Virus record (IMG/VR): IMGVR_UViG_3300027365_000036
Span: 1 to 35,171 of that record
Strand: one strand, 5' to 3'
DNA: 35,171 nt
DNA from: a virus
In this document: piece after piece, positions 1 through 35,171 of the stretch
Layout: every line of letters starts with the position of its first letter
Numbering within the stretch: position 1 is the stretch's first letter
Translations under genes and position numbers: made by a program
Notes under the pieces: model-generated
What the model saw: the letters and a program-made list of their open reading frames with translations, nothing else
Told to the model about the DNA's origin: nothing
Database searches by the model: none

Positions 1-1
1 G

Positions 2-1027
2 TCCAAAAAGGATTTCGCCGGCGAAGGAATCACCTTCGATAAAAATGGCACGCTCATCTCGAGTGCGACCGAAACTCTCGACGCACTGTTTCGTGTCATT
101 GACAAGAAGTACGGTGGCATGACGGAGCGCATGGCGAAGAATACAAATTCGCAGATGGCAACCATCGTCGATTCGTTTGAACAACTAAAGGTCAAGGTCG
201 GCGATATCTTCGGTGCTGGTTTGGCCCTTGTGACGCCACACATCACAAAAGGCCTTGAAGATATCACAAAGTTTTTCGACTCTGTCAAAACAAATGGATC
301 GGCTGCACAGTTCATCCTGATTGGTATCGCCGCCTCACTCGCCGCCATCACTGCAATCCAGATTGTCAATGGCATTGTCACTCTAACCAAAGTCATGAAG
401 GGCCTCGCAAACGGTCTTAAGTTAATCGCACTTGGTGAGGCTTTAGTCCAGGCGCTCGCTGGTCCCGCTGGTATCGCAAAGGTTCTCGCCGGCGTTGTAG
501 CTGCTGGTGCAGCTGCCTATGGAATGAATGCGATTTTTGACACAATGGAGAAAAGTGGTGCAAGCAGTGGAGGCACTGGCGCACCTGCTGGACTGACGCC
601 ACCTACAACGACAGACATCGGCAAGAAGGCTGGAGAAGCTGCTGGTGCTGCAAAGTCGACCGAAGGCAAGGGCGGCGGACTCATCAACACGATGGTCGAC
701 ATCGCGGCATATGCAGCCAGGATGCAAGCGGCATTCGTGGACATGGCGAAGTCAATGGAGGGTCACCTCTTCGAGATCGCGAAGAACACCGGCTCCACTC
801 GAGATCTGCTTGACCTTCGGAAACAGACATTCGGTGGCGGACGCCTGGGCGCCATCGGTGTCACAGCTTCGGAACTCAATGCTGGAAACAATGCGACGAA
901 CCAGGGTGGCGTCGGCATCATTCCACAGACACTGATTCCTGCTTCGACCGACCTCGAGCGAGCGATGCGGAAGATGATGATACAGCAGGGTCGACAGAAT
1001 CTCGTCACTGAGATGAGGAGAATCTAA
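2..1027 (+). CDS. Tape measure protein, variant A (5' truncated by window edge)
   Basis: The reading frame is open from base 2, so this is the C-terminal part of a longer protein. The tape measure sets tail length and is threaded inside the tail tube. Visible are a tape-measure-like segment ending in a KYGGMTERMA motif, a hydrophobic alanine/glycine/isoleucine-rich stretch (translated from about 300-540), a low-complexity linker with TPPTTT, and a C-terminal stretch containing MEGHLFEIAKNTGSTRDLLD. The last 90 or so residues are nearly identical to those of the complete tape measure at 30001-31557, while the part before the TPPTTT linker is not. The stop codon overlaps the next start (TAATG), as in the other copy. 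The first internal ATG (119) is not the true start. The family call is inferred from position and composition as well as the shared C-terminus. Confidence 0.85.
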   Translation, partial: SKKDFAGEGITFDKNGTLISSATETLDALFRVIDKKYGGMTERMAKNTNSQMATIVDSFEQLKVKVGDIFGAGLALVTPHITKGLEDITKFFDSVKTNGSAAQFILIGIAASLAAITAIQIVNGIVTLTKVMKGLANGLKLIALGEALVQALAGPAGIAKVLAGVVAAGAAAYGMNAIFDTMEKSGASSGGTGAPAGLTPPTTTDIGKKAGEAAGAAKSTEGKGGGLINTMVDIAAYAARMQAAFVDMAKSMEGHLFEIAKNTGSTRDLLDLRKQTFGGGRLGAIGVTASELNAGNNATNQGGVGIIPQTLIPASTDLERAMRKMMIQQGRQNLVTEMRRI

Positions 1028-4000
1028 TGGCGACTAACTGGCCACTAAAAGTGGAAGTCGACTGTCCTGAGCCACGTCCTGACCTAGGACGTGTATGTGT
1101 TGGTGCTGACGGAACTTCGTGGGACCGCGCCAACAGCACAGGCTGGTTTGACAGTGTTACGAATACCGCCATGCCGGCGCCTCTCCCTGTCACTGAAGGA
1201 TGGTCCAGCAACTACAGCGGACTCTATGCGCGTGTGCCACGAAGCGCCTACACGCTCGTCACAGGGTCTGTCTGGAAGCAGATGGAAATCAATGCGGCTG
1301 GCGATTATTACCTCACAGCGACGACGCTTGGAACAGCGAATGCGGAATACGTCAAGACTACTGCGTCGTACGTCGCAAATCAGGGCTGGTACATAAGCGC
1401 GTATGTCCCGAACTGGGTAGACAAATCATCACTGCCATTCCTTCGAGTTCAGTGGGGCTATGGATCCGCATCGACAGTCGAGCTCGTGTTCCGTGGTGAT
1501 GGAAGTTGCATCGTTTACAAGGACGGCATTCAGAAGGGTGTCTATGACCAAAACGACACGAACAAGAATCCTGGTCGAAGCGTAACGACTGCGGCGTCTG
1601 TTGGTCAGCGTCAGGTCAGCCTGATGATCATCCCGCTCAAGCGTCGTGAGATGCTCGTGACATCGACCTTCGGTGCTAACTTCTGTCATACCTTCGAGGG
1701 GCTTAACGATGTCGAGGGAAACGTCATCCTGCCGTCTGGTTCATTCGCCTGGAAGGTGCCATACGGTAGACCGACGGTCCAGATTGCACCGGTCGCATAC
1801 GAGACGACTGGCATCTTTTACTCCAAAAACATCACGCTCCGATATCCTCCTCCGATTGGTGCGACTTTCGTACCGCAGATCTGGGGCGATGTCGTTGGCA
1901 CCTCAGCAGGAACTGTCACGACAGCGGTCGCTGTGACGGATGGCTTTAGTCCATACACGCCTGATGGTGTCATCGTCAATCTACGACTGAAGGTGACCAT
2001 CACAACTCCGAGTCCTTACACGCAGACGTATGGTCTGTCGGCAGCGATGGCAAGCAGCACACCAGCGGCGACAACCACATACAATGGTCCAGTCGACATC
2101 ACACAGTACATCGACAACCTCACTCTAAGTGTCGACGAGACATCACGCACTACCCTAAAGATGAGCGCCAGGCGTCAGAAGCTTCTTGATGCTGGCGTGG
2201 CACAGCCACAGATCACAGGTGACCGACCGATTCGCGTTGCGATATCTGACAGCGCTTCACCGACACCGGTCTACACGGACATCTTTCGAGGCACACTGGC
2301 GCCGCCACAGATTCAGTATGAGCAGGGTGATACTAGTCTAAAGTTCAGCACACTTCAGTTTGAAGGTATGGACCGCTCGCGTGACTTCGAGTTGTATTAC
2401 TTCCAGGACGGAATCCTCTACGATGGGTACACCGCAGAGAACGCTATCGGTGACATGATGACCATGGCTGGATATCCTCCGGCCACTTACCTTCTATACA
2501 ATGATGCTGTCGGTATCGAGATCTCACGCAGTCCAGACATCGCTCGCGGATACAGCAGCTTTGTGCCGCAACGCGGCGACACCGTCGCTTCGATGATCAA
2601 TAAGCTGAAGACTGACTACGCTGCGACATTTATCACTGGATGGTCTCCAACCACGAGCGGCTACAAATACCAGTGGTCGAATCCGATTGACCTAAGCTCA
2701 GCGAGCGTGATGACTTTGTACCAAAGTGTTCCGGCAGCAGCTGCTGCTGGCGTCACTGCGGCGCTACAACAGAAGCGCGTGGTCCGGAAGATGTCCGCGC
2801 ATTATGAATCTCCAGAGTGCAATCAGATCACCGTCATCGGCCAGGACCCGCGAACGGGTGACCTGATTTATTCTTATGATGCAGATGATGCATCACAGAC
2901 TGCTGGCACTGCTCCAGCCTCAAGGCCCTACAACTGGAGGGGTCGACCTGTCCCCTATATCTTGTCCGACCCTAGTATCACATCCGGCGCTGTGGCGTAT
3001 CAGGCTATGCTTGCACTCAAAGACCGACTGATGACAGGTCGAATCCTGGTCGAGTGGGAGAGTGACTTTCTTGTCCTGTCTGCGACGAATCGTCCTTTAT
3101 GGGTGCGTGACGTGGTGACCATCATGCAGCCTGATGGCGTGACCATCAAGGGCGTGTATCGCATCATCGCCATTCCTACAATCGAGTTCGTGGTCGAAGC
3201 TGGCGTCCGGCAGTTCCGCCGCGCTGTCTATCGTGGCCTGTACCTGAATGATGGTGGCGAATAGTGCCCTACATCGATGGCACGCGTACATCGACGCTCA
3301 CGATGAGCCATACGCAGAACGTCACGGAGCGCATCTGGAATCCATTCGCGACGCAACCTCTCGAGCCTGACTACGACACGCACTTCACCGACTTTCTGTT
3401 TGGTGGACATCTCGGATTCCTCGGCTCACTGGCGATTGTTTCAACAGTCAATGCACCTTCGCCTGGTGCAACATGGACATGGGAACTTCGTGCGAACCTG
3501 GCGGTCAATAATGGCCACGGAGGAACGAATAGCGGCTACGTCGTTCTCGCATCCGGAACAGAGACAGGCGCCACGACATACAAAGACGTGAGCGTCACAT
3601 GTGCCGGCACGTTTTCCGCATCGGTCTCTACCGACAAACTTTGGGACATCACAGAGACTGCATACAGCTCAAGTGTGGCACCGACAGTGTTCCCTCCACA
3701 AACGGCTTATCGCTGGTATGAGATGACTACATCAGGCGCCACGGCTGCATGTAGTATCACCGCGAATGGCGGAAGCATATCGGTGTCCGCAGCTGCGTCA
3801 TCTAGACGAACAGCAGACTACACCGCGATACTTTCGGCGAATGGATTCTCAAGCGGTGATGTCCGTCATGACTTCGCTGTTTCCCTGGTGAAGGTGAACG
3901 CGGTCGCTGTGCATGACATCACGCACGCTCACACCTTCCACGCACAAAGCGCCACCGAATGGTCCCTGTCTGTTCTTGGAACGACAGACGGCTTCGGTAT

Positions 4001-4641
4001 TGTCTCAACAGCCAGCGCCACCATCAGCACGAGCTCGTGTCTCGACAGGAGTGTGGCTGTCATCGGTCGCACCAGGGCGTGGTCCGCATCGTATCCAGAC
4101 TCGCTCACAGTGACCGTCACAGGCTTCGACGGTTCGTCCAGGGCGATAACTGGAACAGGGTCGATGTCAGGTTCTGATACCTTCGTCGACTATGCGACCA
4201 CGACAGTCCTGACAGATCCGGACTATGGGTCGAACACTCTGACTACATCGCTCGATGATGTTCCTGCAAGCATCTCCTGTGCCATCACTGGCGCGTCACT
4301 TACAGCTGTCGGTGAGGCTAACACTGAGACGCGGTGCATGTTCCGAGGATTCCGGTTCAATGGCTGGAGTCTGGCATATGCCACGACACGAAGCATTGCC
4401 GGCACAGGTAACGACCGACTGTTTGCTCCCTGGGAAGGAATGTCCGGATACCGATATCTCGACATCCAGATCAAGGCGCAAAGCGGGACAGGCGTGGCTG
4501 GTACCTTCGTTCTCACTGACTACCATGGCAACACAAAAACGTGGAATGTCACAGCTGCGACGACGTCGTATCAGACAGTCACCATCGACCTGTGCAGTCC
4601 GGATGCATGGTCTGTGTCTGGTCTCCCGCTAACTGATGGCA
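738..4641. repeat. Divergent long repeat, copy A (partner 31268-35171)
   Basis: Both copies share the tape-measure 3' end, the 745-residue gene and about half of the fibre gene at a constant offset of 30,530 without indels. Scattered substitutions occur, many at third codon positions. Upstream of about 738 the copies are unrelated in sequence. Confidence 0.9.
1027..3264 (+). CDS. Large lectin-like/baseplate tail protein, variant A
   Basis: This 745-residue protein directly follows the tape measure, where siphoviruses encode the distal tail or baseplate-hub proteins. Residues about 40-230 are rich in aromatic and beta-strand patterns (WYISAYVPNW, VELVFRGDGSCIVYKDG) and look like a concanavalin/LamG-type carbohydrate-binding fold. 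About residue 350 onward there is a module beginning DITQYIDNLTLSVDETSRTT, which resembles the N-terminal part of tail-hub proteins. A near-identical copy lies at 31557-33794. By manual comparison about 30 residues differ over 745, without length change. It starts at an ATG overlapping the tape-measure stop and ends beside the GTG start of the next gene. The baseplate role is inferred from position; the sugar-binding reading is tentative. Confidence 0.7.
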   Translation: MATNWPLKVEVDCPEPRPDLGRVCVGADGTSWDRANSTGWFDSVTNTAMPAPLPVTEGWSSNYSGLYARVPRSAYTLVTGSVWKQMEINAAGDYYLTATTLGTANAEYVKTTASYVANQGWYISAYVPNWVDKSSLPFLRVQWGYGSASTVELVFRGDGSCIVYKDGIQKGVYDQNDTNKNPGRSVTTAASVGQRQVSLMIIPLKRREMLVTSTFGANFCHTFEGLNDVEGNVILPSGSFAWKVPYGRPTVQIAPVAYETTGIFYSKNITLRYPPPIGATFVPQIWGDVVGTSAGTVTTAVAVTDGFSPYTPDGVIVNLRLKVTITTPSPYTQTYGLSAAMASSTPAATTTYNGPVDITQYIDNLTLSVDETSRTTLKMSARRQKLLDAGVAQPQITGDRPIRVAISDSASPTPVYTDIFRGTLAPPQIQYEQGDTSLKFSTLQFEGMDRSRDFELYYFQDGILYDGYTAENAIGDMMTMAGYPPATYLLYNDAVGIEISRSPDIARGYSSFVPQRGDTVASMINKLKTDYAATFITGWSPTTSGYKYQWSNPIDLSSASVMTLYQSVPAAAAAGVTAALQQKRVVRKMSAHYESPECNQITVIGQDPRTGDLIYSYDADDASQTAGTAPASRPYNWRGRPVPYILSDPSITSGAVAYQAMLALKDRLMTGRILVEWESDFLVLSATNRPLWVRDVVTIMQPDGVTIKGVYRIIAIPTIEFVVEAGVRQFRRAVYRGLYLNDGGE

Positions 4642-6206
4642 AGGACAATCCCTATCCGCGTAAGAACACTGTTAGCAGTTCGTACGCTGGCTCAGAGAGC
4701 GTCGACTCGGCATATTGGGGTGTTACGTCATGCCAGCGTGTTCGCATCGCTACAGGGGCGATTGACCTCGGAACCACGACACTCAAGCAGGACACGACGA
4801 ACGGCTTCACGAATAGTCACTATGTTCCATCCGGTCTCGGATACGAGAACGAGCGAATCACACCGGCCATTGTCGCCGAAGTCGACACGACTACGTATTA
4901 CTATTCTCGCCGCTTCTGGCAGCAGAAGAACGACGGACGCGACGAAGAGGAGTCCGACTACCGATGGCAGAAGACTGTCGGTGGCTCGACTGGGGTCACG
5001 AGCTACAGTGTCACACCACTGACAATCGTTGACCTCGTGGGACAAATCAACACGTCCGATGACAGCATCGTTCGACATCCTGGCTGGACTGCAACGAACA
5101 GCGTGGCGTACCCGGGCAGTGGTACCTGTAGCGTGTCACAGCCGCCGCTGAGGGACTGTTTCCTCAATGGTGGAACTGGTATCAGTACATGGTTGTATGG
5201 CGGTGGAATCCTCGCAACACCGAACGCGACATCGGGAACCGACTTTGCGTATGGCTTCGAGATCGGTGTCGGCACAATCACAGCACAGACACTGTTCGAC
5301 AGTATAAATGGCGATTTCATTCCTGATCTGTACGACCCGTTCGATGTCAATGGTGGAACCGACAGTGCGCTGTATCTGCCATTCGGCGCCATCCTTCGTG
5401 GTCCAGCGCATGGCATTGTCTTCGATACATCCGGGAACCCGGCAACATCCGGAACAGTGACGCTCCAGCTCTCGAGCGACTCTTCGTCGAGGGGCACAGA
5501 CTCGACATTTGATGCGCTTGGAAATTACCAGACTGGGCTGCCATATGGCCTGGGCAAAGCGAATCACTCAATCCTGATCGGCGCCAACAGCGTCGGTGTC
5601 AATCCGATGTATAGCGCAAAGCGTCAACGTGCTGTGTTTGTCGAGGAAACTCTGTCTGGGAACTGCACGGCTGCGGACGTCAGCCCGGCGCAACAGGCGA
5701 CGTACGGCGTCGTGACAGCTGGTGGCGGAGTCGACCTATATCACGCCAGGGCACACAACGGAACCAACTGGGAAAAGGTCAGCACGCCGATCACGAACGC
5801 GCAGTGTCTTAGCCTGGCGTATCAGAAGCACAGTGGAGCGATGACACTCATCATCATCGTCGATACAAAGACAGGCAACAACGTCGTGCGCTATACGACA
5901 GACGATGAAGGGAACACAGTCAGCGTGGCAACTACAATCGGATCAGGGTCACACGGGACCGTCTGCGTCTCGCCGAATGGCATGGAGTACATCTTCTTTA
6001 GGACGAGCGGAGCAAACATTCAGAGGGTCAAGCGTGACCCGATGGGTAACGTGATCACAGCTGCTTCTAACGTCGTAACAGGCAATGTGCAGTCTGATGA
6101 GATTGCGTGTTACTGGCGCCTCGGAATCATCTACATCATCTATAGTCACACATCGACAGGCATCACAATCGTGTCCAGCAGTGACGACGCGGAGACGTTC
6201 TCCTGA
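3264..6206 (+). CDS. Tail fibre-like/receptor-interaction protein, variant A (complete)
   Basis: This 980-residue protein is the last gene of the tail module. It begins at a GTG whose first base abuts the preceding stop (TAGTG arrangement). The sequence is rich in Ser, Thr, Gly and Val with alternating beta-strand patterns and few charged helices, typical of trimeric or beta-sandwich tail-tip proteins. The C-terminal 200 residues look like a beta-propeller. The final residues read SSDDAETFS, close to the sialidase Asp-box consensus S-x-D-x-G-x-T-W/F with Ala for Gly. No sialidase catalytic arginine triad can be assigned by eye, so an enzyme activity is not claimed. A second copy starts at 33794 and is cut by the window end. 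Receptor binding is inferred from genome position and composition. Confidence 0.65.
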   Translation: MPYIDGTRTSTLTMSHTQNVTERIWNPFATQPLEPDYDTHFTDFLFGGHLGFLGSLAIVSTVNAPSPGATWTWELRANLAVNNGHGGTNSGYVVLASGTETGATTYKDVSVTCAGTFSASVSTDKLWDITETAYSSSVAPTVFPPQTAYRWYEMTTSGATAACSITANGGSISVSAAASSRRTADYTAILSANGFSSGDVRHDFAVSLVKVNAVAVHDITHAHTFHAQSATEWSLSVLGTTDGFGIVSTASATISTSSCLDRSVAVIGRTRAWSASYPDSLTVTVTGFDGSSRAITGTGSMSGSDTFVDYATTTVLTDPDYGSNTLTTSLDDVPASISCAITGASLTAVGEANTETRCMFRGFRFNGWSLAYATTRSIAGTGNDRLFAPWEGMSGYRYLDIQIKAQSGTGVAGTFVLTDYHGNTKTWNVTAATTSYQTVTIDLCSPDAWSVSGLPLTDGKDNPYPRKNTVSSSYAGSESVDSAYWGVTSCQRVRIATGAIDLGTTTLKQDTTNGFTNSHYVPSGLGYENERITPAIVAEVDTTTYYYSRRFWQQKNDGRDEEESDYRWQKTVGGSTGVTSYSVTPLTIVDLVGQINTSDDSIVRHPGWTATNSVAYPGSGTCSVSQPPLRDCFLNGGTGISTWLYGGGILATPNATSGTDFAYGFEIGVGTITAQTLFDSINGDFIPDLYDPFDVNGGTDSALYLPFGAILRGPAHGIVFDTSGNPATSGTVTLQLSSDSSSRGTDSTFDALGNYQTGLPYGLGKANHSILIGANSVGVNPMYSAKRQRAVFVEETLSGNCTAADVSPAQQATYGVVTAGGGVDLYHARAHNGTNWEKVSTPITNAQCLSLAYQKHSGAMTLIIIVDTKTGNNVVRYTTDDEGNTVSVATTIGSGSHGTVCVSPNGMEYIFFRTSGANIQRVKRDPMGNVITAASNVVTGNVQSDEIACYWRLGIIYIIYSHTSTGITIVSSSDDAETFS

Positions 6207-6234
6207 CCTTTTTGGTGAAGTCAACAAAATGGTG

Positions 6235-6259
6235 AACTTGTAAGGTTTTCTTACAAGTT
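6235..6259 (+). other. RNA hairpin I downstream of the tail fibre gene
   Basis: A perfect 10-bp inverted repeat (AACTTGTAAG at 6235-6244 and CTTACAAGTT at 6250-6259) with loop GTTTT. It lies 28 bases after the stop of the 980-residue gene. No T-run follows it, so it is not a classical intrinsic terminator. It may stabilise a 3' end or be a processing site. Confidence 0.6.
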
Positions 6260-6264
6260 GAACC

Positions 6265-6305
6265 CACAAGGAATCCCTGTGAGTTGTAAAGGAATACTTT
6301 ACAAC
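6265..6305 (+). other. RNA hairpins II and III
   Basis: Hairpin II is imperfect: CACAAGG (6265-6271) pairs with CCCTGTG (6275-6281) with one A-C mismatch and a 3-base loop. Hairpin III is a perfect 9-bp stem (GTTGTAAAG at 6283-6291 with CTTTACAAC at 6297-6305) and loop GAATA. They follow hairpin I almost without gap, so the transcript would carry a chain of stem-loops. Confidence 0.55.
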
Positions 6306-6316
6306 TGACAAAAGGA

Positions 6317-6345
6317 AACACCTCGAGAGGGGTGCTCGAGGTGTT
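6317..6345 (+). other. RNA hairpin IV upstream of endolysin
   Basis: A perfect 11-bp stem, AACACCTCGAG (6317-6327) with CTCGAGGTGTT (6335-6345), and a 7-base loop AGGGGTG. It has no T-run and stands 44 bases before the endolysin start, so it could be a terminator variant, an RNase-resistant 5' end or a site affecting endolysin expression. The remaining bases to 6389 hold a likely ribosome site (AATAGGAGTATACAAC) before the ATG. Confidence 0.6.
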
Positions 6346-6389
6346 AGGACTAGGAACTAGAAACCGGTTGGACAATAGGAGTATACAAC

Positions 6390-6935
6390 ATGGAAGTACG
6401 ACCAATAGCATCGCTCTCGACAGATCTGGCCATCGCAAATGTCGGCGTCCAGGAAGTCGGTGAGAATCGCGGCAAAGCAGTCGAAGCGTATCAGGCATCG
6501 TGCAAACCTCCGGTCCCTGCTGGTTCCCCCTGGTGCGCGGCACACGTTCGGTTCCGTCACAAGCAAGCAGCCACGCAGCTCGGCATCGTGTACGACGAGA
6601 CTTTTCCTCGTTCTGCATATTGTCCCGATTGGTCCCGATGGTTCAAGGCAAACGGGCTGTGGCTGCCGGTCCAGCACATTCGAGACGCCACCACGACGAA
6701 GCGTCCACGGCGTGGAGACCTGGCGCTTTTCTACTTCTCCGCTCTCTCCCGTATCGCGCACATCGGAATCGTCACGAAGGTCGAGGAGTGGGGTGTCTAC
6801 ACGGTCGAAGGCAACACCTCACCGGAACCAAGCGACGAGCTCTCCGTCGAGCGTGATGGCGATGGGCTGTATGCCAAAAAGAGGAACTGGAGCGAGTTCG
6901 GTAAGTTCGGCGGCTTCGGCTTCGTGAACTTCTGA
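6390..6935 (+). CDS. Endolysin with CHAP-type amidase/peptidase domain
   Basis: This 181-residue protein would cut peptidoglycan cross-bridges or amide bonds at the end of infection. The catalytic cysteine lies in SPWCAAHV (about residues 46-53), the catalytic histidine in RIAHIGIV (about residues 127-134), and an acidic residue follows in YTVEGNTS. This Cys-His arrangement and order are those of CHAP (NlpC/P60-like) phage lysins. No signal peptide and no separate cell-wall-binding domain are visible, and the chain ends soon after the catalytic domain. The ATG is preceded by AGGAG at a good distance. The gene sits alone after the tail genes behind a hairpin array, and its end faces a leftward operon across a two-way terminator. 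Export presumably needs a holin such as the candidate at 25246-25497. Confidence 0.85.
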   Translation: MEVRPIASLSTDLAIANVGVQEVGENRGKAVEAYQASCKPPVPAGSPWCAAHVRFRHKQAATQLGIVYDETFPRSAYCPDWSRWFKANGLWLPVQHIRDATTTKRPRRGDLALFYFSALSRIAHIGIVTKVEEWGVYTVEGNTSPEPSDELSVERDGDGLYAKKRNWSEFGKFGGFGFVNF

Positions 6936-6940
6936 TCTGA

Positions 6941-7017
6941 CAAACCAAAAGACCACCTGTCTCATGGGCTTCGTCCGGATATCCGGGGCCATGCGACAAG
7001 TGGTCTCCTGTTTGGTT
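6941..7017. terminator. Imperfect long inverted repeat, likely two-way terminator
   Basis: AGACCACCTGTC (6950-6961) pairs with GACAAGTGGTCT (6995-7006) with one mismatch, and the arms continue outward as CCAAA and TTTGG. The interior contains CATGG/CCATG and a perfect 12-base palindrome, CCGGATATCCGG (6975-6986). It lies between two genes that converge on it, the endolysin and the 76-residue reverse-strand gene. The rest of the gap to 7065 shows nothing recognisable. Confidence 0.6.
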
Positions 7018-7065
7018 GGTTGTTCAGTTCACCGCTGTGGGAGCAACGGCGACATCAATATACAT

Positions 7066-7296
7066 TTAGCGCCAGACATGCACCACTTTTTGATCATGCG
7101 CTGGATTCTCTTCGATGCGATAAGACACTACGCCATCGAGCGCGGGGTGAATGTAAATCAGTGCACCGTCCTGGTGTAGGCGCTCGAGGATCTCGTGCTC
7201 GCTCGCTTTGAGCAACCACAGAAGTCCTTCAGGCTTCTCCGCTACGCGAACGGGTCCAGCGGTGATGTCTTTATTGTCCGATTGTTTTCGAGCCAT
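7066..7296 (-). CDS. Small protein of unknown function
   Basis: A 76-residue basic/acidic mixed protein, the last gene of the leftward operon. I do not recognise a family. It has no cysteine pairs, membrane segment or signal peptide. The middle (LLWLLKASEHEILERLHQDG) is predicted amphipathic helix followed by short strands, as in small nucleic-acid-binding or modulator proteins. Its start overlaps the end of the upstream HNH gene by 55 bases, more than the usual 4-base overlaps here. An AAGGGAAAAA ribosome-site-like stretch precedes the ATG and supports it. Confidence 0.55.
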   Translation of the reverse strand: MARKQSDNKDITAGPVRVAEKPEGLLWLLKASEHEILERLHQDGALIYIHPALDGVVSYRIEENPAHDQKVVHVWR

Positions 7297-7901
7297 ATTC
7301 GTTTTTCCCTTATCTTTTCATGATGTTCAAAGTGACATGATCTACAGGCTGTCACCAGATCATCCATGTCCTCTGCGCCGGAGCGATCGTATGTATTATG
7401 GTGACACTCAAGAAACTCAGTCGAACCGCATACTACACAACTGTGTCCATCACGCTCGAACACAGCTGCACGAAGTTTCTTCCATCGTGCTGTGTCCATG
7501 TATCGCCGACGATATTCACGTATCGCGTAATATCGTTTTTCCTTGTAAACCTCGTATAGTCGATTGTATTCAGCATTAAATTGCACCTTTTGTAAACGAC
7601 GTTCGTTCGATGGATTGTCATAAATAGCATCGCATAAAACGTGATCATTAGGTGGCACTACGCCAGCAAGCGTTTTCAGTGCATCGACTTTCTTTAGTGG
7701 TTTGACCAGATTTCCACAAAACGTACATCGAAGACGATAATGGTCGCGTCCAATGGCGTCAGTGATTTTCGTGATTACAGTAGACTCGTGTAAGCATGGG
7801 TCGAGTTGTCGATACTTCGGTTTGTTTTCATCGTCCCACGCCTGCATGTAAACAGCCTCAGTCGGAAGGTCTGCATGTGGCATGAGGTCGCCGAACTTCA
7901 T
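7242..7901 (-). CDS. HNH endonuclease with N-terminal zinc-binding segment
   Basis: This 219-residue protein starts at the ATG at 7901, which overlaps the thyX stop as ATGA. A longer in-frame extension would only read thyX antisense frame and is rejected. The C-terminal half holds a beta-beta-alpha-metal nuclease: CVVCGS, then ECHHNTYDRS, then CRSCHFEHH, that is two zinc-binding CxxC pairs around the HH catalytic region. Upstream, RWKKLRAAVFERDG is the helix typically preceding HNH cores. Near the N-terminus another possible zinc knuckle (CLHE ... CTFCGN) is seen. HNH proteins cut DNA as homing enzymes, packaging factors or recombination nucleases. Placement in an early operon with ERF and ThyX suggests DNA metabolism or a homing origin. 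It resembles the HNH at 16392-16748. Confidence 0.8.
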   Translation of the reverse strand: MKFGDLMPHADLPTEAVYMQAWDDENKPKYRQLDPCLHESTVITKITDAIGRDHYRLRCTFCGNLVKPLKKVDALKTLAGVVPPNDHVLCDAIYDNPSNERRLQKVQFNAEYNRLYEVYKEKRYYAIREYRRRYMDTARWKKLRAAVFERDGHSCVVCGSTEFLECHHNTYDRSGAEDMDDLVTACRSCHFEHHEKIREKRIWLENNRTIKTSPLDPFA

Positions 7902-8530
7902 GACAGCGCCTCCATGATGATCGGCAGATGTTCCAGCATGATGTTCTGGATGCTTTGTGCGATATCTCGATGCTCGAGCTGCGTGTCCTGACGTGTCCGC
8001 AGCTGCACATAATGGATCCACGAACGGATGGTCCCTGACATGTACATCGTGGTCGGAGTGCACAGCGGTAGGACCATGCGAGCAGTCTCCGCAGACATGC
8101 CATGCGCGAGCAAATCGCGATACACGTCGGTCGCAAACTCGATTGATGAACCGACCAAATACAGCGCGTCCTGCTGCTCTTTGGTCAGTTCTTCTATCTT
8201 CGGTAGTGGGAGGCTTGATTGGCGATTGTGAGCGCCAGCGAGGCGCATCTCTGGGACCTCGATGTCCTCGACCACGGTGGCGTATCGTTGGGAAAACTCC
8301 TGGAAGGAGAACGACCGATGTCGGAGCAGCTGCGCGGCGATTGCTCTTGTGGTCTTGACCTCGATGCACATGCTGGCCATTTCAAATATTGACCAGTGTC
8401 CGTGACCGACGCAGTATCTCAATAACCTCGTGACGTCAGGATTGTCCTGGTTTGCTGGGTTCGAGACCCTGGCGCAATACCCGATAACCTTTTCGGCATC
8501 GGGCGTTATCCATACAAGTTTAGTGCTCAT
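7898..8530 (-). CDS. thyX: Flavin-dependent thymidylate synthase ThyX
   Basis: The 210-residue product converts dUMP to dTMP with methylene-tetrahydrofolate and FAD/NADPH, supplying thymidine nucleotide for phage replication. The diagnostic RHR-x7-S motif is complete: RHR at residues 70-72 and Ser at 80 within RHRSFSFQEFSQRY, which binds dUMP and FAD. GHWSIFE (residues 44-50) matches the conserved GHxSxxE segment, and RDLLAHGMSAETARMVLP matches the C-terminal nucleotide-binding region. Length fits the family. It is translationally coupled by ATGA overlaps to the gene before it (8530-9228) and the HNH gene after it. Nothing suggests inactivation. Confidence 0.93.
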   Translation of the reverse strand: MSTKLVWITPDAEKVIGYCARVSNPANQDNPDVTRLLRYCVGHGHWSIFEMASMCIEVKTTRAIAAQLLRHRSFSFQEFSQRYATVVEDIEVPEMRLAGAHNRQSSLPLPKIEELTKEQQDALYLVGSSIEFATDVYRDLLAHGMSAETARMVLPLCTPTTMYMSGTIRSWIHYVQLRTRQDTQLEHRDIAQSIQNIMLEHLPIIMEALS

Positions 8531-9228
8531 CAGTTAAGTCCATACTTTCCTATTGCCCAGTCAGGCCGTGCGAGTTCAGTCTCAATGTGATTCGTGCGCT
8601 CCCATTGCGTCATTGATTCAATGTGCTTCCGAGCATTCCATGTCCATGATGGCAAAACTACTCGCTTTTTGAACTCGTCCTGGTATTCGTAATTTATGCG
8701 GATGTTTGGTTCCAGCCATCGATAAGCAGACGATATCAATCCGGATTCCATCATGGTGATGACCTGATCGCCGGTGTACATACGTGGACTTTGCGGTGGA
8801 ATATCTTCGTCGTGCAGCTGCTCCACGAATCGTTTGAGTGCAAACGCATCCTCATGCAGTTCGAGCAGACTGCATGTCGTTACTGTATTGTCCATCCAGT
8901 CAATCTGAAATAGACCTTTGAGATTGAATAGGTGTGTCAGCCTATGCATGTAATTCTTGTAACCACCGACAAAAATCTCTGATGGATGGATTTCAGTTTT
9001 TATGGACACTCCACCTTCAAACTCGATGTTCATTGTTTGGTATGGAATGTCATTGTAGACATGACTGCTTCTCGTGATGGTTGTAGTCTTATAACGTCGA
9101 ATGTCATTGGCATCGTAGAACAGCTCCTTCCCGACACGCTTAAGCGCATCGAGAAGGGTGCCTTCTACATCCACCATGACACGGCCATTGCTTAGAGACC
9201 ATTGCCAATCGTCAACATAAGGTCTCAT
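8530..9228 (-). CDS. Conserved-looking phage protein of unknown function
   Basis: The 232-residue product is not recognised. It is a soluble, tryptophan- and tyrosine-containing protein without membrane segments or cysteine clusters. It begins MRPYVDDWQWSL and contains a strand-rich central part (TMNIEFEGGVSIKTEIHPSE) followed by helices. It lies between the ERF recombinase and thyX genes, coupled to both by 4-base overlaps, so it is probably made at the same time. A role in DNA or nucleotide metabolism would be a guess from context only. Confidence 0.6.
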   Translation of the reverse strand: MRPYVDDWQWSLSNGRVMVDVEGTLLDALKRVGKELFYDANDIRRYKTTTITRSSHVYNDIPYQTMNIEFEGGVSIKTEIHPSEIFVGGYKNYMHRLTHLFNLKGLFQIDWMDNTVTTCSLLELHEDAFALKRFVEQLHDEDIPPQSPRMYTGDQVITMMESGLISSAYRWLEPNIRINYEYQDEFKKRVVLPSWTWNARKHIESMTQWERTNHIETELARPDWAIGKYGLN

Positions 9229-9770
9229 GCGTTCGGGTCCTCTTCACCGATAATGAAGTGTGAACCATTATGATAGCCAGGTATCGGCTTCGGTGTTGGT
9301 GCGAGCTTCTTCAGCGTCGTCTGCTGTGGCGGTCCTGGCTTGATCTGTGGCCGTGCCTGTTGCTGTTGTGCAGCTCCATTGCCATCGTCATCCTCATCGG
9401 ATGCCAGCGACAGGAGCGCGCTGAGACTGTAACGTCGACCATACGAGAGCGCGCTGCCGAATCCGTGGCTGGTCTGTTGCATCACAGGAACCTGCACGAC
9501 ACCAGCGATCCACTCACCGCTGGCATGTATCACACGGCTCTCGACCATGATGCTGGTCGAATGCTCACCGTCGATGGTGTCCAGCACCGACTGCACGACG
9601 AACAGACCATGTTTCGCCATCACTGGTCGAACGACCTCCATGATGGCATCCAGTGATGTGTACTTTGAGCGAAACGCTGGATTCGTGCTGTCCTTCACGA
9701 TTGGCCTGATCTCAGCCTGTGCCTTGACCAGCGCTGGCGCGATGGCGCCTATTGTTTCCGACATTGTCAT
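9225..9770 (-). CDS. erf: ERF-family single-strand annealing protein
   Basis: The 181-residue protein matches the ERF superfamily of phage recombinases, which bind single-stranded DNA and anneal complementary strands. They act in recombination and in circularising or repairing phage genomes. The N-terminus has the family pattern (ALVKAQAEI, NPAFRSKYTSLDAI, HGLFVVQS). The signature GSALSYGRRYSLSALLSL is followed by the acidic DEDDDGN at about residues 105-131. The rest is a glutamine/proline-rich linker and a short C-terminal tail with an aromatic and acidic end, which may contact the SSB or nuclease. It is coupled by ATGA overlap to both neighbours. The VRR-NUC nuclease on the other early operon could be its partner. 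Confidence 0.88.
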   Translation of the reverse strand: MTMSETIGAIAPALVKAQAEIRPIVKDSTNPAFRSKYTSLDAIMEVVRPVMAKHGLFVVQSVLDTIDGEHSTSIMVESRVIHASGEWIAGVVQVPVMQQTSHGFGSALSYGRRYSLSALLSLASDEDDDGNGAAQQQQARPQIKPGPPQQTTLKKLAPTPKPIPGYHNGSHFIIGEEDPNA

Positions 9771-10249
9771 TTCAAACCCCCTATGTATAATCCTGCCCGA
9801 CTGAGTGCATTTGTAAACGCGCCGGTCCAGTTGATGTTGCGTCTGTCGATGATGGCGCCTGACTGCGTATATGACCGCCAGATGCTGACATCATTGACGA
9901 CTGGACTGATTGCCCGTGCGATGGCTGGCCATTCGTCCTGGCGTGTTTTGTACGCTTCGTGCAGACAGTCAAGGACATGTGCAAGCACTTCGTACTTTGT
10001 GGTGCGAATGGACCTAGCCCACTCGATCTGTTTCTCCGACCCAGTCATCACAATCGGATTCGGCTCGAGCAGTCTCTGTGTCAGCGACCATGCGCGTTCG
10101 ATGGCGAGTTTGTTCTCGCACGCGGCGCAGATCTGAAGCGTCGACGTCATCATGGCCATTTTGTATTTAAGGTCACTCTGTGAATATCCGACCATGATGT
10201 GCGCGGTATGGCCGCACCTCCACGTCAAGTCAACCCGTTCCTGTGTCAT
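9767..10249 (-). CDS. Small protein with possible zinc-binding cysteines
   Basis: The 160-residue product starts at the ATG at 10249 because AGGGGGACAGG stands just before it. A longer start 33 bases upstream lacks such support and overlaps the intergenic space. Residues 9-60 contain CGH and CAAC, which could coordinate one zinc with a histidine. The remainder is predominantly helical with several tryptophans. I do not recognise a family. It is the gene before the ERF recombinase and is coupled to it by ATGA. Confidence 0.6.
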   Translation of the reverse strand: MTQERVDLTWRCGHTAHIMVGYSQSDLKYKMAMMTSTLQICAACENKLAIERAWSLTQRLLEPNPIVMTGSEKQIEWARSIRTTKYEVLAHVLDCLHEAYKTRQDEWPAIARAISPVVNDVSIWRSYTQSGAIIDRRNINWTGAFTNALSRAGLYIGGLK

Positions 10250-10260
10250 CCTGTCCCCCT

Positions 10261-10464
10261 TTAGTTTCTTGCTTTGATGCAAACGTCGCCCATGCCGAAG
10301 ATGATGACGTCATCCTCGATGCGAATATCATCGTCTTCACATTCTTCGATGGCGTCAATGGCTTCGTCGAGATCGATGTCATGCAGTCCTGAAGGGCTGC
10401 TAAGCTGAATCGTCAAACCCTGCTCGATGAACCACTTCACCGTTCCGATTGCTGATATCTTCAT
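10261..10464 (-). CDS. Small acidic protein, first gene of the leftward operon
   Basis: A 67-residue, strongly acidic product (DIDLDEAIDAIEECEDDDIRI). The start at 10464 is chosen because AAGGACAGG sits just upstream. An alternative ATG at 10491 would lie almost at the predicted transcription start. Being first behind the divergent promoter, it would be expressed earliest. The acid-rich composition recalls DNA-mimic or host-takeover proteins, but that is speculation from composition. Confidence 0.6.
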   Translation of the reverse strand: MKISAIGTVKWFIEQGLTIQLSSPSGLHDIDLDEAIDAIEECEDDDIRIEDDVIIFGMGDVCIKARN

Positions 10465-10501
10465 AATCCTGTCCTTCGTTGTGATGTCCAATCACACGAA
10501 C

Positions 10502-10531
10502 ATCCTAGCACGGGTTGACATAGCGTGTCAA
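10502..10531 (-). promoter_or_regulatory. Leftward early promoter
   Basis: On the reverse strand a perfect -35 TTGACA (10531-10526), an 18-base spacer and -10 TAGGAT (10507-10502) precede the leftward operon. The expected start near 10495 leaves about 31 leader bases with an AAGGACAGG ribosome site before the ATG at 10464. Confidence 0.7.
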
Positions 10532-10532
10532 C
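10514..10532. promoter_or_regulatory. Palindromic operator shared by two divergent promoters
   Basis: A perfect inverted repeat with 7-bp arms, GTTGACA (10514-10520) and TGTCAAC (10526-10532), separated by TAGCG. Each arm contains the -35 hexamer of one of the two opposed promoters, so a dimer bound here would block both. The neighbouring HTH gene is the obvious candidate ligand. Confidence 0.7.
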
Positions 10533-10544
10533 TGTGTGTATAAC
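10515..10544 (+). promoter_or_regulatory. Rightward early promoter
   Basis: -35 TTGACA at 10515-10520, an 18-base spacer and -10 TATAAC at 10539-10544. The predicted start is about 10551, which is the A of the HTH gene's ATG, implying a leaderless transcript. Confidence 0.75.
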
Positions 10545-10550
10545 GATGAC

Positions 10551-10748
10551 ATGATTTACGGACATACACAGGTGGATATCGCTGAGAAACTCGGCATCCA
10601 CAAATCGGCAGTGTGCCGAATGCTCTCCGGCGCTCATGCTGTGAGACAGTCGACCGTCAAGCGAATCGCCGATGCAATCGGTCGCAGTGAATACGAAGTG
10701 CAGCTGTGGATCCTGTGCAAGCGTACAGGTCAGAATCTCCCCGAATAG
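10551..10748 (+). CDS. Cro-like helix-turn-helix regulator
   Basis: The 65-residue protein is almost entirely one HTH_XRE/Cro fold: helix 2 in QVDIAEKLGI, the recognition helix in HKSAVCRMLSG, then a third and fourth helix (VKRIADAIG ...). Such proteins bind short palindromes as dimers and here probably control the adjacent operator at 10514-10532, repressing its own and the leftward operon. I take ATG 10551 as the start because the -10 box ends at 10544, placing transcription start at that ATG. A GTG at 10536 would be upstream of the transcript. No long CI-type repressor or integrase is present, so this may time early gene expression rather than maintain lysogeny. Confidence 0.82.
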   Translation: MIYGHTQVDIAEKLGIHKSAVCRMLSGAHAVRQSTVKRIADAIGRSEYEVQLWILCKRTGQNLPE

Positions 10749-10767
10749 ACAGAATAGGACTAGAACA

Positions 10768-11028
10768 ATGGACATCAAACTCTCATGCATCGAATGCAAC
10801 CGCCCGAACGTCGTGCCTTATGGCCGTGGACATCGCATCTGTGGCATCTGTTCACAGCGTCAACTCAAGCGCGAGCGCCGCAAGCAGACACAGCGACGCA
10901 TCCAGACACTCGGTGGCTTTGTGCTGGTCGTGATGTGCGTGTGGACAGCGTGTGCAATGGCCAGCGACTGGAACACACCGAACAGTCCAGATCACCGTGC
11001 ACATCAGGCGATGCAAGCTCGTGACTGA
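10768..11028 (+). CDS. Zinc-ribbon protein with single membrane segment
   Basis: The 86-residue product has two cysteine pairs, CIEC (residues 7-10) and CGIC (residues 28-31), forming a likely zinc ribbon. A basic stretch (LKRERRKQTQRR) follows, then a hydrophobic segment (GGFVLVVMCVWTACAMA) that could cross the membrane or act as an anchor, and a short polar tail. The ATG follows AATAGGACTAGAACA, an AGGA ribosome site also seen before other genes here. Its end overlaps the sigma-factor start by 8 bases. Function is unknown. The arrangement suggests a membrane-tethered nucleic-acid- or protein-binding factor. Confidence 0.65.
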   Translation: MDIKLSCIECNRPNVVPYGRGHRICGICSQRQLKRERRKQTQRRIQTLGGFVLVVMCVWTACAMASDWNTPNSPDHRAHQAMQARD

Positions 11029-11929
11029 GGCCATTCGCACCTGGTCACAATACAGGGCCAGCAGACGCGCCGACCCGGATGCACTCCTCCTCGCTCAGGA
11101 GGAGTTTTTCTTAGGTCGTATGGTTCAAGGTGGCAGCGAGCGCGACAAACTTCGAGCTGTCGATGAGTTGTTGAGCCACAACATTCGGATGGTCTCAGCG
11201 ATTGCCAAACGCTACAAGGGACGTGGCTGCGAACACGAGGACATGATGACCGATGGCATGATGGGCCTCCATTACGCTATCCAGCGCTATGACCCGACGA
11301 AGGGTCACCGCTTCTCGACGTACGCCACGAACTGGATTCGACAGGCTATTGGTCGCGGAGTGGAGAATCGTGGTCGTGAGATCCGACTACCGTCGCACGT
11401 CATTGCGAAGATCACTCACATCCGCATCTCGCGCCAGGCGTACGTCCTTAAGCACGGTGAAGCGCCATCGATGCCGGAACTCCTTGTGTGGATACAGTCG
11501 CGCCTCGATGAGTTTCCGAAGTACTTGCGACGACAGATCGAGACACTCGACGCGAAGTACCTGGGCGAGATCATGGCGAACGAAGCGCCGCAGATTCGTT
11601 CACTGGACGAAGTGAACATGTATGGCATGACGCTCGCTGACTTCACAGCATCCGAGGAACCGGCGCCGGACGATTCAATGAACCGCGAAGCACTCTACAC
11701 GCAGCTGTACAAAGTCATGGAACACCTCACCGATCGCGAGCTCGCGTGCATCAAGTTGCGCTATGGCTTCGATGGACTCATCGATGGCCGCTCACTCGAG
11801 GACGTCGGACTGTTGGTCGGATACTCTCGCGAGCGCATCAGACAGATTCAGCATCGAGCATTGGAGAAACTCCGCGTATTACCGGAGGCTGAGATTCTCT
11901 TGGAGACATTGGAGGGCATGGACCTATGA
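11021..11929 (+). CDS. Phage-encoded sigma-70 family RNA polymerase sigma factor
   Basis: This 302-residue protein would redirect host RNA polymerase to phage promoters. It has the main conserved regions: a region 1.2-like segment (LLLAQEEFFLGRMVQGG), region 2 from about residue 52 (NIRMVSAIAKRYKGRG, then RFSTYATNWIRQAIGR near 97-112), a region 3-like helical part, and region 4 with the DNA-reading helix-turn-helix (LEDVGLLVGYSRERIRQIQ, about 260-278). Order and length fit a group 2/3 factor rather than a short ECF type. The GTG at 11021 is chosen because it overlaps the previous stop and keeps region 1.2. An ATG at 10952 is possible but overlaps heavily. It ends in ATGA overlap with the nuclease gene. 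A terminator-like hairpin lies in its early coding sequence. Confidence 0.9.
   Translation: MTEAIRTWSQYRASRRADPDALLLAQEEFFLGRMVQGGSERDKLRAVDELLSHNIRMVSAIAKRYKGRGCEHEDMMTDGMMGLHYAIQRYDPTKGHRFSTYATNWIRQAIGRGVENRGREIRLPSHVIAKITHIRISRQAYVLKHGEAPSMPELLVWIQSRLDEFPKYLRRQIETLDAKYLGEIMANEAPQIRSLDEVNMYGMTLADFTASEEPAPDDSMNREALYTQLYKVMEHLTDRELACIKLRYGFDGLIDGRSLEDVGLLVGYSRERIRQIQHRALEKLRVLPEAEILLETLEGMDL
11083..11109 (+). terminator. Terminator-like hairpin inside the sigma-factor gene
   Basis: ACTCCTCCT (11083-11091), loop CGCTC, AGGAGGAGT (11097-11105), then a run of five T (11105-11109). It is a perfect 9-bp stem with U-tract, the form of an intrinsic terminator, about 20 codons into the gene. The 3' arm is also a strong Shine-Dalgarno-like AGGAGGAG. 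It may attenuate transcription, or be a coincidence of coding for LLLAQEEF. Confidence 0.5.
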
Positions 11930-12288
11930 CAGAATCGGAACATCAAATCGCGTTTTTCAACTGGACCCGTGTGATGGGTGGACGACATCCGCGACTGGAC
12001 ACAATATTCGCTGTGCCGAATGGAGGATACCGAAGCAAGGCCACAGGTGGCCGCATGAAGTCCGAAGGCCTCAAGGCTGGCGTGTGGGACATCTTTGTCC
12101 CGGTCCAGATGGGACAGCACTGCGGCATGTGGATCGAGATGAAGGCCGGCAAGAACAAGTTAACACCAGGACAGATTGCATTCCGCGAGACTGTCGGTGA
12201 TGCGTACCTGTGGACTGTCGCGTATTCCTGGGAGGAAGCAGTCGAGGCGACCTGTCAGTATCTAGGCATCGCGAGCGGAATAGGCTAG
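11926..12288 (+). CDS. VRR-NUC domain nuclease
   Basis: The 120-residue protein has the compact PD-(D/E)XK fold of VRR-NUC enzymes, standalone phage Holliday-junction-type or structure-specific nucleases. The catalytic pattern is visible: an early acidic residue in TESEHQ, Asp55 in AGVWDIFVP, and Glu71-x-Lys73 in MWIEMKAGKNKLTPGQ, followed by the family's LTPGQ helix. NGGYRSKATGGRMKSEGLKAGVWD matches the loop typical of the group. It starts by ATGA overlap with the sigma gene. Its end overlaps the convergent DUF3310 gene by 27 bases. It likely processes replication or recombination intermediates with the ERF annealing protein. Confidence 0.87.
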   Translation: MTESEHQIAFFNWTRVMGGRHPRLDTIFAVPNGGYRSKATGGRMKSEGLKAGVWDIFVPVQMGQHCGMWIEMKAGKNKLTPGQIAFRETVGDAYLWTVAYSWEEAVEATCQYLGIASGIG

Positions 12289-12513
12289 CAGATGCTCGTT
12301 CACTTCGTCAGCGAGTTCGACGCCATCGAGCTCATAGACGAGATACCAGATGGCCTTAAGTAAGTCATCGGACTTCTCTTCGTTAGGTTTAGAACCAGCG
12401 CGGAGGAGGTACTTCAAAGCATTCCCTCGAGCGAAGTCGAGACCATACATCTCGATGATCTCGATGGGCTGAATCGGTTGGTTACGGTAATGTGTTGGGA
12501 CCTGTTTGGACAT
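12262..12513 (-). CDS. DUF3310-like protein
   Basis: The 83-residue product matches the phage DUF3310 pattern: short N-terminus with IEIIEMYGLDFARGNALKYL, then RAGSKPNEEKSDDLLKAIWYL. The family is widespread in phage replication regions and has no confirmed function, though it has been annotated as nucleotide-kinase associated. It is the only reverse-strand gene within the rightward early block. Its 3' end overlaps the nuclease gene and its start is only 21 bases from the primase start on the other strand. No Shine-Dalgarno-like purine run precedes its ATG. Instead a TACAAT -10-like box ends five bases before it, compatible with leaderless transcription, though no good -35 is visible. Confidence 0.8.
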   Translation of the reverse strand: MSKQVPTHYRNQPIQPIEIIEMYGLDFARGNALKYLLRAGSKPNEEKSDDLLKAIWYLVYELDGVELADEVNEHLLAYSARDA

Positions 12514-12534
12514 GCAGGATTGTAAGGGGTAAAA

Positions 12535-13371
12535 ATGAATCGTGTATCACAGGCTGTGACATTTTTGTCATGGCTGTTTGAGCCGTACTCTGACGGCTTC
12601 GTCGAGATTCGATGTTTGAATCAAGGACGAAATCAGATGCGCTTCTACGAGCTTCCACGAACGGTCGATGAATGGACCGGAATCGGTGAAGCGTGCGTTC
12701 AATGGAGCGACGAAGGTAATGACGTTTATGTCGGAGTGCTTCCACGCTGGCGCAAGGGAGGAAGGGACAATGATGTCCATACTGCTGCTACTGTTTGGTG
12801 CGACATCGATGACCTTGATGGTCTGGATCAGACTGCAACGCTTGCTAAAGTTACAGTCGCGGTACGCTCGGGGCGAGGTCTCCACTGTTACAGGCGACTC
12901 AAAGTGGCTGGTATTGGGACTAAGCCGACAGAACAACGCGAGTTCGTGCAGCTGCTTGAACGATGGATGCTCACACTCAGCGCAGCCGCAGACATCAAGT
13001 GCAAGAACCCGAGTCGAATATTACGAATACCTGGAACCTTAAATTGGAAGGACCGAGAACTACCTCGGTTGGTGGAACTCGCAAAGTATCCGCCAGAAGC
13101 CTCCAGAATCGTCGAGGAGACACAGACCACGCATCCATGGGGCGATGATTGGTCACGGCTTCTTATTGCCGCCAAAGCAGGAGACCTGCCTAAGCGCGAG
13201 CGCGGCAACTGGAATCTGGGTCGCTACAAACACGGCGACTATCTGCTCTACTGTTTCAATCACACCGTGATCGGCATCGAACAGATGCGAATGATGGGCA
13301 TGGTCGCACATGCCGAAGAGTGTCGTATATTGGTGAGCACTGCGCTGGACACGCAGTCATTCTCGGACTAG
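12535..13371 (+). CDS. Primase-like protein (archaeo-eukaryotic primase type)
   Basis: This 278-residue protein looks like the primase half of a phage primase-helicase. The metal-binding hDhD motif is WCDIDDLD (Asp90, Asp92), a histidine follows in SGRGLHCY (His117), and a third acidic site lies near AAADIKCKNP (Asp153). It is followed by SRILRIPGTLNWK, a segment shared by primase/RepB-like phage proteins. AEP primases make primers and sometimes extend them. The partner helicase is the next gene (13379), seven bases downstream. In many phages the two are fused, so here the module is split. AAGGGG stands before the ATG. The residue assignments are by eye. Confidence 0.72.
   Translation: MNRVSQAVTFLSWLFEPYSDGFVEIRCLNQGRNQMRFYELPRTVDEWTGIGEACVQWSDEGNDVYVGVLPRWRKGGRDNDVHTAATVWCDIDDLDGLDQTATLAKVTVAVRSGRGLHCYRRLKVAGIGTKPTEQREFVQLLERWMLTLSAAADIKCKNPSRILRIPGTLNWKDRELPRLVELAKYPPEASRIVEETQTTHPWGDDWSRLLIAAKAGDLPKRERGNWNLGRYKHGDYLLYCFNHTVIGIEQMRMMGMVAHAEECRILVSTALDTQSFSD
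12557..12570. repeat. Inverted repeat TGACA-TTTT-TGTCA
   Basis: Perfect 5-bp arms with 4-base spacer, lying 22 bases into the primase gene near the divergent gene pair. The arms match the core of the operator at 10514-10532, so this may be a second binding site. It could also be chance in coding sequence. Confidence 0.4.
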
Positions 13372-13378
13372 GACTAAA

Positions 13379-14686
13379 ATGGAAGAACTTACACTCGACG
13401 ATCTCCGCGCCATGGTGGCCGGAGACATGCAGACGCACGCTCGCGTCGTGGCAAATGGAGAACACCACTGGGACAGACTGTTCCAGGCACAACCTGCAAG
13501 TGGTGGACCATTCAATGGCAGGAACAATGCATTGGTCACACTGCTCGGATTCCTCCGTGCAAAGCGCTTCAGCATTGACCAGGCGAACATCTTCAGCATC
13601 TGGTGGTCTGACACCTATTGTGAACCTCCACTCGAGCCTGAGCTTATCCGTGAGACCACTGGCCGCTTCTGGGTCCAGTGGGCGCAGGGTAATGTTCCCG
13701 ACGATCTGCCGGGCGGTGAGACCATCGCGCCATGGGAGGTCTGGGACTGGACCCGAATGGAAGTCGAAGAGGCTAAACTCGGAGCGCAGTCCTGGCTGAT
13801 ACCAAACGTGCTGTCGACTGGCGGACTGCATTATTTGTCTAGTCCTCCAGGCAGCGGGAAAACGTGGGTGATGTGCGATCTGATTCGTGCAGCTGTCTTC
13901 GGTGACAAGTGGCTGAACGAGTTCGACATCCCTCAGACCAAAGTGTTGTACATCGATGAGGAGATGGGCGTCCAGAAGGTCCTACAGCGGCTCAGGAAGC
14001 TCGGAATGCGCTCGGCTGAAGGAATGGGCTACCTCAACAGAGTCGGCGTCAGATTGGACAATATCCTTGATGTCGAACGAATCGTCAAACACTGTCAGGC
14101 GCAGGGCATTGGTCTAGTACTCATCGACTCGCTGGTGCGTGTTCATGGCCTGGACGAAAACGACAACAGCCAGATGAGGAGGTTGTACGACTCGTTCAAA
14201 AAGTTACTGGATGTCGGCATCACTGTTCTCATCGCTCACCACAATCGCAAGGGTGGCACCGATGGGACAGTCAAACACGAAGGTATGCGCGGCGCTGCCG
14301 AGATTGTCGCAGCTGCTGACATGGCCTACAGCGTCGAGAAACAGGCGAACGGGTTGTATCGCATGTATGTCACTAAAGGCCGTCTGATCAGTGACGAGGA
14401 CGCGATAGACGTGACGTTTGAAATCAGGGACGAGGATGGTTTGACGAAGGTGCGAACACTCGACGCCGGCGCCAGGAGCGAAGTCATCACACAAGAGATC
14501 CGCTCAAAACTCATTGAGCTCATCAGTGATTCACCAGGCATCACACAGACTCGCCTGGTCGAGTTATGCGGTAGTCGAAAATCAGTCGTGGCTGCGACAC
14601 TGGCGGACCTCGAAGCGAGTCGAATCGTGTCGTTTGAGAAGGGTCCAAAGAACTCAAAACAGTACAGTCCGACAGGGCTTCTTTAG
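13379..14686 (+). CDS. RepA-like replicative helicase/ATPase with winged-helix tail
   Basis: The 435-residue protein has three parts. Residues 1-110 resemble the PriCT-like linker found behind phage primases (NGRNNALVTLLGFLRAK ... EPPLEPELIRET). Residues about 140-350 are a RecA-fold AAA_25/RepA ATPase: Walker A SSPPGSGKTWV (about 154-163), a beta-strand acidic motif VLYIDEE (about 190-196), Walker B LVLIDSL (about 245-251), and the histidine motif VLIAHHNRKGG. The C-terminus (about 370-435) forms a winged helix (ITQTRLVELCG ... VVAATLADLEASRIV). It would be the hexameric DNA helicase loading on the origin. It lies immediately upstream of a noncoding iteron region and follows the primase gene, consistent with a replication initiation unit. 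Confidence 0.85.
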   Translation: MEELTLDDLRAMVAGDMQTHARVVANGEHHWDRLFQAQPASGGPFNGRNNALVTLLGFLRAKRFSIDQANIFSIWWSDTYCEPPLEPELIRETTGRFWVQWAQGNVPDDLPGGETIAPWEVWDWTRMEVEEAKLGAQSWLIPNVLSTGGLHYLSSPPGSGKTWVMCDLIRAAVFGDKWLNEFDIPQTKVLYIDEEMGVQKVLQRLRKLGMRSAEGMGYLNRVGVRLDNILDVERIVKHCQAQGIGLVLIDSLVRVHGLDENDNSQMRRLYDSFKKLLDVGITVLIAHHNRKGGTDGTVKHEGMRGAAEIVAAADMAYSVEKQANGLYRMYVTKGRLISDEDAIDVTFEIRDEDGLTKVRTLDAGARSEVITQEIRSKLIELISDSPGITQTRLVELCGSRKSVVAATLADLEASRIVSFEKGPKNSKQYSPTGLL

Positions 14687-14693
14687 GCCGTTT

Positions 14694-14756
14694 CTGTTGT
14701 TCCCGCTGTTGTTCCCGTGCTGTTCCCCCTTAAGTATTACAAAACGGGAACAACAG
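14694..14756. repeat. Iterons: 12-base repeat, two direct, one inverted copy
   Basis: CTGTTGTTCCCG occurs at 14694-14705 and immediately again at 14706-14717. A shortened form, CTGTTCCCCC, is at 14720-14729. An exact reverse complement, CGGGAACAACAG, is at 14745-14756. Iterons beside a replication helicase gene are typical of origins bound by an initiator. Confidence 0.7.
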
Positions 14757-14780
14757 ACAGAAAACCCCCCTTTGGAAACC

Positions 14781-14818
14781 CCCCCTGCGAGCATGTTAGA
14801 GGTTGCTCGCTTAGGGGT
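14781..14818. other. Hairpin in putative origin
   Basis: GCGAGCA (14787-14793) pairs with TGCTCGC (14804-14810) across a 10-base loop. The stem extends through the flanking CCCCT and AGGGG with a two-base bulge. C-runs precede it. CTTAAG occurs on both sides (14729-14734 and 14819-14824). Confidence 0.55.
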
Positions 14819-14830
14819 CTTAAGTCGAAA

Positions 14831-14873
14831 CTGTTCCTGCGGGCCGGACGCTTACGCTGGCCCACTGGAACAG
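14831..14873. other. Second hairpin in putative origin
   Basis: CTGTTCC (14831-14837) pairs with GGAACAG (14867-14873), and inside it GGGCC (14841-14845) with GGCCC (14859-14863). The outer arms repeat the iteron core. Together with the iterons this fills the noncoding region 14687-15010 that precedes the SSB-like gene. Confidence 0.55.
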
Positions 14874-14887
14874 CATCGACGAATAGT

Positions 14888-14916
14888 TTGACAAGTGGTT
14901 TGATGTTTGGTAATGT
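14888..14916 (+). promoter_or_regulatory. Promoter candidate before SSB-like gene
   Basis: TTGACA at 14888-14893, a 17-base spacer and TAATGT at 14911-14916. TGTCAA at 14914-14919 forms an inverted partner to the -35 over 20 bases, echoing the operator half-sites upstream of the Cro-like gene. The -10 is weak (TAnnnT kept). The start near 14923 would give about 88 leader bases with AAAGGAG before ATG 15011. Confidence 0.5.
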
Positions 14917-15010
14917 CAACTTTGATGGTGCTGGTGGAAACACCTTCTGGATTGGTAACTGAGCCAGCACTGTCACAGAGTGGTCTTATGACCAAAGGAG
15001 TAAACAAGTT

Positions 15011-15511
15011 ATGGGTTTCTTTTCAAATGCCACGTTCAACGATGGCGCATCGCAGTTTGAAGCAGCTGTCGCAGGATCTTATGTCTGCCGCCTCGCTTCC
15101 GTCGAGAGCGTCGACCGACCATCTTATGATGATCCGTCCGTGATGCTTCCAAATTACAAATTCACGTTCGAGACCACTGAGTATGGCGATAGCAACAGCA
15201 ACGCATTCCGCTTTGTGAAGTTCACACGCCAGGGATACGGTTCCGATAAGGCTGCACTCACAATCCTGCTCGATGGCATGTTGGGCCGCCGCCTGACACA
15301 GCCAGAGTTTCACAACCTTGACATCGACGCACTCATGACGAAGGAGTGGATGGTCACTGTAGACGCGAAGATCAACACTCGTGGTTACAACACCAACGCC
15401 ATCGTCAGCGTGTCTCCTGTGACAGCTAAGAAGAAGCTCACGAAGATCGCGCAGCCAACCATCAAAACCGATGACATCGAAGACCCCTTCGGTGAAGACG
15501 CCAGCGAGTAA
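15011..15511 (+). CDS. SSB-like single-stranded DNA-binding protein
   Basis: This 166-residue protein follows the putative origin. The first 120 residues are strand-rich with aromatic positions (GFFSNATFNDG, PNYKFTFETTEYG, NAFRFVKFTRQGYG). A lysine-rich linker then leads to an acidic tail, DDIEDPFGEDASE. That tail is close to the bacterial SSB interaction tip, with a PF pair after acidic residues, though the protein does not end exactly at it. This suggests a phage ssDNA-binding protein covering origin and replication intermediates, but the OB fold is not proven by eye. AAAGGAG lies before its ATG. A strong intrinsic terminator follows at 15544, which would make it the end of the early transcript. 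Confidence 0.68.
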   Translation: MGFFSNATFNDGASQFEAAVAGSYVCRLASVESVDRPSYDDPSVMLPNYKFTFETTEYGDSNSNAFRFVKFTRQGYGSDKAALTILLDGMLGRRLTQPEFHNLDIDALMTKEWMVTVDAKINTRGYNTNAIVSVSPVTAKKKLTKIAQPTIKTDDIEDPFGEDASE

Positions 15512-15543
15512 CCATCTCCGGTTGCCAACGACTCGCTGACGAT

Positions 15544-15580
15544 ACCAGGCACACTATCCGAACGGTGTGCCTGGTCTTTT
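15544..15580 (+). terminator. Intrinsic terminator after SSB-like gene
   Basis: ACCAGGCACAC (15544-15554) pairs perfectly with GTGTGCCTGGT (15565-15575) over a 10-base loop, followed by CTTTT. It separates the replication region from the late region that begins at 15599. Confidence 0.85.
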
Positions 15581-15598
15581 ACTTTGAAGGGGAATCAA

Positions 15599-16171
15599 AT
15601 GTCAAAAGCGACAGCCACTGAGGAGAAGGCTGAACTCCTGGTGCGAATCAAGGAACTTCGAGCTGCTGGTAACAGCATCTCGCGCACCGCGCAGATCATG
15701 TGCATGACACGCGGCACAGTTCAGCGGTGGATCATGGAAGAACGTCCAGAACGAGAGGTCAAGAAAATGGACCCGTATGTTTCGATAGACGAAAAGACCG
15801 CGATAGTGGTCAAGTGGGCCGAACTCATCGCAAGCGGTGAGAGTCGTAGCAGTGCAGCTGCATCGGTTGGTTTTCCCACAATGATGCTCAATCGATGGCT
15901 AATGTCGGAACCGTCACTGCGTATCGAGTTTCAAGAATCCATCGGCAAGAAGCAGAACAACTTCGGTGGCCGCAAATCCTTTGAACAAATCCTTGCAGAT
16001 GTACGCGCAGGACGTCCTGTGTGGCGTGATGGCGGTCGGTTCAAGATACAACTGGTCGAAGCCGCACTCATGCGTTATGAGCTCGATGGCGCGAACGTCT
16101 GGCGGTGCAAGGGCTTCGCGACCTTATCAGGGAACGATGTCCTGGCGCGAGATTGGACGGTGGTGTCATGA
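15599..16171 (+). CDS. HTH protein fused to C-terminal Tad2-like (DUF2829) domain
   Basis: This 190-residue protein starts at ATG 15599, preceded by AAGGGG. Residues about 10-60 form a helix-turn-helix of homeodomain-like type (ISRTAQIMCMTRGTVQRWI). A second similar segment follows at about 70-105 (SRSSAAASVGFPTMMLNRWL). From about residue 126 there is FEQILADVRAGRPVWRDGGR and, at the end, NDVLARDWTVV. This resembles the start (FeeAl...GkxVxR) and end (DvlAeDWxvv) of the DUF2829/Tad2-like family. Tad2 proteins bind TIR-derived nucleotide signals and block Thoeris defence. Fusion to DNA-binding elements is unusual and could mean a ligand-controlled regulator. The gene overlaps the next one by ATGA. 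Confidence 0.62.
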   Translation: MSKATATEEKAELLVRIKELRAAGNSISRTAQIMCMTRGTVQRWIMEERPEREVKKMDPYVSIDEKTAIVVKWAELIASGESRSSAAASVGFPTMMLNRWLMSEPSLRIEFQESIGKKQNNFGGRKSFEQILADVRAGRPVWRDGGRFKIQLVEAALMRYELDGANVWRCKGFATLSGNDVLARDWTVVS

Positions 16172-16413
16172 AGTTCAGTGAAGTGATCGAGCCATTGATG
16201 CATGGCAAACCAGTCACACGCGCATCATGGGAGCATGACGTCTACGTGCGCTACAGTGACTTATACGAGGCGTTCGTGATGCACGCTATCCCTGAACCGA
16301 AGATCATCCAGGGAATCACGATCTATCCGGAGTGGATGCTTGCGGATGATTGGATGTGGGGTGAGTTTCATCCAGTCAAGGACGAAATCAAGTGGACACA
16401 GACAACCTCATAA
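16168..16413 (+). CDS. Tad2-like (DUF2829) small protein
   Basis: The 81-residue product starts at ATG 16168, coupled to the upstream gene by ATGA. It begins MKFSEVIEPLMHGKPVTRAS, with W next, and includes EHDVYVRYSD and PEWMLADDWMWGEF. The family hallmarks (short N-terminal helix, G-K/R-x-V-x-R then W, a strand, and a D-W pair near the C-terminus) match DUF2829/Tad2-like proteins, and the length fits. In known members (Tad2) the protein is a tetramer that sequesters signalling nucleotides. If it does so here it would counter a host TIR-based defence, but some DUF2829 proteins may have other roles. It is the clearest of three such domains in a row. Confidence 0.68.
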   Translation: MKFSEVIEPLMHGKPVTRASWEHDVYVRYSDLYEAFVMHAIPEPKIIQGITIYPEWMLADDWMWGEFHPVKDEIKWTQTTS

Positions 16414-16748
16414 AGACGATCATGGCGAAGCCATGGTCCAGCACCTACAGCCTACTCAAGGCTATCGGAGCGTCCAGCCAGCAGGTCGACGAAGCATGGC
16501 GCGACTATCGTCGCAAGTACATGCGGAGTCAGCGCTGGCAGGACATCCGGACGAAGGCGCTCGAGCGCAGCGGTAGAACATGTGAGCAGTGTGGCCGTCG
16601 ACAGGACGATGGCTACAAGCTCGATGTCCATCACATCACGTACATGCGACTCGGTGGCGAGCAGATGGAAGATGTTCAAGTGCTGTGTTACATGTGCCAC
16701 GGACAGCTGCACTACAGACGCAGAGTGCGCCAGGACAAGGAAGAATAA
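16392..16748 (+). CDS. HNH endonuclease
   Basis: The 118-residue protein holds a compact HNH core: CEQCGR, LDVHHITYMRLGG, then CYMCHGQLH, giving two zinc CxxC pairs and the HH catalytic motif. The N-terminus has the helix RYMRSQRWQDIR-type pattern before it, shared with the reverse-strand HNH at 7242-7901. The GTG at 16392 has AAGGACG upstream and overlaps the preceding gene by 22 bases. ATG 16422 is the other possible start. It sits between two Tad2-like genes and two genes before the small terminase. HNH nucleases next to terminases are known packaging partners in cos-type phages, so it may either assist packaging or be a free-standing mobile nuclease. Confidence 0.83.
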   Translation: MDTDNLIKTIMAKPWSSTYSLLKAIGASSQQVDEAWRDYRRKYMRSQRWQDIRTKALERSGRTCEQCGRRQDDGYKLDVHHITYMRLGGEQMEDVQVLCYMCHGQLHYRRRVRQDKEE

Positions 16749-17101
16749 TGAAGTTTGAACAGGCACTGCCGGCAATGCGGGTAGGTTATGTCATCGGCGT
16801 TCATTATCCAGTCAACGGTGTGACAACGTGGTACAGCAAATGTCCTATACATCCGCATGATGTCTACGTGCATGGATTCTCACGGGTCAAAGATATGATC
16901 GGGCAGTTTCCAAGTTCCGATGTCATGCGAGATGATTGGATTGTAGGTATGCACAGCATGGTCAGAACAAACATCCACGGTGTATGGTTTGACAATAATC
17001 CGCTATGGCTTGACATCGATGGCGAGCCAACCATGGAACAAATCAACGAAGCAGCTCAAACTGCTTTAGCACGAAGAGAGGACAGAAATGGCAAGAGGTA
17101 A
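16748..17101 (+). CDS. Third Tad2-like/DUF2829-like protein (divergent)
   Basis: The 117-residue product starts at ATG 16748, overlapping the HNH stop (TAATG). The first 67 residues have MKFEQALPAMRVGYVIG, a tryptophan and strand segments, and near residue 60 SSDVMRDDWIVG. That gives the same beginning and D-V-x-x-D-W-x-V ending as DUF2829 proteins, with the G-K-x-V-x-R motif weakened (GYVIGV). An extra segment of about 50 residues with helices and acidic residues follows. The relation is more distant than that of the 81-residue neighbour. Its end overlaps the small terminase start by 14 bases. Confidence 0.5.
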   Translation: MKFEQALPAMRVGYVIGVHYPVNGVTTWYSKCPIHPHDVYVHGFSRVKDMIGQFPSSDVMRDDWIVGMHSMVRTNIHGVWFDNNPLWLDIDGEPTMEQINEAAQTALARREDRNGKR

Positions 17102-17477
17102 CACAACAGAACCTGAGATCCTGGCACAGGTCGAATCGGCTTTGATTGCTGGTCAAAGTCCTTCGGTCATTGCACGGTCGTGTGGACTGCCACGCACGAC
17201 CATCATCTCAATCCGTGACAGAATGACGACTCCTGTCGAACAGAGTCGACATGACATCACCTCGACGATTCTCCCGACAAAGTCTCTCGATGATCTTCTG
17301 ACATCTGTGCTCGAGGACAGCCTGAAGGCGCTACAGGCGATAGCACGCACAGCGCAGAGTGAGCGTTACATCAATGGCCAATCAGCTGCCCAAATTGCAG
17401 CTCTCCATGAGCGCATTGCGAACTTCTCGGTTCAACTTCTCTCCGCCGCAGCCGAACCAACTTCGGACAGTAACTAG
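17088..17477 (+). CDS. Small terminase subunit (TerS candidate)
   Basis: The 129-residue protein would recognise the packaging site and load the large subunit. It sits directly before TerL. The N-terminal helix-turn-helix is seen in SPSVIARSCGLPRTTIISIRDRM (residues about 24-46, in two overlapping parts: SPSVIARSCGLPRT and TTIISIRDRM). The rest is helical and suited to oligomerisation (LDDLLTSVLEDSLKALQAIA). Length fits short TerS proteins. The RBS GAGAGGACAGAA precedes ATG 17088. Its 3' end overlaps the TerL 5' end strongly. The assignment rests on position plus HTH, since TerS diverges rapidly. Confidence 0.75.
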   Translation: MARGNTTEPEILAQVESALIAGQSPSVIARSCGLPRTTIISIRDRMTTPVEQSRHDITSTILPTKSLDDLLTSVLEDSLKALQAIARTAQSERYINGQSAAQIAALHERIANFSVQLLSAAAEPTSDSN

Positions 17478-18804
17478 CGCTCAGACTGCTGTCTGTTATC
17501 TCGACTACCTTCGGGACACGCTGCCGAATGGCTGGTCGTACACAGCTCGTCATCTCATCGCCATCGCTTCGCACCTGGACGCAGTCGAGCGCGGTGAGAT
17601 TGACAGACTCGCGATTCACATGCCGCCACGCCACGGTAAGACTGAGACAGTCACGGTGCGATACGGCGCCTATTGCATCGAGCGGGACCCGTACTCGAAC
17701 GTGTTGGTCACTGGCTACAATGAGCGCATCGCGAGACGCTTCTCAAGGAAGTCCAGACAGGTCGTTTCGTCCAGGACTAAACTGTCAAAAGACAACGCGG
17801 CACAAGATGAATGGTCGATGCCTGAAGGAGGAACCTTCATGGCCAGGGGCGTCGGTTCACCTCCAACTGGTGTCGGCTTCAAGCGCATCATCATCGATGA
17901 CCCGATTCGTTCTCGCGAAGATGCTGAGTCGGCGCTGTACCGTGACAAGGCCTGGGACTGGTACACGGACGACCTTTACACGCGCCTCGAACCGAAGGGC
18001 GCTCTCATCATCGTCTCGACCAGGTGGCATCACGACGACATCACTAGCCGTGCGATCTCATCGGAGCCGCATCGATGGACGGTCCTTAACCTCCCGGCAA
18101 TCGCGGAGGAGTCTGACCAGATCGGTCGAATGCCTGGCGAAGCTCTCTGGCCTGAACGCTACGACACGAAGGAACTCGGACGCATCAAGGAGGTCATGGT
18201 CGCAAACTCCGGAGACTATGGCTGGTCGGCTTTGTATCAGCAACGACCGACACCACGCGAGGGTACATTCTTCAAGTCGGACCGCATCACCATCGATGCC
18301 GCCACGCCAAACTGTGCGAAGATGTCCCGTGCCTGGGACCTGGCTGCGACAGCTGGAAATGGTGACTACACTGTCGGCGTGAAAATGGGCCGTGATGCTG
18401 ATGGCCGCATATGGATACTCGACCTCGTTCGCGGTCAGTATGAAACAGATCAGCGAGACAGGACCATCAAACAGACAGCTGCTCTCGATGGTCGCGGTGT
18501 GCGTGTGCGCCTCCCACAGGACCCGGGACAGGCTGGCAAGAGTCAAGCGATGCACATGCTGAGACTTCTCCACGGCAGCGCAGTCAACATCCTCCCTGTC
18601 ACTGGCGCGAAGGATGTCAGGGCTGAACCGTTCGCGAGTCAGGTCGCTGGCGGTAATGTGTACATGGTCCAGGCTGAATGGAATCGAACGCTCCTGGACG
18701 AACTTCGCGTGTTCCCCCTGGGGAAGAACGACGATATCGTCGACGCACTCACGGACGCCTACGACGAGCTCGTCGGTCGTGGTGGTGGCTGGGGTGCAGT
18801 GTAG
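17359..18804 (+). CDS. terL: Large terminase subunit (ATPase/nuclease)
   Basis: The up-to-481-residue motor protein translocates and cuts DNA at the portal. The ATPase has the Walker A-like PPRHGKTE (about residues 89-96), Walker B RIIIDDP (about 176-182), and ALIIVSTRW as the coupling motif. The C-terminal nuclease begins at AWDLAATAGNGDYT (about 325-338), whose Asp residues match the Terminase_6C RNase H fold, and ends with DDIVDALTDAYDE containing a third acidic site. Start is uncertain. GTG 17359 is the longest frame, while ATG 17374 and ATG 17407 are equally possible. All overlap TerS. It is followed by portal after 25 bases. Confidence 0.9.
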   Translation: MSVTSMANQLPKLQLSMSALRTSRFNFSPPQPNQLRTVTSAQTAVCYLDYLRDTLPNGWSYTARHLIAIASHLDAVERGEIDRLAIHMPPRHGKTETVTVRYGAYCIERDPYSNVLVTGYNERIARRFSRKSRQVVSSRTKLSKDNAAQDEWSMPEGGTFMARGVGSPPTGVGFKRIIIDDPIRSREDAESALYRDKAWDWYTDDLYTRLEPKGALIIVSTRWHHDDITSRAISSEPHRWTVLNLPAIAEESDQIGRMPGEALWPERYDTKELGRIKEVMVANSGDYGWSALYQQRPTPREGTFFKSDRITIDAATPNCAKMSRAWDLAATAGNGDYTVGVKMGRDADGRIWILDLVRGQYETDQRDRTIKQTAALDGRGVRVRLPQDPGQAGKSQAMHMLRLLHGSAVNILPVTGAKDVRAEPFASQVAGGNVYMVQAEWNRTLLDELRVFPLGKNDDIVDALTDAYDELVGRGGGWGAV

Positions 18805-18829
18805 GTCATGATAAGGACACAATAGACAC

Positions 18830-20716
18830 ATGGGACTCTTCGATCGCTTTATGGGCAAAGCCACTGCTGCGCCATCCGCACTGCTACCGCCGCCGCTGAT
18901 TCAGCGACAGACGTCCTACTTCACTGGCACAGGAAACGGCGACTTCTGGTCCCTGCTGACACGTAACCTTCCAGGCTCAAGTTTCAACTGGAGGAACCAG
19001 GCTGGCGACCTGATGCTTAACAGCATCGTGGCGATTGGTATGGACTGGTACATCCGCAACTGGAGTCAAGGTGTTCCAGCGGTCCGCAGACCGATGCCTG
19101 ATGGACAGGTCGAGACAGTCGCCGACCATCCGATTCTTCAACTCCTGGCGCAACCGACACCGAATGTTCCACCATCGCTCGTCTGGTCGTGGGTGCTCCC
19201 AGACTATCAACTGCTCGGAAATGCGTACTTTAGAAAAGTGCGCGTCAGTGGTCGCGTGGTGGGTCTACAGTACCTAGCGGCTGACATGATGCGTCCAGTC
19301 GGTAACAAGGTCAATCCTCTCGTCAAGTATCAGTACACCGTCGATGGCACGTCGTACGACATTGCGCTCGAGGACTTGATTCACATCCGATACGGTCGAG
19401 ATCCGCAGGACTCGCGCTTCGGTCGCTCTCCTGTCACGTCTGTCCTTCGTGAGATCGCAACCGACAATGTGGCTGCATCAGCTGCGTTCGGCATGGTGCG
19501 AAACGGTGGAATGCCTTCCATCATGGTCGGACCAGACTACAAGGGTGGCGTCGAGGACCTGTCCGAAGACGATGCACGTCAGACAAAGCGCAAACTACAG
19601 CAGGACTTCACCGGCGACAACGCTGGTTCCGTCCTGGTGATGACTGGACCATTCAAGGTCGAGCAGGTTTCGCACAAACCGAGTGAGATGGCGTTCGATG
19701 AAATCAGACGCAAACCGGAAGAGCGCGTGTGTGCAGCTCTCGGACTCAATCCTCTCGTCCTACAACTCGGCAGCGGTCTCGAGCGTGCTACCTACAGTAA
19801 CCTCGAGCAAGCAACACGCTCGGCATGGACCGACGGCATGATTCCGCTGATGCGCCAGATGTCCGAAGCGCTCACCATCGCACTCCTTCCAGACTACGAA
19901 GAAACTCAGCCAGGCGATTATCTTGAGTTCGACGTGAGTAATGTTCCGGCACTTCAAGCCGATCTCAATGAAGACGCTGAGCGTGCTGAGCGCCTATACA
20001 AGAGTGGCATCGTTGACCTCGCCACAGCCAAGCGTGTCGCTGGTGTGACGCCATCGGACGACGACGAAGGTTATTACCATCCGACGGCTGTCCCTGTGCA
20101 GATCGGCGGACAGGAACTCCTGGTCCCTGATGCGGCGCCTGTTTCAACGGCACGCACAGCTGACGAGACAGCGAAACTCGTCGGTGCTGCCGGCGCTTTG
20201 ATTCGTGCTGGCTTCGAGCCAGAAGCGGCACTCCAGGCTGTTGGTCTCAACTCTATCCAGCACCTCGGTCTGCTACCTGTCACGGTTCGCGAAGAGACGA
20301 AGGCATTCGACGAAGCATCCGAAGCCGGACTGAAGTTCATACCGTCGAAGGACATGAAGGAAGAAGCGCAACGCGCCATCGAGTGGCGTGATGCTGGTCG
20401 TGATGGCGGGACAGCCGTGGCATGGGCGCGAGCGAACCAGATCATCGCTGGTGAGAAGTTGTCCGAGTCGACTGTCCTTCGAATGTACTCATTCTTTCGA
20501 CGTCACGAAGTAGACAAGCAAGCGGAAGGATTCCGACCAGGTGAGGATGGCTATCCGTCCGCTGGTCGTGTGGCATGGGCTGCATGGGGTGGCGATGCTG
20601 GCTATCGCTGGTCCACAGCTGCACGCAAAGAGATCCTCAAGAAGATGGCGCCGAAGGAGAACGGTAAGTCGTATCACCCGTACTATGGTTACGAGCTGAC
20701 GGACGCCGATGCCTGA
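18830..20716 (+). CDS. Portal protein with extra C-terminal domain
   Basis: The 628-residue protein forms the dodecameric DNA channel. Residues about 1-420 match the HK97-type portal (WYIRNWSQG, DHPILQLLAQPTP, LLGNAYFRKVR, EDLIHIRYGRDPQDSR, GLNPLVLQLGSGLERATYSN). The remaining part is unusual. After a linker a compact domain at about 500-605 has AIEWRDAGRDGGTAVAWARA, FRRHEVDKQAEGF and PSAGRVAWAAWGGDAGYRW. I recall this pattern from other phage structural proteins, where its role is not defined. Total length is greater than a typical portal (about 400-520 residues). The stop overlaps the MuF-like gene by 8 bases. Confidence 0.9.
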   Translation: MGLFDRFMGKATAAPSALLPPPLIQRQTSYFTGTGNGDFWSLLTRNLPGSSFNWRNQAGDLMLNSIVAIGMDWYIRNWSQGVPAVRRPMPDGQVETVADHPILQLLAQPTPNVPPSLVWSWVLPDYQLLGNAYFRKVRVSGRVVGLQYLAADMMRPVGNKVNPLVKYQYTVDGTSYDIALEDLIHIRYGRDPQDSRFGRSPVTSVLREIATDNVAASAAFGMVRNGGMPSIMVGPDYKGGVEDLSEDDARQTKRKLQQDFTGDNAGSVLVMTGPFKVEQVSHKPSEMAFDEIRRKPEERVCAALGLNPLVLQLGSGLERATYSNLEQATRSAWTDGMIPLMRQMSEALTIALLPDYEETQPGDYLEFDVSNVPALQADLNEDAERAERLYKSGIVDLATAKRVAGVTPSDDDEGYYHPTAVPVQIGGQELLVPDAAPVSTARTADETAKLVGAAGALIRAGFEPEAALQAVGLNSIQHLGLLPVTVREETKAFDEASEAGLKFIPSKDMKEEAQRAIEWRDAGRDGGTAVAWARANQIIAGEKLSESTVLRMYSFFRRHEVDKQAEGFRPGEDGYPSAGRVAWAAWGGDAGYRWSTAARKEILKKMAPKENGKSYHPYYGYELTDADA

Positions 20717-21734
20717 CATCTATCAAGTCAATGAGCGATACAGGAACCTGCTTCGCGCTCGTGAAGATTCGGCGCTCGCTGAGATGCGTAGGACGTACAC
20801 GGTCCTGCAAGCAGACAACCTCCAGCGCCTCGAGGACTTGACACAGGCCATCGAGGAAGCACAGGCAGCGGGTGAGGATGTCACTGGACTCAATGACTTC
20901 CAGGTGCGACTCGCGGCACTGAACGATCAGATGGCGGCTAAGGTGTCGGAGTTCGCTCCTCGAGCGACTGACATCGCTTCGAGTGGTCAGCGAAGCGCCA
21001 TCCAGCTATCGCTCGACATGCAGGAGAGTCTGGTGCGTGCCGTCGCTGGTGTCCCTGATTCGGTGAGTATGGCCATCGATCTCAACTGGAACAGACTACC
21101 CGTCGAGGCCATCACGAACGTGGTCGGCTTCGCCGCTGATGGTTCACCGCTGGCGGCACTCTACGAAGCCATCGGACCATTTGCACGCGACCACGTCACC
21201 ATCGGTGTCGCGCAGGGTCTCAATCCTCTACAGGTCGCCAGGCGCATGTCGAAGACGTACGAAACTCTCGCACCATCACGAGCTGCTACTATCGCACGCA
21301 CTGAGATGATTCGAGCCAACAGAGAAGCACAGCGCCAGACCTTCGAGTCGAACCTGTCCATCGTCAAGGGCTGGTCACGAGTGTCTGCTGGTGATGTGAA
21401 CGTCTGTCCCGTTTGTTGGGCGCTCCACGGAGAACCCAACGCTGTTGCGAATGTTGTGCCTTCACATCCAAACTGTAGATGTACGGTGATCCCGCTGACA
21501 CCGACGTACGCCGAACTCGCTGGGCTTGACCCGGATGCGTTCGACGAAGCGCCGGAACTCCCGACGAGGGATGAGCAGTTCGCGATGTTGACAGAAGCGC
21601 AACGGCGCCAGGTGCTCGGACCGTCGCGGTATAGGATGTGGGACACAGGGACATCACTGTCGGACTTTGGTCGGGTTGTACCGAACGATTTGTGGGGTCC
21701 ACAAGCAGTGGTCGTACCATTGAGGGATTTATGA
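20709..21734 (+). CDS. MuF-like minor head protein
   Basis: The 341-residue protein belongs to the phage Mu gpF-like group, a minor capsid protein at the portal that may travel with the DNA. The signature is in the C-terminal third: ARTEMIRANREAQRQTF, then CPVCWALHGEP and HPNCRCTVIPLTP (about residues 232-264), with cysteines and histidine in the family order. The N-terminal part has long helices with coiled-coil character (LADNLQRLEDLTQAIEEAQ-like). It starts within the portal gene and is followed by the prohead protease with a one-base gap. Confidence 0.88.
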   Translation: MPDIYQVNERYRNLLRAREDSALAEMRRTYTVLQADNLQRLEDLTQAIEEAQAAGEDVTGLNDFQVRLAALNDQMAAKVSEFAPRATDIASSGQRSAIQLSLDMQESLVRAVAGVPDSVSMAIDLNWNRLPVEAITNVVGFAADGSPLAALYEAIGPFARDHVTIGVAQGLNPLQVARRMSKTYETLAPSRAATIARTEMIRANREAQRQTFESNLSIVKGWSRVSAGDVNVCPVCWALHGEPNAVANVVPSHPNCRCTVIPLTPTYAELAGLDPDAFDEAPELPTRDEQFAMLTEAQRRQVLGPSRYRMWDTGTSLSDFGRVVPNDLWGPQAVVVPLRDL

Positions 21735-21735
21735 C

Positions 21736-22719
21736 ATGCAGACTCTGGTGAGCTTCGGTGATGCAATCAAAGCAGACGACAGCGGTCGTGTGCGTGGTTA
21801 CCTGGTGCGCTTCGGCGGCGCCGACCTCGAGGGCGACTACTTCACATCATCGACCGACTTCGGTCGTCCAATGAAGTCTGGTGATCGTGTCGCGATGAAC
21901 CTCTACTATCATCACGGACAAGATCGCACTGTCGGCAAATCGCGCATTGGTACGGGCTACATCACCATGGACGATAAAGGTCTCTGGTACGAAGCACAGG
22001 TCGAGATGGCCGATCAGTATCAGAAGATGATCCAGGAACTCGCGAAGTCTGGCAAGCTCGGATATTCCAGCGGTGCGACAGGTCACATGGTCGAGCGGAA
22101 GAAGATGTCTGACGGTCGTTATGAAATCACACGCTGGCCAATCGGTGAGGCTTCGCTGACACCGACACCGGCGGAACCAATGAACATGGTCAAGTCCTTG
22201 AAGGACATGTATGGCGACATGGAGGGTGAGATGGAAGAAGAAGAGATGATAATCCCTGTCGCTCCTGGCGAAGACGTGGTGACGTTCGTCGAGAACGTCT
22301 ACGGTGACCTTGACAAGGAAATGGTCCATGAAGGACTCGAGGCGCTCTACGAGCGTCTCTGTGCAGGTGTTACAGCTGCATATGACAGTGGACTCGGCAG
22401 CGGACATGTGGATGCCATCATCGATGCATTCGCAGTTCGTGCGAAGGAACTGAATAGCAAAGTAAAGGATCCGGCAGCGGAAGCACAAAGCCTTAAGGCT
22501 ATGCTCGAGCGTCCGAAATCCATCCGGGAAGTGGAGCGACGGCTGCGGGATGCAGTTCGTCTCTCCAGGGCTGAATCGACAAGGTTCGCCAAAACCATCT
22601 GGTCCGAGCTTCGGGAAGAAGCGCCGGCGGAAGATGCCATCGTCGAACAACCGAGCGAAGTGGAAGATGCAAAGTCTGCACTCCTCCGTGAGCTCATGAT
22701 AATGGAGTTATCCAAATGA
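21736..22719 (+). CDS. Prohead protease, HK97-type (U35-like serine peptidase)
   Basis: The 327-residue protein trims scaffold and capsid N-termini during head maturation. It shows the N-terminal GYLVRFGGADLEGDYF, His59/His60 in YYHHGQ, and Ser111/112 in LGYSSGATGHM, with a following EASLTPTPAEPMNMV. This fits the S78-type His-Ser arrangement. After residue 165 come an acidic and helical part (possibly a built-in scaffold) and a tail, SIREVERRLRDAVRLSRAES, found at the C-terminus of many prohead proteases. No separate scaffold gene lies between it and the capsid, so it may double as scaffold. The stop is coupled with the capsid start by ATGA. Confidence 0.9.
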   Translation: MQTLVSFGDAIKADDSGRVRGYLVRFGGADLEGDYFTSSTDFGRPMKSGDRVAMNLYYHHGQDRTVGKSRIGTGYITMDDKGLWYEAQVEMADQYQKMIQELAKSGKLGYSSGATGHMVERKKMSDGRYEITRWPIGEASLTPTPAEPMNMVKSLKDMYGDMEGEMEEEEMIIPVAPGEDVVTFVENVYGDLDKEMVHEGLEALYERLCAGVTAAYDSGLGSGHVDAIIDAFAVRAKELNSKVKDPAAEAQSLKAMLERPKSIREVERRLRDAVRLSRAESTRFAKTIWSELREEAPAEDAIVEQPSEVEDAKSALLRELMIMELSK

Positions 22720-24014
22720 CAATCGAACAACTCGAGGGACAGCGTCAGTCTACAATCGCTGCCGCTAAAGAAGTCCTCATCAACGGCGGCGATATGAGCG
22801 AAGCCAATCGCCTTCATGCATCTGCAAAGTCTCTCTCTGAGCGCATCGAAATGCTCAAGGAGTTCGGGAATGTCCCTGATCCTGTCGCATCCGAAGCGCC
22901 AAAGTCTGAGCCATGGAAGAGCGGCGGAGTAGTCCGCAACCCGTTCCCAGGCACACGCGACGAAGCAAACTTCAAGGCATATGCCTTCGGCCAGTGGGTC
23001 CGTGGCAATGTCCTAGGAAATGCCAAAGCAGCTAAGTGGTGTGCTGAAAACGGCGTCAAGTCGCAGACCGAAGGAACGAACTCCGAGGGTGGATTCACCG
23101 TCCCTGAAATCGTTTCGAGCTCCTTGATCTGGCTTCGCAACGAGTACGGTGTAGCGCGTCGCTACAGCCGCATCTATCCGATGACTTCGGACGTTTTGAA
23201 TGTCCCGAATGCGTCGACCTCCACCACGACTTATTATCCTGGTGAAGCGACTGCAATCACGGCATCCGACATCACGTTCAGCCAGGTTGCGCTCACAGCC
23301 AAGAAGCTCGCCATCCTGACCATCGTGAGCAAGGAACTCAACGAGGACACCGTCATCGACTTCGGCGCGACACTGGCGCAGGACTTCGCATACGGTCTCG
23401 CACTCGCTGAGGATGCAGCTGCATTCCAGGGCGATGGTACTTCGACCTATGGTTCCATCACCGGAATCATGCCAAAAATCAAGGCGCTCTCTGCAACCTA
23501 CGCTAACATCGCGTCGATGGTCGTTGGTGCTGCTGGTAGCAACACTGCACTCTCGAGCTTCACGCTCGCGAACTTCCAGTCGATGGTTGGCAAGCTGCAG
23601 CCATACGCGACCAACCCGAGATGGTACATGCACAAAAGCGTGTTCTACAGTGGCGTCGCAGACAAGCTGATCGCTCTGTCTGGTAACTCGATCATGGACA
23701 TCCAGAACGCATATGGCCCTCAGCCAACACTGTTCGGTATCCCGATCTCGTTCGTCCAGAACATGCCGGCGACAGTGGCTGCAGAAAAAGACATGGTCGT
23801 TCTCGGAGACCTTTCCAAGGGTGTCGCCTTCGGCGATCGTCGTGGAGTCACGGTCGAAGTTTCTGACCAGGTCAAATTCATTGAGGACGCGCTCACGTTC
23901 AAGGCAACGGAGCGGTACGCCTTCAATGCGTTCGACGTTGGAAACGTCAATGCGACAGTCGCCAGCCAAGTTCCTGGCTCACTCATCGTGTTGCAGTGTG
24001 CTGCTGCTGCTTAG
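22716..24014 (+). CDS. Major capsid protein, HK97 fold
   Basis: The 432-residue protein forms the shell. An N-terminal helical delta-domain (EGQRQSTIAAAKEVLINGG ... LSERIEMLKEFG) of about 100 residues should be removed by the protease. The mature part begins near NSEGGFTVPEIVSSS (about residue 122) and carries family features: RRYSRIYPMTSDVLNVPN, AKKLAILTIVSKELNEDT, QDFAYGLALAEDAAAFQGDG, and ITGIMP. It starts by ATGA overlap with the protease gene and is followed by a strong terminator. No capsid decoration gene is obvious next to it, but the AT-rich gene at 25738 could be one. Confidence 0.93.
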   Translation: MTIEQLEGQRQSTIAAAKEVLINGGDMSEANRLHASAKSLSERIEMLKEFGNVPDPVASEAPKSEPWKSGGVVRNPFPGTRDEANFKAYAFGQWVRGNVLGNAKAAKWCAENGVKSQTEGTNSEGGFTVPEIVSSSLIWLRNEYGVARRYSRIYPMTSDVLNVPNASTSTTTYYPGEATAITASDITFSQVALTAKKLAILTIVSKELNEDTVIDFGATLAQDFAYGLALAEDAAAFQGDGTSTYGSITGIMPKIKALSATYANIASMVVGAAGSNTALSSFTLANFQSMVGKLQPYATNPRWYMHKSVFYSGVADKLIALSGNSIMDIQNAYGPQPTLFGIPISFVQNMPATVAAEKDMVVLGDLSKGVAFGDRRGVTVEVSDQVKFIEDALTFKATERYAFNAFDVGNVNATVASQVPGSLIVLQCAAAA

Positions 24015-24036
24015 TCTGTAGCACCTTCGTAGTCAA

Positions 24037-24075
24037 GGGGAGCGGGGATGCATACCCGTTCCTCTTTTTCTTTTT
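24037..24075 (+). terminator. Intrinsic terminator after capsid gene
   Basis: GGGGAGCGGG (24037-24046) pairs with CCCGTTCCTC (24055-24064) with two G-U pairs. The loop is GATGCATA, followed by TTTTTCTTTTT. It would partly stop late transcription after the abundant capsid gene, lowering connector and tail transcripts. An AGGA ribosome site follows for the next gene. Confidence 0.82.
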
Positions 24076-24087
24076 AGGATGTAAACC

Positions 24088-24576
24088 ATGCCACTCACTC
24101 GAACTCAAGCACTGGACCGTCTCGCGTGGATGGTCGCATCCGATCAGTATCCTTTTCTTGACAGCACCGCGCTCCAGCAGCTCGTCGACGACCACGCACG
24201 ATGGACTACGTGGACAGCATCCACAGCCTTCGTCGTTGGCGACATCATCATCCCGACGGTCGCGAATGGTCGACTCTACCAGTGCGTCATCGCAGGGACA
24301 TCGAGCGCCACTGAACCTCAGTTCCCGCAGTGGACCAGGACAACCGGCTACACGCTGAACGATGGCGCCGGAGACCTTCTCTGGGAAGATATCGGTCCAG
24401 CCAACACTGAACGCTATGACATCCGCGCAGCTGCGCGACAGGGATGGATTCGCAAAGCATCCAGCATCACACACTTGATCGATGTCAAGGATGGTCAAGT
24501 CGACGCGAAGATGGCTATCCTCCGTGAGCACTGTCTCGACCAGGCGAAGCGGTATTCACCGATGGTGTTCGTATGA
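24088..24576 (+). CDS. Head-tail connector with inserted carbohydrate-binding-like module
   Basis: The 162-residue protein occupies the gp6-like connector position after the capsid. The N-terminus (ALDRLAWMVASDQYPFLDSTALQQLVDD) and C-terminus (RAAARQGWIRKASSITHLID) are helical connector segments. Between them, residues about 35-110 form a separate module of WTASTAFVVGDIIIPTVANG, LYQCVIAGTSSATEP and FPQWTRTTGYTLNDGAG type, ending LLWEDIG. This pattern resembles the chitin/carbohydrate-binding-like domains in phage structural proteins. The insertion would project from the neck. Start ATG has AGGA upstream. The end overlaps the closure protein gene by ATGA. Confidence 0.75.
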   Translation: MPLTRTQALDRLAWMVASDQYPFLDSTALQQLVDDHARWTTWTASTAFVVGDIIIPTVANGRLYQCVIAGTSSATEPQFPQWTRTTGYTLNDGAGDLLWEDIGPANTERYDIRAAARQGWIRKASSITHLIDVKDGQVDAKMAILREHCLDQAKRYSPMVFV

Positions 24577-24953
24577 TTCCAGCTGCATATTCCAATGCAC
24601 TCAAGAACGCGATTCAGGCGTATTCGTATGCAGATCGTGTCGCGATCTGGCGGACAGTCAATCAGTCCGACGGCATCGGCGGCATCAGTCAGCACTGGGT
24701 CCAGGTCGCTGAGATTCGCGCCACCATCAGCAACACGGGCGACACAGAAGGCATCGTCGGCGGCATGATCGAGCAGTCCGGTACATGGACGCTCACATGC
24801 TCACCAGACATCGAAGTGCGTGCAGATGACAGGATATACGTCAGCGGGAATCCTCAAGCCTTATCGCCATACTACGAGTGCATCGGTTCCGACTACGGTC
24901 ACACGAACGCTGTCAGTCAGACCATCGCGCTCCGCGCCAGGACAAACGGTTAA
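24573..24953 (+). CDS. Head closure/head-tail adaptor protein
   Basis: The 126-residue protein fits the head-closure position after the gp6-like connector. It starts with a short helix (AAYSNALKNAIQAYSY), followed by an SH3-like or beta-barrel pattern: RVAIWRTVNQSDGIGGISQHW, VQVAEIRATIS, WTLTCSPDIEVRADDRIYVS. This resembles the SPP1 gp16/HK97 gp7-type adaptors in length and order. It is translationally coupled to the preceding gene. No catalytic residues are expected. The family name is inferred from position and pattern. Confidence 0.75.
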   Translation: MIPAAYSNALKNAIQAYSYADRVAIWRTVNQSDGIGGISQHWVQVAEIRATISNTGDTEGIVGGMIEQSGTWTLTCSPDIEVRADDRIYVSGNPQALSPYYECIGSDYGHTNAVSQTIALRARTNG

Positions 24954-25021
24954 CCCACTGCGTGATGCGGGATTGGTCTTCGTGCCACCATCATAGGATT
25001 AGAGATTTGAGGGGTGTGTGT

Positions 25022-25249
25022 ATGAGTCCTGAGATGTGGGTGCAGATTGGCATTCAAGCGTTTATCACTATTATGAGCATTGGTGCCGCATGGGTGGCAC
25101 TGCAGGTCAGGTTGACGCGACTGGAGACTCAGGTGGCACACATCATCTCGACGCTCGATGGGCAACAGCAGGAAGTGCGCCGCATCGAGCAACGGCTCGG
25201 TAAACTCGAGAACAAGGTTTCCGCTTTGGAGGCGATCATACAAAGATGA
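25022..25249 (+). CDS. Small membrane-anchored coiled-coil protein
   Basis: The 75-residue product begins at ATG 25022 with GAGGGG upstream. It has a single N-terminal hydrophobic segment (IGIQAFITIMSIGAAWVAL) followed by a charged heptad-like helix (LTRLETQVAHIISTLDG ... RIEQRLGKLENKVSALEAI), which predicts a membrane-anchored coiled coil. Such proteins occur with holins in phage lysis units (XhlA-like or spanin-like), but the resemblance is structural only. The next gene is a holin candidate, coupled by ATGA. Confidence 0.68.
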   Translation: MSPEMWVQIGIQAFITIMSIGAAWVALQVRLTRLETQVAHIISTLDGQQQEVRRIEQRLGKLENKVSALEAIIQR

Positions 25250-25497
25250 ACAGCATCAGCATCAAAAGATTAGTGGTCGTTGTGATCGTGGCATTCGTAG
25301 CTGCATTCACCTCGGTCTTTGGCGATGGCATCAGAACATCCGAAGCACACGACATCAGCGAGCTGGGCGCAGTGCTGGCACTGTACGGGAGCAAGGCTGT
25401 AGCGGCTGGTGTCACAGCTGCGATGAGTTCTGTGCTGGCTTTCCTCACGATGCCGTTCAAGGGTGTAGAGGCGAACAGCCTGAAGGTGGGTAAATGA
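25246..25497 (+). CDS. Holin-like small membrane protein
   Basis: The 83-residue protein has a positively charged start (SISIKRL), a first hydrophobic segment (VVVVIVAFVAAFTSVFG) and a second at about 45-68 (LYGSKAVAAGVTAAMSSVLAFLTMPF). Two membrane helices with a short polar loop suit a class II holin that makes holes for the endolysin. It sits far from the endolysin gene (6390), within the head-tail genes. The neighbour with coiled coil supports a lysis unit. Without homology this remains a candidate. Confidence 0.55.
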   Translation: MNSISIKRLVVVVIVAFVAAFTSVFGDGIRTSEAHDISELGAVLALYGSKAVAAGVTAAMSSVLAFLTMPFKGVEANSLKVGK

Positions 25498-25745
25498 CAC
25501 AGACCAAAACACTCACTGCTGTCAACATCGACAATAATGGCGGTGTCATGTGCGTGTTCTCCGACACAGGCGTTTATTATGCATCTGTTGAGCAGTTACA
25601 AGATGCAGTCATGCAGGCTGCTACAAGTGCCGACAATCAACTGCAGATGTTGCTTTTGATGCTTTGGATGCAAGATAACATCGTTGGACGTACCGCAGTA
25701 CTTGACACCGATAATGCAACAAATGTGGTGACAACCTATGCCTAG
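25494..25745 (+). CDS. Small protein of unknown function
   Basis: The 83-residue product starts by ATGA overlap with the holin-like gene. It has a strand-rich beginning (TLTAVNIDNNGGVMCVFSDTGVYYASVEQL) and a methionine/leucine-rich helix (QLQMLLLMLWMQDNIVG). I do not recognise it. The pattern is that of a small head-tail or fibre-associated protein. It precedes, with an 8-base overlap, the AT-richer 345-residue gene and is itself somewhat AT-rich. Confidence 0.6.
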   Translation: MTQTKTLTAVNIDNNGGVMCVFSDTGVYYASVEQLQDAVMQAATSADNQLQMLLLMLWMQDNIVGRTAVLDTDNATNVVTTYA

Positions 25746-26775
25746 TTATGAAGGGCCAGCGTTCTCATATAAACAGCTTGCACCTACGATTGGTGTAGCA
25801 TATTTCTGGTCAGTTGGGCATTATGCTTTTAATACATTTAAAGCAACCGATAACCATACTGTTATTTCTGTACGCATTCCTGGCGCACGTGGATCTAGTG
25901 CGGCAGGTACTTTGCGGGTTGGCATACAAGCGGTGACTGGCGCAGCTATGAATAGCCTTCCTACAGGTACGTGGTTAGCATATGAAGATATCTTAGTATC
26001 GACATACACAACATCAATGGCATCTAAATGGATAACGCTTACAGTACCGTACACGCTAACTAAGAATACGTTTTATGCAATCGTTGCACAGGCTCAAAGT
26101 GGCACATTCTCCTCTGGTGCGAATGAATTTGTATGTGGATATCAAACTGGTTCCTATACCGCTGGGGCTAGATTCTTCCCAACAACAGGCAGACAAGCAG
26201 CTTCAAATAATGTAGGCGTAGGAGATTATGTCTTCGGTTACAGAACATCAACACAAGGTTATTACGGTGTAATTATGCCTTTGTCGGATGACTCTGCTGC
26301 AAATGTTGAGATGGGTGCAAGATTTGTTGTTCCATCTGGTCAGTACTCATCTTATGAATGTTTGGGTATACGGAATAAAAACAACGCTATAGCACAACAA
26401 ACAGTCCGACTTTATGATTCTTCAAATAATGTAATTGCATCAGCGACTCCAAAATTTGACAATTCTGTAGGTCGCGCAATTTACGACACATACTGGGACA
26501 CAGCAGTGAACCTAATTGCTGGACAGACATATTACTGGGGGACTGTATGTCCTTCATCTACCCAATGGGGGTCGTTAATATCGGTAGATGCAGTTACGGA
26601 CTGGTTAGCAGACACAACGTGGCAGTTTGCAAGGGCGCGTAGAACAACACCTGTAACCGGCGCGTGGACAATCACGACTACTGAGAACTACGAGCATCAA
26701 CTGATTCTAGGCAACATCAATCCTATGGGTGGATTGCTAACGCATCCCGGCATGACAGGAGGCATTCGTGGCTAA
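25738..26775 (+). CDS. Structural beta-rich protein (fibre or decoration candidate), AT-rich
   Basis: The 345-residue product is rich in Gly, Ser, Thr, Tyr and Ala with strands throughout, and ends GGLLTHPGMTGGIRG. Two jelly-roll-like repeats are suggested: each half contains a segment of the type TFYAIVAQAQSGTFSSG or AGQTYYWGTVCPSS after a description of strands, which resembles cell-surface or fibre domains. Base composition is lower in GC than neighbours (sampled lines at 26341 and 26161 give about 35% and 48%, against about 57% at 27301). Codon choice also differs, so it was probably acquired separately. A host-binding or capsid-decorating role is inferred only. Confidence 0.55.
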   Translation: MPSYEGPAFSYKQLAPTIGVAYFWSVGHYAFNTFKATDNHTVISVRIPGARGSSAAGTLRVGIQAVTGAAMNSLPTGTWLAYEDILVSTYTTSMASKWITLTVPYTLTKNTFYAIVAQAQSGTFSSGANEFVCGYQTGSYTAGARFFPTTGRQAASNNVGVGDYVFGYRTSTQGYYGVIMPLSDDSAANVEMGARFVVPSGQYSSYECLGIRNKNNAIAQQTVRLYDSSNNVIASATPKFDNSVGRAIYDTYWDTAVNLIAGQTYYWGTVCPSSTQWGSLISVDAVTDWLADTTWQFARARRTTPVTGAWTITTTENYEHQLILGNINPMGGLLTHPGMTGGIRG

Positions 26776-27778
26776 GTTATTCGTACAGGCGCAAGCCACA
26801 TCCAACCGCTCCGAGTATGTGTTTGTGCAGGACAGCGCGAGCACGACAGGTGGTGGTAAGACCGGCATCGCATACAACGCTGCTGGATTGACTGCTTACT
26901 ATGTCAGACCGGCTGGGAGCGCAACAGCAATCACATTGGCAACGCAAACAGTGACCGGTGCTTGGTCATCTGGCGGATGGGTTGAGGTAGACGCAACAAA
27001 TCTACCGGGCATCTATCGGTTTGATATTCCTAACGCTGTATTTGCGACAGGCGTAGACCACGCTGTTGTGATGCTCAAGGGTGCATCCGGTATGGCTCCT
27101 GTGAGCCTTGAATACCAGCTTGTAGGCTTTGACCCGGCTACTGCTTGGTTGACATCTGCACAGACTGCCTCGGCTGTCTGGGGTGCATTGACGAACGACC
27201 ACACGACTCACGGAACATTCGGATGGAACGTCCTTCGTGCTGATCAGGACTCGAAGGAAGGTCTCGTCACACTGCATCAGTCTGGTGGAGTCTCTCGTGT
27301 GGATGCTGACATACATGCGATTGTCAACGACACGGACGCCGCTACGGAACTCAAGGGTGCGCTCCTTCACAATGGCACAGACTACATCTCCGCAGATCTG
27401 TTGACTCCAGTGTCAGCTGCGACGAGCGTTCACATCGGACCTTATCAACTCCTGGCTGATGGCCTTGGAGCAGATCAGCCGCTCGATGTCAATGTCGGAA
27501 CAGCGACGAGCATCGATGTCCAGGTAACAGACGCGAACGGCACTGGCATCGACATCACTGGTGCAACAGTATCGGCGAAGGTATACAACAGCGGTGGAAC
27601 GCTCGTGGCGACGTATGCGGGCACTGCGACGTATGCGGACAATGGGCGATTGTCCTTCGGTCTTACGACTACAGTGACCAACACGTCAGGCACGTACACC
27701 GTGACCGTGACCAGAACAACGGGTGCGACGGATACGCAGATATTTGGACCGCTGAGACTATACGTGAGGCCAGTATGA
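26768..27778 (+). CDS. BppU-like structural protein
   Basis: The 336-residue protein begins at a GTG overlapping the previous stop. Its N-terminus (about residues 25-115) has a phage module with KTGIAYNAAGLTAYYVRP, GGWVEVDATNLPGIYRFDIP and HAVVMLKGASGMAP, common in tail and fibre-associated proteins. The middle is variable. The C-terminus (about 240-336) contains DVQVTDANGTGIDITGATVS and ends FGPLRLYVRP, resembling the baseplate upper protein (BppU) N-terminal domain. The next gene carries a related domain. Location among head-tail genes suggests a neck or tail accessory protein. Receptor contact is a guess. Confidence 0.58.
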   Translation: MAKLFVQAQATSNRSEYVFVQDSASTTGGGKTGIAYNAAGLTAYYVRPAGSATAITLATQTVTGAWSSGGWVEVDATNLPGIYRFDIPNAVFATGVDHAVVMLKGASGMAPVSLEYQLVGFDPATAWLTSAQTASAVWGALTNDHTTHGTFGWNVLRADQDSKEGLVTLHQSGGVSRVDADIHAIVNDTDAATELKGALLHNGTDYISADLLTPVSAATSVHIGPYQLLADGLGADQPLDVNVGTATSIDVQVTDANGTGIDITGATVSAKVYNSGGTLVATYAGTATYADNGRLSFGLTTTVTNTSGTYTVTVTRTTGATDTQIFGPLRLYVRPV

Positions 27779-28131
27779 GTGTGAACATTATCAACATCAC
27801 GGAGGACCCGGAACAGGTCACGCAGATCGCGGCCTGGACTGGAGACTGGCACACATACGTGGTGCGCCTGGTCGACGAGAACGGTTCACCGATTGACATC
27901 ACCACAGGCACGCTGAGCGCCACGTACACGAACGCTGCGACTGGCGTGGCGTATAGTTTCGTTACTGGAAGTGTGACGCTCACAAAGTCACTGTCGTCAC
28001 AAGGCATCGTGACCATCCTCAACCCGGCTGCATACCCGACAGCAGCTGTGATTCGTCTGACATTGTCGCTGACTGTGTCGACCACGGTGCGACGCTTCGG
28101 TCCACTCCTCATCGAGGTCCTCGCTCCGTGA
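27775..28131 (+). CDS. BppU-like domain protein, related to the preceding C-terminus
   Basis: The 118-residue protein is nearly one domain: WHTYVVRLVDENGSPIDITT, then strands, and a close ending FGPLLIEVLAP. The order (D-x-N-G-x-x-I-D-I-T, about 80 residues, FGPL) repeats that of the C-terminus of the gene before it, so the two are probably duplicates. It starts by ATGA overlap and its stop overlaps the next gene's GTG. It looks like a small structural partner, perhaps of neck or fibre. No catalytic motif is seen. Confidence 0.58.
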   Translation: MSVNIINITEDPEQVTQIAAWTGDWHTYVVRLVDENGSPIDITTGTLSATYTNAATGVAYSFVTGSVTLTKSLSSQGIVTILNPAAYPTAAVIRLTLSLTVSTTVRRFGPLLIEVLAP

Positions 28132-28511
28132 CAGTCAAGGTCGACATGTCTGGCTTCGACGACGCGGAGAAGCGTTTTCGCATGCTATCTGTATTTCTCG
28201 AGAAGGCTGTGAAGGCTTCGTACACGGGAATGATTGCACTGATGACAGGCGCAAAGTCTGGTCGCACCTACAAGATCGGCAAGAGGTCGTATCAAGCATC
28301 CGCGCCAGGACAAGCACCAGCGGTGCGAACTGGATTCCTGCGGACATCGATCACCATCGGCAAGGTCAACGACTACGAGTACATCATCAGTATCGCGGCG
28401 CCTTATGGCAAAATACTCGAGTTCCAGATGAATCGTCCATTTGCTATCCCTGCCAGCACGAAGGCATGGACGGTGTTCCAGGGTGTAATAGGGAAGTACT
28501 TCAATGGTTGA
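28128..28511 (+). CDS. HK97 gp10-like head-tail protein
   Basis: The 127-residue protein matches the gp10-like family found before the tail terminator. It begins with helices (FDDAEKRFRMLSVFLEKAVKAS), then the signature with YQASAPGQAPAVRTGFLRTSI and a strand-containing end with ISIAAPYGKILEFQMNRPF. The family sits at the neck or tail-completion position. It starts with GTG coupled to the preceding stop. The end overlaps the tail terminator gene by 8 bases. Confidence 0.83.
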   Translation: MTVKVDMSGFDDAEKRFRMLSVFLEKAVKASYTGMIALMTGAKSGRTYKIGKRSYQASAPGQAPAVRTGFLRTSITIGKVNDYEYIISIAAPYGKILEFQMNRPFAIPASTKAWTVFQGVIGKYFNG

Positions 28512-28980
28512 ATCACTGGTCGTCGACGAGTGGATCTATGACACGCTCACAGCTGACGCCACGCTCCAGGGACTGCTGGCGGTAGACAATAGGGCGCCTT
28601 CGTACCAGCAGGGCATCTACCTATACTATGCTCCTGAGAAGGACCCGATCAGTCTGCGACAGCCACAGGTGCCATACATCGTGGTTCGTCATCTAGACGC
28701 CGGCCAGACCGACACCACATCGGTGTGTGGTGGCCGCATCGTGACCACGTCAAGCCATCAGGTTTGGTGCTGGGACACACAGTCTGGTGCTGTGTCGATG
28801 GCACGCATCAAGGGCATCGTGGACAGAATAGACACGTTATTGAACAAACAAAGCGTAGACACAACCACTCCTGTCTTTTTCCTGAATCGCGCGAGCGTCA
28901 GCTCATCGATAGACGTGTCCCAGGATGGACGCGTCGACAATGGCATATCACAAGTCTATGTCGCCACAATAACACCATAG
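28504..28980 (+). CDS. Tail terminator/tail-completion protein
   Basis: The 158-residue protein is in the classical terminator place before the major tail protein. It starts with a helix (VESLVVDEWIYDTLTADATLQ) and a loop with YQQGIYLYYAPEKDP. A strand region (PYIVVRHLDAGQTDTT) and VWCWDTQSGAVSMARIKGIVDRID follow, similar to DUF3168-type completion proteins. It forms a ring capping the tail tube. It has no visible enzyme motif. The call is based on position and general pattern. Confidence 0.72.
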   Translation: MVESLVVDEWIYDTLTADATLQGLLAVDNRAPSYQQGIYLYYAPEKDPISLRQPQVPYIVVRHLDAGQTDTTSVCGGRIVTTSSHQVWCWDTQSGAVSMARIKGIVDRIDTLLNKQSVDTTTPVFFLNRASVSSSIDVSQDGRVDNGISQVYVATITP

Positions 28981-28993
28981 AGGTATCTTTCAC

Positions 28994-29446
28994 ATGGCCC
29001 GTCCACTACTTGCAAAAGACGTCACACTGACGATCACTTTCACCGCTGCCGCCTTAACTGGTGACACGACTGCACTCCCGACATCGACTGCGACTTCGGT
29101 CCAGTGTCTCGCGAAGTCGTTCAGCACGACTGTCACACAGAACATGGTCAATGCCACCGCATTGTGCGCCGTCTTTGAGGCATCACTCCCAACGACACAG
29201 GCTGGCACGGTCAACCTCGAACTGTACATCGACAACACGACTGGTCCTCTCTTCACAAGCAAACTCGGATTCGGGTGTGAGATTGACGTCGACCTCGATG
29301 GCGCTGCTTCTGTTGCTGGCAACGTGGTTAAGTATTTTGGTATGGTCACAGAAGCAGGGCTGTCCCTGACTCCGGAAGAAACACAGACTGAAACCGCGAC
29401 CATCAAACTTGGTGTGAGCGGAATCACTGGTCTGTCAGGATCATAA
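28994..29446 (+). CDS. Major tail tube protein
   Basis: The 150-residue protein is in the tube-protein position between terminator and chaperones. It is rich in Thr, Ala, Ser and Val with strand pattern (KDVTLTITFTAAALTGD, GTVNLELYIDNTTG, VVKYFGMVTEAGLSLTPE, ETATIKLGVSGITGLSGS), fitting the beta-sandwich tube fold. A GAGGT ribosome site precedes ATG 28994. It should be the most abundant tail component. The stop is one base before the TTG start of the chaperone gene. Assignment rests on position and fold-like pattern. Confidence 0.75.
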   Translation: MARPLLAKDVTLTITFTAAALTGDTTALPTSTATSVQCLAKSFSTTVTQNMVNATALCAVFEASLPTTQAGTVNLELYIDNTTGPLFTSKLGFGCEIDVDLDGAASVAGNVVKYFGMVTEAGLSLTPEETQTETATIKLGVSGITGLSGS

Positions 29447-29447
29447 T

Positions 29448-29822
29448 TTGAGTTCAATCTTTGACAACATCCCAAAACTAGAGGGTCGACCGAATCATAC
29501 GGTAGACATCGAGAGATTCATCGGTGCGCCAGGTTCATTCACATTCCGTGAACCGAAGGCATCCGACCTGTTCCCTCGACCTGAAGTCGAGAAGATGCTA
29601 AAGATTGCATTCCCTGAGTTTCCAGCACAGATGCTTCAGATCTTGATGATCATGGCGCGATGTTATGTGACTCAGCCTGGCGATGGTGAAATCAATCCAG
29701 CGCGTCGCTTCGCACAGCTGGCCCGTGACCGGTCCGACATCTACCTCTTTGTTGTCGGACAGTTCGCGGCAGCGTTCCCGATCAATATCGAGGAAGCGGT
29801 AGACGAAGTCCCAAACGACTAA
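29448..29822 (+). CDS. Tail assembly chaperone, upstream part (G-like)
   Basis: This 124-residue protein starts with TTG 29448 and ends at TAA 29820-29822. It lies between major tail protein and tape measure, the place of the lambda G/GT pair, which coats the tape measure before tube assembly and is absent from the mature particle. Helical pattern with short loops fits (EKMLKIAFPEFPAQMLQILM, ARRFAQLARDRSDIYLFVVG). Its last codons contain a slippery heptamer CCCAAAC. A frameshifted longer product is given separately. Confidence 0.8.
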   Translation: MSSIFDNIPKLEGRPNHTVDIERFIGAPGSFTFREPKASDLFPRPEVEKMLKIAFPEFPAQMLQILMIMARCYVTQPGDGEINPARRFAQLARDRSDIYLFVVGQFAAAFPINIEEAVDEVPND

Positions 29823-30001
29823 ACGGGGTGGCGCAAAAGATTCTCTACAACAGTGTGAGACATCTGAAGCGTCATCCCCGTGAGACCGATTTGACACTCG
29901 ATGAATTTGCCGAAGTCGCATGGGCGGGTGAAGTCTGGGAAAATCAGATCGTTGAGATTGTCAAGGCCGTCATGTCGGTCCTGGCTAAAAGGACACTCTA
30001 A
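29448..30001 (+). CDS. Tail assembly chaperone, -1 frameshift product (GT-like)
   Basis: A programmed -1 slip at CCCAAAC (29810-29816) would move ribosomes into the frame that stays open to TAA 29999-30001. The fused product has about 184 residues, 123 from the upstream gene plus 61 more (helical, ending VMSVLAKRTL). The heptamer lies correctly phased in the zero frame (C CCA AAC). The stop of the extension overlaps the tape-measure ATG. Lambda-like phages use this very device with a short fusion for tail assembly. A free-standing start (GTG 29828) is possible but unneeded. Confidence 0.78.
29810..29816 (+). promoter_or_regulatory. -1 frameshift slippery heptamer CCCAAAC
   Basis: This site fits X XXY YYZ in the zero frame, four bases before the zero-frame stop TAA at 29820. 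Re-pairing as CCC AAA leads directly into the 61-codon extension that ends at the tape-measure start. Confidence 0.78.
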
Positions 30002-31557
30002 TGGCGCTTGGCATATTCGACATCATCTTTAAAGTTTCAGGCGCTGGTGATGCTGTCCAGTCGCTGAGGAACATCAAGACAGAAGCGAAGTCGACAGCTG
30101 ATGGTCTTGATAAAACCAAGCAGTCGACTGACGCACTTGGTAAGCAGTTTCAAGGTCTTCTCGCAGGAGCTGCTGTCGCCGGTTTTGCTAAAGGTGCAAT
30201 CGATGCAGCTGTGTCATTCGACTCAATGCAGCGTGCACTGGCCACGACTGTAGGTTCTACTGAAGAACTCAATGCACAGATGGACCGTTTGCGTAAAGTC
30301 GCACTTTCCCCAGGCATTGACCTAAAACAAACAGTCTCTGGTTTTATCAATTTGAAGGCTGCGAAGTTTACGACGAAGGAAGCAGAGGACGGTTTGCGAG
30401 GCATCGGTAATGCTGTCGCATCTGTCGGAGCACCAGCGGAAACTGTTGGTCGTGTTGTCACAGCGATCACACAGATGGCCAATGGACTACAGGTCAATCA
30501 GGAAGAACTTAACCAGTTACGTGAAGCACTGCCAAACTTCGGAGTGATTCTGGAGCGTACGTTCGGAACAACTAACACCGACAAAATCAAAAACATGGGA
30601 TTGTCTGCAAGAGAAGCTGCAAAGCAAATCCTGGTCGGCTTTGGTAAAGGTCCACAGGCAACGGCTGGAATGCAGACAGCGATTGACAACCTGAACGACA
30701 CATTCCAGGCTCTAAAGGAAACAGTCGGTGAATTACTGTTTAAGATGTTTAGTGGGTTTGGTCCTGCATTGACGGGTGCAATGGAAACAGTGACGAAGGC
30801 TATTAGAGGTATCAGCGAACAGGGTTCAGTACTAAACAAAGTTTTCCAGGTGTTCCTGGCGTTTGGACTCGCTGCCGTCGTCGTTGATCTAGCCTTAAAG
30901 TTTGGCATTTTCATCGATGCTGTTATGAAGGCAATCGTGGCAGTTCGCGCTCTTGGAATGACAGGACTTATTGCGAAGGCATTCATATCACCCGAAGCGG
31001 CAATTGCTTCGGCTGTTGCCGCAGCTGGTCTGGCTATTGGTGCGGCTCTTATCTTCGATCAAGTTATGAAGGGTATAAATACCAAGACTAACATCGAAGG
31101 TACTGGCGGAGCAGTAAATGCATTAACGCCTCCAACCACCACAGGCATTGGTAAAGCAGCAGGTGCAGCTGCTAGTACAGGAGATGCTGTCATGTATTCT
31201 GGTTACGGTCTCCTGCAAGGAGTTATTAACGTGTCGAAGTATGCCGAACAAATGATGGCTGCATTTACTGACATGGCGAAGACGATGGAAGGTCACCTCT
31301 TCGAGATTGCGAAGAACACCGGGTCCACTCGAGATCTGCTTGACCTTCGGAAACAGACATTCGGTGGCGGTCGCTTAGGCGCCATCGGTGTGACGGCTTC
31401 GGAACTCAATGCTGGCAACAATGCGACGAACCAGGGTGGCGTCGGCATCATTCCGCAGACACTCATCCCGGCATCGACCGACCTCGAGCGAGCGATGCGG
31501 AAGATGATGATTCAACAGGGTCGACAGAATCTCGTCACTGAGATGAGGAGAATCTAA
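30001..31557 (+). CDS. Tape measure protein (complete), variant B
   Basis: The 518-residue protein begins with MALGIFDIIFKVSGAGDAVQ, with ATG overlapping the chaperone frame's TAA. The first 230 residues have the tape-measure pattern of helices (AATIDAAVSF-type, MQRALATTVGSTEELNAQ, LREALPNFGVILERTFG). Hydrophobic segments at about 280-360 follow (FQVFLAFGLAAVVVDLALKF, AAIASAVAAAGLAIGAAL), then a TPPTTT linker. The last 90 residues are nearly identical to variant A at 738-1027. A length of 518 is short, predicting a short tail, roughly 75-80 nm by the usual rule of 0.15 nm per residue. The stop overlaps the next gene as TAATG. Confidence 0.88.
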   Translation: MALGIFDIIFKVSGAGDAVQSLRNIKTEAKSTADGLDKTKQSTDALGKQFQGLLAGAAVAGFAKGAIDAAVSFDSMQRALATTVGSTEELNAQMDRLRKVALSPGIDLKQTVSGFINLKAAKFTTKEAEDGLRGIGNAVASVGAPAETVGRVVTAITQMANGLQVNQEELNQLREALPNFGVILERTFGTTNTDKIKNMGLSAREAAKQILVGFGKGPQATAGMQTAIDNLNDTFQALKETVGELLFKMFSGFGPALTGAMETVTKAIRGISEQGSVLNKVFQVFLAFGLAAVVVDLALKFGIFIDAVMKAIVAVRALGMTGLIAKAFISPEAAIASAVAAAGLAIGAALIFDQVMKGINTKTNIEGTGGAVNALTPPTTTGIGKAAGAAASTGDAVMYSGYGLLQGVINVSKYAEQMMAAFTDMAKTMEGHLFEIAKNTGSTRDLLDLRKQTFGGGRLGAIGVTASELNAGNNATNQGGVGIIPQTLIPASTDLERAMRKMMIQQGRQNLVTEMRRI

Positions 31558-33794
31558 TGGCGACTAACTGGCCACTAAAAGTAGAAGTCGACTGTCCTGA
31601 GCCACGTCCTGACCTAGGACGGGTATGCGTTGGTGCCGACGGAACTTCGTGGGACCGTGCCAACAGTACAGGCTGGTTTGACTCTGTTACGAATACCGCG
31701 ATGCCGGCACCGCTGCCTGTCACTGAAGGATGGTCCAGCAACTACAGCGGACTCTATGCGCGTGTGCCACGAAGCGCCTACACGCTCGTCACAGGGTCTG
31801 TCTGGAAACAGATGGAAATCAATGCGGCTGGCGATTATTACTTGACAGCGACGACTCTCGGAACCGCGAATGCGGAGTATGTCAAAACGACTGCGTCGTA
31901 CGTCGCGAATCAGGGCTGGTACATTTCCGCCTATGTGCCGAACTGGGTCGACAAAAGTTCACTACCATTCCTTCGAGTGCAGTGGGGCTATGGATCCGCA
32001 TCGACAGTCGAGCTCGTGTTCCGTGGTGATGGAAGTTGCATCGTTTACAAGAACGGTATTCAGAAGGGCGTCTATGACCAAAACGACACGAACAAGAATC
32101 CTGGTCGAAGTGTAACGACGGCGTCGTCTGTTGGTCAGCGTCAGGTCAGCCTGATGATGATTCCATTCAAACGTCGCGAGCTGCTTGTGACGTCTACGTT
32201 CGGTGCTAACTTCTCGCACACCTTCGAGGATCTCAATGATGTCGAAGGCAACGTCATCGTGCCGTCTGGTTCATTTGCCTGGAAGGTTCCCTATGGTCGA
32301 CCGACGGTCCAGATTGCACCGGTCGCATACGAGACGACTGGCATCTTCTACAGCAAGAACATCACACTGCGTTATCCTCCTCCGGTTGGTGCGACCTTTG
32401 TTCCACAGATCTGGGGCGATGTTGTTGGAACCTCAGCAGGAACTGTCACGACAGCGGTCGCTGTGACGGATGGTTTTAGTGCATACACGCCTGATGGTGT
32501 CATTGATACGCTTCGCATTAAGGTCACAATCACGACTCCGAGTCCTTACACTCAGACGTATGGTCTGTCGGCAGCAATGGCAAGCAGCACACCAGCGGCG
32601 ACGACCACATACAATGGTCCAGTCGACATCACACAGTACATCGACAACCTCACCCTAAGTGTCGACGAGACATCACGCACTACCCTAAAGATGAGCGCCA
32701 GGCGTCAGATGCTGATTGATGCTGGCGTGGCACAGCCACAGATCACAGGTGACCGACCGATTCGCGTCGCGATCTCTGACAGCGCTACACCGACACCTGC
32801 ATACACAGACATCTTTCGCGGCACACTGGCGCCTCCACAGATTCAGTATGAGCAGGGTGATACTTCACTAAAGTTTTCGACGCTACAGTTTGAAGGACAG
32901 GACCGTTCGCGTGACTTCGAGTTGTATTACTTCCAGGACGGAATCCTCTACGACGGCTACACCGCACAGAACGCCATCGGTGACATGATGACCATGGCTG
33001 GATATCCTCCGGCAACTTACCTTGCGTACGAAGACGCGGTCGGTATCGAGATCTCACGCAGTCCAGATATCGCCCGGGGATATTCAAACTTTGTGCCGCA
33101 ACGCGGCGACACCGTCGCTTCGATGATCGGCAAGTTAAAGACTGACTACGCTGCGACATTTATCACTGGCTGGTCTCCGACATCAAGCGGCTACAAATAT
33201 CAGTGGTCGAACCCTTTAGACTTATCATCGGCTAGTGTGATGACTTTATACCAAAGTGTTCCGGCAGCAACTGCAGATGGAGTCACTGCTGCGCTCCGCG
33301 AGAAGCGCGTGGTCCGGAAGATGTCCGCTCACTACGAGTCGCCAGAGTGCAATCAGATCACCGTCATCGGCCAGGATCCGCGAACGGGTGACCTGATTTA
33401 TTCTTATGATGCAGATGATGCATCACAGACTGCTGGCACTGCTCCAGCCTCGAGGCCCTACAACTGGAGGGGTCGACCTGTACCATACATCTTGTCCGAC
33501 CCGAGCATCACATCCGGCGCTGTTGCTTATCAGGCAATGGTGGCACTCAAAGATCGACTGATGACAGGTCGAATCCTGATCGAGTGGGAGAGCGACTTTT
33601 TGGTATTGTCTGCGACGAATCGTCCTCTATGGGTACGGGACGTGGTGACCATCATGCAGCCTGACGGTACGACCATTAAGGGCGTGTATCGCATCATCGC
33701 CATTCCTACAATCGAGTTCGTGGTCGAGGCTGGCGTCCGGCAGTTCCGCCGCGCTGTCTATCGTGGCCTATACCTCAACGATGGTGGCGAATAG
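31557..33794 (+). CDS. Large lectin-like/baseplate tail protein, variant B
   Basis: The 745-residue product is the second copy of the 1027-3264 gene at an offset of exactly 30,530 bases. About 30 residues differ by manual count. The substitutions lie mainly after residue 160 and cluster around 200-330 and 380-600 (for example FSAYTPDGVIDTLRIK instead of FSPYTPDGVIVNLRLK). The N-terminal 160 residues are almost unchanged. No indel, frameshift or loss of a stop is seen, so both versions appear functional. The domain description of variant A applies. It is likely an allele in a related strain rather than a paralogue. Confidence 0.7.
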   Translation: MATNWPLKVEVDCPEPRPDLGRVCVGADGTSWDRANSTGWFDSVTNTAMPAPLPVTEGWSSNYSGLYARVPRSAYTLVTGSVWKQMEINAAGDYYLTATTLGTANAEYVKTTASYVANQGWYISAYVPNWVDKSSLPFLRVQWGYGSASTVELVFRGDGSCIVYKNGIQKGVYDQNDTNKNPGRSVTTASSVGQRQVSLMMIPFKRRELLVTSTFGANFSHTFEDLNDVEGNVIVPSGSFAWKVPYGRPTVQIAPVAYETTGIFYSKNITLRYPPPVGATFVPQIWGDVVGTSAGTVTTAVAVTDGFSAYTPDGVIDTLRIKVTITTPSPYTQTYGLSAAMASSTPAATTTYNGPVDITQYIDNLTLSVDETSRTTLKMSARRQMLIDAGVAQPQITGDRPIRVAISDSATPTPAYTDIFRGTLAPPQIQYEQGDTSLKFSTLQFEGQDRSRDFELYYFQDGILYDGYTAQNAIGDMMTMAGYPPATYLAYEDAVGIEISRSPDIARGYSNFVPQRGDTVASMIGKLKTDYAATFITGWSPTSSGYKYQWSNPLDLSSASVMTLYQSVPAATADGVTAALREKRVVRKMSAHYESPECNQITVIGQDPRTGDLIYSYDADDASQTAGTAPASRPYNWRGRPVPYILSDPSITSGAVAYQAMVALKDRLMTGRILIEWESDFLVLSATNRPLWVRDVVTIMQPDGTTIKGVYRIIAIPTIEFVVEAGVRQFRRAVYRGLYLNDGGE

Positions 33795-35171
33795 TGCCAT
33801 ACATCGATGGCACGCGTACATCGACGCTCACGATGTCGCATACGCAGAACATCACGGAGCGCATCTGGAACCCGTTCGCGACGCAACCTCTCGAGCCTGA
33901 CTACGACACGCACTTCACCGACTTCTCTTTTGGCGGACACCTCGGATTCCTTGGCTCACTGGCAATCGTTTCGACGGTCAATGCGCCATCACCTGGCGCA
34001 ACGTGGACATGGGAACTTAGAGCGAATCTGGCTGTCAATAATGGCCACGGAGGAACGAATAGCGGCTACGTGGTTCTCGCATCCGGCACGGAGACAGGCG
34101 CCACGACATACAAAGACGTGAGCGTCACCTGTGCTGGCACCTTCACGGCATCGGTCTCGACAGACAAACTCTGGGACGTCACAGAGACGGCATACAGCTC
34201 GAGTGTGGCGCCAACAGTGTTCCCTCCAAGAACGGCTTATCGCTGGTATGAGATGACTACATCAGGCGCCACGGCTGCATGTAGTATCACCGCGAATGGC
34301 GGATCAGTGAGCGTGTCCGCAGCTGCGACATCAAGGCGAACAGCAGACTACACCGCGATCTTACAGGCGAATGGATTTAGCAGCGGTGATGTCCGTCATG
34401 ACTTCGCTGTTTCCCTAGTGAAGGTGAACGCGGTCGCTGTTCATGACATCGCACACGCTCACACCTTCCACGCTCAAAGCGCCACTGAATGGAGCCTGTC
34501 TGTTCTTGGAACCACAGATGCATTCGGCATTGTTGCAACGGCGAACGCCGCCATCACAACGAGCTCGTGTCTCGACAGGAGTGTGGCTGTCATCGGTCGC
34601 ACCAGAGCGTGGTCCGCATCATACCCAGACTCGCTCACAGTGACCGTCACAGGGTTCGATGGTTCGTCTAGGGCAATAATAGGAACAGGCTCGATGTCTG
34701 GGTCAGATACATTCTCGGACTACTCGACGACGACAGTCTTGATAGATCCGGACTATATGTCGAACGCATTGACTACGTTGCTCGATGATGTTCCTGCGTC
34801 TGTCTCGTGTGCCATCACTGGCGCATCGCTCACAGCTGTCGGTGAGGCGAACACAGAGACGCGGTGCATGTTCCGAGGATTCCGCTTCAATGGCTGGTCA
34901 CTCGCGTATGCCACGACACGAAGTATTGCCGGCACAGGTAACGACAGGCTGTTCGCTCCCTGGGAAGGGATGTCCGGATATCGCTATCTTGACATTCAGA
35001 TCAAGGCGCAAAGCGGGACAGGCGTGGCGGGGACCTTCGTCATTACTGACTACCATGGCAACACAAAAACGTGGAATGTCACAGCTGCGACGACGTCGTA
35101 TCAGACAGTCACCATCGACCTGTGCAGTCCGGATGCATGGTCTGTGTCTGGTCTCCCGCTAACTGATGGCA
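33794..35171 (+). CDS. Tail fibre-like protein, variant B (3' truncated by window end)
   Basis: The second copy of the 3264-6206 gene begins at the GTG overlapping the stop of variant B's lectin-like gene and runs open into the window end. About 459 codons are visible of 980 in the other copy. It is aligned without gaps with differences such as SFGG for LFGG and IVATANAAITTSS for IVSTASATISTSS. The last 127 bases are identical to variant A. Truncation is therefore a contig-end effect, not gene loss. Confidence 0.65.
   Translation, partial: MPYIDGTRTSTLTMSHTQNITERIWNPFATQPLEPDYDTHFTDFSFGGHLGFLGSLAIVSTVNAPSPGATWTWELRANLAVNNGHGGTNSGYVVLASGTETGATTYKDVSVTCAGTFTASVSTDKLWDVTETAYSSSVAPTVFPPRTAYRWYEMTTSGATAACSITANGGSVSVSAAATSRRTADYTAILQANGFSSGDVRHDFAVSLVKVNAVAVHDIAHAHTFHAQSATEWSLSVLGTTDAFGIVATANAAITTSSCLDRSVAVIGRTRAWSASYPDSLTVTVTGFDGSSRAIIGTGSMSGSDTFSDYSTTTVLIDPDYMSNALTTLLDDVPASVSCAITGASLTAVGEANTETRCMFRGFRFNGWSLAYATTRSIAGTGNDRLFAPWEGMSGYRYLDIQIKAQSGTGVAGTFVITDYHGNTKTWNVTAATTSYQTVTIDLCSPDAWSVSGLPLTDG

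Follow-up and report, generated by a model that had tools for sequence, protein, structure and literature searches.

The window considered here is the whole 35,171-nucleotide stretch of viral DNA held as IMG/VR record IMGVR_UViG_3300027365_000036. Positions 15599-17101 contain four genes on the plus strand, referred to here as A, B, HNH, and C. These are followed on the same strand by a helix-turn-helix (HTH) gene in the small-terminase position (TerS) and by the large terminase gene (TerL). Gene A (15599..16171) encodes 190 residues in three parts, namely an HTH domain (residues ~1-50), a small-terminase-like HTH domain (~60-117), and a Tad2-like domain (~123-190; about 15968..16168) recognized by structural match and by hhalign. 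Gene B (16168..16413) encodes a stand-alone short Tad2-like protein of 81 residues. The HNH endonuclease gene (16392..16748; PF01844, E 7e-7) is conserved between B and TerS. Gene C (16748..17101), which is rare and optional, encodes 117 residues, comprising ~67 possibly Tad2-like N-terminal residues and an extra C-terminal segment. TerS (17088..17477) gives weak matches to HTH_23 and phrog_756 and lies immediately 5′ of TerL (17359..18804; PF17289, E 7e-14; phrog_38, E 6e-88). The reading frames of A, B, and C have the positions, strand, and lengths given in the original prediction, which had also described the three genes as consecutive. This is not the case, as the HNH gene separates B from C.

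The stop codon of A overlaps the start codon of B (ATGA), HNH ends and C starts within TAATG, and C in turn overlaps the TerS-position gene. These overlapping stops and starts indicate that the block from A to TerS is one tightly coupled operon.

Upstream of this operon, a terminator-like hairpin (15544..15575, plus strand) is formed by a 12-bp stem and an 8-nt loop, followed by the T-rich tail CTTTTACTTT, and ends 23 nt 5′ of the start of A. The hairpin was found in every relative examined. All 12 pairs form in each of 16 distinct sequences, 4 of the 12 are changed on both sides among these sequences, and the covariation score was reached by none of 500 shuffles. Sliding the pairing partners destroys the pairing. 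The G-U pairs present in the stem favor an RNA structure, and a DNA operator is less likely for this reason. Since the 23-nt gap leaves no obvious room for a promoter, it is a fair inference that the hairpin has a putative role in governing read-through into the operon from A to the terminase.

Tad2-like domains of A and B and a possible one in C

The first 50 residues of A form an HTH (PF13384, E 5e-6). In the AlphaFold2 model of A, the mean pLDDT is 79.9, and the ten-residue blocks from 131 to 190 average about 77-91. The pTM is 0.37, and the arrangement of the domains relative to each other is therefore not predicted. Residues ~123-190 of this model align with SPO1 Tad2 (8wje) over 63 residues, with a Z of 10.1 and an rmsd of 2.0 (VIA-align), and the ten best matches of the model are all Tad2 or AcrIIA7 entries, well above the remainder. 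The domain has the same fold as HgmTad2/AcrIIA7 and SptTad2 (Z 9.6-9.8) and as the hisADPR sponge ModTad2 (9eib; Z 9.6), all within a range of 9-10. In a Foldseek search with the model of A, Tad2 was not among the best 50 matches listed. At the sequence level, PF11195 matches the A-domain family weakly, reaching 14 of 17 members with a best E of 0.0026, and hhalign of the A domain against the B family gave 70% and an E of 4e-5 in a single comparison. It is thus the match of the model to SPO1 Tad2 that identifies A as Tad2-like, the sequence evidence on its own being weak, and the C-terminal third of A is predicted from this model to carry the Tad2 fold.

The middle domain of A (residues 60-117) aligns with the HTH of the bacteriophage Sf6 small terminase gp1 with a Z of 7.0, a weaker match than that of the Tad2 domain, and a PHROG match of A (phrog_1482, E 0.0013) is counted with this likeness. 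However, the resemblance to gp1 is confined to the HTH, the remainder of the small terminase is missing in A, and a separate TerS candidate exists beside A.

Gene B is assigned through its profile match to PF11195 (formerly DUF2829), the family of SPO1 Tad2 (gp34.65). B itself scores 24.8 bits (E 3.3e-5), just below the curated cut-off of 25, and all 24 aligned members of its family match at an E of 1 or less. Scanned separately, the second B-like gene of locus L009 (28.9 bits) and the B gene of L021 (29.9 bits) lie above the cut-off, and B is placed in PF11195 by its sequence through these close relatives. The B family also gives a weak sequence match to HgmTad2/AcrIIA7 and SptTad2. Taken together, the Tad2-like resemblance of A and B exceeds chance. 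Recent duplication into three tandem copies was considered and rejected, as BLASTP among A, B, and C is at chance level except between A and C (E 0.016, single comparison).

The original prediction had assigned all three proteins to the Tad2 (DUF2829) family from a shared pattern. For B the assignment is upheld by the profile and for the end of A by the predicted structure; for C it is unproven, with no family match. The helix and terminal D-W pattern is seen in the C-terminal third of A (128-189) and in B, but the resemblance of C is weak. Likewise, G-x-x-V-x-R is present in A (GRPVWR) and B (GKPVTR), but C has GYVIGV instead. The Tad2-like portion of A was correctly placed at its C-terminal end, although it occupies the last ~67 residues rather than the C-terminal half.

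Gene C has no match in Pfam or PHROG, and hhalign gave 4% for the comparison with B and 28% for that with A. Its model has a mean pLDDT of 47.7, and a structure search with this low-confidence model gave no reliable match. When the HMM scores of C were compared with those of 5000 shuffles of C itself, they were equalled or beaten by 4 with a profile that includes known Tad2, 14 with a combined profile, 27 with an A-only profile, and 208 with a B-only profile, so that C stands above nearly all shuffles only with the two broadest of the four. Homologues of C were found on few contigs, with four distinct sequences. Two of these contigs, L110 (467-1295) and L111 (467-1044), have another terminase type and carry a B-like gene beside, or one gene away from, the C homologue, which suggests that C may travel with Tad2-like genes. 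Descent of C from Tad2 is plausible, and probable at best, in view of the pattern over its N-terminal 67 residues and of the genes in its neighborhood.

Three loops, which connect strands 1 and 2, strands 3 and 4, and strand 4 and helix 3, form the gcADPR pockets of Tad2, and cyclic dinucleotides bind to an inserted segment that lies between strands 2 and 5 (review PMC12043709). GWNGK is found in the first of these loops in SPO1, Mod, and Hgm Tad2, and W-x-[PA]-S-x-x-D in the last. The A domain and B share with SPO1 Tad2 an N-terminal helix, an F...G..V.R start, and an [LM]A.DW end, but GWNGK in the strand 1-2 loop is missing from A, B, and C, which have RDG[AG]R[WF]K, [SC][WF]xxx, and GVHYP at this position, respectively. 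In the last loop, the PSQTD of SPO1 Tad2 is gone from B, where TIYPEW or TLDPES is found, and is partly kept in A (LSG[TN]D) and C (FPSSD), both without the W. ModTad2, in contrast, retains GWNGK and W-x-PS-x-x-D. Aligned to SPO1 and Mod Tad2, A and B are ~20 residues shorter at the cyclic-dinucleotide insertion, and their Tad2-like core has about 65 residues compared with about 85 in Tad2. HgmTad2/AcrIIA7 and SptTad2, with chains of 101-104 residues, differ in the same way, since their cyclic-dinucleotide insertion (PMC12043709) is missing here. The loops of A at the pocket positions carry other residues, which are well conserved (RDG-x-R-x-K and T-x-[ST]-G-x-D), and the loops of B are variable within the family. 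Absence of the Tad2 pocket residues from all three proteins, which the original prediction had named as evidence against its own reading, is largely borne out at the sequence level.

Conservation of the locus among relatives

The order A-B-HNH-TerS was found in 75 distinct loci retrieved with A or B. Of these, 59 are plain, 9 have a second B-like gene, and 4 have T, a divergent Tad2-like candidate, between A and B; of the remaining three loci, one holds a pair of T genes, another combines T with C, and the third is the studied window, which has C. One or two further copies are therefore present in 16 of the 75 loci, either in the A-B slot or following HNH. T was assigned by its motif and one profile match (21.7 bits) and is probably Tad2-like as judged from these features. 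Examples of T, with one or two candidates between A and B, are found in L074 (5493-6001), L071 (5184-5432), and L102 (4554-4784), and a seemingly unrelated reading frame occupies the same slot in L084 and L087.

Relatives were also retrieved by TerL, which avoids the bias of searching with A and B. Where the TerL-retrieved loci extend 2.3 kb or more upstream, all carry A, B, and HNH (38/38), and where they extend 1 kb or more, all carry B and HNH (60/60). None of the relatives sampled in this way falls below 89% identity in TerL, and the term core gene therefore applies to this group and not to phages at large. Within this scope, A and B belong to the core gene set of a single uncultivated phage group. 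Searches of annotated phages by tblastn gave no match for A and B and only chance-level matches for B2 and C, and scans of genome collections with the A domain and with TerL gave no confirmed relative.

The median dN/dS is 0.145 for the A domain, 0.126 for B, and 0.159 for TerS; HNH and ssb have 0.10, and TerL has 0.085. These ratios point to purifying selection on A and B like that on their packaging neighbors, with no sign of an arms race in either gene.

Candidate functions of the Tad2-like proteins

Tad2 homologues are usually interpreted as anti-Thoeris genes, and the original prediction had read the locus as a candidate anti-TIR-defence island. Such an island is unsupported: A and B occur in every relative sampled, they belong to a terminase operon under purifying selection, and the GWNGK and PSQTD motifs and the insertion are missing as described above. 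The loss of the signal-binding motifs indicates that the fold probably serves a use other than anti-Thoeris activity.

The reading preferred here, held tentatively and at somewhat short of even confidence, is that A is a core protein which binds DNA and contains a Tad2-fold domain for ligand binding or oligomerization, with stand-alone paralogues beside it. A would bind DNA, and its Tad2-like domain would act as an oligomerization and/or small-ligand module that adjusts this binding. In this way, A could control the switch into packaging or late genes, or participate in packaging, and B and the optional paralogues may be stand-alone versions that share the ligand of A or assemble with it. The invariable placement of A and B between the hairpin and the HNH and terminase genes is consistent with such a role. 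However, the optional paralogues differ from one another and resemble accessory genes. In addition, every characterized Tad2-fold protein is, to our knowledge, a signal sponge or an anti-CRISPR, and the fold by itself therefore favors counter-defence.

The main rival, ranked behind a regulator and ahead of a packaging component, is that these proteins are divergent sponges, perhaps for another ligand. B, the extra copies, and perhaps C would sequester immune nucleotide signals, with A combining a sponge with its own regulator, and the copies would differ since each binds a different signal. This is a real possibility given the Tad2 fold and the PF11195 membership, and the distinct extra paralogues and varied proteins in the A-B slot suggest arms-race turnover. 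C also lies near a B-like gene in the two contigs with a different terminase. Yet GWNGK is lost from all three proteins and PSQTD from B, and the shortened core lacks the region tied to cyclic-dinucleotide binding (PMC12043709). The universal presence of A and B in the terminase operon of the group and their purifying selection also argue against sponges.

It is rather improbable that A and B belong to the packaging machine itself, with A as an accessory DNA-recognition protein resembling a small terminase, and with Tad2-like domains that serve only to form the ring or a bridge to HNH or TerS. The Sf6-like middle domain and phrog_1482 match of A and its fixed position beside HNH, TerS, and TerL would suit this role, but the TerS position is already held by a separate HTH gene, and a Z of about 7 may reflect an arrangement common among small helical domains. 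Moreover, we know of no Tad2-fold packaging protein. An anti-CRISPR of the AcrIIA7 kind is very improbable, for although AcrIIA7 entries have the same fold as the A domain, no sequence feature indicates a Cas9 target and anti-CRISPR genes do not usually occupy a core position.

This phage group has a Tad2 fold that is fixed in the terminase operon, fused to two HTH domains in A as an invariable member, and devoid of the known pocket motifs, which distinguishes A from SPO1 Tad2. It provides a concrete case against the automatic annotation of Tad2 homologues, and a testable lead to the origin of immune-signal sponges or to other uses of the fold. One such lead, put forward as a doubtful conjecture, is that in this HTH-HTH-Tad2 core protein the Tad2 fold senses a ligand or mediates oligomerization, with stand-alone paralogues as an expandable set, so that Tad2 sponges may be related by descent to phage regulators that respond to signals.

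Other features of the window were also observed. A 375-residue protein encoded at 7242-8369 on the minus strand has a C-terminal HNH domain and also matches the profile of the HNH gene in the terminase operon. At 10952-11929, the window encodes a phage sigma factor of the sigma-70 family, with both regions 2 and 4 (PF04542 and PF04545). The ends of the record, 740-4641 and 31270-35171, repeat each other over 3.9 kb at 90.6% identity with a spacing of 30530, which probably reflects a circular or permuted genome of ~30.5 kb whose assembly ran into a second strain.
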